A stretch of DNA of 64,000 nucleotides from Heterocephalus glaber (lineage: Eukaryota > Chordata > Mammalia > Rodentia > Bathyergidae), in contig NW_004624732.1 of assembly GCF_000247695.1 (NCBI RefSeq), positions 23,845,500-23,909,499 of the forward strand, in the 5' to 3' direction. Both the position numbers and the translations under genes were made by a program. The notes below the pieces were generated by a model. The model was not told the origin of the DNA. It was given only the letters and a program-made list of their open reading frames with translations, and did not search any database. The stretch's first letter is position 1; each line of letters begins with the position of its first letter. Below are positions 1-64,000 of the stretch, piece by piece.

Positions 1-494
1 AGGCCGATCTCACTAATGAACATAGATGCAAAAATCCTTAATAAGATACTGGCAAACAGAATGCAGAAGATCATCAAGAAAATCATACACCCTGACCAAA
101 TGGGATTCATCCCAGGGATGCAGGGATGGCTCAACATACGCAAATCAATTAATGTAATACACTATATCAATAGAGCCAAGGACAAAAACCATATGATCAT
201 CTCAATAGTTTCAGAAAGAGCATTTGACAAAATCCAACACCCATTCATGATAAAAACCCTACAAAAATTGGAATAAATGGTCTCTACCTCAATCTGATAA
301 AAAACATCTATGAAAAACCAACAGCCAATATCATACTAAATGGTCAAAAACTGAAATCCTTCACACTAAAATCAAGAACATGACAAGGATGTCCACCATC
401 ACCACTCCTGTTCAATATAGTTTTGGAAACATTAGCCACCGCAATTAGACAAGAGAAAGAAATAAAAGGAATAAAGATAGGAAAAAAAAAAAAA
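1..494 (+). mobile_element. L1 LINE fragment, reverse-transcriptase part of ORF2, decayed
   Basis: The conceptual translation from base 16 reads as the L1 ORF2 reverse-transcriptase region: [17 protein letters not shown], then [14 protein letters not shown], then a diverged form of the motif around [11 protein letters not shown] stop at 274-276 and frame changes break the reading frame. It resumes with LATAIRQEKEIKGIKIGK near 430-482. The copy starts left of the window. Instead of running on to the rest of ORF2 and the L1 3'UTR, it ends in a run of 13 A at 482-494. Two AATAAA hexamers lie just before the A-run, at 461-466 and 470-475. It encodes nothing functional. Confidence 0.9.
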
Positions 495-890
495 GAAAGC
501 GAGATCCACAATTATGATAATCCAGCATATTTCATTGCTTCTAAGGCACATATTCTGCCCCCGACCTCCCATATTTTGAAGTTTCTGAAATCAGGGTGCA
601 ACTGACAGTTGGTAATGACCCTTGGTCATGTGGCAGTTTTGTACTTAGCATTGTCAGCACGTATGTGAAATCTCCCTTTAAGGCTGTGGGAGCAACTCCA
701 TCAATAGGATGCTGAAGGGATGCAGCACCTTGGAAAGAAATTTTAGAACCAAAATCGGAGCACTCTGTCTATAAGCGCTATATCCCTGAGTCTCTTGATG
801 GCCCAAAGCACAGCACAGGTATAAAGCTAGCAACATGGACCAGTCTCCATAAACAGGAATCCTGAAGAGTTGTACAGTAAAGAACTTGTA

Positions 891-992
891 GGGCTCGGGG
901 ATTTAGCTCAGTGGTTCCACCACCTGCTTTGTTAAGTGCGAGGTCCCGAGTTCAATCCCTGGTACCAAAAAAAAAAAAAAGAAAGAAAAAAA
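891..992 (+). mobile_element. ID-type SINE (tRNA-derived)
   Basis: This is a short tRNA-like unit with an A-box (TTAGCTCAGTGG) and a B-box-like segment (GAGTTCAATCCC). It ends GGTACC followed by an A-rich tail, which is the hallmark of the main ID family throughout this window. Confidence 0.9.
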
Positions 993-1781
993 GAAATTTA
1001 ACTTAAAAAAAGGAGAAATGTAGAAATTGTAGAAAAGAGTTAACTGACTTTTTTTGCTTATGTTTTCCTTTTTTAACACATACACAGGAGAGTTTATACC
1101 TTAATAAATGTAAATGAGATCTTTTAATAACAAAATACACATTTCAAATGATAAGAAAATGTGTATAATTTTAATTGCTAATGTTTTCTTCTACTGGTTC
1201 ATAAAATAATGGTGTATCATACAATTGAGGGCATATTAGACTCAACGAAATACATTGTCCAAGCACGGAAAAGTGTACAGAAGATTCCAGGCAACCATGA
1301 CAAATGTCCCCTGCCCTGGTGGACAAGGCAATGAGGAACTGTGTCCCTGCTCCTGGACCCTGCGGTAGGAGCAGAGGAAGTGCTGGGGGCTGGTGCCCCT
1401 GGATGTGTGTGGAGGTGTATGTCTGGTTATGCTGGGTCACAATGAACAGGGTCAGGGCTTCCCAATGGACCAGCACTGCTCTTGAGTCACCCAAGTAGCA
1501 GGGGAGAAGCACAGCTCCCTGGCAGCTCCCAGATTCTGCACTGGGTGGGACAGGAGCACCCCACACAAGCTAGTGACTCCTGGGCTCACGGTCCTGCCTA
1601 TCCCTAGGGCTTGCAGGCATCAGCGACTCCCATATCCTCCTTGGTTCCTCACAAGTGCACACCACACAGTCATGCTGTGTGTTTCCTGTCATTTCTCCCC
1701 CCATTTCAAACCTTTGGCTCTGTGAGGAGAGGGACCATGTCGGTGTAGCTCTCTGAGGACAGTGAGACTCAGAGAAGGGGT

Positions 1782-2152
1782 ATTATGGCTTGTATCTAGA
1801 TGTCCCCTCAAAGCCTCAGGCACTCATAGGTGGGGCTGGATCTAGGCTGTGATGCTGGGATTAAGGATTCCCCACCCTGAATATGGGTGGTACTACCCAA
1901 AGGGCAGGTAGTCTGGGTGGAATATAAACACACAGAAAGAAGGTTGGCGGCTGCTGTTGCTTGCTTCTTGTTGCCTCCTGCCTGCCTACCATGAACTCTT
2001 TCTCCTTGTGGTGCTCCTGTGCCATGCCGCTCTGCGTGGAGCCAGCCGACTATGGACTGAAACCTCTACAAACTGTGAGTGAAAATAAACTTTTCCTCCT
2101 TCAACTTGTGGGTGTCAGGTATTTTGATCCAGGACTGAGAAAGTAACTAAGA
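1782..2152 (+). mobile_element. Solo LTR, MaLR/MST-like
   Basis: It starts near TATGGCTTGTATCTAGATG. It contains a block close to GGAGCCAGCCGACTATGGAC, then an AATAAA signal (GTGAAAATAAAC, about 2080), and ends near AAGTAACTAAGAT. The same architecture recurs at 20813-21238 (+) and, inverted, at 23877-24230 and 30432-30855. It resembles the mammalian MaLR LTR plan. No internal retroviral coding sequence adjoins it, so it is a solo LTR. Confidence 0.65.
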
Positions 2153-3876
2153 TGAGGGTTTCCCCCAGTTGGCCAGTGGCCAAACCAAGAGCCTTTTTGC
2201 CTTTCCTGTGTTCCCTCAGGTATCTCCCACTCATTCTCTTGGGACAGGTACAATAAACCAGGGTGCAGACTTGGAGATCCCTCACCCCCCTCCCCAATGG
2301 ACTGGGACAGTTTGCTTCAGTGTTTTTCCTGGCTATCAAACCAAATTCTCCACTCCAATATGAGCGCTGCCAGACAGGCAAGGCAGTACCTCCTCCCCTA
2401 CTCCTGCCACTTCACACAATACTGTTTCCTTTTTGAAGAAGGGAGGGAGCACCCTGGAGTGGCTAAAATCAAGAAGGGAGGGATCTGAGCCCCTTATTTG
2501 CATACTGAACATTCATAGCAACTTTTCAGCCCTGCCCCTCAGTGGAACAGGCCTGTAGCTGCTCTACAAGCAGCATCCCCAGCCATTTTCTGAGTTTCCG
2601 TGTAGGATGGGTCACTCCTGTGTACTGGCCCCCTGTGCTGCATCACAGGCCCTGTTAAAGACTTGCTTTGCTGTTCTGGTAAACCTGCTTGTGATTTATT
2701 TTTACAGTACTGTGGGCCCCAAAAGTCCTATAAATCTAGTTGGGATTTTTATGCTGTGTAGTGTGGACAGAGCAGTCATTCCAATGAACACTCTACATTG
2801 CCCAGCACAAACTTGCACCACCAACACCCAGTACCATCAACCTACTGTGTCTGGCACAGCAGGCATTTGATGGTGGTGGTCAGTAGAAGCAGTGACTAGC
2901 AGCTGGCTGTGTCAACCATTGGCATCCAGTGTTAGCGGGCATCATCTGGTGACATCAAGATTGCTAGCAGGGCTTTACTTTACCAGTTCATGATTTTCAT
3001 CCCAATAGAGCCAAAGAACCCTAGGGTGATTGGAAACACCAGGACCTTGTCCCCCATGCCAACCAGTCACTGGATGTGGGCTGCTCCATGGAGGGACACA
3101 GGAGGTGAGAACAGTTCTGGGAGATGCCCAGCAATGAAGTGTCATCTGGCAGCCTTCTCAGTTGTGGGGAAGGTGAGGATGAGTACTTGGTCCTAAAGGG
3201 AGACTCTGGGCGGCAAACAGTACCCACAGAGGGCAGCCACAGATGTTGGCATCTCAAGAGGGTCACAGAGGGGAAAGAATTGCTCTATCCTCATTAGGGC
3301 GTTTCCTCTGTCAGTGAACCCTGGAAATCTCCCCAGGCAGTGGGTCCCATGTCACACTTGAGGAAGTCAAGGCTGGTGAAGTTAAGATGGCAGTTGAGGT
3401 CCCGGCACTAGTAAGGACAAAGGCAGGAGTTAAAGCCAGCCTTGCAGCATTCCAAAGCACAAACCCTTTCGGTGGCAGACGCTGCTCTCTGTTGAGCCTG
3501 GATTTGGGAGTGGGCGGCATGAGGGTGTCCTGAGGCAACACCTGTGAGCTTAGAGAGAAGAAGAGGGTGTTTGGGCTGCTCTGCTGGGGAAGGGCAGGCT
3601 CTCTGGAGGAGGTGCCACTAGCTGAGCCTCAGGGAAGTTAGCCAGTCAAACTGGGGCTGGAGGGAGGGCACTGAGGAGCAGGGGAGTGGGAAAAACAGGG
3701 AAGTAAAGGGTCCTTGATAGGCAAGTGGCCCCAGATGGATGTGGCTGGTGGGCACTCAGATTGACAAGTAGATGGTGGTTTTGGAGCTCTCTTCTGCATG
3801 GTGGCAGCCCCATGCCAGGTGCATGGCATGGCAAGAGGAATATGGGCCAGACCACCACTCCACCAGCCTCCTTGGC

Positions 3877-3921
3877 TCATGTGCAAACAGGGTGTGCCTG
3901 TCATGTGCAAACAGGGTGTGC
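3877..3921. repeat. Two-copy 24-bp tandem repeat
   Basis: The unit beginning TCATGTGCAAACAGGGTGTG occurs at 3877 and again at 3901, a period of 24 bp with an almost perfect match. It is a simple local duplication. Confidence 0.85.
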
Positions 3922-4794
3922 AGTTGTGTGGAGGAGCCTGGTGTATCTTGCAGTGTGTGTGGTACTCGAGAGGGCTGGACACGCCCTCTCTGAGCTGCTG
4001 AGGATGGTCAGTGCCAACACTGGAAGATTTCATAACTGTTCCTCTCTGGGCAGCCTCTGCTTCCTCCCCATTGGTTCCCACCCACCCCCACCCTGTGCTC
4101 ACATGGCTCTTGTCTTTTTTGTTAATGCCCTTTCTTACATGTTGGGTCATCCATGACGACCTGCCCTGTGGGGGCAGCTGGCTGGGTTCTCTCACTGCAG
4201 TGTCCTCAGTGTTGATGCCTCATGGTGATTCTTCCCATTTCTTCTTGTCCAACTTCGTCCAGCTCGGTGCAGTGGGCAGAGTCTAGCTTTTCAAGCCAGA
4301 ATGAACTGGGTCCTGTCCTGGCTCTACTGCCCTGGCCATGCCAATTGGGTCCATTGACTGAAGTCAGGAGCATTGGTAAGTGGGTGACTGGCATCGATCT
4401 CCCCAGGATGCAAAACGAATGGGAAGTGCATGAGTCCTTGCCTCCTCTGACCCCACTGAGCCCCGGGAGGTCTCTCTTTGTCTCCCTCATGGCTCCCCCT
4501 ATTTTTCTAGAGCACCTGTCCCCAGGTAGGGGTATTCTGTGTGGCCCTCCTGCAGGGGCTGTCACCAGAACCTGGGACATTTGCAGGAGGAGCAGTGAAG
4601 CAGATAACAGGGCTCTGGTATGGCCCTGCGCCAAGGGACATGCGGCTGACACCATCCATGGCTGAGCTGGGACTGCTGAGCAGGAAGCAGAGCAGCCCTG
4701 CAAAGATGGAGGATGTCCAAATGCTGCCCAAAAGACTGATCAGCAGCAAGCATTTGGGGCGGAGGGGAGAGCAGGTGGAGGGACACATGGTTTT

Positions 4795-4930
4795 GGTGTG
4801 GGAGGGATGGGATTCAAATCCCACCTCCTCCCCTTGCTGGTTACATCATCCAGGGCAGGCCACCTGGACTCTCGAGCCTCCACAGCCTCATCTGCAAAAT
4901 GGACCCAGCAGCTGTTTCCCAGGGCCCTTG
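4795..4930 (+). mobile_element. MIR-like ancient SINE fragment
   Basis: The stretch matches the MIR core and 3' flank pattern: GATTCAAATCCCACCTCC, then CTCATCTGCAAAATGG about 85 bp later. It is diverged, as expected for an element this old. Confidence 0.6.
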
Positions 4931-5087
4931 TGAGATCTAGGGCCAGTGAGGGGGTCCTCACACAGGCTTGGCTGTGCCCAGGGTGGACACGCGGCAGACA
5001 TTTGTTACACTACTCTGCCGCGTCTGGGAGTGCGGCACACAGAGACTGTCAGTGTACAGGTGGGCTTTGCTCTAAGCAACCAAATCA

Positions 5088-5165
5088 GGGCAGAGTGTAT
5101 GTAGCTCAGTGGCAGAGCACTTGCCAGAGGTGCTGGAGGCCCTGGGCTCTGCCCTCAGCACTTCA
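5088..5165 (+). mobile_element. ID-type SINE, diverged
   Basis: It contains TGTAGCTCAGTGGCAGAGCA (A-box side), followed by a degenerate B-box and CTCAGCACTTCAAAAC. This is the older ID subfamily, ending in AGCACT rather than GGTACC. Confidence 0.75.
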
Positions 5166-5261
5166 AAACTACACAATAAAATGAACAAAAACCAAATCAT
5201 GTGCATACATTATATGTTAGACTCCTTGAGTTCTGAAAAAATATTTTAAAAAAAGAATTGT

Positions 5262-5334
5262 TGGGGGAGATGTAGCTCAGGGGTAGAGCATTTATCTATC
5301 ATATATAGAACCCTGGGTTCCATCCCTAGCTGCA

Positions 5335-5365
<31 letters not shown>

Positions 5366-5374
5366 CAACAACAA
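5262..5374 (+). mobile_element. ID-type SINE with (CAG)n/(CAA)n tail
   Basis: It reads GATGTAGCTCAGGGGTAGAG then GGGTTCCATCCCTAGC. The usual A-rich tail is replaced by about nine GCA triplets and then AAC triplets (5332-5374). The trinucleotide tract probably grew from the SINE tail. Confidence 0.8.
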
Positions 5375-5971
5375 GAACTGTTCCATTTTGGAGTATTTTC
5401 AGATGTACAGAAAGACCTGGGGAATGCAGAGACTTCCTGTCTTCCCTTCTCTTAACCTCTCTTATTACCTCATTCAGTTGTCAAAGCTAAGAAGCCGAGC
5501 TTGGTGTGGTGCTCGGAGTACACAGCAGTCTTCATCTGGATTTGAAGGCACAAAGTTGCCTCCTCCTAGAAACTGCTGAGCAGCAGAGGACCACATGGGC
5601 CACTGGCAAACGGGACGCAAAGGACAGAAACGGATTGAGCCAAGCATGCAGTACAACACGGTGGATGAAGAGAAGTCAGGAGGCCTTAGCTCATGCTCAG
5701 CCGTGCCGTTTGCCATGTTTTGGCAACTCCCTGACCCATGTGCCTTAGTTTCTCTATCTGCAACTTGGGAATAACATTTCTTGCCTGGCACACCTGGAAA
5801 GTATGGCAGCTATTAGTCTCACCCATAGATCCATTCCCCCATCTTCCTTGGTAAGAAATCTCTGTTTTTTATCTGGGCACATGCCATTCCCATAAAGACT
5901 ACATTTCCTAGTAGCTCCTATACAGCAAGGAGAAGCCAGGTGACTAGCTTTCAGTCAAGATGTTAGGAGAG

Positions 5972-6004
5972 ATCACTTCTCGGCCTTTTGGCTAAGATCA
6001 AGTG
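5972..6004 (+). pseudogene. U2 snRNA 5'-end retropseudogene
   Basis: Thirty-three bases match the first ~33 nt of U2 snRNA (core CTTCTCGGCCTTTTGGCTAA). The first bases read ATCACTTCTC, where mature U2 has G at the fourth position. After GATCAAGTG the match stops, so the branch-site-pairing and Sm regions are absent and this cannot be a functional U2 gene. The flanks carry near-identical short repeats (GTTAGGAGA at 5962-5970 and GTTAGGAAA about 6010-6018), as expected for retroposition. Confidence 0.8.
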
Positions 6005-6177
6005 AAGAAGTTAGGAAAAAGTGGTGTATACATCTTCTGTGAACAGAGAAGGTGTGCCCTTATTCTGCCCCCCCTCTTTGTGACTGGTGAGAATGCTGTC
6101 ATAATGGCTGGAGCTCCAGCAGCCACTGTGCCAATATCTCACAAAGGGAAGGTACACGTGGCAAAGAAAGAATAAGA

Positions 6178-6229
6178 TGACTGGGGTTCCATCCCCAGCA
6201 CTGTAAAACAAAACAAAACAACAAAAAAA
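6178..6229 (+). mobile_element. ID-type SINE 3' end
   Basis: Only the B-box side remains (GGGGTTCCATCCCCAGCACT), followed by a CAAAACAAAACAAAAC-type tail. The 5' half is missing. Confidence 0.7.
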
Positions 6230-6265
6230 GAAAACTGAGTTCCTGGCATTGTAGATGCCATGAAC

Positions 6266-6425
6266 AGATTAAGGTTTCTCAATCTGAGCCTTATTAACAT
6301 TTTTGAGCCAGATAATTCTTTGCTGTGAGGAATCACCCCGTGTGTTATAGGATGTCTATAGCTTCCCTGGCCTGTACCCACCTCACCTCCTCATGTGAGA
6401 CAACCAAAAATGTTTCCAGAGGTTG
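6266..6425 (-). mobile_element. MER20-like hAT MITE fragment
   Basis: Read on the + strand it runs GGTTTCTCAATCTGAGCCTT, then GCCAGATAATTCTTTG, GATGTCTATAGC and ACAACCAAAAATGTTTCCAG. This follows the order of the MER20-type hAT-Charlie nonautonomous element in reverse. The name is from memory and could belong to a close relative. Confidence 0.6.
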
Positions 6426-6635
6426 TGCTTGTCCTGGGTGAGAGTGACCACTTTAGACCATTTCCGTATAACAGATGTATAACACAAGCCACAAATGCAA
6501 GCCACATGCATAACTTTTAAAGTAAAATGGGTGAAATTAGATTTTAAAATATATTTAACCTAAGGCAGTTAATTATTACCATTCACATGATTGGCATAAA
6601 GCTAGTGATGGGCTGTATTGTGTCCTCTCTCTCTC

Positions 6636-6712
6636 TCTGGTGCTGAGGAATTGAACCAAGGGCCTTGTGCAGGCACAGCCATGCTTCACCACTGAGCTCC
6701 ACTCAACTTTCT
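6636..6712 (-). mobile_element. ID-type SINE, inverted
   Basis: On the + strand it reads TGGTGCTGAGGAATTGAACC, then CACCACTGAGCTCC. This is the reverse complement of the B-box and A-box of the older ID family. Confidence 0.75.
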
Positions 6713-7427
6713 GTCACATGAGGTTTTGACCTTGCTATGGGCTCTCCAAGGCCTGCAGACCTCTGTGCAGACCAGCTGTTGTGGCAAGTGGGTGCTGTGC
6801 TGGGTGGCATTAACTATAGATGCTGAAATATGAGGGTAAATACGTGTGCTGCTTGAGTCATTTTATTTGGGGGTCTTCCAGCAGGATCCAGTTCTATCCA
6901 GTACAGGAGGCTCTTGGTGAACTTAACTCTAAGCAGTGTGACTTTGGAGTCGGCTGCAGGCTCCCAACAGCTCAAGAGTGGCCCCACCTGCACTTCTTAG
7001 AGTGTGGAGGGCACTGTCATGCCCAGCAGAGCTGTCCCCACCAGCATGGGTGCTGAACTGGCCCCAGACAGGCATTACTGAGGCCCTGCAGCTTAACTCT
7101 GCCTTCTGCCCTCTGCCACCTACCTGTGGCAGCAGATCCCCAGAGCACCCAGTACTGTGACTGCTTTTCCTGCTGGCCAAATCCAACCTCTTGAATGAGC
7201 CGTCCTTGAACTCCTACTCATCTGACAAGACAGCTCACTGGCAGTAAGGGCCCTCTGCGCAGCTTTAGGAGGAGACCCGATGACTCTGTGGGGGTCTTGC
7301 TGCTGACTCTGGAGGGGTCCTGGGCTAACCCATGGGAGCAGACACACATCTGATGACAGCAAATTTTCCCAGGATTGGGTCAGAAAAGGAACATAGAACT
7401 TTGGGACAGAAATTATTGATAGCCAAA

Positions 7428-7582
7428 GAGCATGAGCCCAGAAGTCACAAGCCTGGCCTCAAATCTCAGCTGTGGTGTTTGGCCTCCTGAGCCTCAGTTT
7501 CTTCATCTATAAAATGAGCTGATGTGTCTATTCTGTTTATCTCTGGGCCTAGCACAGAGTAAAAGTTGATAGTCCCACCATA
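7428..7582 (+). mobile_element. MIR-like ancient SINE fragment
   Basis: It contains CCTGGCCTCAAATCTCAGC, CCTCAGTTTCTTCATCTATA and AAATGAGCTGATG, ending in CTAGCACAGAGTAAAAG. The order and spacing follow the MIR consensus. Confidence 0.7.
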
Positions 7583-8554
7583 TGTGAATCATGGACATTG
7601 ACAAAATAGAGGGACTGGAAGGCCATCTCGTGCATGGCTGTCTTCTCTTTACCAGAATGGAAGCCCCAAGGGGTTTAGACAAAGCCTCAGCTGTGCCCTA
7701 ACACTGAAAAGTCACAGGCCAAAATAGGCAGTTATTTGAAGGACAGGACTGTCATGCTGTCTCCTCAAGCAGGAGAACCTAAGAGGAGGACAAAGCTATG
7801 CTGTCACCTTCGGTACAGTCACCTGCACTGTGCAGGTACAGTTGCACTTGGAAATAAGAAGCTACAGTCCTTATCAACCCCACTTTACCAGGGGCAAACT
7901 GTGGCGCAAAGGACCCAATGTGCAGCTTCCTCATTGGCATGAAACAAACCGCCTCACACTTGGGTGGCTTAGAGCACAATCATGCTTGCCCCCTAGTCTG
8001 CAGGCTTGCCTCTGTTGACAGGTCTGTGCGAGCCCTTCCCCTGGGAGCACGGCTGGGTACCTGGAGTGATGGGCTGGATGTGTTTCCCTTGCAAGCCGGG
8101 CACAGGGGCTCTTGATGTGATGGTTCTGAGCTCTGGTAGAGCTGGGAGCAGCTTTCTGCCATCTAATGGGCCAGCCCACCTCTGAAACAGCATTACTTCT
8201 GCTGCACTGTATGCTCAAAGGAAGCCTTGGGGCCAGCCATGCAGGGGTGGGGGGAGAAGTCATCTCTGAGCAGCAGGGCTTAGTTTACCTCACGAGGATC
8301 ACATATTCTGAGACCACTAAGTAGAAAACCCAGGTCTGAATTCTCATCATCTCCACTTCCCTTCCTCTGTTCAGTTCTCTTCCTCAGCTGGAGGCCCTTC
8401 CTCCCTGCCATGCAATGGCTTAACTTCCACTCACACATACCAGGGTCTTCTCTGGATCCAAAGTCCCCTCTGTTCCCACAACAGCTGCCACTTCCCTGGT
8501 CACACTGCAGGGGACTGCTGCTCACCCACTGCCTCTTAGGCTAGAATGAGAGGG

Positions 8555-8563
8555 TTCCAGGAA
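8555..8563. promoter_or_regulatory. STAT-type palindrome upstream of TFCP2L1
   Basis: TTCCAGGAA is an exact palindromic STAT (GAS) site, 1.43 kb upstream of the start codon. LIF/STAT3 is an established activator of TFCP2L1 in mouse ES cells. Whether this site is bound is inference. Confidence 0.35.
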
Positions 8564-9696
8564 AGGCCAGGCTCATCAGCTTCACACCAGAGCACTTCCT
8601 GTTAAATGATGTAGTGTTCTGATATGAATTAGGGAGCTCCCCTGGGATTAACACCTGGGAAGGGAATGGAAGGCAGCAGGGGCGGACTAGGGGGACCTTG
8701 AGCAATGATGCAAGTTCTGGCCATAGCTTGGACTGTCTCTATGAGGGATGCTGGGGCTAAACAGCCCATCAGCGCTGGCAGTGTAAGAGTCACTGGAATG
8801 TGGCTGTCCCCAACAGGTATCTGACCTCCTTGCAACAGCAGGGGTCCCTGAAGGGGCAGGTGTGTGGGGCTGTCTGCAGACTACTCTCTACTGTGCCTCA
8901 CAGGCCAGAACAGCAGGCAGAAGTGGGGCCCTTGAGAGCTGCCAGCTGTGACTTGTGGCTGCAGGATTTGGCGAGGAACAGTGAGGGAGGGAGAGTCTCA
9001 CCCATATCCAGGCCCAGGGGAGCTGGGAGCTACAGGCCTAGGTCCCAGAGGGCAGAATGGCTGCCTTCTTTGTGCCAGGCCCTGTGCCATGTGCTGGGGA
9101 CCGGATATCCCTCGGATGTGGGCCCTGGCCCATGGAACTCGGCTCCCTCCTGACTGACCCCATTCACCATGACCCACTGTCCATACTACTGCCAGACAGG
9201 TCTTTCTGAAAGGCAAACTGTGAGCTCACCTGCTCAGTTTAAAACACACTTGGAATAAAATCTGGAGGGTGGAGAGAGGAAGGCGGGTGCCTGGGGAAAA
9301 GAAGCCGAAAAGGTAAAGGAAGTCCCAGCTCCTCGACCTCTCTGGGATCTGCCCCACCCCTTCTCACAGCTCATTTCCTTTTCTTCATATGTATTTAAAG
9401 ATTTATTCTGGGCAGTGGTGAATTAGCCCAGGCCCTGCCCTCTTGGAGCTTACATTTCAGGGGGCAAGACAACCAATACACAAGAAAATTTCAAAGTGCA
9501 AAGGATTTCATAGTATGAGATGCCTGGAAGAAAAAAAGAGCAAGATAAAAGCGTGCCTGTGCCTGGACTGGGTTCTTGGACATCCGAGCCTGTTCCAATC
9601 ACCGAGCCGCCCTGGGGACAAACTGTGGGCTCAGCGTCGGGAACCGGGAGCGTAGGGACTAGAAAGCAGGTGGGCTGCAGCAGGGGTCACCTGGGC

Positions 9697-9731
9697 CCCG
9701 CCTCGCCCCGCCCCGCCCCGCCCCGCCCACC
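9697..9731. promoter_or_regulatory. GC-box array, tandem CCCCG pentamers
   Basis: A GCCCCGCC-type motif is repeated in a 5-bp period for about 30 bp. Each unit overlaps a Sp1/KLF GC box (CCCCGCCC). The array lies about 270-300 bp upstream of the TFCP2L1 start codon. KLF factors belong to the same pluripotency network, but Sp1 alone would explain the motif. Confidence 0.7.
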
Positions 9732-9873
9732 TTTCGGTCCCTGAGTCCTGGAGGACGCCACTCCAGGAAAGGGCGCGCCGCTTAGTAGGCCAGGTGCGCG
9801 GGGCCGGGAGCCGCCTTCCCGCCACGGTACTGGAGGGCGGTCCGGCCGCGGCCCCGCCCCGTCCCGCGCCGCC

Positions 9874-9880
9874 CATAAAT
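9874..9880 (+). promoter_or_regulatory. TATA-like element
   Basis: CATAAAT lies in otherwise GC-rich DNA and is followed by GCGCGGGGCC. A start 25-30 bp downstream would fall near 9905, giving a 5' leader of about 90 nt before the ATG at 9997. The start site itself is not visible from sequence. Confidence 0.45.
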
Positions 9881-9996
9881 GCGCGGGGCCACCGGGCACC
9901 TCGGGTTCCCGGCGCGGCTCTCAGGTGACCGCGCGGTGGGTGCCGCCCGCGTCTCCACTCGTTGCCGCGCCTCTCCGCGCACTGGGGGTTCAAGCC

Positions 9997-10058
9997 ATGC
10001 TGTTCTGGCACACTCAGCCCGAGCACTACAACCAGCACAACTCAGGCAGCTACCTGCG
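9997..10058 (+). CDS. TFCP2L1: TFCP2L1 exon 1, coding part
   Basis: It encodes residues 1-20 ([20 protein letters not shown]) plus two bases of codon 21. The donor is CTGCG/GTAAGG. The codon is completed as CGT (Arg) by the first base of exon 2. The 5'UTR extends upstream to an undetermined start near 9905. Confidence 0.95.
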
Positions 10059-13000
10059 GTAAGGGCCCTGCCTCCCCCCAGCCGCCCCGGCCAGACGGCG
10101 CTGCCCTGGGCGGGGTCGCAGCCGGGTGCCGAAGGACACCTGGGCGGAGAGGGGCCGCCCACACGGGGCCCTGCGCCCGGCAGCGCGCCCTCTGGGGAGG
10201 ATGAGGGAGACCGGGCCAGATCCCCTGGTGGGGAACGATCAGCGGAGCCCAGGGGGACCCGACCAGGTGGCCTGGTCGGGAGCCTGGCGTCCCCGAGGGC
10301 CCCGCCCCGACGGCTCCCGGGCACAGGCGCACCTGCTGACCCCTTCCAAGCCCGTCCATCTCCCGCGTCTCTCCTCGCCCGGCTTTCATGGGAGCGAAGA
10401 GGAAACTTCTGCCATCCGTGTGGGGGTGCTCTGGGAAACTGACCCTTGCTCCTTGGTCCTCTCTGAGCCTCGCTCCCTCTGCAGTGGGCTTCAGTGGCTG
10501 GCGGGTGGGCAGGTGGTGGGCCGGTGGGCAGGCTCAGAAGGGGATACCGCCCCCTGCCCCAAAAGGTCTCGCTCTTGTTTGCCCGAGGCTTAAGCGCTTA
10601 TTGTCCTTGATGGAAATCTTTCTTCTTCTGCAGGGATTTGACTAGTGCTCTTCAAAGGGAAAAGTAAGTCCTGCCTGTTTTGAAAAGTTCTCTACAACCC
10701 CCTTTAGAGAGTAGGACCCCCGTTTGCTTCAGTTCCAGGAAGATTTTTCTCCCTGTTGTGCAGCTGGCTGGTCACTAATGGGCAGTCATTTCACTTTCTG
10801 AACTCGCTGGAACCAGCTTTAGCCTGTCTTTATTTCCATCCTAGTCACAGTTTATTAAATGTCCCTAATTTAACCCAAAGGGCATTTGATGTGAACTCAG
10901 GCAAAGTGAATTGTGAGGCTGAAGGCGTCTCAGGCACTGATGGCCCCAAAGCCAGAGCTACCAACTGCTTAGTGCTGCTTTTGATCCTAAGAAGTTACTG
11001 CTCTGATGAGTATTACAGGTGTAGTGCCTGTCTAATTGTCCTCCCCAAAGGCCTCCTCCTTCCAGAAAGCAGACGAGTGATTGAGTTTAACTGATGAATC
11101 AGCCGGGTTTTATTCACAGTGGTAGAAGACAGCAAAAAGTCGAATGTCCTGTGGACTGTGGCTTCCCTGCAGACCCTAAAGCAACTCTGGGGACGCCACA
11201 GCCTATTGGGAGGATGTTCATTCCTTGCAGAAGAGTAAGTGGCTGCTCACTTATAAAACAAATGCTACATCATTAACCCCAATAAAAAAAATGCTACAAA
11301 GGGATGTGTTTTCAATGTAGCGCACACTGCAGTTTTGTCTGAATGTAGTGTGTTGCCACTAAGTATCTTGACATGCCTGAAAAACTACTTTGAAGGTGAC
11401 CTTGAATTGAAGATAAGTATACAGTATTTAAAACTTCCTAGAGACCGAAAATGTTCCAGTAGGTAAGAGTTGTCCTCTAGGATGAGCGGCAGTTTTGACA
11501 TCTGCTACCAAAATGTAGCCTTGTCTGTGGAGTAGCCCCAGTATCTTTTAGGGTTGGTATTGTGTGAAGGGAGGAGGCTGAAAGTTGGAGGTGAAAGGTG
11601 CTATAAAGTCATCCTGATTTTGGGAGTGATTATGGGAAATTGTGGATGATGAAGGTCTGTAGTCTTTTTTTTCCCCCTCTTTTGTGGTGCTGGGGATTGA
11701 AGTCAACCTCATGCATGTGGGCCAAATGCAGTGCCACTGAGCCACATCTCCAGCCCCACCTTTTTTTATGGGTACTGGAAGTTGAATGCCTTGGCTAGCA
11801 AGGGCTCTTTCACTGAGCTACACCCCAGCTCTTCTAGCCGTAGCTTTTTAAAACTTCATTTCTTGTTGAGGGATTTGACTTCACAGGGGTTGATCTCATA
11901 AAGGCTGAGGTGGGGTCAGTGCATGCATCCCTGATCCCCCAACTCTAAAGACAAGATCTTGTCCTTTTCTTTGGATTTTTTTTTTTTGTATTTTGTTTTT
12001 GGACATTTTCTCACTTTGCAGAACTTTTGCAAGTTGTGTGACCTCACAAGGGCAGTGGCCTTGTTCTGGTGACTTTGATTCCTTGGCAAATAAGGATGTC
12101 AGGCTTGAAATAAGTTGCTGTCAAGTGATGATTCTTAACCTCCTGCACCTCCCATCCTTTTCTTTAAAAAAATTTAAAGCCAGGAATGCATGGGTTATTA
12201 ACTGAACATGGTCTGGACAAACATGAAATTATGCAATTCCCAGGTGAACAGGCCTGCCTGCTTCTCCATGTTCCTAGATAACCACACAGGCTGGAGAAAG
12301 GAAAAAGACGGGCATGCTGCATGGGAGCAGCGTCAGCCCCATGCTGTCCTCTGTGGGGAGCAGACAGTGGCAGGGAAATCTTTCCCGGCATGCCCAAAGC
12401 CAGACTTCTCCTGAGAATTGGTTAGACGTTGGGGTGTGTGTCGGCTTTGTGTCTCAGAGACACACTTTTACGATGTGTTCAAGGAACAGATTGTACCAGG
12501 GACTCTGTTTATGCAGTAAAGTAGGGTCAGCTAATCTGATTCGAAACCTAGGACCCACAAAAGGAGGAGGGTTATCAAAATACGACATAGCACTTTGTTT
12601 TTGGCACCTGTTTCTCTGCAGTGCTCACAATTTAGAGATCTTAAGTGAATCTCTCCTGCTCCCAGTTTGATCATGTTCTCAAAGGATTTGAGATTTCTTT
12701 TTCCCTTGTTGAGGATTCAATGGAGTGCATTTGAATTCCCAGCTACTCGGGAGACTGAGGCAGAAGGATCTCTTGAGCCCAGAAGTTTGGGTCCACTTAG
12801 GCAACATAGTGAGACCCTATCTCTTAAAAAAAATTTAGAAACAAATTCCTCAGCTACATGTTGGTAGAAGGCTGATTTTATTTTGGTCCAGTGGGGGAGT
12901 TTTGTTTAGAGGTAGAAGAAAAGAATCTTTGAGCATCTGAGGATTTTCCAGTTGGGTAAGAAAACTTGAATTGAAACTGAGGTTCTTCCTCCTCTTTTTG

Positions 13001-16000
13001 CATTTTGGAGAGATTGCTGTGAGCCTTACTACAACAACGGTTATGGGCCAGTTGTCCCCTTTTCGGAAGATCTCAGCTTGAGTGAGGAAAACAAGTAGGT
13101 TCTCGGTTTGCACAGGTTACAGAGTTCCAGGACGGAGTTGTAACTGGCCTGAGAAGTGACTGGTAAATAGAAGAGTTGATTAAGAAATAAAAATTATTAC
13201 CACTGTTATTATTTTGTCTTACTGGGGATTGAACCCAGAGCCTTCACACTGAGCTACATCCCAACCCTTTTCATTTTTTATTTTGAGACAGAGTGTCTCT
13301 CAGGTATGCACCACCATGATGGGCTAAAAAAATTATTGTTCAGATTATTCTTCTAAACGTAAGACTTTATGAATAGTCTTCTGTGGATTGAAACCAAATG
13401 GCTTCAAAAGGCCACTTTCTTGGTGCTAGTCTCTTCCTCACTTAGGATTTCTGCAGATAGTAGATTACTGCACTTTTACCTCCTGGACTTGATCGAATAG
13501 ATCTCCTAGAATCGGGAAGGAGTGATTTCAAGCACCTAGAAGGCTTGTGGCCCGAGGGAGCAGAAGCCCCGCTGGCCAGTGGCTTGCTGTGATCTTTGGA
13601 GCCGCTCGAATCTGTGACCAAGCCCAGCCGCAGCCCCTTCACTCAGCCTGTGGGAAGGCTCCCTGACTGTGGCTTCCTGTGTGTTGCAGTGATGTGCTTG
13701 CTCTGCCCATCTTCAAGCAAGAGGAGCCCCAGTTGTCACCTGAGAACGGGGCCCGCCTGCCACCCCTGCAGTACGTGCTGTGTGCTGCCACATCACCGGC
13801 CGTGAAGCTGCATGAGGAAACCCTGACCTACCTCAACCAAGGTAGTAGCTGGATCTCAGGCTGCGGTGGAATAGGTGTGGGAGGATGGCACCGAGAATGG
13901 GGGGAGGTAGTGTGAAAGACCCATTTGGGCCTCATTTGTGGTCCCAGTGGGTGAGGAGGGTGCTTGGGAGGGAGTACAGGCTTTGATGTCAGACATAGGT
14001 TCAGGTTTCCTTGCTGTGTGATCTTCCTGAACCTCATTGTTTTCATCTGAAAAATGGAAATATGGAAAGCCAGGCATGGTGGTTGGTGGCTCATGCCTGG
14101 GGTCCCAGCTACTCAGGCTGCTGAGGCAAGAGAATTTGGAGCCCAGGAGGAAGCCAAGACGAGCCTGGGCAACATAATGAAATCTGCCTCCAAAAAAAGG
14201 AAGCCTTACTCTATTCTGGGTACAGGCCAACAAACGTGGGGACCTGTGTCCCATCCCACGCGTTGCCCTCATGGTCATGTTCAGTGCCTTTTGGCTGCTT
14301 CTGCTGTTTACTGTGACTGCCACTGGTGTCCTTCTAAGCATAGGCTGAGCACCTTTGGTTGACCAGGTCCGCTGTGTGGCAGGGGTGCCAGGAAGGCCAG
14401 GCTGTGTCCTTGCACAGCACAGGGACTGGGTTCCATCCGTCCCAGGCAGAAGCCCTTAGTGCCAGTGGGGACAAGATTGCTGCCACAACTTGGGAGAATG
14501 AGCTTCAGAACTTGAATTTCTACTGTAGCACTCTGTAGTCCTGATTTTGAGTTAGTTGTCTTTTCTTTTTCCATGAGTAACATGAGAAGTGCGATTTCTT
14601 GTGAAGTTTAAAAAGTGGAAGGGAAATGAAGTGCCTGGCGTGGAAGCAGCTCTTCAATTGCTGGTGCAGTGTCCTGGTGGATGCCGTTCTGTTGTGACTG
14701 TGTGTGTCTGGCGTGCTTCTTCCTCCACTGGGTGTCAAGGCCTCTGGGCCTCCTCTTTAAATGGGAGGCACCGAAGAGCTATAGGCCTGGTGTGGGGAGA
14801 GTTGCGCTGACCTGCAGGTGGCTGTGTGTGGCGTCTTGTCTGTAGCTGGTGCGTGGCCTCCGTTCTGTAGAACTTTGCCTCCTCCTTTTGGGAAGCCGGC
14901 CGGGGGTAGAAGTCCAGTGTGGTCATCAGGGTCTGTCTGCTGAACTGGCCAACTCCTGAGCCGGGAGACTAACTGGGGTTCACAGGTGGCTGCAGCTGGA
15001 GCTCATCGTGCAGGCAGTGCTCTGGGCTTCTGTTGGTCTCACGCAGTTAAGCTGTTGGCATCAGTGTCCCCCTCTGGGGATGGTCCGAAGGCCCATACTT
15101 TGTCCTAGAGGCCTGGCCCACAGAGGAAGGTGACCAGCCCAGGTGCAATAGTGGCTCCGTGTCTGTATTGTTTGTGCAGTGGCCCCTGCCCTTGTTTTGT
15201 TTTTTCGGGGGTGCTGCCATCTTCTGGGTGTCTGCTGTCTTCCTTAACTGGAGCGAAGGAACTGAGTTACATTTTCAGCCTGCTGATTTGATGTTTCTGG
15301 CCACCTCCCGAGGCGCTGCTGAAGTCTGTACGGCCAGACAAGGGTGTTGTGTGTTGTGTGTCTGTCATCATTGCCTGTCTGGCCCCGACTTGTAAGGCCA
15401 TCAGCTGGGTTCTCTACACCACTCTCCATTTTTTTTAGTTAGCCCAATTGGGACAATGTTTGGCAGTCAACATACTGGGTCTTTTAAAGGGTTTTAAAGA
15501 GGAGTTAGAGCTGGGAGTGTAGCTCAGTGTAGACTGCTTCGCTAGCATGGGTGATGGCTTGGGGTCCATCTTGGCACTACAAAATAAATAAATAAGTGAA
15601 TAAATTATCCTCAGTATAGTTAGAAGAGGGAAAGAGTTACCCTAGGGTGTCATTATCTTGTGTTAATTTCATGTATTTGCTTTAGATATTTTTACTTATT
15701 TATTTTGTTTTTTTCAGTCATGAGATAGAACCAATGCCTAGGCCATGCTAGGCCAGCACTCTACCACCAAGCTACAACCCTAGGCTAGAACTGTATTTTA
15801 ATTATATATCATCAAGTCTGTCAATCTGGCCTGGGGTGTCGCTCAGTAGTAAAGCCCATGCAAGGCTCTGGGTTTCATTATGCCACAAAAACAAAACAAA
15901 AGTTTCATTCTTCTAAAATGCTTGGAAATGCCTATCTTCAAATTAGCTTAATAGTTTTTGAATGGTTTTAAAATTTTAACTCTGAAATGCTTTAGGAATT

Positions 16001-18809
16001 TGTGGTACAATGTAAAGATTTAAGTGTCCTTATTTTTCTAAATAACTAACCTACTGGTGATTGCCTGATTTACCTTTTTCTCACTGGCTTAAAATATCAC
16101 TTTGAAACATTTGAAAAACTATAATGTGGAATATTAGGCCAGAAATGGACTTTTGTTGATTCTTACCCCATTTTTCATGGAACTCCTTATTGTAGCATGA
16201 AAATACATCTGCTGTTTGAGAGTACAGATTTCTTTAATCATTTTTCTTGGCTATCACCAATCATTTCTCCTCCTCTTTTTCCTCCTTCTTTTTTGTTGTT
16301 CCATGTTAGACTCCAGGCCTCTCGTACACTAAATATGTGCTTTACCGCACTGAGCCCCACCTGCTCCATTTACTTTTATGGATTGTTTTTACAACCATTA
16401 AGATGTCCTCTTGTACCTTTTTTTTAACCACTGAGGAGATCATATGCTTAATACAACTGTTTCTTGCTTTTATTAAATAATATTCTTATAATAACATCTT
16501 CCATTATTAAAATGTCTGAGACATTATTTAAAATGTCTGTGTGTTTCACTATTTCCTCTTGTTATTTAGGAAAGAATATTGTCATAACTACTGGGAAAAA
16601 ATACGCAGTGTAATTATCTTAGTGTCTGTCTTTTATATAATAGAAGTTTTGTGAGGCCTGAGCTTTGTCCTGTCTTTATAACATCTATCCTCACATTAGG
16701 TTTGATACCTTCATAGTTGAAGATGCTCTATAACTATCCAGAAAATTATAAAAGTAGGAATGACTGGTTTTATTTTTTTCCTATCTCTATCTTTTCTTTC
16801 TTTTGCTATTAGTAATAATGCTATACTAGACTTTTTAAAAAAAATTCTTAAAGTGCTAAAGATTGAACTCAGGGCCTTGCCCATTTGAGGTAAGTGCTCT
16901 ACCACTTTTTAACTATACACACATATATATATATGTTTTGTTTTTGTTTTTTGGTACCAGGATCGAACTCGGGTCCTTGCGCTTGCACAGCAGATGGCAA
17001 AACCACTGAGCTAAATCCCCGGCCCTTTAATTTTATATTTTGAAACACAGTCTCATTAAGTTGCCCAGCCTGGGCTTTAACTTTGATCCTCCTGCCTCAG
17101 CCACCCGAGTAGCTAGGATTACAGTCATGTGATACCATGCCTAGTTAGATGTTTTTTCAGCATATTTAGGTAGCTTGTCTTTTATGTCATGTAACAAATA
17201 TATTTTGATCCAATTTTTAAAAGTAGGTTTGAGCATAGTGTTGTGGTATACATCAGTACTCCTAGGTACTAGGAGCCTGAGGCAGGAGGATTGCAAGTTT
17301 GAAGCCATGCTGGGCAACTTAGGGACTTAGTGAGACCCTTTCTCAGAATACAATTTTAAAAGAGAGTCCCCCTCCTCTGCTGAGGGTGTAGCTCAGTGCT
17401 GAGTGCTTGCCTAGGATGCGCAAAGAGTTGGACTCCATTCTTGGTACTGGGGGGGAAAAAGAGTTTTGACATAATTCAAAACATCATTCAAGACCTTTTT
17501 GGTTAATGAAAAAATTTGCCATTCAGTTGTTGGTGTTTATTCTATTGGGTCTATGATATTTACTGTGTTGTTTCTATGAGGCCATCATGTGTTCTCCTGT
17601 TTGTAATGATGTGTTTAAAGTTCCCTTGAAACATGGAAACAATGCTGAATCTGTAAATCAAAAAGCTCCTCCCTGGCCCTGGTGACACAGGCCTGTAATC
17701 TCAGCACTCCCAGAGGCTGAGGTAGAAGGGTCACAAGTTTAAGCCCCACCTGGGGAACTTAGTGACTTACCAAGATCCAAAATTTAAAAAAAGAAAAAAG
17801 GGACTGGAGCTCAGTGCCAAGGCCCTGGGTTTAATCCCCAATACTACCCCCAAAAGGTGTTTTATAAAGCCACTGGATACCAGTTTCTCAGTGCAGTGTC
17901 GGACCAGTACTTAATAACTCTGCTGTGGCCTGGGCAATGGCTGTCACACATGAATGTCCTGTCTCTACACCCAGTGGCCAGTATAGGATATGGTAGAGAT
18001 GGTTTGAAAAACAAAGTAAACCCTTTTCCTCTTAAAGAATTCTGTTTAAAGGGTGGATACCTGTAGGATGGAGACTCGGCAAGATCTCAGATAACTTTGT
18101 CAGTGGCCTAAGGTCACTGTGGGCGGCTTGTTTCAGAGAGGTGGAGAGCCTGAGGGAGAGGAGGTGACCCCAGATAAGAGACAGCTTTTCTAGAATGATC
18201 TGCTGTGGAGAAAGCTTTGGTATTTTCCACCAAAACAACTCTTGAGTCTTAATGGCATAGTAAAGAGTTTTCAGAGGACTCTTTCATTCATTCAAAAAAT
18301 AAATTTTTTTTGGTGATGGGAGGAGGAAGGTGACTCAGAAATAAAAGCTATGTGCAAAGGCAAGAATGGCTTAAAAGAGTGGGTGGGGGTGGGCGCCACT
18401 GAACATACTGTCTATCCCAGCAATCCCGAGGCTTTGGGAGGACTAGGGTTTGGAATGTGAAACATAGGAGTGTTAAGGCTGGGAGACTTAGACCTAATGA
18501 CCCAGTGCTCTAACTGCTTCTCCAAGGTGGGTCCAAGTTACTGAACTGTCTTTGCCTTCTATTGCTTACTTATAAGATGTGGAAAATAAAATCTCTACAA
18601 AGTAGTTGGTACCATCTGCATAAAATTAGTGCAGCCAGGCATAGTGGGGCACACTATAGTCCCAGCACTCTGGGAGGCAGAGGCAGGAGGATCACAAAAT
18701 TTGAGCCCAGCCCGGACAATTTAGTGACTTAGTGAGACCTGGTCTCAAAATAAAATATAAGGACTAGGCATGGAGCTCAGTGTGAAGGCTCTGGGTTCAG
18801 TCTCCAGTA

Positions 18810-18853
<44 letters not shown>

Positions 18854-21800
18854 GCATGCATGAGGAATACTGAACAGAGTATAGAATGAGTACCTGGCAC
18901 TTGCTAAGGACTTACATTACTGGTGTTATTATTAATGAGGGGGAAACACTTCCTTAATACTGTATTGAAAGTTAACAGTGACATTGAGTTGGGACTTTGA
19001 GATTTTTTACTATTGTTATTTTTTATTTTCCCAGCTCAAAGATTAACAGAGGGTCAGCTCTAGGACTAAGAACGGTGGCACCTCTTAAGCTGAAAGATGG
19101 TAGCTTTGGAACAGATTAAAGGCAGAAAGACCTGCTTAACTTGTATCTGTTCTTCATTCACCACACAACAGACAAAACCCTTAGCTGACATTTCTTCTGT
19201 GGGGTGTTAAAATGCTGTTTAAAAAATTGTGATTATAAAAAGTCCTGTCTTACACGATATGAGCCCTTAGGATGATACTTCTGTGTTGAGTACTTCAGAA
19301 TTTGCACAGCACTTTCTTGTGTTCTCCTTCTCCTCCCCTCTCCCTCCCCTCCCCCTGCTTCCCTCCCTGCCCTCCCTCTCTCTCTCCCTCCTCCCACTTG
19401 GGGGAGTGGAACCCAGGGCCTCAGTGCTAGGCAAGGGCTCTACCCCTGAGCTACACGCCCAGCCCTGATCTTTTCTTTTGCTTTATTCTCCCCAAATGTA
19501 GTATTCCCCAGGTGAGATTTTCTGTGTCCATATACCAGGCAGGCCTGGGGTGACTGACTGTGGCACCCCACATGCTGGGTTTTCTGGAAGTGGCTGCGCA
19601 CCTCTTCTGGCTGAAGGGTTCTTGCTGCAGCTGCCCTCTCTGGTACTGTGGTGCTGCTCTGAGGGATGGGAGTGAGAGTGGGTAGCAGAGTAGAGGTGCC
19701 TGGGAAGTGGAGTGGGGAGTAAATGCTTCCTTAGTGAGAAGACCCCAGAATTGGTGGCTTCTACCCCATCCCTACCCCTCCAGTGGTGGCTGCAACAGAG
19801 CCAGATAAGAGCCCCAGGTGACTGAGAAGGAACAATGAAGCCTGTTTTTACCAGCTTCTCCTGGGGGAAATCACTTAATCTCTAGGATCCTGGGTTTCCT
19901 CATCTGAAACCAACACTGTGGATGGTTGCCTGGAGAATTAAGTGAGTGACAAATGTCTGGCAGACAGAAGGTCCCCAGTTCCATTTTTCCCTCTTCGCAG
20001 TTATATCAGTGACTGAGAATTTAAGGAATGAGGTAAAGGATGTTTGTTATCTTTTCATTATAGGTGAAGTTTTCTTTCCAGATTAATTTGTAGCTTGCAG
20101 TTTAGGAGTATAAACTGCAGAAACCAAAAGACCCTAAAGTATATGACTTTTAAAAAATGCCTTCTCCCTTTTTATGATTATAAAAATAATGCATGCTCAT
20201 TGTAACACAGAATAGCTGAACAATATGCAACTATGTACTTTAAAACTTGCTATAGTACTACTACCATCTAGATTTTTCTTCCTCATTAATTAAAAAATAT
20301 ATGTCTAGTCATGGACACATGTGCACATGCATAGGGGATGTGTGTGCCTTTTCCTATTTAGGAAAAATGAGATTACATTATATATTCATGGTTTGACAAC
20401 TTGCTTTTTTTCCCCCTCCAAACAAAATAGCTTCAATTCTTTCCATGTGGGTGTATTAAATAAAAAGTGGGACTGGGGGTATAGCTCAGTGATAGAGTGC
20501 TTGCCTAATATATGTGAGCCCAGGGTTCCATCCCTAGTACTAGGGGAGAAAAAGGCTGATCTTCACTGGCTGCAGTGTGATCATTGTGTAGATGTGTTGT
20601 GATTTACCCTCTTGGGGAGCAATAGGGTTGTTTCCAGTTTTTTTCATAGTCATACCTGGTGAGAATCCATGTGTATATACTTTGTGCTTAACCAAGAGTT
20701 TGCATCTCTAAAGGATAAATGTCTAGACATTGCCAACACAGCATTCTGGTAGATGCCACTGTATTGTCCTCTGTTAAAGTTGTACCGGTTTGTATTTTGG
20801 TGAACAGCAGCTGTTATGGCTTGTAATAGATGTTCCCCCAAAGCCTCATGTGATCACAGATGGGGCTCTTTGGAGATGGCTGGATCTAGGCTGTGTAATG
20901 GCAGGGTCAAGGATGTCATGCTGGGATTGATTCACGGTGCAATGCTAGGATTAAGGGTGTGGGTGCTTAGCACCGGGATAGCCTGGATGTGATTATAAGG
21001 GACAGAAAGGGCTGCTGTTGTTGTATCTTGTCATTTGCTTGCTGCCTTCTGCCTGCCCTGCTTTGCCATGGAGTGTTTCTCCTCCGTGATGCCTGTCTGC
21101 CATGTGCCACTCTGCCTTGGAGCCAGCCGACTATGAATTGAAACCTTCACAAACTGTGAGCCAAATAAACCTTTCCTTCTTAACTTTGGGTGTTGGATAT
21201 TTTGTCTCAGCAATGAGAAAATTAAGACAGTAACTATGTGAATAAGTGTTTATTTCCTCCTCCCTGACCTCTCCCCCAGGTCTGCCACACTTGGAATGTA
21301 TAGACACTGTTCTGTGGCTAGGTCATTAAGTGAATTGATCGCTAAATGATGAATTTACATGTAGTATGTACATTACAATATTCAGAACAAAGAAATGGTC
21401 AAAGGAAACTCCAACTTGGTGACTTTGCTTTTATTTGCATAACTCTTACATGCAGTACTGTAATGGATAAGAGAACATAAAACTATAATACTGTACTGTA
21501 CAATACGATCAGCAAACATTAAAGTACTGTATAAACAAGGTGTACTGTACAGAAAAAAGACATTGAAGATCTATAAACTAGACATACAGAACTATACAAA
21601 AAAAAAGACAGATTGTAAGTCTGAGTATCCGAGTAGCAGGTCAGGTCGTTAAGTCTGAATGGCACCCCTTGGTCATAAGTCTGAAAGTCATTAACAGGTA
21701 GGTCATTAAATGAGGCAGAGAACTTGGCCTTTGTGTTCACTGCTAGTCCTAACCCAGCCTGTGGCCAAAATAAGTCTGAACAAGTGGGGAATGTCTCTGT

Positions 21801-24800
21801 CTTTTCCTTTGCCAAAACTTAACTCTAGGTGATTTGTGGGGCCAAATATAAGGTATTTTAGTTTTAATTTTAATTTCCTCAATGATGTTGGATTTTTTTC
21901 ATATTTTAGTTACTCTTTTTGTCTTTTATGTGATTTATCCATTTTTCTTTTCTTTTTTTTTTTTTTTTTTGGTACCGGGATGGAACTTGGGACCTTGAGC
22001 TTTTGAGGCAGTGGTGGAACCACTGAGCTAAATCCCTGGCCCCAATTTATCCATTTTTCAAGTGAAAATTTCACCCTTATTTATTTGTAAGAGCTTTTTG
22101 CAGATTTTGGATTTCATAATACACACTGGAAATGGGCCACATTTTTTTCATTTCATTCATTTTTTTATTAATTTGTTTATTCTTTCTTTGTCATAATAGA
22201 AATTTTAAAATTAAATTGTTATGTGATCACCTTTGTTGGACTTCACCTTAATTGTTTTTAAGTGCTTCATGTCTCATTTAAGAAAGAACTTCTCCACTTG
22301 AATATTGTAATATTGCACATCTTTTTTTTTTAAAGAAAAATTTTCTCCGTGTTTGGCATTTATTTTGCTGTATAAGAAATATGTATATGTATAAGAAGTA
22401 TGCATTCAGCGCTGCTCTTTTTATGTGATCACTGCATTGTCCTATAATTGCTTATTGGATGCAGAACCTTCACATAATAGAGTACTCTGCAGCCGTGAAA
22501 AGAACAAAGATGCGGTGGATTACACCTGTTGTCCTAGGTACTTAGAAGGCTGAGGCAGTAGAATTCCTTGAGCCCCTGCGTTCCAGCCCAGCTGGGCAAT
22601 ATAACCAGACTCTGTCTTCAAAAGGAAAAAGCTAGGGGTGTGTAGCTAGACTGTGAGGCCCTGAGTTCCACCCCAGCACCACCACCACCAAAAATAAAAA
22701 GCAAAATAAGAGCCTTCTGTGTGTTCATGAAAGAAATCCAGCTTTATAAGATATCTACCTTCATTGTTAAATTAAAAAAAATCTTTCTACTGGAAGATGA
22801 ATTTGAGAAAAGAAATTAGATTATTAGGTTTTGTTAAATCACTACATTTATCTTGCTAAAATTTCTGTTCATTAATTTATATCTACCTAATGACATAAAG
22901 CAAATGTGGAGAGCAAAACCCCCACCTTCACCTTATTGGTAAGGCCAGTCTGAGTGACACTATTCATTAGTCTTTCTTGGAAACTAGCCTGCTCAAAGAA
23001 AGGTTTGAATATTGGAGTTCAGTATACCTGGGCTCCAATTTTGGCTCTATTTTTCCCCCCAAGTTGATCCTGTCAGCCCTTATTTTCTGTAAAATAGGCA
23101 TAGCACCCATCTCAGGTGCTATGTTGTGCGGAAAATATAGATGTATTTGATATATATGGATACTTTATTTTGTCTATTATTTATTTGGTTGATTGTTTTG
23201 GTTTTTTGAGACAGGGTCTCACTGTGTAGTTCAGGCTGGCCTCAATCTCTTGATGATCTTCCTGTCTCTGCCTCCTGAGTGCTGTGATTATAGGTGTGCA
23301 CCTCTACGCTTGGCTTATTTTGTCTATTTTAGAAATGTTTAGTCAGCAAAGAATGTTGTAAACCTTCTAGCAAAAGCATAAGCAATGGACAAATACGTTC
23401 CCAAGTGTCAACTCTCAATACTAAATTAGTGAATTTAAGGCTAAACTAATAAAAATACTAAGCTTGGGATGTTGTTGTTGATTGAGATTTTTTTTGTTTT
23501 TCTGTTGTTTTTAAAACCAGTCAACATGAATTGAAATAAATATGAGGTTACTTGTACAGATTGTTAACCACAACTCATAGTATGTAGAAATACTTTTCTT
23601 TCTTGTTTTGGTGGTACTAGGTATTGAACCCAGGGCCTCAGGCATGCTAGACAAGCATTTGACCCCTGAACTACATCTCTAGAAATAATTTTTAATGTGT
23701 TAAGGATCTCTACGTGGTCATTCAAGTAATAATGGACCACTTAATTAGATTAAAATACAGGTTGAATATCCATTATCTGAAATGCTTGAGTCCAGAGATA
23801 CTTCAGATTTTAGACTTTTTTGGATTTGGGAATTTTTGCATATTCTGTACTTAATGAGATATCCTGGGGATGGAACCTGTCATAGTTACTTTCCTCTGTT
23901 ACTGAGACACAATGCCCAACACCCACAACTTTGAAGAGGCAAGGTTTATTTTGATTCAGTTCTTATAGAGGTTTCAGTCCATAGTCGTCTGCCTGGCTCC
24001 AAGGCAGAGTGGCCTGGTTGGAGGAAGCTGCTCAGCTCCTGGCATGCAGGAAGCAGAGAGTGTGAAGGGGCAGCTGGGAAGGGAGATAGACACTTCCTGG
24101 TCAGGCCATGCCCTGCCTCCTAATAGCAAGTCAGCTGTAAGTCCCCATAATCCACCACCTTCCAAAAAGCCCTACCTGTGAGTGCACGAGACTCTTGGAG
24201 GACATCTAGGTATAAACCATAACAGTACCCAAGTCAAAACATGAAATTCATTGTTTTTTGAGATTGACTGTCACTGTGTTGCTCAGGTTGGCCTAAAACT
24301 CCTGGGCTCAAGTGATCTTCCTACCTCTACCTCCCTAGTAGCTGGGACTGCAAGTGTGTGCCACTATGCCTGGCACAGGAAATTCATGTCTTTCTTGTGT
24401 CCCTTACACATGTATCCTGAAGGTAATTTTGTACAATATTTTTAATGTAGTTGTGTTTTATCTGACCTGTCCACTGAGGTCAGGTATGAAATTTTCTTGT
24501 GGTATTATATCGACACTCAGAAAGTTTTGGACATCACAGCAGTCTTGGATTTAGAATGACGGATGTTCAACCTGTGTAATACTTACCTGATCTAATTTCA
24601 GAGAGTTCCATGAACTGGGAATGACACATTCTTAAGAATTACATTAAAACCATCTAAACTCCGGAAGCATTCCAAAGGAGAAAGAGCTAGCCCAAAGATG
24701 ACCTGCCCAAGTTGAGTCCCCAAGTTGTAAAACGAGGGGGCAGATGAGTTCATAGAAGGCCTGGAGTCCAGCCAGACCTCTGGTGATACTTCAGGTTTGG

Positions 24801-27800
24801 CACTGCTAGTAAAGATCCTCCAGGGCTGGGGATTTAGCTCAGTGGTACTGCCGCCTACCCAGAAAGCTCAAGGACCCAAGTTCGATCCCCGGTACCAAAA
24901 AAAAAAAATCTGCCAGATGGGTCCACCTTTTCACTGGGAGATGCCATAGGCCTCCTCAACCCTCAACAGCTAAGTGAGTCTCCTACATTTTAATCTCATG
25001 GCCTGATGATGGTCTCTCTGCTAGGACAGTCACAGTCACTCACAGAAACATCAAAACTCTTCTAGACCTAAGAAATTTCACCTACCTGCTGGACCTACGA
25101 GGGAGTGTCCCATCTCTACGTAAGCAAAGTGGCAGCAGCCAGCACAACCATGGCAGGAGGAGCAGGGCAGCTAAGCACAGTAAACTCTGCCCTGGTACTG
25201 TACAAATAGGATTGTAAGTACTACGGTTCATCATATAAGGTCCAGGTATACCCAAGGGTTGCAGCAAGTGTTATTGTCCTGCTCCTAACTTTGGGCTGTT
25301 TTCTGTGGATGTTTGGAGGCTAGGAAAGTGAGGATGAGGTGCCTAGAAACCTGCTTTGGTCTTTGTTGCTTTGCTTTTATGGAGCTGGCTCTTCCATCAG
25401 GTGTCCAGGGCCCCTGCACTGTGGTTAGAATGGTTCGTTGGAAGCTGGACTCGGTGGCACATGCTTGTAATCCCAGTATTCTGGGAGGCTGAGGGAAGAG
25501 GACTGCAAATTCAGAGCCAGTCTGGACTATGTAGCTAGACCCAGTTTAACAAAACAAAATGAAAGAATGACTGCTTGGGTGAGTATGTGCAGAAGCCCTG
25601 CTCAGAATGAAGAAGGCGTTTGGGTTTGTTTTGTTTTAAGGAGCCCCTCTACTCAAGTAGCTACCATGATAGTCCCAACCTCATCATTTCACAAGAGAAA
25701 GGAGGAAGTCCAGAGTAAAGTCACAATATCTCTGGGCCATATGACCTGCTGGTAGCCACTGGTGTGAGCCCAGGCCCTGGGTTGGATAGCTTGGAGCCCA
25801 TGGAGCCAACAGGGAGGACAAATGCTTCTTGTGGTGGTTAGAATCCAATACTCCTCCCTTATTTCTCAGGACCCTGTGTTCCTGTGAGATCCCCATGGAA
25901 TATTATTCCTTTTTGAGCCATCCAGGAGAGAAACCCATTGCCTGGGCTCAAGGCCTTCATCTGGCTTCTTTGTGCTTTCTGCTTTGCTTCTCCTGTGTCT
26001 TGCATAGGAATGTCCTTTGTATACCTTGAGGTTCATCTCCCCAACCTACTCTGATGGGGAAACTGAGGCCTGCTGTGTAGAATAGACCCATCCCATGTGT
26101 GCATTGGGGTCCTGATGATCTCTGGGAATGCACTGTTGACCTCTTGTCAGAATGGCTTGAGGGTGGCATCCGGGTGGCTCCTGGAGCATGTAGCTGCTGT
26201 AAGTGAGCTGGGGAGGGACAAGGGTCTGTGTTCACCAAGCACACCAGCGATTGGTCCTTGGTGTCCTAGGGTGTGGGCAGCGGCACTGAGGGTATGACAA
26301 GTGACAGTTGCTGTTCTTCTCCACCTGTTTCTTCTGTAGGCAGGGAGGACTGGGCCATGCACAGATGTGGCCCACCCCACTGTGGCTCTGTGCCTTGCAG
26401 ACTGAGGACCTCTGCTGTGTCCAGTGGAAGCTCTGGGCTGGGCACATCTGAGGGGGTACTGACCTTTTCTGCCGTCTTCAGCCCCTGGCCTCGCTTGGAA
26501 AAATCCAGTCTGCATGGTCAGACAGGACAGCTCTAGGAGCATGCAGAGTGGACAGGCATAGATCTCTCCACTGTGAGAGCTGGAGGGGGCTCAGAAAAAG
26601 TCTCTACTGCCTTGCACCTGAAAAGTCTATAGCCAGCATCACCTGCACTATGGGAGGTGCAGAATCTGGGACCTATTGCTGAAAACACAGTCGGAACCTA
26701 CCTGCAAATTACCAAGTGATTGTGAAGGTAGTGAAATCAGAGAAGCACTGATCTGGCCTTTTCACCCTCATCCTCACATGTTACAGGTGGGTAAACTGAG
26801 GCCCAGGAAGGCTGTGTTACCTGCCCCAGAACATACGAGGTACTTCCACCTAGTCTCTCTTTTTCTTTTTTCTTTTATTTAAGACAGGGTCTTGCTGTGT
26901 AGTGGCCTTGAACTCATTGTGTACCCCAAGCTGTCCTCAAACTCTCAGCGATCCTCCTGTGCCGAGTGCCGGCTTTATAGGTTGTGCCACCATGCCCGGC
27001 TGATCTCCCTTTCTAAAACATTTTTAAAAACAGCTTTATTAGAATATGATTCACATACCATCCAGTCCACTCATTTAAAGTATACGGTTCAATGTTTTAT
27101 AGAATATTCAATTAAACACACGGAACCATCACTGCAGCCGATTTCAGAACATTTTTGTCCTTTCTAAAAGTAAACTGCACCCATTAGCAGTCAGTCTCCA
27201 TTCTCTCCCTCCTCTCCCTTGGCCTACACAATCCCTGATCTTTCCCTGTCTACTCAGAATAAATTTGCCTCTTCTGATCATTTCATAACAATGACATCCT
27301 GCGACTAGCTTCTCTCACTCAGCACAATGTTTTCAAGGCTCATCCATGTTGGGCATGTGTAAAATATCATTCCTTTTCGTTGCCAAATAGTACTCCACTG
27401 TATGGGTACCATGTACCATTCTCTAGTTGATGGACATTTGGGTTGTTCCACTTTTGGGCTATTATGAGTAATGCAGCCAGAGGCTGGGCCAGGGGAGCAC
27501 CTTGCTGAGAGAGTGCTTGGTGCCTGTGCTTTGGGCTGTCTAGGTATGAGGCAGAAGAGGCAGCTTGGGTGCCTCAGTATCGGACTGGTGGGCCCTATTC
27601 TCCTCAGCAGTGACAGCCTGGGAAAGACTTCCCTGTCAAGGGGTAAGACAGAAAATGGGGCTGCCAGGGCGGTCAGGTGGGAGCTGCAGTACTGGCAAGC
27701 AGAAGGTGAGTGCTGGGCTCTGGTGGATGGGGGCCTGGTGCCCTGGGCCCTGGGTGGGCAGGGCATGGAGGGGAGGTGCCTGAGTCTCAGTTCTGACCTC

Positions 27801-30800
27801 CTCTAACCTCTTTTCTTTTGTCCAACTAACTTACAGGTGAGTTTCTTTTACTTTGTGTTTGAAGTTCATTTTTCTGACAAGTTTCAGAATTGCGGTGCAG
27901 AGGGTTTGTGGTACAACTCCCACCCCTGCCCAACACCCAGCCCCTCCCCTCGCAGGTCGCCAACATTACCGTTCCCCACTGCCCCGTGTGCATGTTCATG
28001 TGCGTGCAGGGAAAGGTGCGGAGGGAGCTCTTTTGTCTTAAAACTGCAGACAGATGGTAATGATGTGTGCCTCTCGGGTCTCTGTGGGTGTCAGAAGAGC
28101 CTCTGAAGGTGATGCCTGTTCACGCCACCTCCTGTGCAGGAAAAGAGGGACCTTGGTGCACCCCCTTGCCTGGGCTCTGTTATGGACTTCACTAATAGGC
28201 GTAGAGAGTAGTAGCTTATTTTTAACTTACATTTATTTATTTTTAGTAACTGTTACCAATGAAGTTAGGTACTTTTTTATGTTATATGCCCTCGCTTTTC
28301 TTTTCTTCTTTTTTATTTTATTTATTTTTTTGGTACTAGGGATTGAACCCAGGGTCTTCACATCAAATTACATCTCTAAACCTTTTTAAATTTTTTTTCC
28401 TTAAATTCTTTTATTGGTACATTTTAGGTATACAATACATTTACATGATCTATCTTGATTCTTATTTTTTCCCCATTCCCTGCCCTCCCTTCCCTATTTT
28501 TAAAGACTTTGTTTCCTTTTTTTCCATTTCTCATAATATTTCCTTTCCCCTACCCCTCCCACTTCCCCTACCCATTTGGACCTTTTCTTCCTATTTCACA
28601 TTATCAGTTATTCATTCTAATCATTGGTACATTTTAGGTGTACAATATAATGACATTCATCATTGGAAATTTGCACCTTTACATAATCTCTCTTGGTTCT
28701 TATTTTTCCCCTTCCCCTGCCCTCACTTCAACCCCTCCATCCCTCCCTATTTACAAAGACTTTGTTTCCATTTTTCCATTTTCTCATATTAATTCCATTC
28801 CCTTTTTTCCTTTCCTCTACTCCTCCCACTTACCCTTCCCCTTTGCCCCTTTTCTTCCTATTTCACATTATCTGTTATATCTTTTAGTCCTTATTTACAC
28901 TTTCAGTTTCTCACACTAGAGAAACTATTCGGTATTTACATGTGTGTCCTATTTATTTCACTTAAGAGTATCGCCTCAATGTGCATCCATTTAGCTATAA
29001 ATATCTCTAATTTCTCATTTTTTATGACGGAGTAGTACTCTATTTTATTTAAAAAAACACATTTTCTTTATCCAGTCTCCAGTTGATGGGCATTTGGGCT
29101 GTTTCCAATTTTAGCTATCACAAACTATGCTTCTATGAACATGGGTGCACATATATCACTGTGGTATGATTCTTTTAATTCTTTGGGGAAGATACCCAGC
29201 AGGGAACTAGCTGGGTCAAATGGGACTTCCAGTCCTAGTTCTTTGAGGTATCTCCATACTGATTTCCACAGTGGTTGCACCAGTCTACACTCCTACCAGC
29301 AGTGGAGCAGGGTTCCTCTTTCCCCACAGCCCTGACAGCATTTGTTATTGGTTGATTTCATGATAGCAGCCATTCTTTCTGGGGTGAGGTGAAATCTCAG
29401 TGTTGTTTTCATCTGCATCTCTCGAATGACCAGTGATGTTGAACATTTTTTCATATGTTTATTTGCTGCTTTTACTTCTTTGTCTGAGAAATGTCTGTTC
29501 ATTTCAAGTGCTCATTTTTGGATTGGGTCTTTAAATTTGGGAGGTCTGATCTTTTTCAGTTCTTTATAGATTCTAGATAGTAGACCTTTGTCTGAGGAAG
29601 AGCAGGTGAAGATTTTTTCCCACATTGTGGGTTGTCTCTTCACACTGCTGGTGGTTTCTCTTGCTGTGCAGAAGCTTTTTAATAAGAAGAGATCCCACTT
29701 GTTTATTGTTTGTGCTAGTTCACGGACAACAGAGGTTTTGGTCATAAACTCTTTTCCTACACCAATGGCTTCAAGAGTTCTACCTAACCTCTGTTCCAGA
29801 TGATTCAGCATTTCTATTTTAATATTTAGATCTTTAATCCATTTCGATTTTAGTTTAGTGCATGGTGAGAGATATAGGTCTTGTTTTAATCTTTGGCAGA
29901 TTGAAACCCAAATTTTCCAGCACCATTTATTAAAGAGGCTATCTTTCCTCCAGAGAGGGTGTTTGGCTCCTTTATCGAAGATGAGATGGCTGTGTCTGGA
30001 GTTGTTTTGGCATCTTCTTGATTAGAAGATTTTTAAATTTTTGAGACAGGGTCTCACTAAGTCACTCAGTTACCCAGGCTGGACTCAAACTTGTGATCCT
30101 TCTGCCTCCACCTCCTACAGTGCTAGGATTACTGTACATGCATGTGCCACCATGCTTGGCTTCTTTTTTCTTTTTTGGAAGTTAGATTATTTGAGCAACT
30201 TCTTCTTCACGCTGCCTCCTCCTCTTCCTCTTTTTCTTCCTCCTTGTCCATTTTGTGGTGCAGGAGATGAAACCCAGAGCCTTGTGCATGCTAGGCAAGT
30301 GCTCTACTGCTGAACCACAAGCCCTATACCCCTGATGCTGAGATTGAGGTTAGACATTTCTGATAAATGCTGCAGAAGTGACACGATGGCCTTGGGAGGG
30401 CATTATGTTGGAATCATGCTGTGGTGTGTCTCACTGCTTGTCTTACTTTGCTCATTGCTGAGTCAAAATACCCGACACCTGAAGTGAAGGGAGGAGAGGT
30501 TTATTTTAGCTCACAGTTTGTAGAGGTTTCAATACATAGTCGGCTGGCTCCCAGTCAGGGTGGCATGGCAAAGCAGGCAGGAGGCAGCAGCAGACAAGTA
30601 CAGAAACAGCAGAAGCAGCAGCTGGCCTGAATTTATATTTCCTCAAAACTGCAAGCCTTTTGAGTGGTGCCACCCAAACCCAGGATGGGGGACCCTTAAT
30701 CCCAGAACCACACCCTTAATTCACATTCCCACAGCCTTAATCCCAGTGTCACACCCTTAATCCACATTCAAACACCCTAATCCAGCCACCTTCGAAATTC

Positions 30801-33800
30801 TCCACCTATGAGTGTATGAGGCTTTGGGGAGACGTGTAGCTAGAAGCCATGATACTGCTGCTTACTTACTGCTTGGTGATTGAGTTAATATATTGTCTGC
30901 TAGGTTTTGCTGCTGTAAAGTTACATGTCCTTCTTTGTATGTGATAAATATCTTGGGTTGGGTATAATGGTGCTTGTCTGCAGTCCTAGCTACTCAGGGG
31001 CTGAGGTAGGAGGATCTCTTGAATCCAGAGTTTCAAGACCTGGATGTGCAACAGGGGCACAGGCTCAAAAAATAAATAAGTAAAATTAATTCTTGGGCTG
31101 AGGGAGATGTTCAGAGACTATGGTGATAGCTTCAATTCCCTCAAACTTTTTGCCTGTTGATTTTAGTATTCATTGGTGGATCTTGGCTATACCAGTTATT
31201 GTCATAGTGTTTGCCTAATGGTAGCTTTCTACTTATTTCCCTCTTTTTTCTACATTTGTATTTGGTATCACTTATTTATTTATCAGTATGGACCCACAGA
31301 TATTTATTTTATTGTGTGGGTTAACATTCAGTATTGTTATTGGATTTTTTGGTCAAAGTGTTCCACTGTGGCCATTGGGAGCCCCTTGTGGTTAGCCCCT
31401 CCATCTCTTCATTTATTTCTTTGAGCATTTTTGTCCTCACTTTGCATACTGTGAGATGCTTCAGGTTCCTCTAGTGTTTTTTCTGCCTCAACCCTGTAAG
31501 GAATCTCTAGGACATGGCTTGCTCTTTTAAACACACACACTTACCCTTTTGGAAACATTTGCTGGGATCCTTGTGTTCCAGACATGATGCCTCATCCTTG
31601 ACATTCTGTGAGAAGGTTATGTGTCTGCCCAAGGTCACCCAGGCAGTGGTCCATCATGATCAGGGGCTGGGTCTGTCGATGGCGGAGCCTTTTCCCTGCC
31701 ACATGCAGTCTCCTGATTACACACCGGTGTCACTTGCACAAGCACTTGCACACTAGCACATAAAGGCAAACACAAGACAAACAACACATGCCAGCACAGT
31801 GGGTACAGAATTCTGCTTTCTGTGTTTGCCATTCTTATAGGACCATTGGCATCCTGCCCTCCTTCCTATGGGCAGTGATGGCCTCCATTATGTTTTATGT
31901 GGCATTAATTACCCAAACCAGCAACTGTTAGAAAGTAAACAACCTGTAAATCTTGGCTGGCCCAGGCAATTGCCTCCTGTTATTGGGAACACTGTGATCT
32001 GTGCAGGAGGCCCTGCTCTGGGTTCGGCCTGCTGGGCAGAGCCACTCTGGCGCGTCCATGCCACTCCGCAGGGGCACCTGGTGGGCACGGCCCAAGGGCA
32101 GGCCAGCTGGCATGGGCTACTCTGGGCAGCACTGTAGCCTCAGCAGCTGACCTTCGAGAGATAGTCAGGTGGCCCTGGGGAGTCCCCTCCTGGGGGTGCA
32201 TCCCAGCTTGGCTGCCTCCTGACTATGTGACTTTAGGAGACTGGGTCACCTGGAGTAAAATTATGGCTGAAGGAAAGTTTATTGGTGTAGCAGAGTACAG
32301 TGACCAGCTCATGGAGAGCGCATTCCTTGCCCAGCTGTTTGGAAGTGCTGCTGGTGACCGGTGCTTGTGGAGTTCTGTCCTGTCTCATTTAATCTGCACA
32401 GCAGCTCTGTGGGGAACATTGTGCAGAGAATGAGGCCCAGAGGGGTTAAGAACTTGCCTTTGGGGGATGGAGAGGTAGCTCAGAGTTGGCCTAGCATGTT
32501 GGAGGCCCTGGGTTCAATTCTCAGCGCTGCCAAAAAACAAAAACAACAACAAAACACTTGCTCTTGGTTATGTAGCTGGGTTCCGGGAAGGTCTGGACTC
32601 AACCCCTGTATCCAGGTCCCTTCTACCTTCTTGTCCTGGTCCAGGCTGCAGGTCAGAGTCTTTGGGCTCCTTTGCAATGTGACCCTGGGCAAATTGCTAT
32701 CTCTCTAGGCCATCCTCTCCTCTTCAAAATGGGCATAATCTTATTGCACTGTGGCTCCTTCAGGGTGGTCTCCCAGTGAGACCCTGCACTGGAAGGAACT
32801 CCCTCTACCTCTCTGATGGGATTTGCATGTTTCTGTCTATTAATTAGACTCTTGCCCAAATGCCCACCTGTCTGGTTGGCCCCTGGGTGCCAACCTGGCC
32901 CTGGAAGAATAAATACCAGTCACTGTGGTTGTGAGCATATACTATGAGGCACCTGTTCCTCTTTTTTTCATTTTATGTTTTCAAATTCACAAGCAATATA
33001 TTTTGATTTTTTATATTCCTACTTTTTTTGAGCTGTATGTAATTTAAAAGGGAAAGGTGCTTCTCTACTCACTGTTGGATGTATAGATTCACAAATAGAG
33101 GGGTATATGTATAACTTACTAATTTATTTTTGTATCTAACCCAGAGCCTCACAAATGCTAGCCCAGCACTTTATAGTGTATAAAACTTATTTTAAAAGAA
33201 GAGCAGTCACATTGTGTGCATGTTTTTAGTACCTTGCTTTTCCATGTGTGTGTTCATGTGATAGTTTTTCATGTCTGATGGTTTTTCATGGTTGATCTAG
33301 GTCTGCCTAATTTTCAAAATGATCTTAATTGAAATTTCCTTTTAACTTTTAATTGGAATTAATTTTCAGTCTCAAACTATAGAAGAATTGCAAAGTTAAT
33401 GTGGTGAATTTCTGTGTATCCTTTATCAGATTTACCAATTTCTTAATTTTTTGCCATACTTGTTTTATCTCTCTTTTATACACAAACACACACACACACA
33501 CATATTTTTAACACATATAGATACAAATATAGATATGTATATCTCTAAGTATTATCTGTATCTATACATTTATATGTAGGTGGGGATGGCTATAGATATA
33601 TTGGTTATAGATATTGCTATCATCTGTATTTTCCCCTTTTTTAATCAATTGAAAGTTAGTTGTAGATAACATGATCCTTTATACACATACTGTCTATTTC
33701 CCAGAACAAGGACTTTTAGAAAAATATCACAGTTCTATTACAAAATGCAAGAAAGTTAACATTGACATAATACCAGTACTTATCATAGAACTCAATTAAT

Positions 33801-36104
33801 ATAGCCAACTATTCTGATAATGTCTTTTTTTTGGGGGGGGGCTGTCCTGGAGATGAACCCAGGGCCTTGTGCATGCTATGCAAGTGCTGCACCACTGAGC
33901 TACACCCCTAGCCCCTTGTATGTTTTATTTTACAGTGTGTTTTTGCTTTGATTCAAGAGCAGTCCAGGGTGAGGTGTTGTTTCATTTTGTCTTCAGCTGA
34001 TTTACCTGGACCCTTTTCAGTTCTCCTGTCTTCCCTAGCTATGATGCTTGTGAAGAGTCCAGGCCAGGTGACTGTGGGCTGCCTCCATTTGGGATTACTT
34101 GATGCTCCCTTGGGGTTAGATATAGGCTGTGTCCCTCAGGCAGGGGTAATAAGTATGTAACATTGTCCTTCCCCAAACCCCACCCCAAGAGGCACATGAT
34201 GCCAACTCAGCTCCCCACGTGAAGGTGTGTAGAATACCTGGTTCTCGGTAATGGCTGCATAGTATTCCACGATTCTGTAGTAACATGATCATGGGCCACA
34301 AAGGTCATTTCCAGTGCTTGCCTGTTACAGTCCTTCTGCATTGAGCAGCCTTGTATGCACCTGCGCTGGCAGCTCTGGAGATGGGTCCCGGTGCCGGGGT
34401 GACTGGCGGGTGGGCCATGTGGATTGTTACTGTTGATAAGTTGTATGTCTGATCTCCTCTTCCAACATGTGTGAGGTGAAGACATGTTGCTCCACATCTT
34501 TGTCCCTTCAGGATGTTAACAGTCTGCTTTCTATAAATGCCAACCTGACAGACTGCCTGAGCAGCAGGCATTGCACTGCTCTCTTTGGCATTTCTTTAAT
34601 CCCTCATGAGGGTGAGCAAGATTTCATGCTCTTCTGGGTTGGATAATTAGCTCCAGCTCTCTTACTGCATTGATTGTCAAGCTTGGCCAGTATTAAATAA
34701 AAACCTGTCACCTGCTGGTGCTGAGGCTGTGGGGGATCCAGTTTGGGGGAGCTGGTGGGGGCTTTCCACAGACAGCTGTGGAGGAGCTGTGATGTCTCCA
34801 TTACGTTCAGAGTATTCACGGGGAATCAGGCTGAGTAACGGAGTGCTCAAAGGAGGGGTGAGGAAGGAAGAAGCCATGAGAATGATAGGATTATGTGAAA
34901 ATGTTCAGAAGTAGTTTGAGTGGAACTCAGCTGGGGCCATTCTCTCCTGTACAGTCTGTGGCTGCTTCTTCATTACACTGGCAGAGTGGCTGCAACAAAG
35001 ACCCTTTGGTCCATAAAGCTGAAAATAGCTACTACCTGGCACTTTATGGGAAAACCTTGCCGATACCTGGGCTAGAGAAAAGGGATTGGATATTATGGGT
35101 TGTTGGAGGGATGAGGAGAAGAAAACAAGATTTACTGAGCAGGCAGGATGCCCAGTGTGAGACACAGGTATTCTACTTTGTCTCCTGTCCCTGTCCCTGA
35201 GCCCATTGCTCCTGAGTGGAACCTGCACACCTCCCTGAAGTTGGAGGGGAGGAAGTTCTGTGGCACAGACCAGGCCTCTTTGGGCAGGTTCCAAGCCATC
35301 CTTCCTGGATGGTGGTAGTGTGTAGCATGAGTCTAGCTGAGGAGCCCTCACCCTTCCCCAGGGAGGGACAGTGTGGCCTGGAGTCCCTGGACTGAAGCAG
35401 TAAGGGGTCACCAGAGTGAAGCTCACACTGCCAGTGGGTGGTGTCAGAGGCTGCCTCAATTCCTGCTATTCTTCTCAGGTCACCTTGGTTCCTGGGTTGG
35501 GCTGCAGCCACCTGCCAAGGGCTAGTTTACATCCCAGAGTGACCTGGGGCTCTTTCCCTACTAGTGGTTAAAAGGCCTTTACAGTTTGAGCAGAGGCCTG
35601 GGCCAGCTCGTTGGAGGAATTGCCTGGAAGCCATTTTCCAGTGCCACATGCCCTGTCTGGTTCCCTGTTTGGTTCTCAGCTACTTCCTCCTGCCTGTGCC
35701 AGGAGCCCCTTGAGCACCACATGCTCTGTGGGGTGCGCCCTGTGTATTGTGTTGCCTGTATTTTGGAGATGGCAGAAACCAGTGGTGTACAAGTGAGCCC
35801 CGCTCCACACTCAGGTGCTCAGCCAGGTTCCCCAGAGGCTGTCACATACTGGCAGCTGCCTATCTCTGTGTTTGCAGTTACTACTTATTTAGGGTATGTA
35901 ATTACGCTTTTCTACATGAAGATGTGATATAGAATTTTTAAATTAAATAGACTCAGCAGGGTACAGTGGGTACTGGGTAGTGTGTGAATGAATACACTAT
36001 TACCCGTGAACCTAAAGTGTAGCTGCCACAAATGGTGGGGTACAGTGAACACTGCCCCAGGGACTTCCCTCCTGAAGGGGGATGTAGAGTCAGAAATGCT
36101 CTAG

Positions 36105-36177
<73 letters not shown>

Positions 36178-39100
36178 AAGATACAGATACAGTGATACCT
36201 TGGTTGTCCAATGGCTCCAAGCTCGAACTTTCCATTACTCAACAAGGAAAGTTTGAGAAAAATCTGCTTCGTGTTCCGGTGCAGTGCTGTGCTCAAGAGT
36301 CAACCAAAAATCCACCTTGAGAAAACAATGGGCTGAGAGTGAGTCCCTTGTGGAGTCTTTCGCTGCGGCCACGAAGGGGTGACGCTTTAGTCCACACCAG
36401 CTCTCACCCAGACAACACACAGGGCTGGTGTCAGTGTGGTCAAACATTTGTCACCGCTCTTTTTCTTTGTGCTTTTTTTGCATAAAACATCATAACCATG
36501 GCTCCGAAGAAAGTGATACCAACAGTGAGCTAAGAGGAAAACTGTGAGAACCACAATAGAGTTAAAGAAATCATGAAATTTGTTCAAATCCTAGAAAAAT
36601 GAATTTATAAGTACAAGTTTGGGGCCTTTGGGCCTCAGAACCAATTATTTGGTTTTCCTTTTTTGCGGGGGGGTACGGGGGATTGAACTCAGGACCTTGC
36701 ACTTGGGAAGCAGGTGCGGTGCCACTGAGCTAAATCTCCAGCCCCAGATTCTTGTTTTCTTCTTTTATGCCCACTGTATGGTTGATGTTCTGTGATCTGT
36801 CATGACATTTCTTTCTTTCCTTTTTTTTTCAGTAGCAGGGATCGAATCCATTATATTTTTTATGGGAAAAATATATTCACTTCTCAAACTTTTCAGGGTT
36901 TGAACATGAATTTGGATCAAATTGAGTTCGACAATCACAGTATCGCCGTAGTTGGATTTCAGATTCAGATAACAAACACCCATGTGCCTAATACAATTTT
37001 TTTTCAACTTTGCCAAATTTGCTTCTGATTTTAACTCTTTCTAACTCTATTGCTTTAAAGCTGTCTCTGAAGTAAAACTGCTGTTATAAATAAAATTAGT
37101 GTTGGTAATTCCCATGAGTATTCTGAAAATTTTATTCTATGCCTATTTAGCTATAAAAATGATCTGTTTTGTCTTTCATGTCTTTAAAATTTTTTGTTAC
37201 TAATTTCACATATACCATTGTGTACCTATTTTGTTTAATATTGTTTGTTTTTGAGATTTTCTTACTGATTTGTAAGATTTTAAAAAAACAATTTTTATAC
37301 ATATTAGGTATATCAGTCCATGTGGATTTGTTTGCTGCAAGTTATCTTCTCTCAGCCTGGAACTTTTTCAGACTGTGCTTTTACAAGAAGGCACAAATTT
37401 TAACGTAAATTCTCCTTTTTATGATTTTCACATTTGTCTTCAGTTTAAGAAATTCCTTCCTACCCCATCACCATAATCTCCCATTTTCTTCAGAAATGTT
37501 AAGGTCTCGCTTTTATATTCACCTAGAATTAATTTATGAATTAATACAGGGTAAAGTTGGGATTTATTTTTCTGTATAGATAACCATTTGCCCCACACTA
37601 TTGAAAAAAGATGGACTATCTTTTTTCTCGTTATCATATATCAAATTTACACATATGTGAGTCTAAACTGGGCTCTTCATTCTATTCCGTGGGTCTGTGT
37701 GTCTTCATGCCAAACAGAACACAGTTTTAGTGGCTGTAACTTTACTCAGTCTTGTGAACTTACTGTGCATTGGAACCATGTGTCCCAGGGAGACTGGCCC
37801 ATCAAGAGCGAGCAAGTACATGGCACAGCGTGGTCACCTCTCAGTCAGGCTTCACAGGACCATCTTGGTTCAGAGAACCACGGTCACTGGGGATTAGGGA
37901 TTTGAACTGGAAGGGAAGGGGAGGAGGGTCAGATGTGTGGAAGAGTGTCATGAAATAAAATGAGTATCAAGAAATTCTGGTGAAATATATAGATAGCCTC
38001 CTGGCACACTGGAGCCAGGTGGGAGCCGTGCCACAGGTGTGTGCCGTGCCACAGGTGTGTGCCATGCAGGTGCCTCACGGGGGTGAGGTGGTGGTCTGGT
38101 AGCTCAGTTTTGGGAGTGAGCCAAACCCTGGCTTGGTCTTTAACAGACACTTACCCTCTCTGCAATTTCATTTCCCAACTATGAAGTGGACAGCCATAGG
38201 CTTCCCTCCTAGAATTGGGAGAGGACTGAATGAAAACCTGCAGATGAAGAGGTGAGCCGTGTCCTGGCCCAGATCTGGGTGGCAATCTGTATGTGGTGGT
38301 TATGTTGACCTGTTTTTAAATTCTAAGACCAAATTTTTTTCCTTTTCTTTTTTTTTGCAATGCTGGGAATGGAACCCCAGTAGGCAGGCACTGTACCACT
38401 GAGCTATACCCCTAGCCTTTTAAAAAAATTTCTGTAGAATTCACAATTCAGAAATTAGAAGAGAATTAGAACTTTCTTTTTTGTTTGTTTGTTTGTATTT
38501 TGAGTCGGGGCCTCACCATGAACTTGCTGGGATCCTTCTGTCTCAGCGTCCTGAGTGCTGGGACTACAGACATGAGCCACTGTGCCTGCAGTGATGTTTT
38601 TTACACCTTGTAGTGATGTTTTTCCCCTCCTCTTGAATCATTATTTAGAATTTGGGAGGGAACGATGCAGTAATACCTTGGAGGCAAACCTGAATGAGAG
38701 TGCAAGGTGGAAGCAGATGCCTTGCAGAAAGGACAGGTGCAAAAGAATTGTGTGCACAGCAGAGTTCTGTGCCCAGCAGATAGGATCTGCATAGTGTGGT
38801 AGGTGCTGGAAACTGACTTAGATTCCGTGCCTACTGAGTGAGGTTTCCCCAGTCGGGTAACCTCTCTGGACCTCTGCTTCCCCCTGTCCGGGGGCGCCAT
38901 CACCGCTATTAACTCATCCTGGGACTCAGGCGAATTGATACCGTACCCTAGGTCAGGTCAGCTTATGTGACCTCACTCATCGAGGGGTTGTGCCCCTGGA
39001 TGTGCCTTCTGGATGGCACCATGCAGTATGCAGAGGTTGGTACGGTCACAGTGTGTTGTCCTTGAGGCAAGCGTGGGCAGAGGGTGTGAGGGGCGGTGTG

Positions 39101-41525
39101 GCTGGGGTGGGGCCTTAATCAAGGGGCAAGGAGGAAGATGCTGCTGCTGGAGAAGCTGGGTTGTGCTCCTGGCCTCAGCCCCCATCCAGGGTCATGCCTG
39201 GCTGGTGAGTGAGGTTGTGGAAGCCGAATTTCCCAGGGCCATGGGTATTTCTCTGCTTGGCCAGCAGCCTTGTGGGCTTGAGTGGGAGGCACAGCCTGTG
39301 CCCTGTGAAGCCTGGATTGTGTGTGTTCTGCTCAGTGCTGTGCCGTTTGGCACCTAGGTACTCACTCACTCAATAGTCCTGCCCCTTAGGCAGTTGGACA
39401 GATGCTCTCGGGGACAGGAGAGGCCCCTTTGCCTGGCCTGAGTGGAAGTTGCTCTGCAGAGCCTGGGTCCGTACTAATTGGCCCCCTGGGGCACCTGTAA
39501 ACTCACAAAAGGACCACTTGGCCCTTGGGCCTCTGCCAGCGCCATCTACATTCTTCATCAGAAAAGGCAGGGAGCACTGGAAAAACCAGTTAGGGTGTGT
39601 AAGGCTCTTTTTATGTCCATGGCGAGGGCTTACTGGACTCTTGGTTCAGAAGCCCGGAAGTGTATCTGAAAATCTGCCTCTTTTAGAAAGTTGCCCTTCT
39701 GATTAGGCCACTACCACCCTTTCAAGGCCTGTCTCCTGAGCAGGCAGGTGGGCAGGATGAGAGTTTGGGGTTTGCTCCCCTTCCCTTTGCTGGAAACGGC
39801 ACCCAGCCATCCCCCTGAGCAGAGCTGAGCATGGCGTGCATGTGCACTGAGCATGCGCTTGTCGCATCTGAAGGTAACTGTGCAGATTGAGGGGCAGCTG
39901 GCCTGGTGGACCTGTCCATGTGTGGCCAGCATCATGTCCGCAGCTGTGGTGAGCAAGCTCTGGGATGTACAAGTTGGGCCACCACTGTGTCCCTAGGATT
40001 CCAGGGCACTTACTTGTCATTGCTGCTCAGCAAATATTTGAGAAGAATAATTTCATTTCCTATTCTTTGCCTGTTTCATTATTCACTGGTGTGGAGTGGT
40101 GACAGATTTGTTTCTTTTGCCTCCTGAAACAAATTACTAATTGTGTGTTTACCTCAAAATTTTTAAAAATGGACCCCAAAAGGGCTGGGGTTGTAACACA
40201 ATATGAAGGCCCTAGGCTCAGCCCCCAGTAACACATACATTCACACACACACATGCACAAAGACAGGCAATTGTTCTCTCTCTGGGCTGGAGGCTGGAAG
40301 TAGGAAATCTCCAGGGACATGCCAGGTTCCTTCTGGGGACATGGGGATGCGATTCCTTTGCCTCTGTTGGCTTTTGTATCCCTTGGCTTGTGGCCACAGC
40401 AGTCCAGGCTCTGTCTCTGTGATCAGATGGCCCCTGCCTCCTCTGTGTCTCTCAGTAAAGACACCCGTTGCTGGAGTTAGAGCCCAGTCGGATAATCTGA
40501 GATTATCTCCTCATCTCAGAATCCTGAACGTATCACATCAGCTAAAGTCTGTGTCTGCAAATACATTCCATAAGGTCAACATTCCCGGTATGGAAGTAGG
40601 GCCAGAGACATCTCGTTGGGGACCACAAGCAACCCACTAAAAGAAGATGCTTACTATTCTTTTTTTCTTTTCTTCCTGTGCTGGTGATCAAGCCCAGGGC
40701 CTCGCACATTCTAGGCAGGTCTCCTACCATTGAGCTAAACCCCAGCCCTTAGATTTATTGAATCAGTTGCTTTTTAAAACTATGTAATAACTGTTAGTCA
40801 GTAGGTTTACTGTTCCTACTTTGTTATTTGCATTAAGTAGTTTTTTTTACATTTATACTTTTTTGTTGTTTTAGGTTTTATAGAGCTAGGTTTCATTTTT
40901 CCCATTGATTTTATTTCCAGTCCCAAAGTCTTTTCCTATTGTCTGATAAGTCGTCATTCACATTGAAATAAAACCTTAAAAAACTGAGTTTTAAAATATG
41001 TTTTGAAATAAGTATACATTATGATGTGGCTATATTGAGCTAATGATAGGCATTGCCCAATGTACCTTTTTTTTTGTAGTGAGAAAGCTTAACATCCATT
41101 CTCTTACCATATTTCAAGACCCAGTATTGTTATTATTGATATTCATGCTATACAACAGATCTATTAAATTTATTCCTCTTGTCTAACACTTGTATCCTTT
41201 GACTAGTATTTCTCCCCCACCCCGAGAAATTGACTTTTTAATCCAGTGGTCATTTATTTTGGTATATGCTGTAAAATGAGAATCTGTACTTTGTTTTATT
41301 TTGGTTTTTGGTTTTTGGTTTTTGGGGTTTTTTTTGAGACAAGGACTCACTATGTAGTTCAGGCTGGCTTTGCACTCATTTTGTAGCCAAGTCTGGCCTC
41401 GAACTCACGGTGATCCTCCTGCCTTAGCTTCCTGGGTTCTGGGATTACAGGCGTGTGCCACCTCGTGCGGCTGAGAATCTGTATTTTGAATAATCTATAC
41501 ACTGGGATAAAATTTGTGTGTGTGT

Positions 41526-41574
<49 letters not shown>

Positions 41575-44500
41575 AGAAAGAGATTGAGGGAGAAATGAAA
41601 GTTTGAGTTTCAGATTGAGAGAAAACATGAATAAAGATGAATGCAAAACCCAGGGAAATCCCAGTAAGGTCTGCAGCTCTGTGGAACACGTACTGTCAGT
41701 GTTACTCTCCGGATGTTCGTAGTATAGTGTAAGTCTGTAAGATGCGATCACCGAGTCATATCTTCATTCAGGTGAGTCTGTAGTTATTAAAAATGAAAAG
41801 GGGGCTGAGGGTGAGAGAGAAGGCGACATTCCAGGTTGAGACTCTGAAAATAACCCATTCCTGCCTCTGTTGCTACCCTTGCACTGTGCAGTGGAGAATT
41901 CTCAGTTGTGATTTTTCAAAATCTGGGTTTGGATTCTTGGAGCAGCTCAATTGCTATTGCTCAGTACTGTTATTTTCCAGCACTGGAGATTTGAAGGCTT
42001 CTCATCCTCAACAAGTTCTTGCTGTCCTCATGGCTTCCAGTCAAAGGAGTCAATCCTGTGAGGGTTCAGGCTCCTCGCAGGATGCACACTTCTCTCATCC
42101 TGCAAAATGTGCTCCTAAATGCCAAGTTATATAAGTTGGTGTCATTTCTGCTTGACAAGTATCAAAAGAAGGAGCAGGTCACCATGAAAGAAATGCTGCA
42201 TGTTCTGCCCCATGATTACCGTAACAACCTCCCTCTGAACTTTGGGGAACTCTGTGAGTCCATGTATCTGGGCTTTGGCATTAAAATCAGGAAAGTGAAT
42301 TACTCTGGCAATACATATGAGCTAGTCCTCATTTTGGGTCTTACATGCAGTAGCATACTAGATGGGGATGATGAAAGAATCATTCTCAAAATCAACGTCA
42401 TTGTATTCGTCCTGTCTCTAATTTTCATGCAGGGCAACCATATCAGTGAGGAGGACCTAACTCAAAAAGTGAAAAGATGGGACATATTAGCTCAGTTTGA
42501 GCATTTTCATTTTGAGGAAGCCTGGAAATTCATCACTGAGGATTTAGTATGGGAAGAGTACCTGATGTACCGGCAGATTCCTAACAGTGATCCTGCTCTC
42601 TATGAGTTCCTGTGGGGTCCAAGGGCCCACGCTGAAGCCAGCAAGATGAAACTCCTAGTTCATATGGCCCATCTTAATGGCACAGATCCCAAGTCTTACC
42701 GAGAACTATATGAAGAGGCTTTGGAAGCAGAACTAGGTCTAGGTATAGAGCCAGGGTTCCTGAGAAACGGGATATTGCCCAAAGGTGTCAGTGAATGTGT
42801 TCTCCCCCGAGAAGAAATGAGGCCCATTTCCAGTCTCTGTGGAGAGCAGGCAGTTTTCTAGGAAGGGAAGGGCCAGGAGAGGGATAAAATAGCACACATA
42901 GCATCTTTCTGTCTCTTCTACTTGGTTTACTTGGAAATGGACAGGGGTTTTCTTTATGGTTTTTTGAAGTATCGGTCCTTTTGGGGGAGACTGAAGTAGC
43001 TTGCATATTTATTGAATGGTACTGATCTCCTGTGTATTTTTAGTTTTGTGAAGTTGATGTTTGTGTTTTCTGATGGGAATGTGATTCTGTGTGACATTGA
43101 TCACAAATGGAGAGCCTTTTTCATTCAAACGTAACAGTCTTTCCTGTTTTATCAGACAAACAGAAAAACTATTCAATTTATTTATGATAAAATGGGAGTG
43201 GAATAGGAATTTCCTTGAAAATTGTAAGTTTACATCAAGTTAGACGGACCCTAGAAAAAGTGATAAGGATGAAAATCAAATATTGGCTGTTGCTTATTTC
43301 TTTTCCCCTGTTGATCTATACTATTAAACATATTTATTGCAAAAAAAAAATGAAAAGGGGCTGGGATGTGGCTCAGTGGTAGAGCACTTGCTTAGCATAG
43401 GTGGGGTCCTGAGTTCAGCCCCCAAAATTGAAAAAAAAAAAAAGAATTTGATTTTCCAAGTATGATCAAATAATTTATTCTTTCACTTGTAAAGCATCCT
43501 TTATTAACTGTGATATATGCTAGAGTGTTTCATATTTATATTGGGAAAAGTGGACTTCATTTGATATATATCTATCATCTTTCATCCAGGAAGGTGCTGT
43601 GTTCTTTTTATCCAAGTTGTTTTCTGTCATTCCACAAAACATGTGGTTTTCTTCAAGTTCTTTATAGATACTGCTGAGTTTTGTATTGTTTTTATGGATG
43701 GATATTTTTTCCATTTGCATTCTTTCACCTGCTTATCTTGGTTGTATATCACTGGATAGAACCCCACACCCTCAAATACATGGAATTCTTTTAACTGGGG
43801 AGAATGCTTTTAGTTCTGCCACAAGAGACAATGTTTAACAGGCTTCTTCCTTTAAGCTTGCTGTCAGGAGTGGTGTGGTCAGTTATTTACCCAGTACTGT
43901 CAATTTAAGTGTTCTGCATCGAGGTGTGTGGGGGGGTCCCTTGTGAAAACACAGAAGCATGTTCTGTGGTTTTAATGCTAACTTATTTTCTTAGGTTCTA
44001 TGTCTTTGGCCACTGCCAAGATGAAGAATCCCACAGTGCATTCTTTGGGGTATCTGAGGTCCACCAGGCTGAATGGACAGCCCGGGGATTCTGTCTAGAG
44101 AGTGAGCTCAGCTGACAGTAGACTTTTCCTCTCCCCCCTCCCCCCCCCCCCCCTCGCCGCCTGGCTCTCAAGCCGGGACTTGAAGGCTGGAGAAAGCGGG
44201 GTCCCTCCCTCCCCCACCCACCCCGCTCCGAACCTTGAGGCATGGATGGGTACTGAGAGCACTGAGAAGGCTGCTAGCTGGATGACCCCAAATTTGGAAA
44301 TACTCAGAAATGGAAATTGTACTGTTAACTTCCCTCCAGGTCAATCATATGAAATCCGACTGCTGGAGAACCGGAAGTTGGGAGACTTTCAAGATCTAAA
44401 CACAAAATATGTCAAGGTAAGCCTTGTGTGCGGGGGAGCTGCCCACACTTGGAGGTAGGGGGTGTGGGGGTTGGTCGGGGCCTGAGCACTGGGGCTTGCT

Positions 44501-47500
44501 GGGGTGGGGAGAGGCTTCAGAGGGAGAGGTGGTGCTCTGCTTGGCCTTCATGGTGCACTGAGGCCCTGTTTCTGGTCTCTGGAGTGTCATGTCCCAGTGT
44601 GCAGCTGACACAGTGGCAACATCAGGGCCAGATGATGATGATGGCTGGACTGATAGAGCAGGCTCTGGGTCTTTGCCACTTACGGAACCTTTCTGAGCTT
44701 TAGTTTGTTCATCTGATGGAGCGTTTATAAAGCACATGTATGTAAAGCATCTTGTAATCCTAGGAAAATGGTAGACATTAAGCCAGGCATGGTGGCACAC
44801 ATCTGTAATCTCTGCACTGTGGAAAGCTGAGATAAGGGGATCACAAGTTCAGGCTCAGCCTGGGCAACTTAGTGACTTAGTAGACCCTCTTTCTAAATAA
44901 AAAATAAAAAGAGCTGGGGTTGTAGTTCAGTGTAAAGGCCCTGGGTTCAATCCCCAGTACTAAAAAATAAAAAGGTAGTCATCATTCTTACCATGGTAAG
45001 TATTTTGGGGGTTTTGAGAGTGAGTAGTACATGGATACTGAGAACTGGGAAGGAGCCACCAAGGGGAGAGGCTGGAAATATGGGGAGGGTCTGCCCTGGC
45101 TGGAATGGGCAGGTGGCTGGGGTTCCTCCTCGGCTCCCCTTGGCCCCATGCCCAGTTGCCTCCATCACCTGCCTTCCTCAGAGCATCATTCGAGTGGTTT
45201 TCCATGACCGCCGTCTTCAGTACACCGAACACCAGCAGCTGGAGGGCTGGCGGTGGAGCCGGCCGGGGGACCGCATCCTAGACATTGGTGAGTCCCAGCC
45301 TGAGGCTCTCAGAAATCCCAGTTGTCAGGGAATTCTCAGAAGGCTTTTCAGAGGATGCAGAAGGAAGGGTGAGCATTGCAGAAATAGATGGGCAACGAAA
45401 ACGGAATTATGGGGACTCGGGCACTAGCCCACAATGCTTTGTTTCCAGCCCTTGGGGCCAGGTGAGTTTGGAATTTAGAAGCTAGAATGATAGGGTACGT
45501 ATACCTGTTGCATTAGGGGAGATGTCTAACAGGCATCTGCCCACAATATTTCTATAGCAAAACAAAATGGGATGCAGACTCCTAAGAGCTCTGTGGTGAT
45601 TCAGGTCAGGCTTTCTGGCAGAGAGTTCTCCAAAACTTAGTTTCCAAGGCTTTGAGTACTTCAAATTGTGGTGAAGGAATTTGGACCTGTAATGAGGATC
45701 CTTCTAAGCATTTGGGAGAGGCTGACACTTGCACTTTTGTGTGTGTGTATGTGTGCAGATATTCCACTGTCTGTTGGTATCTTGGACCCCAGGGCCAGCC
45801 CAACCCAGCTGAATGCAGTTGAGTTCTTATGGGACCCTGCAAAGAGGGCGTCTGCGTTCATTCAGGTGAGTGAGCTGCAGAGCTCTGGGGTTCACAGCTC
45901 AAGTTGTCCAAAGGAGCCCATTTGGGTGGTGGTGACAGAGGAAGTGGGAGCCTGCTTAGTCACAGAGCTAATTGGTTAACAGGGTTAGGAAAGGGATGTG
46001 GAATGTTCTAGAGCTCTGTTTGGGTTCTGCTTACATAAGGTTTAAAAAAGTCAGTATTTCCTAGCAGAGATAATTGGAAAGTAAACATTTTTCCCATTAT
46101 AGTTTCTACTGTTGAGTGAGTTATTTCTTTATCCACCCCTGGGATGGGACTCGCTTTGCTGTGTACCACGTGAGGTCATGGGGGACCAGGCTGTGGTCAC
46201 TTTTGGCTCCATCTGCTCTCTCTTGCTTTCACTGTGCCCTCAGCACACTTTGTCCCCCTGAGTTTTCCCACCTATTTGTAAATCAGATCATGAATATAAA
46301 GCTATAGTGCAGTATCTGTTCCCTGGGAATCACTCAAGAAAAAAGATCTCTTTTGAAAACAATATTCTTATTGCACTAAAGAATCATTATTACAGGGGCC
46401 GGGGATTTAGCTCAGTGATGCTGCTGCCTGCCTCATAAACACAAGGTCCTGAGTTTGATCCCCGGTACCAGAGAAAGAAAGAAAGGGGGCGGGGGAGGAA
46501 GGAAGGAAGGAAGGAAGAAAAAAAGAAAAAGAAAGAAAGAGAATTGTTATTATAATGTTATTATTGTTTTAATAGTATTTATTATATTACTATAACATTG
46601 CTACATATGGTAACAAGTATGTATACTGTACGTCAGAAATGTGGAAATGGTTCCGGCATTCTGGTTATGCGTCCAACCTGCTTAGGACATAAGAGAGGGC
46701 TCAGGGTTTGGCTGAGGTCCCTGCCCTTAAGTGTGTAGGCTTTGCCTAGGGAGAGGTCCCAGGGTGAGGAGGGAGGGTGGGGTGGTCAGGGACAGTGACC
46801 TGGAGCAGTGATAAATTCTCAGCAGCCCGACAATAAAGGGCCAGAGGCAGCAGGGTGTGTCTTGCAGCTGGAGGATAGGGAGGCCACGGACCTGGTGGAG
46901 TGGCCTGGATGAGCAGGGAGCTGGTGGCAGGTCCACACAGGAGGCAGCAGGGATGGCGAGCAGCCCTGGGTGAGTCCAGACCTGCCCAGCTGGCCCCTGC
47001 TAGACTCCCTGCCCCTCGTCCTCTCCTAGGTGCACTGTATCAGCACGGAGTTCACCCCCAGGAAGCATGGGGGTGAGAAAGGAGTGCCTTTCCGGGTGCA
47101 GATTGACACCTTTAAGCAGAACGAGAATGGGGAGTACACGGAGCACCTGCACTCGGCCAGCTGCCAGATCAAGGTGTTCAAGGTAGGATGGCTTCATGAC
47201 TTCCTGCTTGGGCACATCTTCCTGCAGCAGTGCCGCCAGGGTGACCCTTGCAATTGTGCTTAGCGGCTGAGCCAGGAGCACAGCATCCCTCTAGTTGCAG
47301 GGCTTCTGTCTAGACTACCAGTGAGTCAGGGCCACGTGTCCATCCGGGGACAGAAGCCTGCCCACCCCTGCTCATTCCTGCCCTACTCGGGTGTCTTCTC
47401 ATCTGGGCATCTTGTCTGCAGCACTTGCTCAGCTTTCATCAGAAATATTGGGGTCTTTGGATGTCAGTGCCGAGGACTTTATAAGAGTGACTGATTTGTA

Positions 47501-50500
47501 CATTTTTAGATCCCCCTCCCAGCACTTTACATGTGCTGGCAGGTTCTCACATGTAGATTCCCCAGACTATGAAGTCGTGACTGCCCCTACCACCTGTGTG
47601 CTTGGCCTAATGCCAATATTATTCTCTATACTGGCTTTTTCCTAGATAAAGATGACTGGGGGTATAGCTCAGTGGTGAGTGCTTTCCTAGCACCTGGGAG
47701 ACTGGATTTGATCCCTAGTACCCCCCTCACACACACAAACAAGAGGGGGGGGGGAGAGAAAGATAGAGGAATCTCAGAGGAAGAAACACATTTTCTGATT
47801 TTTAGAGGTGCTTCCTATCTCTCCCATTCTTGCCTAACCTCCTGCAGTCTCCTGTCCTGTTTTTCATCTCAATCTGGACTGATGATTTCCTGAAGATAGT
47901 AGCCGGCAGTCCAGCTCACTGCCCTGTGTGCCCTTGGGAGGGGGAGGGATTCCACATCATTCTCAAGGCATGAGGATGGCCTTGTCCCCTGAAGGCCTGA
48001 CCTGCATGCTCTGCTTCCAGCAGGTGCCTGCGAGTGAGTAGTCACCTCCCAGGCAGGAACTGCCTTGAGTCCTTAGCCCAGTGCTGGTCCCCTCACCTCC
48101 TTCACATTGAGGGTAATTTGGGACCTGCTGACAAAATTCCGTCTGGCGGGGCAGGAGATCAAGAGTGAGTCATTTCAGACAGGGCCTCATAAGTGAGAAA
48201 TCTGGGTCCGCGTTGATCTTCCTGACCTGGGGATAGATGTGGAAATAAATTCCCACCATAACCCTAGTGGCCCCTGAAGACAGGACTGTGCTGGTCCCCT
48301 GTGTAGCATCCTCTGCAGCAACTGGCACCCAGTGAGCCCTTGGAAGGGATTTGGGGACCGTGTGCATATATTGGCAGCCTAAGGAGGTGCGATGTTCTCT
48401 GCACTTGGGACCCTGCCCTGAGAAGGTCTGCCTCCTGAGGGTGTGGGTGGGGGATTCCTTGGCCCTGGCCAGCTCTGGATGGGGACATGCTGGTCAGTTA
48501 GTGATGCTGGCCCAGCAGGGAGGCTGAAGTGGTGTTAGGACCTGTCTTTGTCTTTCTTGCCAGAGGAGGAGAGTAGCTATCTTCAGAAACTACTTAAGGT
48601 TAGGTGGCCTGGAAGGGAAGGTCCCCAAGGGAAGCTGGCACCTCTTGCTGCATTTGTTTCTTACTGTTGTGCCAGTTAGTGGCTTAAAATGATGCACACT
48701 AATCACTTGAGGCAGGAGTTTGAGACCAGTCTGTGAAACAATGAGATCTTGTCTCAAAACACACACAGAGAAACCCTAAAACTAGGGCTGGGTGCAATGG
48801 TGCATCCCTGTAATCCCATCTCTCAGGAGGCTGAGGCAGGAAGATCACAAGTTGGAGCCAAGCCTTGGCTCCCTGGCTCCTTGGCAACTTAGCCCTGTCT
48901 CAAAAAAATGAAAAATTAATAAAAAGGCTGGAGATGTAGCACAGTGTTAAGGCCCCAGGTTCAATCCTCAGTATCATGATTGATAGCTAGCTAGATAGAT
49001 AACAATGAAAATGAAAATGAAAATGAAAAAGGACCTGGGGCATAGCTCAGTAGTAGAGTACTTGCCTAGCATGTGCGAGACCTTGGATTCCATCCCCAGC
49101 ACTGCAAGACGAAACAAAACAAAACAAAAACTCAAAACTATGTTCATAGATATCGTCACATCCATAAGGAGCCTGAGGTGGGTCTCGTTTGGCTGACCGG
49201 GTCAGTGGGCCAGCATTCCTTGCTGGAGTCTTTAGGGGAGAATCCACTTCCTTTCCCTTTCTGGCTTCCAGAGGCCCCTGTCTATACCATAGCCTGGGGC
49301 CCCTCCCTCCATCTTCAAAGCCACCAAGAGAGACCCTTGTCCTTCTCACAGGGAGCCACCTGACCTCTCTGCTCCTTCCCTCCGGCCTTTTAAAGGTCCC
49401 TGTTACTGCATAGGGCCCACTAAGATAGTCAGGATTGCCTTCCTGTTTGAATGTCAGTTGATTAGCGTCTTAATTCCACCAGCAGATGGAATTCTCCCTT
49501 TGCCACATATGATAACACATTCACACATTCTGGGGATCAGGGTATGTGGACATCTTTGGGGCCACTGCAGCCTCTGGGCCCTCTGTGGGAACTAGCAGTT
49601 TTGGTCCGCTGTGAACATTCTGTGGCCAGTGGTCCTAGCCTGGCCTATGGTTCATTGTTGGTGGATCTGTCATTCATGTCTCCTTATGCCCCTGCTTCTG
49701 TCCAGGACAGGCATCACCCTGAGGCATGGTAGTGGTTGTGAGGCCCCAACACTCTTTTTAAGTGACTTGGTTTGCTGGGCACCCACTATTGGCAGCCTCT
49801 CCTGCTCTCACTTAGTCATGTCAAGGAAGGGACATCAGAGATTAAGCTGGGAGCTTGGCAGGAGTCTCAGAGTTGGGGTGAGGAGGTCTCCTACAGATGG
49901 CCAGCATTTCCCAGCCTGCTGGGATAGAACAGACCCAACCAGTGGCCACTTCTTCCACTTCTTTTGCTCTTCATGGGTGGCCCCAGGAACAGGTTGTGAT
50001 TTGTCCTGTGCCCCCAAAGTTGGTTCCCTTCTGGAAGCAATGGCCATTAGTAGCAATCTTTTTTTTTTTTTCTGGTACCGGGGATTGAACTCGGGTCCTT
50101 CCCCTTGCAAGGCAGGCGGTGGAACCACTGAGCTAAATCCCCGGCCCAGTAGCAATCTTTTCCAGGTGCTTCCCCATGAGCAGATGAGTGGCAGGCCCAG
50201 TAGCAGGCTCCATGAAGGGCTGCAAGTTTGAACCTGGTCAGGTGAGAGAACAGCTGTCCTGTCCAGGAGATCCTGCTGTGCTTTGGGCTCCTGAAGTGAG
50301 GCAGGAAGTGGACAGGCCTGGGGTTTCTTGCCAGCAGCCACTTTGGCTCCTTTTGGACTGATTGGACCCCATGCTTTCTACTTGCAGCCAAAGGGAGCTG
50401 ACCGGAAACAGAAGACAGACCGGGAAAAGATGGAGAAAAGAACTGCTCAAGAGAAGGAGAAGTACCAGCCATCCTATGAAACCACTATCCTCACAGAGGT

Positions 50501-53500
50501 GAACTGCAGGCTGGGGACAGGACCTCCAGGGCTCCCTGCCAGGGTCAAGGCTGTCTCTTAGTGTCTTGGAAGGTTGCCTGTCCTTGAAGGCGAGCACCTC
50601 GCTGGAGAGCACCCACGCAGCTGTGCACGTTCCCTGGTCTGGGGCGGCCTTCATCATGGCTGGGAAGGTGGTTCAGAAATGGTTTCTTGCTCTCTGTTGC
50701 CTTTGAATGCTTTTGGCCTTCCAAAATTAGGGCATGTTTATTACTTTGAATAGGTAAGTTCACATGGTGCAAAATTCAACATAGTGTACAACCCAAAATA
50801 TCTCAGCCACCACTGCCCCAGCCTCTCTGCTGCTCCCCACAGGGAGCCAGCAGGGCTGGTTTTACACGCATCAGCCTGGCCTTCTCTGTACCTGTGGTGA
50901 AGGAGCACGCAGCTCTGCCCCAGGCCAACTGTGTACATAGACACATTCTTCTGCACTGTGCATTGCTTTCATTTAATTGCTTATTTGGACTCTGTTCCCT
51001 GCCTGTTCATAAAGAGCTTTCTGGCTCCTTGTCCACTTTTTTACTCTTCCTGAGTGATGGCCAGTTGGTGGATGTGTGGTCGTTCTGGGCTCTGCTATTT
51101 CAGACGGTGGTGCAGGGAATTACCAGGCGTGTGCAGGTCTGCACACAGCGAGTCTGTCCACAGGGCTGTCTTCTCAGAGTGGGTCACTGAGTTGGACTGT
51201 GTATCTGCTGACTTTCAGGTGGGGGTTGAAACAGGGTCTCGCTATGTAATTCAGGCTGGCCTTGAACTCACCATATAGCCCAAATTGACCTCAAAATTGT
51301 GGTGATCTTTCTGCCTCAGCCTCCCAACTTACTGGGATTGCAGGCATGAGACATCACACCTGGTTCTGTTTTTTTTTTGTTTTTTTTTTAATTTTGAGGA
51401 TGGAACCCAGGGCTGTGTGCATGCCAGGCAAGCACTCTGCCACTGAGCCACACCTCCAGCTCCAGCCCTGGCTTTGTTGTTGTTTGGGTAGTTACTGAAA
51501 AGCATTTCCTCTTAACCCTAACACCAAAGGCAGCCTGCTGCAGCCATCCTTATGTCTATGGCTGACTTTGAGGTGTCACAAGCTGTAGCCAGCATGTTCG
51601 AACTTACCGGGCTGTTTCTTTCCCGCAACAACTCCTCCTTGGTGTGTTCTGCAGTCAGGCCAACTAACTGGGGTTGGCGTTTCCTTACAGAATAGCTGGG
51701 CTTCTCCAGAGGCATGTGTAAGACTTGACCACACTGGCCAGCTGGGGGTCGAGGCTGTGTTAGGGTGAGGCCTGGGCACAGAAGCACCAAAGGCAGGGTG
51801 GGTAGCGCTGGCTCTGAAAGTGCCTGCCTATGTGTGCATGCGACTGGCCACAGGCAGAAGAGGATCTGCATTCAGATGGCGTAGAAGCTAATGTGGTCCA
51901 GCACATGGCGTCTTATCTGATGGATGCCAAGAGTGGCCAGAAAGCTCGGGTCCAGGAAGAGCCATTCCCACTGCAGGGGCTGCATTGTATGGAGTAGAAC
52001 TCAGACCCCTTTCTTCCTACACCTGGTCCCTGCCTGTGCTGGTGAGGCTGCCAGAAATGTCCCTTACCTAGTGATACTTTTCTCTTCCTGGCTGAGGCTC
52101 AACTTTTTCCTGTTCTCTTGGCTTCCAGCAGAGGACAGGTGCTGGTGGACTTCATGCCCATCCATCTCTGTTCTCCTCACAGGGCAGTATTGGTGCTGGA
52201 AGCCCACCAGGCCTCAACCTTGACCTCGGGAGGTGCTATCTCCTTCTATCAGCTCATCAGCTTTCTTCCTCTGGCTGCAGGATTTAGCACCAACGAATTC
52301 CAGCCCATGCTCACAACAGTTAAACATTTATGGAGGCCGGGGTTGGGTAGGTGATAGTAAATCTTCAGGAATGCTCCCTGTGGCCCTGTCTGGATTGCCA
52401 GCAAAGGAAGAAATGCATAGTTCATCTTCTTGCTTCCCCCAGCAAGCCTGCAGGTCTTTGCTTTCTTATTTCTTTTTCTCTTTGGGGGAAATCCAGGTGG
52501 CTTGGTTTTGGGTTTCCACACTGGAATTCCCTGAGGACACAGATCACATCCCATGTGTGTCTGTCTCTGGGAGCTCCCAGCAGGAAGGAGGCTGACATGG
52601 AACAGATACCCAGAGTTGTGCTGCCAGAGCACGGTGCACTGATGTTGACAGCTGCGTCCTTGGAAGGGCTGAGTTGATGGGCTGGTGTCTATGCACCCTC
52701 TGGCTCTTCCTGGGGATTTCTGCTTGTGAGTCACAGCACTTGTCTTTCCTCCCGCAGTGCTCTCCATGGCCTGATGTGCCTTACCAGGTGAACAGTGCCC
52801 CATCCCCAAGCTACAATGGCTCTCCCAACAGCTTCGGCCTTGGCGAAGGGTAGGTCTCACCTTTCTCCCCTTGGCTGGATGGAAGAGTGGGTGGGTTCCT
52901 TTCTTGGTTTTCCCTTCTTTCCATTGTTTGGCATCTGTTTAGGTTTCAGCATGGCTAACTGGTGTCACAGTCACAGCTGTGTTTAGCTTTTGCATGGCTT
53001 TTTCTGTCTTATACGTCTATAAACATCATCTGGTAGGGTAGTAGTCCACAGCTTTTCTTGTAAAACTAGGGCCTGAGGTGCATTAGGACAGCCTCGTGGC
53101 CTGTCCCAGGAGAGGTCTACGTGGCTCAGATGGCTGGGAACCCCTTTCTTGCACCTTATTGGTTCCTATGCACACTCAGTGAGAGGGACATCTCCACGGA
53201 AGGATCCTCCCTGCCCCAGGTTTCAGAGTTTATAACACTGCAGCTGACCTCACTGCCACCTGCCTCGCTCTGCAGATGGCCAGGGGCTTGGTCTCAAGGT
53301 TGCTGTGACAGGACAGTGCTTAGTCACCAGCAGATTCTGACTGTCACAGGCTGTGTGGCCCAGGGCCCACAACATTACCTCAATGGCTCCCAGGCCTGCT
53401 CTAGGAGCAGAAAGGCAGGCAGAAGAATGCCAGGCCAGGTGGTTTAATAGGTGAGCACAGAAGCCAAATGGTTTCTGCCCACCACTGTCTTGAAGCCCAG

Positions 53501-56500
53501 CTTGGCAGACTTCTTGGAACTTTCTAGATGTTCCTAGATCTTTCTAGATGTTCCCAGAGCTTTCTAATGAAACATCAAGGTTTTCCATGAACTTGATTTT
53601 GCCAAGGTGAAGCATCCTCTTGAGAGACAAAGAAAAGGATTACATTTAGGTCAGGTAGGTCTAGTTTTACACATACACCTTATTCAGGGTAACTTCCTTA
53701 ACCTCCCTGAGCCTTGGTTTCCCCGCTACAAAAAGGGAATAGATTTCCACATTGGTCAACAGTATCACGTCCATGATGCCTGGCATTTTGTAGACAGTTC
53801 ATGAAGGCCAGCTGGTATTAGTAATGACTGGCTTGAGAGTCATCCTTATGAGAATTTCTTTTTAAAATTGTGGTAAAGTCTGTGTAAACATAGTTTTTAG
53901 TGTGCAGTTGAGCAGCATTAAGTACACTGTTGCTATTGTACAGCTGTCACAGACATCTGTTTGGGAGGTCCATTGGGAGCGTATCTTTTACCTGTAAGTG
54001 CAAGTGTTCCAATCTGTACCGTCCTGAGTTGGCCCTGCTGGGAACACCCTGGCAGCATTTTCCTCATGGATAGATGTCAACCTGTGGAAGCTTATCCACT
54101 GCAAATTCCGGCAATATGGAAAGAATTTGGTTGATGACTCTGATTTGGCCACAGCTTTCCAGGTGCTGATTACTTGGAGCAGTATAGCCCGGTCCCCATG
54201 GTCAGCCTGCCTTCCCCTTGGGCTGGGGCTGGGGTGGAAACCCTGAGCTGGTGGGAATTCTGATCAAGACCAAGGGGATTCTGATCAGCCAGCAAGGGTC
54301 CTCAGAGGTTGCTCTGACTCCTTGGGATAGGGTGTAAGCAAGGCCCAGGGCAGTGTAGCCCCAAACTTCCTGCCTACACCCATGGGTTCTTCAGGGGTTC
54401 GGAGGGATTAGATGCCCATTTCTTACATTTATCTGACTCGAGAAATTCTGGAGGACTCATTTCATTTAAACAAGTCTCATACTTGATGGGACATCAGCAC
54501 CTGGCTAGGTGACTAGACCTCCAGGAACTAGTCTCCAGGAACTGCCTCCATCCTCATTTCCTGTCCCTTTTCCATTGCAGCAACAGCTCACCGACCCACC
54601 AGGTGGAGGCCCTGCCCATGGGCAGTGATGTAAGTGTGCACCAGGCTCTGAGGTGGTGGCCCTGGTAGGCTCCGAATAGCACCTCAAGGTCTCTTCTCTC
54701 TCCCTCAGCACCTGCTGCCATCAGCCTCCATCCAGGATGCCCAGCAGTGGCTCCACCGTAACAGATTCTCACAGTTCTGCCGCCTCTTTGCCAGCTTCTC
54801 AGGTGAGCGTCTTGGAAGTATGTTTAGAACCCACAGGCACCTGGGAAGCACAGTCCAGGACCGGTCCTCTGCCCCCATGGGGCTATAGTTGTGCCCCCAG
54901 TCATCTGGGTTCCCTCTCATGTGTTCGGGCCTGGGGCCAAGACCAAAGAGGAAATTCTGCAGGTAAGAGGTGCTGCTCCTTGATGTCCCCACTCTAATTT
55001 GACTTTGAGGGACTGTTGGCTGACTTTATCCAGCTCCCCCTACCTGTAGGAATTGGTAGGCTATGGCCTGCCCTGGAAGGGCCCCCTTTGCTAAACAGGG
55101 CAATGCACACTCTGCATGTATTTTACTGTATTTACTGTATTTTTCTTGCCCAAAATACTGCTTGTCTTGTTGTCTTCAAAGCTACAACCTGGGATTTGGA
55201 GGTAAAGCCATAGGTGAGATGGGAAAGCTGCTACTTCCTTCTTCATAAAGTTTTTGGAGGCTGAGTGTGGTGGAGTACACCTGTAATATCAGCAGTTCAG
55301 GAGACTGAGGCAAGAGGATTGTAGGTTTGAGGTCGATCTGGGCAACTTAGCAAGACTTAAGCTCAAAATACAATAAAAAACGTCAGCAATGGAGCTCAGT
55401 GGTGGTGTACTTTCCCAGCATGCATGAGGCCCTAGGCTCCTTCCCAGCACCAAAAGAGGAAAAAACGGTTTTGGAAGGCCCAACCGATGGTCCTCAAAGA
55501 GAAGTCCGGAGCCAGAGGTACAAAGGTGGCCTGACCCTTGCTATCAAGCAGTTCAGTCCAGAGTGCCTGGGGGAGAGGTCTGGCATACACCAGAGGAGCA
55601 GTTTCCTCAGCCATGTATGGCTGTGGAAGAGAAACAGCATCTGTTCATTTCCAGCTCTGCATCCCTGAGAACCTTTGGTGTGAGGTGGGCGCTGGGAGGG
55701 GGAGGCTGGACCTGCTCTCCGGGGTTTGCAGCTTTGATGTAGTGCAGACTTGTGAACCGCCATCCTCAGTGCCACGTGAAACGCCTGTGACAGGGTGGGC
55801 TGGGCTGTGTGGGGGAGGCTTTGCTGAGGTCTCCTTGAGCAAAGGCTAGAGAGCAGGAGGAAGGGAACCGAGTGGGCTTTGGGTGAAGAGCTTTGTGAGC
55901 AGACAGAAAAAGAGCAAAGGCCATGAGACAGATGCCTTCTTGCTGTGGTCACGGAGCAGAGGACTCAGGTTACTGGGGCAGAGTCCTGGGGGTTGGGCCT
56001 GGGGAGGTGATGAGGTCAAAGAGGCCTGAGGGACCCAGTCAGGGAGGTCCCTGGTAAAGCAGTGGAAGGACCCCAGTGTTCACTGTCAGTGCAGAGGGAG
56101 CCTGTGTCCTGCAGAACCGAACCTGAGACAGCATCTCAGGTTGTAACTTCTAGCACACTTGTGCTTAAAGAGTGCTAAGACTGCATGGGGACAGTGCTTC
56201 AGGAAACACTTGGGGCAGTTTCTGCCAGAGCCAGACAGAGGCTTGCCTGTGACCCAGCAGACGCACTGTCTGTGTTGACCAGAGACATGTAGGAGAATGA
56301 TTCACAGAGCCTCTTCATAGCAGCCCGAGCTGGAAGCACCCCAGAGCCCATCAGTAGAGTGTGAACCATGATGTATTCACACAGTGAATGACATATGATA
56401 ATGGGCATAGATCTGCATGGGGTGGGGCTGGGGTGGCTGACATGAGGGCCTGTGGCAGGTAAGGTTCTGCCCCTTTGTCTGTGCTGGGGGGTTCCAGTCG

Positions 56501-59201
56501 TCAACCTCCTGCAAACGGTATACTTCTACACAGAGACATGCACGTGTAATCACTGCCAATGTGCTGATAGAATGATGCCCATAGATGAATGTGAGTGAAA
56601 TTACAGAGGGCAGGACCTGCTGAGAATCCTTCTGAGCTATGAACTTCTAAGGTGGTTTAGCTCTTTGTTGTTTCTCTTGGGAGTGTCTGATACTCCCCGA
56701 GGGTGAGGCTGGAGTGTCTGCAGGTGCTCAGGGAGGGAGCCCTTCCTGTGCCCCACTTGAGGGGTGACTCATTTCCCTCTCTAGGTTCTGACTTGCTGAA
56801 GATGTCCAGAGATGATCTGGTCCAGATCTGTGGCCCTGCAGATGGAATCCGGCTCTTCAATGCCATCAAAGGCAGGTGGGTGTAGGTTTCTCAGAGAACC
56901 TAGCAAGCCCCTCACTGATCTTCTTGGACTATAGGTGGGCTGGCTGGTGGGGACTGGGCAGCCAACCATCCAGGAGCCATTGGCCAGTTGTGGCCTTGGA
57001 GCTAATGTGCTAATGTGACAGTCAAACTTAATTTTAAATTTAACTCCAGAGAACTTCACTTTTTATTTTCTGGTGCTGGGGTTCATACCCAAGACCTCAA
57101 GCATGCTAAGCATGCACTCTGCCATGGTGCTACACCTCCAGCCCACTCTTGACATCTTGGTTTGTTGCAGAACCTGGGGAGGGTCATCCATTGCCCTTCC
57201 CCCAGGCTCAGTGAACTGGATTCGGCCCCTCCCTACCCTTCCAGGAAAGGCATCCTGCATCCCCACCCCCATCTTGCTTCTTCCCTGAATCTTTCCTACT
57301 GTAGGCTCCACCCTGTGTTCTGGAACATTCTAGAACCATGGAGCTCAGTCCGGCACATGTGATGTTTATTTCCTTTCCTTCTGCTAGGAATGTGAGGCCA
57401 AAGATGACCATCTATGTCTGTCAGGAGTTGGAGCAGAACCGAGTGTCCCTACAGCAGAAGCGGGATGGCAGCAGTGACAGCAGCCTATGTGGTGAGTCGT
57501 AGAGAGCAGAGCCGAGACCCAACATTCAGACCCTTCAGCCTTGGCCTCCATGGCTTGGCCCAGCCTCTGCATTTCTGATGAGCATCCAGACCTTGTCCCC
57601 TGCTTTTCAGTGTTGGCCTGTGAAGGACTGGCTGTCTCTCGAATGTCCCACACATTTAAAGGGCACCCATGTGTGTTCTTGAGCAGGGTGTAGTGTGTGG
57701 TCTGGCCTCACTTTGGGCAGCTGTGCAGGGCACCATTACCCCCATACACAGTCTGAGGCTTGGGGATGTGTTGGCTTTCTTCAGGTCCTCCTGCTTCCCA
57801 TGAGTGGCAGAGTCAGGATTTGAACCCATGACTGCCCATGGTAGAGCCTCTTATCTCCCCAGACTGCTCCCCACGTGGCTCCCAAGAAGAGAAAGTGTAG
57901 AATCTGAGGCCTCTGCTCGCTGCCCTCACTCTGAGCACGTCTGGTAGCAAAGGTTATGATGAGCTGCATCAGCCTGGGGTCCCTCTAGTTCTTTATGGCC
58001 TGGGGCCTGATTTGTTTCTGGTATAAAATCAGAAAATAATAGAACTGGCTCCACAAGGTTGAAGAAGATAAAAAGAAGCATCATTAGAATTCTTCCCCAC
58101 AGAGGGCCCTTAGAAGTGAGTCCTGGGGCTCTTCCCAGTCTGAGCACTGGCAGAGACTTGACGCAGTGACCATGTTCAATGGCCAGGGCCTGACGGTGAC
58201 TCAGGAGAACAGAGCTTGTTGTGGCTGGAGCCCCACAGCCTGGCCACCCTTGGACAGAAACCACCTGTGTGTGCACTTTGATAGTGTTGGGCCTCCAACC
58301 AGGGTTTTGAGCCAAGTGTTCCTTAGTAGAGGGAGAAGTTTGGGAACTTGGAATTTAATCCAGTTGTGTTTGCTTTTGAGGACCTCGAGTCCCCTTAGAA
58401 TTCTGCCAGTTGTCCCTGGAGTTTGTTCCTGCACTGCAGCCCTGGGCTTTGTCTAAGGAAGCGCTTCTCTTGTCAGCATCACTGATATCTCCTGACTTGC
58501 TGACCACACTGGGCTCCTACTGGGGCCTCTTCTGCTCCCTGGGGTCGCAGTGCTCAAGTTGAGTGCGTCTTGCTTGCATGGTGGGAAGGAAAGGCCCAGG
58601 CCCAGGCCTTTCTGCTGTCAGGTAACAGTTGTCTTTACATGTCAGCCTGCCACACGAAGCCATCAGTAACCTTTTTAGACTGGGAAGAATGGAAAGGTGA
58701 CCTGGGGCTCCTCCTCCCTCCCAAAACAGCAGGCACACCTGGCTGCATGTCAGAATCACCTGATACCTCCTGCCCCAGCTGTCCTTGGGTCTGGAGTGGG
58801 TCCAAGAATCTCTGTGTTTTACAAGAGAATCTTGAGGGAGTGAAAGGGGAGCAGAGAGCCACAGCCTGGCCTCTGTCCACCTGTGGGTGGACTGCACTGT
58901 GCCTCAAGCTCAAGGCTTCTGGGCAGGTGCCCATCACCTTGCCAGGGGCATCCTTACAAAGCATCAATTGCTTCCGTAGGATGGGGTGGAGGGGCATAGG
59001 CAGGCGCCTGCTAACTGAGTGGCCACTTAAAGAGAAGGCACTCTCCTCTCCGCCCCAGTGTACCATGCCATCTTCTTGGAAGAGCTGACCACCTTGGAGC
59101 TGATTGAGAAGATCGCCAACCTGTACAGCATCCCCCCACAGCACATCCACCGAGTCTACCGGCAGGGCCCCACGGGCATCCACGTGCTGGTGAGCAATGA
59201 G
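9997..59201 (+). CDS. TFCP2L1: TFCP2L1, CP2-family transcription factor (13 exons, 3' end outside window)
   Basis: This sequence-specific nuclear factor of the grainyhead/CP2 family acts in naive pluripotency with STAT3, ESRRB and KLF factors, and in kidney collecting duct. The coding exons join as 9997-10058, 13690-13841, 44340-44416, 45182-45287, 45759-45865, 47030-47182, 50388-50498, 52758-52849, 54581-54629, 54709-54802, 56785-56875, 57388-57491 and 59059-59201, all with GT/AG borders and matching phases (1341 nt, 447 codons). The N terminus [20 protein letters not shown] is specific to TFCP2L1 and separates it from TFCP2 and UBP1. Domains: CP2 DNA-binding region about residues 30-250, SAM-like domain about 300-365, C-terminal dimerisation region from about 396. 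Thr177, reported as a CDK1 site, is kept in FTPRK (codon 47054-47056). The start has G at -3. The final ~32 residues (human total 479) are not in the window. Confidence 0.98.
10634..10663 (+). other. Candidate 30-nt cassette exon in TFCP2L1 intron 1
   Basis: The segment is preceded by a pyrimidine-rich tract and CTTCTTCTGCAG and followed by AAA/GTAAGT, so both splice sites are strong. It is exactly 30 nt. Between exon 1 (phase CG) and exon 2 (phase T) it stays in frame and would insert [15 protein letters not shown] residues before DVLALPIF. I know of no such exon in the human or mouse protein, so this is a prediction. Confidence 0.3.
10733..10741. promoter_or_regulatory. STAT-type palindrome in intron 1
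   Basis: TTCCAGGAA, the same exact palindrome as at 8555, lies about 0.74 kb downstream of the start codon. A one-mismatch version (CTCCAGGAA) sits in the promoter at 9761-9769. Confidence 0.4.
11397..11405 (-). promoter_or_regulatory. ESRRB/NR5A2-type extended half-site
   Basis: TGACCTTGA is the exact complement of TCAAGGTCA, the extended half-site used by ESRRB and by NR5A2. It lies in intron 1, 1.4 kb from the start codon, and directly follows a second half-site-like AAGGTGA. Both factors act with TFCP2L1 in naive pluripotency; binding here is inferred. Confidence 0.35.
11680..11830 (-). mobile_element. Two adjacent inverted ID-type SINEs
   Basis: The first (about 11680-11757) reads GTGGTGCTGGGGATTGAAGT to CTCCAGCCCC on the + strand. 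The second (about 11759-11830) reads GGGTACTGGAAGTTGAATGC to GAGCTACACCCCAGCT. They appear to be independent tandem insertions. Confidence 0.75.
12725..12838 (+). mobile_element. B1-type (7SL-derived) SINE
   Basis: It contains CCCAGCTACTCGGGAGACTG, AGGCAGAAGGATCTCTTGAG and CAACATAGTGAGACCCTATC, then an A-rich tail. The 5' end is missing. Confidence 0.8.
13217..13330 (-). mobile_element. Inverted ID remnant joined to a B1 remnant
   Basis: ACTGGGGATTGAACCCAGAG and GAGCTACATCCCAACCC form an inverted ID element. TTTTGAGACAGAGTGTCTCT and CACCACCATGATGGGCT are two ends of an inverted B1 with its centre deleted. Confidence 0.65.
13690..13841 (+). CDS. TFCP2L1: TFCP2L1 exon 2
   Basis: It encodes the end of codon 21 through residue 71 plus one base of codon 72 (from [14 protein letters not shown] to [11 protein letters not shown]). 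It is the first exon shared with paralogs TFCP2 and UBP1 and opens the conserved CP2 region. The acceptor is GTGTTGCAG. The donor CAAG/GTAGTA is weaker than the others. Confidence 0.97.
13975..14062 (+). mobile_element. MIR-like fragment
   Basis: It contains TGCTGTGTGATCTTCCTGAA and TTTTCATCTGAAAAATGG, as in the 3' half of MIR. Confidence 0.6.
14069..14202 (+). mobile_element. B1-type SINE
   Basis: The sequence GCCAGGCATGGTGG opens a 7SL-derived element with CCCAGCTACTCAGGCTG and CTGGGCAACATAATGAAATC, then an A-rich tail. Confidence 0.85.
15509..15900. mobile_element. Cluster of three ID-type SINEs
   Basis: 15509-15595 is a + element (GTGTAGCTCAGTGTAGACTG, tail AAATAAATAAATAAG). 15700-15786 is an inverted element (GAACCAATGCCTAGGCC to CTACAACCCTAGGC). 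15829-15900 is a + element (CCTGGGGTGTCGCTCAGTAG, tail CAAAAACAAAACAAAAG). The gaps are ordinary AT-rich intron. Confidence 0.7.
16850..16912 (-). mobile_element. ID-type SINE, inverted, diverged
   Basis: GTGCTAAAGATTGAACTCAG and AAGTGCTCTACCAC are the inverted B-box and middle of the older ID family; the A-box end is degraded. Confidence 0.6.
16948..17145 (-). mobile_element. B1-dID-like arrangement, inverted
   Basis: The + strand reads TTGGTACCAGGATCGAACTC to GAGCTAAATCCCCGGCCC (an inverted GGTACC-type ID, 16948-17027). An inverted B1 then runs to CATGCCTAGTT at 17145. The two units sit back to back as in the dimers, although the ID part looks younger than the B1 part. Confidence 0.8.
17227..17455 (+). 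mobile_element. B1-ID dimer SINE (B1-dID-like)
   Basis: A 7SL-like left unit (AGGCAGGAGGATTGCAAGTT, TTAGTGAGACCCTTTCTC) is followed by an A-rich linker and an ID-like right unit (GGGTGTAGCTCAGTGCTGAG to CTTGGTACTGG). The unit TGGGCAACTTAGNGACTTAG recurs in all dimers here. Confidence 0.85.
17665..17856 (+). mobile_element. B1-ID dimer SINE (B1-dID-like)
   Basis: The left unit is CCTGTAATCTCAGCACTCCC to TGACTTACCAAGATCC. The right unit is a shortened ID (GGACTGGAGCTCAGTGCC to CCCCAATACTACC). Confidence 0.85.
18631..18849 (+). mobile_element. B1-ID dimer SINE with (CA)n tail
   Basis: This is a well-preserved dimer (GCCAGGCATAGTGGGGCAC, TCCCAGCACTCTGGGAGG, TGGAGCTCAGTGTGAAGG, CTCCAGTACC). Its tail has become a (CA)n microsatellite at 18811-18849. 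Confidence 0.9.
19318..19465 (-). mobile_element. Inverted ID element with pyrimidine-rich tail
   Basis: A CT-rich tract (19318-19396) precedes GGAACCCAGGGCCTCAGTGC and GAGCTACACGCCCAGCCC on the + strand. The tract probably derives from the SINE tail on the opposite strand. Confidence 0.75.
19848..19978 (+). mobile_element. MIR-like fragment
   Basis: CACTTAATCTCTAGGATCC, TTTCCTCATCTGAAAC and GAATTAAGTGAGTGACAAAT follow the MIR order. Confidence 0.6.
20150..20812 (-). mobile_element. Old L1 3' fossil, split by an ID element
   Basis: The stretch carries old L1M-type 3' segments in inverse orientation (TTCTTTCCATGTGGGTG, GGGTTGTTTCCAGTTTTTTTC, GCATTCTGGTAGATGCCACT). It is interrupted at 20468-20552 by a + ID SINE (GGGGGTATAGCTCAGTGATA). 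The LTR at 20813 lies directly after it. Confidence 0.5.
20813..21238 (+). mobile_element. Solo LTR, MaLR/MST-like
   Basis: It begins GTTATGGCTTGTAATAGATG, contains GGAGCCAGCCGACTATGAAT and CCAAATAAACC (polyA signal), and ends AAAATTAAGACAG. It is the fullest copy of the LTR family seen at 1782. The ends suggest TGT/ACA-type termini that have decayed. Confidence 0.7.
21290..21720. mobile_element. Probable old DNA transposon (Tigger/pogo-like)
   Basis: Repeated phrases GGTCATTAAGTGAATTGA, CTGTACTGTACAATACG, GTCGTTAAGTCTGAATGG and GGTCATAAGTCTGAAAG recall Tigger-type nonautonomous elements. The ends are not clear enough to delimit. Confidence 0.4.
21950..22044 (-). mobile_element. Young inverted ID SINE with 15-bp target-site duplication
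   Basis: The + strand reads poly-T, GGTACCGGGATGGAACTTGG, then CACTGAGCTAAATCCCTGGC. The flanks ATTTATCCATTTTTC at 21933-21947 and 22045-22059 are identical, a perfect target-site duplication. Confidence 0.92.
22508..22700 (+). mobile_element. B1-ID dimer SINE, diverged
   Basis: GGTGGATTACACCTGTTGTC, GGCTGAGGCAGTAGAATTCC, a linker, then GGGTGTGTAGCTAGACTG to CCCCAGCACCACCACCACC. Confidence 0.75.
23198..23317 (-). mobile_element. B1-type SINE, inverted
   Basis: The + strand reads GAGACAGGGTCTCACTGTGT to TGTGCACCTCTACGCTTGGC, a full B1-sized unit. Confidence 0.85.
23606..23690 (-). mobile_element. ID-type SINE, inverted
   Basis: GGTACTAGGTATTGAACCCA and GAACTACATCTCTAG are the inverted B-box and A-box. 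Confidence 0.75.
23877..24230 (-). mobile_element. Solo LTR, MaLR/MST-like, inverted
   Basis: The + strand begins TGTCATAGTTACTTTCCTC and contains AAGGTTTATTTTGATTCAG and GGTTTCAGTCCATAGTCG. It ends AAACCATAACAGTAC. This is the inverse of the family at 1782 and 20813. Confidence 0.65.
24245..24376 (-). mobile_element. B1-type SINE, inverted
   Basis: TTGAGATTGACTGTCACTGT, CTCCTGGGCTCAAGTGATCT, GTGTGCCACTATGCCTGGC. The flanks AAATTCATTG and GAAATTCATG resemble a target-site duplication. Confidence 0.8.
24823..24909 (+). mobile_element. ID-type SINE, well preserved
   Basis: GGGCTGGGGATTTAGCTCAG to GTTCGATCCCCGGTACC with an A12 tail. It is close to the apparent consensus of the youngest ID family here. 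Confidence 0.92.
25443..25560 (+). mobile_element. B1-type SINE
   Basis: AGCTGGACTCGGTGGCACAT, GTAATCCCAGTATTCTGGGA, then an A-rich tail (AACAAAACAAAATG). Confidence 0.85.
25570..26865. other. Unique intronic sequence
   Basis: This part of TFCP2L1 intron 2 is moderately GC-rich and mostly free of repeats. I see no exon of the family and no recognised domain in any frame. Confidence 0.5.
26880..27002 (-). mobile_element. B1-type SINE, inverted
   Basis: AAGACAGGGTCTTGCTGTGT to GTTGTGCCACCATGCCCGGC on the + strand, with a T-rich stretch before it. Confidence 0.8.
27022..27473 (-). mobile_element. L1M-type LINE fossil, 3' part
   Basis: ACAGCTTTATTAGAATATGA, CATCCATGTTGGGCATGTG, AATAGTACTCCACTGTATGG and TGGACATTTGGGTTGTTCC are landmarks of old mammalian L1 3' ends in reverse orientation. 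Confidence 0.65.
27480..28310. other. Unique intronic sequence
   Basis: I see nothing recognisable here in either strand: no exon-like segment of a known family and no clear repeat. Confidence 0.5.
28328..28384 (-). mobile_element. ID-type SINE remnant, inverted
   Basis: TTTGGTACTAGGGATTGAACCC-type start followed by CATCTCTAAACC; the middle is shortened. Confidence 0.6.
28395..30022 (-). mobile_element. L1 LINE, 3'UTR and ORF2 C-terminal region, inverted
   Basis: Read on the - strand, the stretch from about 30022 down to 28900 encodes degraded L1 ORF2 C-terminal sequence (for example [20 protein letters not shown] and [14 protein letters not shown]), broken by stops. About 28395-28880 is the purine-rich (on the - strand) L1 3'UTR and contains a two-copy tandem duplication. 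It is 5'-truncated and non-coding. Confidence 0.88.
28412..28880. repeat. Two-copy ~210-bp tandem repeat in the L1 3'UTR
   Basis: The phrase ATTGGTACATTTTAGGT begins both units (28413 and 28623). CCTATTTCACATTATC closes both (about 28591 and 28858). Unit 2 is longer by a short insertion near 28650-28680. Confidence 0.8.
30027..30162 (-). mobile_element. B1-type SINE, inverted
   Basis: TTTTTGAGACAGGGTCTCAC to ATGTGCCACCATGCTTGGC. Confidence 0.85.
30242..30326 (-). mobile_element. ID-type SINE, inverted
   Basis: GTGGTGCAGGAGATGAAACC and GTGCTCTACTGCTGAACCAC. Confidence 0.75.
30432..30855 (-). mobile_element. Solo LTR, MaLR/MST-like, inverted
   Basis: AGGTTTATTTTAGCTCACAG, GAGGTTTCAATACATAGTCG and GCCAGC-type blocks match the inverse of the LTR at 20813. 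CA-rich repeats of CACACCCTTAATCC lie in its middle (about 30705-30785). Confidence 0.65.
30953..31140 (+). mobile_element. B1-ID dimer SINE, diverged
   Basis: GGTATAATGGTGCTTGTCTG, CTACTCAGGGGCTGAGGTAG, a linker AAAAAATAAATAAG, then GGGCTGAGGGAGATGTTCAG. Confidence 0.7.
31141..32461. other. Unique intronic sequence
   Basis: No repeat or exon is recognised. A sequence close to the ESRRB half-site (CCCAAGGTCACC, about 31628-31639) is present but not special at this length. Confidence 0.45.
32462..32555 (+). mobile_element. ID-type SINE
   Basis: GGAGAGGTAGCTCAGAGTTG to GGTTCAATTCTCAGCGCTGC, tail of CAAAAACAACAAC type. Confidence 0.8.
33330..34210. mobile_element. L1M-type 3' fossil, interrupted by an ID SINE
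   Basis: ATTTACCAATTTCTTAATTT, AGAACAAGGACTTTTAGAAA, AAGTTAACATTGACATAATA, and after the SINE GAAGAGTCCAGGCCAGG and GAGGCACATGATG, follow the order of an old L1M-type 3' region. An inverted ID element splits it at 33828-33917. A (CA)n run lies at 33481-33501. Confidence 0.55.
33828..33917 (-). mobile_element. ID-type SINE, inverted
   Basis: GAGATGAACCCAGGGCCTTG and GAGCTACACCCCTAGCCCC with a T/G-rich start. Confidence 0.85.
34246..34360 (-). mobile_element. L1M-type 3' remnant
   Basis: GGTAATGGCTGCATAGTATT followed by TCATTTCCAGTGCTTG and TGCATTGAGCAGCC, as in decayed L1 ORF2 ends. Confidence 0.45.
34561..36105. other. Unique intronic sequence
   Basis: No repeat, RNA gene or exon recognised. 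Open frames in this GC-moderate stretch have no family resemblance. Confidence 0.45.
36109..36178. repeat. Compound (GT)n(GA)n microsatellite
   Basis: About 21 GT units are followed directly by about 12 GA units. The sharp switch at 36152-36154 is typical of compound dinucleotide tracts. Confidence 0.97.
36187..36600 (+). mobile_element. Tigger/pogo-type DNA transposon 5' end with transposase start
   Basis: The left part (CAGTGATACCTTGGTTGTCC, AAGTTTGAGAAAAATCTGC) resembles a Tigger-type 5' end. An ATG at 36498 opens [11 protein letters not shown] and then stops. One frame over the sequence continues as [13 protein letters not shown], and another shift gives EIMKFVQ. This is the N terminus of a pogo-family transposase broken by small indels. 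The rest is missing. Confidence 0.7.
36660..36746 (-). mobile_element. ID-type SINE, inverted
   Basis: GGTACGGGGGATTGAACTCA and GCCACTGAGCTAAATCTCCA. Confidence 0.85.
37200..37760 (-). mobile_element. L1M-type ORF2/3' fossil
   Basis: TGTATAGATAACCATTTGCC, ACTGGGCTCTTCATTCTATT, CCGTGGGTCTGTGTGTC and ACACAGTTTTAGTGGCTG are inverse landmarks of old L1 ORF2 ends. Confidence 0.7.
38025..38060. repeat. Two-copy 18-bp tandem repeat
   Basis: GCCGTGCCACAGGTGTGT occurs twice in direct succession, with a partial third copy (GCCATGC). Confidence 0.9.
38348..38590 (-). mobile_element. Inverted ID and B1 SINEs in series
   Basis: 38348-38420 is an inverted ID (GCTGGGAATGGAACCCCAG, GAGCTATACCCCTAGCC). 38480-38590 is an inverted B1 (TTTTGAGTCGGGGCCTCACC to GACATGAGCCACTGTGCC). 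Confidence 0.8.
38600..40180. other. Unique intronic sequence
   Basis: No repeat or exon is recognised here. The stretch is GC-moderate and contains a few CpGs near 38880-38960 (GTCCGGGGGCGCCATCACCG), which may be a conserved island but has no assignable function. Confidence 0.4.
40182..40260 (+). mobile_element. ID-type SINE, shortened
   Basis: GGGCTGGGGTTGTAACACAA, CTCAGCCCCCAGTAACAC and a CA-rich tail. Confidence 0.7.
40672..40750 (-). mobile_element. ID-type SINE, inverted
   Basis: TGCTGGTGATCAAGCCCAGG and CATTGAGCTAAACCCCAGCC. Confidence 0.8.
41330..41472 (-). mobile_element. B1 SINE with internal ~30-bp duplication, inverted
   Basis: TTTTGAGACAAGGACTCACT to GTGTGCCACCTCGTGCGGCT. The segments GTAGTTCAGGCTGGCTTTGC and GTAGCCAAGTCTGGCCTCGA are tandem copies, the internal duplication known from B1. 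Confidence 0.85.
41512..41571. repeat. (GT)n then (GA)n microsatellite
   Basis: A short GT run is followed by about 22 GA dinucleotides (41529-41571). Confidence 0.95.
41789..43360 (+). pseudogene. MAGE-B-like retrocopy inside TFCP2L1 intron 2
   Basis: An intronless MAGE-family copy lies in sense with the host gene. From 41793 one frame reads [20 protein letters not shown], which loosely recalls the MAGE N terminus. Later it gives [16 protein letters not shown], typical of the Ser-rich MAGE linker, and stops at 42134. The MAGE homology domain lies in a different frame, so at least one indel separates the two parts near 42060-42120. After the domain comes a 3'UTR-like stretch with ATTAAA (43322-43327) and an A-run (43341-43350). 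Identical AAAAATGAAAAGGGG at 41789-41803 and 43346-43360 may be a target-site duplication. An alternative is that the 5' match is chance and the copy begins further upstream. Confidence 0.75.
42019..42861 (+). CDS. Open MAGE homology domain reading frame (280 aa)
   Basis: MAGE proteins bind and tune RING E3 ubiquitin ligases through the MAGE homology domain, two winged-helix halves of about 170-200 residues. Here the domain runs from about residue 36 ([20 protein letters not shown]) through [19 protein letters not shown] (about 86-104) and [13 protein letters not shown] (about 135-147). It continues through [20 protein letters not shown] (184-203) to YEEALEAE (231-238). The WGPRAHAE and SKMK segments fit MAGE-B more than MAGE-A. 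No stop interrupts the 280 codons, but the usual ~100-residue N-terminal region is out of frame, so the product would start at an internal ATG. Expression is unknown; most MAGE-B genes are X-linked and testis-restricted. Confidence 0.6.
   Translation: MLSSWLPVKGVNPVRVQAPRRMHTSLILQNVLLNAKLYKLVSFLLDKYQKKEQVTMKEMLHVLPHDYRNNLPLNFGELCESMYLGFGIKIRKVNYSGNTYELVLILGLTCSSILDGDDERIILKINVIVFVLSLIFMQGNHISEEDLTQKVKRWDILAQFEHFHFEEAWKFITEDLVWEEYLMYRQIPNSDPALYEFLWGPRAHAEASKMKLLVHMAHLNGTDPKSYRELYEEALEAELGLGIEPGFLRNGILPKGVSECVLPREEMRPISSLCGEQAVF
43357..43445 (+). mobile_element. ID-type SINE
   Basis: GGGGCTGGGATGTGGCTCAG to GAGTTCAGCCCCCAAAATTG with an A-rich tail. It sits directly against the A-run of the MAGE retrocopy. 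Confidence 0.88.
44100..44240. other. GC-rich, C-run block just before exon 3
   Basis: It has a run of 13 C (44141-44153) within a longer C-rich tract, and several CpGs (CTCGCCGCC, AGCCGGGA, AAGCGGGG, CCGCTCCGAA) in about 110 bp. Intron 2 is otherwise CpG-poor. It lies 100-240 bp upstream of exon 3. It could be a minor internal promoter, but no initiator or reading frame proves it. Confidence 0.35.
44340..44416 (+). CDS. TFCP2L1: TFCP2L1 exon 3
   Basis: It encodes residues 72-97 ([19 protein letters not shown] to NTKYVK). The acceptor is ACTTCCCTCCAG and the donor AAG/GTAAGC. It is part of the CP2 DNA-binding region. Confidence 0.97.
44632..44974 (+). mobile_element. MIR-like fragment followed by B1-ID dimer SINE
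   Basis: 44632-44765 carries MIR landmarks (TTTGCCACTTACGGAACC, TAGTTTGTTCATCTGATGG). 44779-44974 is a well-kept B1-ID dimer (GCCAGGCATGGTGGCACACA to GTTCAATCCCCAGTACT). Confidence 0.8.
45182..45287 (+). CDS. TFCP2L1: TFCP2L1 exon 4
   Basis: It encodes residues 98-132 plus one base of codon 133 ([20 protein letters not shown] to PGDRILDI). This is the most conserved stretch of the CP2/grainyhead DNA-binding domain. The donor is ATTG/GTGAGT. Confidence 0.98.
45759..45865 (+). CDS. TFCP2L1: TFCP2L1 exon 5
   Basis: It encodes residues 133-168 ([19 protein letters not shown] to KRASAFIQ). A (GT)n-rich stretch (about 45738-45755) directly precedes the acceptor GTGCAG, replacing a classic pyrimidine tract. 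Confidence 0.97.
46396..46545 (+). mobile_element. ID-type SINE with GAAA/GGAA-rich tail
   Basis: GGGGCCGGGGATTTAGCTCA to GTTTGATCCCCGGTACCAG, then (GAAA)n and (GGAA)n tracts to about 46545. Confidence 0.9.
47030..47182 (+). CDS. TFCP2L1: TFCP2L1 exon 6
   Basis: It encodes residues 169-219 ([20 protein letters not shown] to [10 protein letters not shown]), exactly 51 codons. Thr177 followed by PRK is the site reported as phosphorylated by CDK1 and is retained. The exon belongs to the DNA-binding region. Confidence 0.98.
47652..47760 (+). mobile_element. ID-type SINE with G-run tail
   Basis: GACTGGGGGTATAGCTCAGT to GATTTGATCCCTAGTACC, followed by CA and G runs. Confidence 0.8.
48690..49130 (+). 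mobile_element. B1 remnant, B1-ID dimer and ID SINE cluster
   Basis: 48690-48765 is a B1 3' half (GAGTTTGAGACCAGTCTG). 48781-48978 is a B1-ID dimer (GGGCTGGGTGCAATGGTGC to CAATCCTCAGTATC). A GAAAAT repeat follows (about 49003-49028), then an ID (49029-49130, GGGGCATAGCTCAGTAGTAG, tail ACAAAACAAAACAAAA). Confidence 0.82.
50062..50147 (-). mobile_element. Young inverted ID SINE with 14-bp target-site duplication
   Basis: The + strand reads poly-T, TCTGGTACCGGGGATTGAAC, then GAGCTAAATCCCCGGCCC. AGTAGCAATCTTTT occurs at 50049-50062 and again at 50148-50161. Confidence 0.95.
50388..50498 (+). CDS. TFCP2L1: TFCP2L1 exon 7
   Basis: It encodes residues 220-256 ([19 protein letters not shown] to [10 protein letters not shown]), exactly 37 codons. 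This very basic/acidic segment ends the DNA-binding region and is nearly invariant among TFCP2, UBP1 and TFCP2L1. Confidence 0.98.
51218..51470 (-). mobile_element. Inverted B1 and ID SINEs
   Basis: 51218-51365 is an inverted B1 with internal duplication (GAAACAGGGTCTCGCTATGT to GACATCACACCTGGTT). 51372-51470 is an inverted ID (GAGGATGGAACCCAGGGC, GAGCCACACCTCCAGCTCC). Confidence 0.82.
52758..52849 (+). CDS. TFCP2L1: TFCP2L1 exon 8
   Basis: It encodes residues 257-286 plus two bases of codon 287 ([20 protein letters not shown] to SFGLGE). This begins the Ser/Pro-rich linker between the DNA-binding and SAM-like domains. The donor is AAGG/GTAGGT. Confidence 0.97.
53511..53570. repeat. 20-bp tandem repeat in intron 8
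   Basis: CTTTCTAGATGTTCCTAGAT is followed by a near copy CTTTCTAGATGTTCCCAGAG and the start of a third (CTTTCTA). TTC-type pentamers recur in a 5-bp register, which recalls a degenerate heat-shock element. Confidence 0.75.
53642..53800 (+). mobile_element. MIR-like fragment
   Basis: CTTCCTTAACCTCCCTGAGC, TTGGTTTCCCCGCTACAAAA and GATGCCTGGCATTTTGTAG follow the MIR order. Confidence 0.65.
54581..54629 (+). CDS. TFCP2L1: TFCP2L1 exon 9
   Basis: It encodes residues 287-303 (G completed across the junction, then [16 protein letters not shown]). The linker here differs from human at several places, as expected for a disordered segment. It is separated from exon 10 by only 79 nt. Confidence 0.96.
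54709..54802 (+). CDS. TFCP2L1: TFCP2L1 exon 10
   Basis: It encodes residues 304-334 plus one base of codon 335 ([20 protein letters not shown] to CRLFASFS). It is the first half of the SAM-like domain. Confidence 0.98.
55255..55465 (+). mobile_element. B1-ID dimer SINE
   Basis: GGCTGAGTGTGGTGGAGTAC, GGCAAGAGGATTGTAGGTTT, a linker, then CAATGGAGCTCAGTGGTGG to TTCCCAGCACCAAAAG. Confidence 0.85.
56785..56875 (+). CDS. TFCP2L1: TFCP2L1 exon 11
   Basis: It encodes residues 335-364 plus two bases of codon 365 ([20 protein letters not shown] to NAIKG), the second half of the SAM-like domain. Residue 336 is Ser, where the human and mouse proteins as I recall them have Ala (GADLLK). Confidence 0.97.
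57060..57145 (-). mobile_element. ID-type SINE, inverted
   Basis: TCTGGTGCTGGGGTTCATAC and GGTGCTACACCTCCAGCCC. Confidence 0.75.
57388..57491 (+). CDS. TFCP2L1: TFCP2L1 exon 12
   Basis: It encodes residues 365-399 plus one base of codon 400 ([20 protein letters not shown] to SSDSSLC). It links the SAM-like and dimerisation regions. The Gln/Ser-rich end varies among mammals. Confidence 0.97.
58735..58845. mobile_element. Possible MER5A-like hAT MITE fragment
   Basis: GCATGTCAGAATCACCTGAT, GTCTGGAGTGGGTCCAAGAA and TCTCTGTGTTTTACAAGAGA follow parts of the MER5A-type consensus. It is short and diverged. Confidence 0.4.
59059..59201 (+). CDS. TFCP2L1: TFCP2L1 exon 13
   Basis: It encodes residues 400-447 ([19 protein letters not shown] to [12 protein letters not shown]), the start of the C-terminal oligomerisation region. 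The donor is GAG/GTGAGG. The family protein continues with about 32 more residues, which I do not find before base 64000. Confidence 0.98.
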
Positions 59202-60954
59202 GTGAGGCTGAGCCAGGCCAGTCCCCAGCAATGGGGCTTTGGACTTGGGGGAGGAGCCCCAGGACCCTTAGCCAGAAACGTTGGGGCTTACAGACAGTGT
59301 GCCACCTGCTGGGCTACATGGGCTCCCTGGGGTGCTAGCAGGAGATCTCTGAGCCACATCTGGGGCTGGCTGGGTGCCCCAAAGCCCATTGGGCACAGAT
59401 CCCACCCCTACCCCAAAGCTCTGAGCTGGGGCTGTGAAAGTGAGAACAGTACTCTCCCTGAGTGGGTGGTAGCCCCAGGGTGAGCCACAGGGAGATGCGA
59501 AAGGGCCTGGGAGGTGGATGAGAGCATCTTTGGCTCACAGGAGCTGAGAGCAAGGGTCTCTACTGAGAGATGACGGTGCTACGGCTCCCCAGGTCTGTGC
59601 CCAGAGACACGGGCCCTGTGTAGGCAGAAGCAGCTGGTGGCAGAGGGCCCAGGTATTGAAGAAGACCCCCTTGGAACTGTGCCCACTTTCTGAGTAATGG
59701 ACTGTTGATAGGCTGCTGAGCAGGGAGGCCTTCTGTGCACAGTGTAGAACAGATGCTTTTAAGCTTGTTCCATCCCGGGCCTTCCTTCCCAATAATAATA
59801 GTAACAAGTGGCAGCACATACTGGGTGCCGTGTCAGTCCACTTTCTGTTCCATAGCCAGGGGTGGCGCTGTGGTGGGGACCCAGGTGATCCAGCTGCTGA
59901 GCTGCACTCTGAGCCAGCAGAGACCCATCTTCTCTCGAGAGGAGAACTGTGCTGGTGGGAGCCAGAGGGGACCCCAAACCCTGGCCCGGTCCCCAGAAGA
60001 CCCTATGCCACTTTCAGAAACTGAAATCCCCTGTGTGGAGGATTAGAGAAGAAACTGGGGACTGGAATAGTGGTTAGAAAAAGGAGAGAAAATGTGGGCT
60101 TTTGAGTTAGTATCTCCACCCAAAACTGTCTCCTGCCAGCTGAGGAGCCTTGGGAAAATTTACATGGCCTCTCTGAGCCTCAGATTCTGCATCTGAGGAT
60201 GGGGGTGAGAGTTCACTATCAGACAGGCCGGTAAGGGTAAAATGAGAACAGGCGGCAGGAACCAGGAGATGCTAAGTAAGATGCTCCTTGTAACTGACCG
60301 TGCTCATGCTAGGCACTTATTTTTAGGCAAGCTTAAATTGGCTGGATTGCTTTTTCCCTCCTTTAATTCATAACTAGTGTAAGTGACGCAGTAGAGAAGA
60401 GGAGACGGCAGCTGTGAAAGACGTTTTTTGGCCTCAGAAGGGCTGACATTAGGTTTTAATGTGATTCTGCCAGATGTTTTGGGGTTTGTCTGTGTGTGGG
60501 TAGACAGTTGTGGGATCTAAAATACATATCGAAGATTCAGCTGTATACTTATTGGCAACTTGCAGTTTCTGTAACTAAGTCAGAATTCCTTCTATATGGT
60601 TACATTCAAATCCAGTGTAACTGTCTTTTTGCTCCCATTTTACAGATAAGGAAAATGAAGTGCAAAGCTCCTGATGAGAGCTTACTTGAGAGAATAGCCA
60701 GGAGGCAAACATGCCCTGAGCGATGGGCAGTTGTAGTGGCATGGAAGGCATGTCACTTTCTATTTCAGAGTGAATTTCTTTTTGTGAAGACAAAAGGCAA
60801 GAATGTGGGGAAACCTTGCAATTTCATGGGTCCCTGAGGAAGTTCTTGCCCTGCTTGCCCTGTGCCCCAAAGAGTGTAGGCAGTTAAGCAAGTGAAGCAG
60901 AGAACAGAACTCAAATGCCACCCTGGCTAAGTAGGTGATTCTTATGCCCCAAAG

Positions 60955-61105
60955 TCTCCTTGCCGCTTAACCCTGAATCAATTGGAAACCTTTGGTTCTT
61001 AATTGCCCAGAGCGCCGGAGGCAGCCTGGCCAGCCGAGGAGCTGGCTGCTGGGGTGCAAGGTGCTTAATTAAACACGCGAGTTACTGATTAAGCTTGTGT
61101 GGGCT
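60955..61105. promoter_or_regulatory. Candidate homeodomain/HNF1-type regulatory element
   Basis: Within 100 bp are TTCTTAATTGCC, the palindrome TTAATTAA (61065-61072) and GTTACTGATTAAG (61081-61093). The last differs from the HNF1 consensus GTTAATNATTAAC at two places. Between them lies a GC-rich core that keeps several CpGs. It is not a recognised repeat. Confidence 0.35.
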
Positions 61106-61299
61106 CTGCTTCAGGCTTTCTGTGCCCAGGTGGTGGGGCTGCCAAGAGCCTTGGATGGAGCAGGCAGGGGTATAGAAAAATGTACTTCACGCATCATTAG
61201 ACCCTGCAGAGAGGGGCAGGGGTCGACGGTGGATGGATTTCTAAGGTTTGAGGCAAAAATCCAGGGCAAGCATAGAATGTGCTTAGTTTTCCTTTTGTG

Positions 61300-61376
61300 T
61301 TTTGTGGTGCTGAGAATGGAACCCAGGGCCTTGTGGATGCCACACAAATGTTCTCCCACTGAGCTACGTTCCCAAC
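61300..61376 (-). mobile_element. ID-type SINE, inverted
   Basis: GTGGTGCTGAGAATGGAACC and CACTGAGCTACGTTCCCAAC. Confidence 0.8.
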
Positions 61377-61486
61377 ACGTGGGTTGCAGTTTTTACATTT
61401 GCGAAGGAGCTTTGCTGTTATGTTGGGTAGTATGTAGTTTTGCATGCATGTTTATGTACGTGGATACTGGTATATTTTTAATATTC

Positions 61487-61589
61487 CTTTTTTTTTTGGT
61501 ACCAGGGATTGAACTTGGGTCCTTGTGCCTGCAAGGCAGGCTGCAGAACCACTGAGCTAAATCCCTGGCCTATTTTTTTTTCCCTGGCC
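61487..61589 (-). mobile_element. Young inverted ID SINE with 14-bp target-site duplication and duplicated end
   Basis: Poly-T, GGTACCAGGGATTGAACTTG, then GAGCTAAATCCCTGGCC on the + strand. TATTTTTAATATTC flanks it at 61473-61486 and 61590-61603. The end TCCCTGGCCTATTTTT is partly repeated, so a 19-bp stretch sits between the SINE and the right flank. Confidence 0.9.
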
Positions 61590-61645
61590 TATTTTTAATA
61601 TTCATGAAGTATCTATCATGAAATATAGCATACATCCCCAGATCT

Positions 61646-61770
61646 TTTTTTTATTTTAACTCATGGTTTCACTAAGTGGCTACGTTGCCCAGGCAGGGCT
61701 TGATCTTGGATCCTCCTGCCTCAGCCTCCCAGAGTGCTGAGATTATAGGTAGGTACCACCATGGCCAGTT
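61646..61770 (-). mobile_element. B1-type SINE, inverted
   Basis: ACTCATGGTTTCACTAAGTG, TCCTCCTGCCTCAGCCTCCC and GGTACCACCATGGCCAG. Confidence 0.82.
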
Positions 61771-62664
61771 TCTGCATTGTATTTCTGAGATTCTGGCATG
61801 CTAGGTGGACAGCTGGAGTTCTGGTCTCTGTTGAGCAGTATGTATCCTTAGATCACAGTTGGTTTGCTTCTGCTGTTGATTGACATGGGCATTGCTTTGA
61901 GTTTTGTGTTACTGCAGACAGTGCCACTCTGAGCATTCTTAAGCGTTTCTCTGTGTGCGGGAGTTTATATTGGGCATGCTGTCTGTCCAGCCTTTTGGCT
62001 TGCCTGGGCCATGCTGATGAAGAGAAATCATCTTAGGTCACATGTAAAATACACAAAGTAGTTAATGTATATAGGTAACCATACTGTTTTAACTTATCTT
62101 GTGAAATAACACAGCAAGGCCCAAGTTTAATAATTAAATAAGAAAACTTAAATAAGAATAAATAATGGCAATAAATACCTGTCTTCACAAGTGCGTGCAT
62201 ATGCAGGTGGGTTGAAGTGCTGATACTGATAATGGCTGAGTTTTACTCATGAAATCTCACATCCTGATGTAGTGTCTGATGCATGTGGGTGTGTGGGTTT
62301 GATTCACCTGTGTGTGGCGCGTGCAGGAGGCGAACTCAGTGCTGTGCTGTTCCCTCCCCTACATGGTGTCCTGTAGTTGCCTATGCAGCCCAGCTTGAGC
62401 ACTGTGCAGTGTAGTCATTAAAAATATCACTAAAAGTCACATGATAATAAAAATTTGTGGGGCTATGTTACAAGTTTTTCAGGGCCTCCTGCTGCCCATG
62501 GACCAGGGGTTGGACATGCTTGCGGTAAGACACATGCCTTGTGGGAGAAATGTACATCCTACTAGGTCACATAAAGTTTTCTAAAGATTTTCTAAAGTAC
62601 TCCACCAGCTGTGGGTACTAATTTCCATTGCCTTCCATCCTGGGCTTTTGTGTTGTTTGTTGTG

Positions 62665-62842
62665 TTTTATCGGTGATACTAGGGACCGAACCCAGGAATG
62701 CTCTAACACTAGGCTCTGTCTTCAGCCTTTTTTGCTTTGAGAGAGGACCTTATCAAGTTGTCCAGGATGCCCTTGAGCTTGTGAAACTTCTGCCTCAGCT
62801 TCCCGAGTAGCTGGGATTGCAAGTGTTCATGTCACACCTTGT
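62665..62842 (-). mobile_element. Inverted B1-ID dimer SINE
   Basis: GGTGATACTAGGGACCGAAC and GCTCTGTCTTCAGCC (ID part) are followed by GAGAGAGGACCTTATCAAGT and CTTCCCGAGTAGCTGGGATT (B1 part), a dimer in reverse. Confidence 0.75.
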
Positions 62843-63089
62843 ATTGGTTATATTTTTAATCACTAAAACAGCCTCATTTTATAGGTAGGGCTATGAGGCC
62901 AGGATGAGAGAGTATTACCAAAGGTCCCTGGGGAGTTCATCCCAATTAGGACTCTAGGGAAGTGCTGTAAGTCATCGATAGTTTCCTGCCACCTCTCAGA
63001 CACAGGGAGAAATGGCTTCCTCTATATCTAATCCTCATGGGATACTGATACATTGATCCTACTCATTGCTAAGGCTTTTAAAAAAATTT

Positions 63090-63572
63090 ATAGAGTCATG
63101 CATCACTTACACAACTGGCCACCTTCTGAGAAATGCTTCATTAGATGAATTTGTTGTCATGCAAACATCCTAGACTGCACTGACACAAAACTAAACAGTC
63201 TAGGTCAGTCATTGTACATGGCCTCTCAGTGCAGCTGAAAGGTGCAGTCAGCATGTTTGAGGCTGCTGCCAGTGAAACATGACAAACTTTCTGTAAGTAG
63301 AAGGAATGTACTCTGAAATACCAAAAAGTATAGTATAGTAAGTACTTAAACCAGTAAGATAGGCATTCATTATCAAGTATTGTATATTCTGCATACTAAC
63401 TGCCAGCATAGTAGGTAAATTGCACCATCACCACAAACACGAACGGTGCATTTTGCAGCTATATTACCATGGCTGCACTGTCACTAGTGGGTAGAATTTT
63501 TCAGCCCTTGTAATCTGGCATTACCACTGCATATATGGTCCATTGTTGGCCAAAAAGTTGTTATGCAGTGCA
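63090..63572. mobile_element. Ancient nonautonomous TIR DNA transposon
   Basis: The left end GTCATGCATCACTTACACAA and the right end TTATGCAGTGCATGATTA are imperfect inverted repeats. The inside (CTTCTGAGAAATGCTTCATT, CATGCAAACATCCTAGACTG; CATATATGGTCCATTGTTGG) matches a mammalian DNA transposon I recall from primate genomes but cannot name with certainty. Confidence 0.6.
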
Positions 63573-63711
63573 TGATTATGTTTTGTTTTTTCTCTGTTGC
63601 TGTTGTACATGTCCATGTTCCTATAGAAAATGGAAGACCCAATGACTCAGAAGTAGCAAAACAAGTGTAAACAAATCCCAGAGTACCCTAGGAAATGGAG
63701 CATCTTTTTTT

Positions 63712-63850
63712 TTTGAGACAGGGTCTCAAAATGTAGTTCAAACTGGCCTTGAACTCACAATGTGGGCCATGCTGGCCTCAAACTCAAGCGATCCTCCTGC
63801 CTAAACCTTCTGAGTGCTGGGATTACAGGTCTGCACCACCATGCCTGGCT
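63712..63850 (-). mobile_element. B1 SINE with internal duplication, inverted
   Basis: TTTGAGACAGGGTCTCAAAA to CTGCACCACCATGCCTGGC. Two copies of a TGGCCTTGAACTCA / TGGCCTCAAACTCA block show the internal duplication. Confidence 0.88.
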
Positions 63851-64000
63851 AATGGGAGCATCTTGACTCCTTCTAGACTGCTTTCCATCTTTTGTGGGCA
63901 GATTTGTTATTAAATTCCAGTGGTGGTACACCTTGGTTCTGTATCTTACGTTTCTCAGCAATGGTTGTGTCACCATGTGTCTGAGTTTTGCAGAGTCATT

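Follow-up and report, generated by a model that had tools for sequence, protein, structure and literature searches.

Introduction

Processed pseudogenes can be pasted into a genome in many copies by the LINE-1 machinery, as with those derived from the mRNAs of ribosomal proteins. The family of MAGE retrocopies that we describe here from the naked mole-rat (Heterocephalus glaber) resembles these pseudogenes in that its members are spliced, A-tailed, flanked by target-site duplications (TSDs), dispersed and neutrally decaying, but it stems from a MAGE gene, and a single rodent carries at least 72 copies, the majority of which extend to the 5' end.

The ancestors of the MAGE subfamilies are reported to have arisen by retrotransposition in early eutherians (PMC3112145). 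The naked mole-rat family shares this route of origin, the retroposition of MAGE mRNA; unlike those ancestors, which became genes, it evolves with an omega (dN/dS) of approximately 1. In the species surveyed by PMC3484994, type I MAGE genes form clusters on the X chromosome. In 2013, MAGE was listed as an expanded cancer-related Pfam family of the naked mole-rat with 56 genes, 27 more than in rat (PMC3852044); neither 'pseudogene' nor 'retro' occurs as a word in the main text of that article. The term 'MAGE' matched no MAGE gene in PMC9944903, and our literature search found no description of a burst of MAGE retrocopies in the naked mole-rat, which does not prove that none exists.

We analysed one member of this family in a stretch of 64,000 nucleotides of naked mole-rat DNA (hereafter the window), in which a preliminary description had noted an open MAGE-domain frame inside TFCP2L1. 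The best explanation, which we hold with strong confidence, is that the locus is a neutral, full-length processed MAGE retrocopy, one of at least 72 from a burst with one main source, whose frame is open by chance and which likely yields no protein.

Results

Anatomy of the insertion

The full-length processed retrocopy occupies 41804..43345 on the + strand of the window and, by comparison with the exons of its parent, consists of the spliced 5' UTR exons 1 and 2, coding exon 3, the 3' UTR and the start of an A-tail, which follows a polyadenylation signal, ATTAAA, at 43323. The parental introns are absent and the three exons are contiguous. Exactly matching 15-bp TSDs, AAAAATGAAAAGGGG, lie on either side (41789..41803 and 43346..43360, + strand), and these are the only two places at which this sequence occurs on the + strand of the whole window. 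The 5' duplication is preceded by TT and the joined empty site reads TT/AAAAATG, of which TT/AAAAA is what we take, from one site and without a control, to be a LINE-1 endonuclease-type site. The copy thus combines the intron loss, exact 15-bp TSD, A-tail and site type of a LINE-1-type processed retrocopy.

Exons of TFCP2L1, located by tblastn with human TFCP2L1 as the query, flank the insert on the same strand: exon 2 at 13691..13843 (3' end approximate) and exon 3, preceded by AG and followed by GT, at 44339..44416, approximately 1 kb downstream of the insert. TSD, A-tail, spliced exons and flanking exons together confirm the earlier reading of a sense-oriented retrocopy in TFCP2L1 intron 2.

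A SINE, presumably ID/tRNA-like, starts right at the 3' TSD (43356-43440), and the MAGE copy seemingly landed at the edge of this older element. Elsewhere in the window, an Rfam tRNA match (32 bits, 5266-5337) is perhaps a tRNA-derived SINE; ARAGORN, run with bacterial settings, called no tRNA, including at this place. A 149-aa ORF holding a TFCP2L1 exon had no match in PDB, and three further window ORFs had none in Pfam.

The open frame and its MAGE domain

The stop-free frame previously placed at 42019-42861 is real and lies within a longer one at 41995..42861 (+ strand; 288 codons from stop to stop), which contains YRQIPNSDPALYEFLWGPRA and matches the Pfam MAGE domain (PF01454) with E = 1.5e-10. 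Its first in-frame ATG, at 42082 with an A at -3, opens 259 aa. Matches of this frame in PDB include human MAGE-A11, A4, B1 and A3, with the best score for MAGE-A11 (160 bits, vs 133 bits for MAGE-B1), and the best protein matches in the database are mostly named MAGE 10/11. These scores and names favour a MAGE-A-like copy over the MAGE-B parentage suggested previously. None of the 101 database protein matches was identical to the window frame.

The native MAGE start codon, at 42030, is in a different frame, which overlaps the domain frame and stops after 34 codons; this remnant of the N-terminal reading frame (42030..42134, + strand) bears out the suspected N-terminal frameshift, which is a 2-bp deletion relative to the family consensus. 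Altogether, the window copy differs from the consensus by 2-bp deletions at ORF positions 66 and 735 (also present in 3/36 and 12/36 aligned copies, respectively, itself included) and by a 6-bp insertion. Because of the deletions, the reported frame departs from that of the parent over approximately 26 codons at its start and 30 at its end. The copy has the same coding and UTR sequence as the MAGE-A10/11-like genes of H. glaber but, unlike them, a broken start frame, and with its N-terminal frame ending after 34 aa and its C-terminus shifted it lacks an intact start-to-stop frame homologous to that of the parent.

A spliced gene on contig C154 as the likely parent

A DNA search of the naked mole-rat genome, in which 40 of 137 candidate places were scored, recovered the window copy and, at 89-93% identity, at least 39 other places, one of them the parent. 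One place, on contig C154, aligns to the window copy from base 190 onward only. The exons lie apart on that contig: exon 1 from 2634396 and exon 2 at about 2641087-2641182, each followed by a GT donor, and exon 3 at about 2643381-2644711, preceded by AG (the bounds of exons 2 and 3 being those of the alignments). Exon 3 carries an intact 261-aa frame identical to a database protein, P0006, named 'melanoma-associated antigen 10-like [Heterocephalus glaber]'. On this sequence evidence, the three-exon MAGE-A10-like gene on C154 is the likely parent of the window copy. Several MAGE matches lie on the same contig.

Relative to the family consensus, the parent (L059, 6382-7712) has 22 nonsynonymous (N) and 5 synonymous (S) changes. 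It thus has no visible constraint since the burst, yet its 261-aa frame is still intact.

Size of the family and ends of its members

A 30-base coding pattern, allowing up to 3 mismatches, was found at 72 places on 52 contigs, including the parent, and a pattern from the 5' end at 63 places; the controls, reversed for the coding pattern, gave 0 in both cases. Both patterns occurred together, with order and strand as expected, at 61 of the 72 coding places, and one further place, on C28, had the 5' end only. The 71 coding places besides the parent and the C28 place give at least 72 retrocopies, most of them complete at the 5' end; these counts are of places in the assembly and may include allelic contigs.

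For sequence comparisons we aligned 36 of these copies: 30 loci chosen by DNA score, the window copy among them, and 6 added from a list of Pfam matches, 5 of which were listed there without stops. The 6 were obtained from 20 further fetched regions, of which 13 duplicated the 30 loci and one, L021, was dropped as a paralogue (74% identity). The MAGE paralogues L001-L008 were left out of the alignment.

The tails of the 36 copies begin at two cleavage sites, directly after TTGCA in 10 and about six bases later in 26. The later site mostly follows TTGCATACCTG, and the genomic sequence of the parent also has TTGCATACCTG there. Three copies (L020, L050 and L054) carry approximately 22 extra bases at the 5' end which match the DNA upstream of parent exon 1, suggesting that the parent transcript may have a second start site. 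A TSD score of at least 10 was reached by 23 of 35 copies, compared with 0.7% of 679 shuffled pairings, and 12 fell below it (the 5'-truncated L025 was not counted). The best explanation for the dispersal of the family is a burst from one main source, the mRNA of the C154 gene.

Divergence and age

The aligned copies differ from their consensus by 2.9-7.2% (mean 4.0%) and from one another by a mean of 7.2%, and their tree is near-star, its internal branches being short apart from those of a few pairs. With a divergence of 3.5% from the consensus, the window copy holds rank 13 among the 36, which rules out that it is unusually young or unusually old. As a rough guide, an assumed rate of 2.2e-9 changes per site and year would turn this divergence into an age of about 16 million years.

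We rejected the shared 2-bp deletions at positions 66 and 735 as clade markers because the copies that carry them are dispersed across the tree; the deletions probably reflect polymorphism of the source or recurrent events. Each of the variants at consensus positions 282, 590, 636, 659, 959-960 and 1088 occurs in approximately 9 to 15 copies, and their combinations conflict with one another, as if the source had been polymorphic or recombining during the burst.

No visible constraint on the domain

The preliminary description had argued that a neutral copy would be expected to collect stops, such that the open domain was either young or under selection, and had proposed dN/dS along the domain as the check. 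We made this comparison over the domain segment with the mutation spectrum of the retrocopy family itself as the null and a grid of omega values in steps of 0.05. Pooled private changes in the 36 copies comprised 250 N, 93 S and 10 stops, giving an omega of 0.99 (about 0.80-1.25). Private changes were spread evenly over the three codon positions (118:114:121) and were as dense in the coding region (0.0147) as in the UTRs (0.0151). Stops made up 10 of the 353 private changes, slightly rarer than the 3.8% expected (P 0.21).

The window copy itself carries 21 N and 5 S changes against the consensus, of which 7 N and 1 S are private. For omega values of 1, 0.5 and 0.2, the probability of seeing 21 or more N is 0.26, 0.011 and 2.5e-6, respectively; at an omega of 0.2-0.3 the observed counts have P 2e-6 to 2e-4. 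Purifying selection, with an omega well below 1, was thus found neither in the window copy (21 N : 5 S) nor in the family (0.99) over this segment. The lack of stops among the 26 substitutions in the segment (P 0.39) allows neutrality without proving it.

Nor do open frames need a special cause. Among the 34 copies with at least 90% of the segment covered (hence without L009 and L025), 9 keep it open, slightly more than the 6.6 expected under neutrality, as do 7 of the 30 loci picked by DNA score alone; the window copy's own chance of staying open by drift was approximately 0.19. Selection on the domain, examined through private and all substitutions, codon positions, coding and UTR densities and open-frame frequency, is therefore not needed to account for the open frame, since omega is near 1, codon positions and densities are equal and open frames are near expectation. 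Of the two options offered earlier, a fairly young copy is borne out, together with neutrality, while a selected retrogene is not; the open domain does not exceed what neutral decay yields in a fairly young copy. Selection that began recently or acts weakly, following a long period of neutrality, would escape these tests.

Discussion

The observations fit a simple sequence of events. The spliced mRNA of the three-exon MAGE-A10-like gene on C154 would have been copied into TFCP2L1 intron 2, probably by the LINE-1 machinery, and the copy would then have drifted neutrally. A copy diverged by 3-4% has a roughly one-in-five chance of an open domain stretch, and the fairly young age of the copies explains why the window frame has not yet closed. 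With the start frame lost, the copy most likely makes no protein; it presumably has no promoter of its own, and as part of an intron it would be removed with it, such that neither transcription nor translation of its own is to be expected.

As a single locus the window copy is ordinary, and the retrocopy family is of more importance. When 28 database proteins (23 from H. glaber) were compared with the fetched copies, 8 corresponded to family retrocopies over their full length at 98-100% (P0004, P0007, P0009, P0010, P0011, P0013, P0016 and P0022), while P0006 is the parent. As the family thus accounts for 8 of the 23 annotated MAGE proteins of the naked mole-rat in this comparison, and hence for at least 8 overall, the published MAGE 'expansion' may be partly composed of neutral retrocopies. 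Claims of gene-family expansion in the naked mole-rat should filter such retrocopies. With its near-star tree and known spliced parent, the family could also serve as a neutral yardstick for rates of substitution and indels in this long-lived rodent.

Other readings assign the window copy a function. The domain frame could be a retrogene, translated from the ATG at 42082 or from transcripts spliced to TFCP2L1, and maintained by purifying selection in germ or stem cells; the open domain, the sense orientation within a gene described as a pluripotency factor, the A at -3 of that ATG and an acceptor-like site ending near 41980 are in its favour. We give this almost no credence: the ratio of 21 N to 5 S speaks against an omega of 0.2-0.3, the start frame is broken with an overlapping 34-aa frame ahead, the C-terminus is shifted and the frequency of open frames is close to that predicted by drift. 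It is scarcely more than conceivable that the insert instead acts as a splice or polyadenylation element, truncating TFCP2L1 transcripts in the naked mole-rat; it does lie in sense approximately 1 kb before exon 3 with ATTAAA at 43323 and an acceptor-like CAG near 41980, but these sites were recognized at consensus level without a control and such sites also arise by chance. We also regard as very improbable the broader proposal of a MAGE-derived, SINE-like family with secondary sources, in which some members whose full-length frame is intact (L036 and L046) still make MAGE proteins in germ cells and the window copy is part of a TFCP2L1 transcript.

A narrower form of this last idea is unlikely but carries some weight, namely that a transcribed retrocopy or a gene duplicate acted as a secondary source besides the C154 gene and spread part of the family. 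In L047 (C16:19514496) and L054 (C16:14181375), whose flanks show no similarity, the same stop (codon 178) and 2-bp deletion occur together with 12 substitutions exclusive to the pair, and L013 and L025, on different contigs, have 16 exclusive substitutions in common; what the former pair shares is left unexplained by a single, always intact source. However, L047 and L054 lie on one contig, as do L033 and L046, and gene conversion may explain both pairs. The extra 5' bases of L054, moreover, match DNA upstream of the parent and would be lacking in a retrocopy from the common 5' end, which argues against a plain retrocopy as the source of L047 and L054. A neutral burst with the C154 gene as its main source remains our preferred reading.

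The pair formed by L033 and L046 on C52 is well supported, and each member has its own target-site duplication. A further copy on the same contig, at C52:8573442, lies approximately 6.6 kb from L033 and may be a local duplication.
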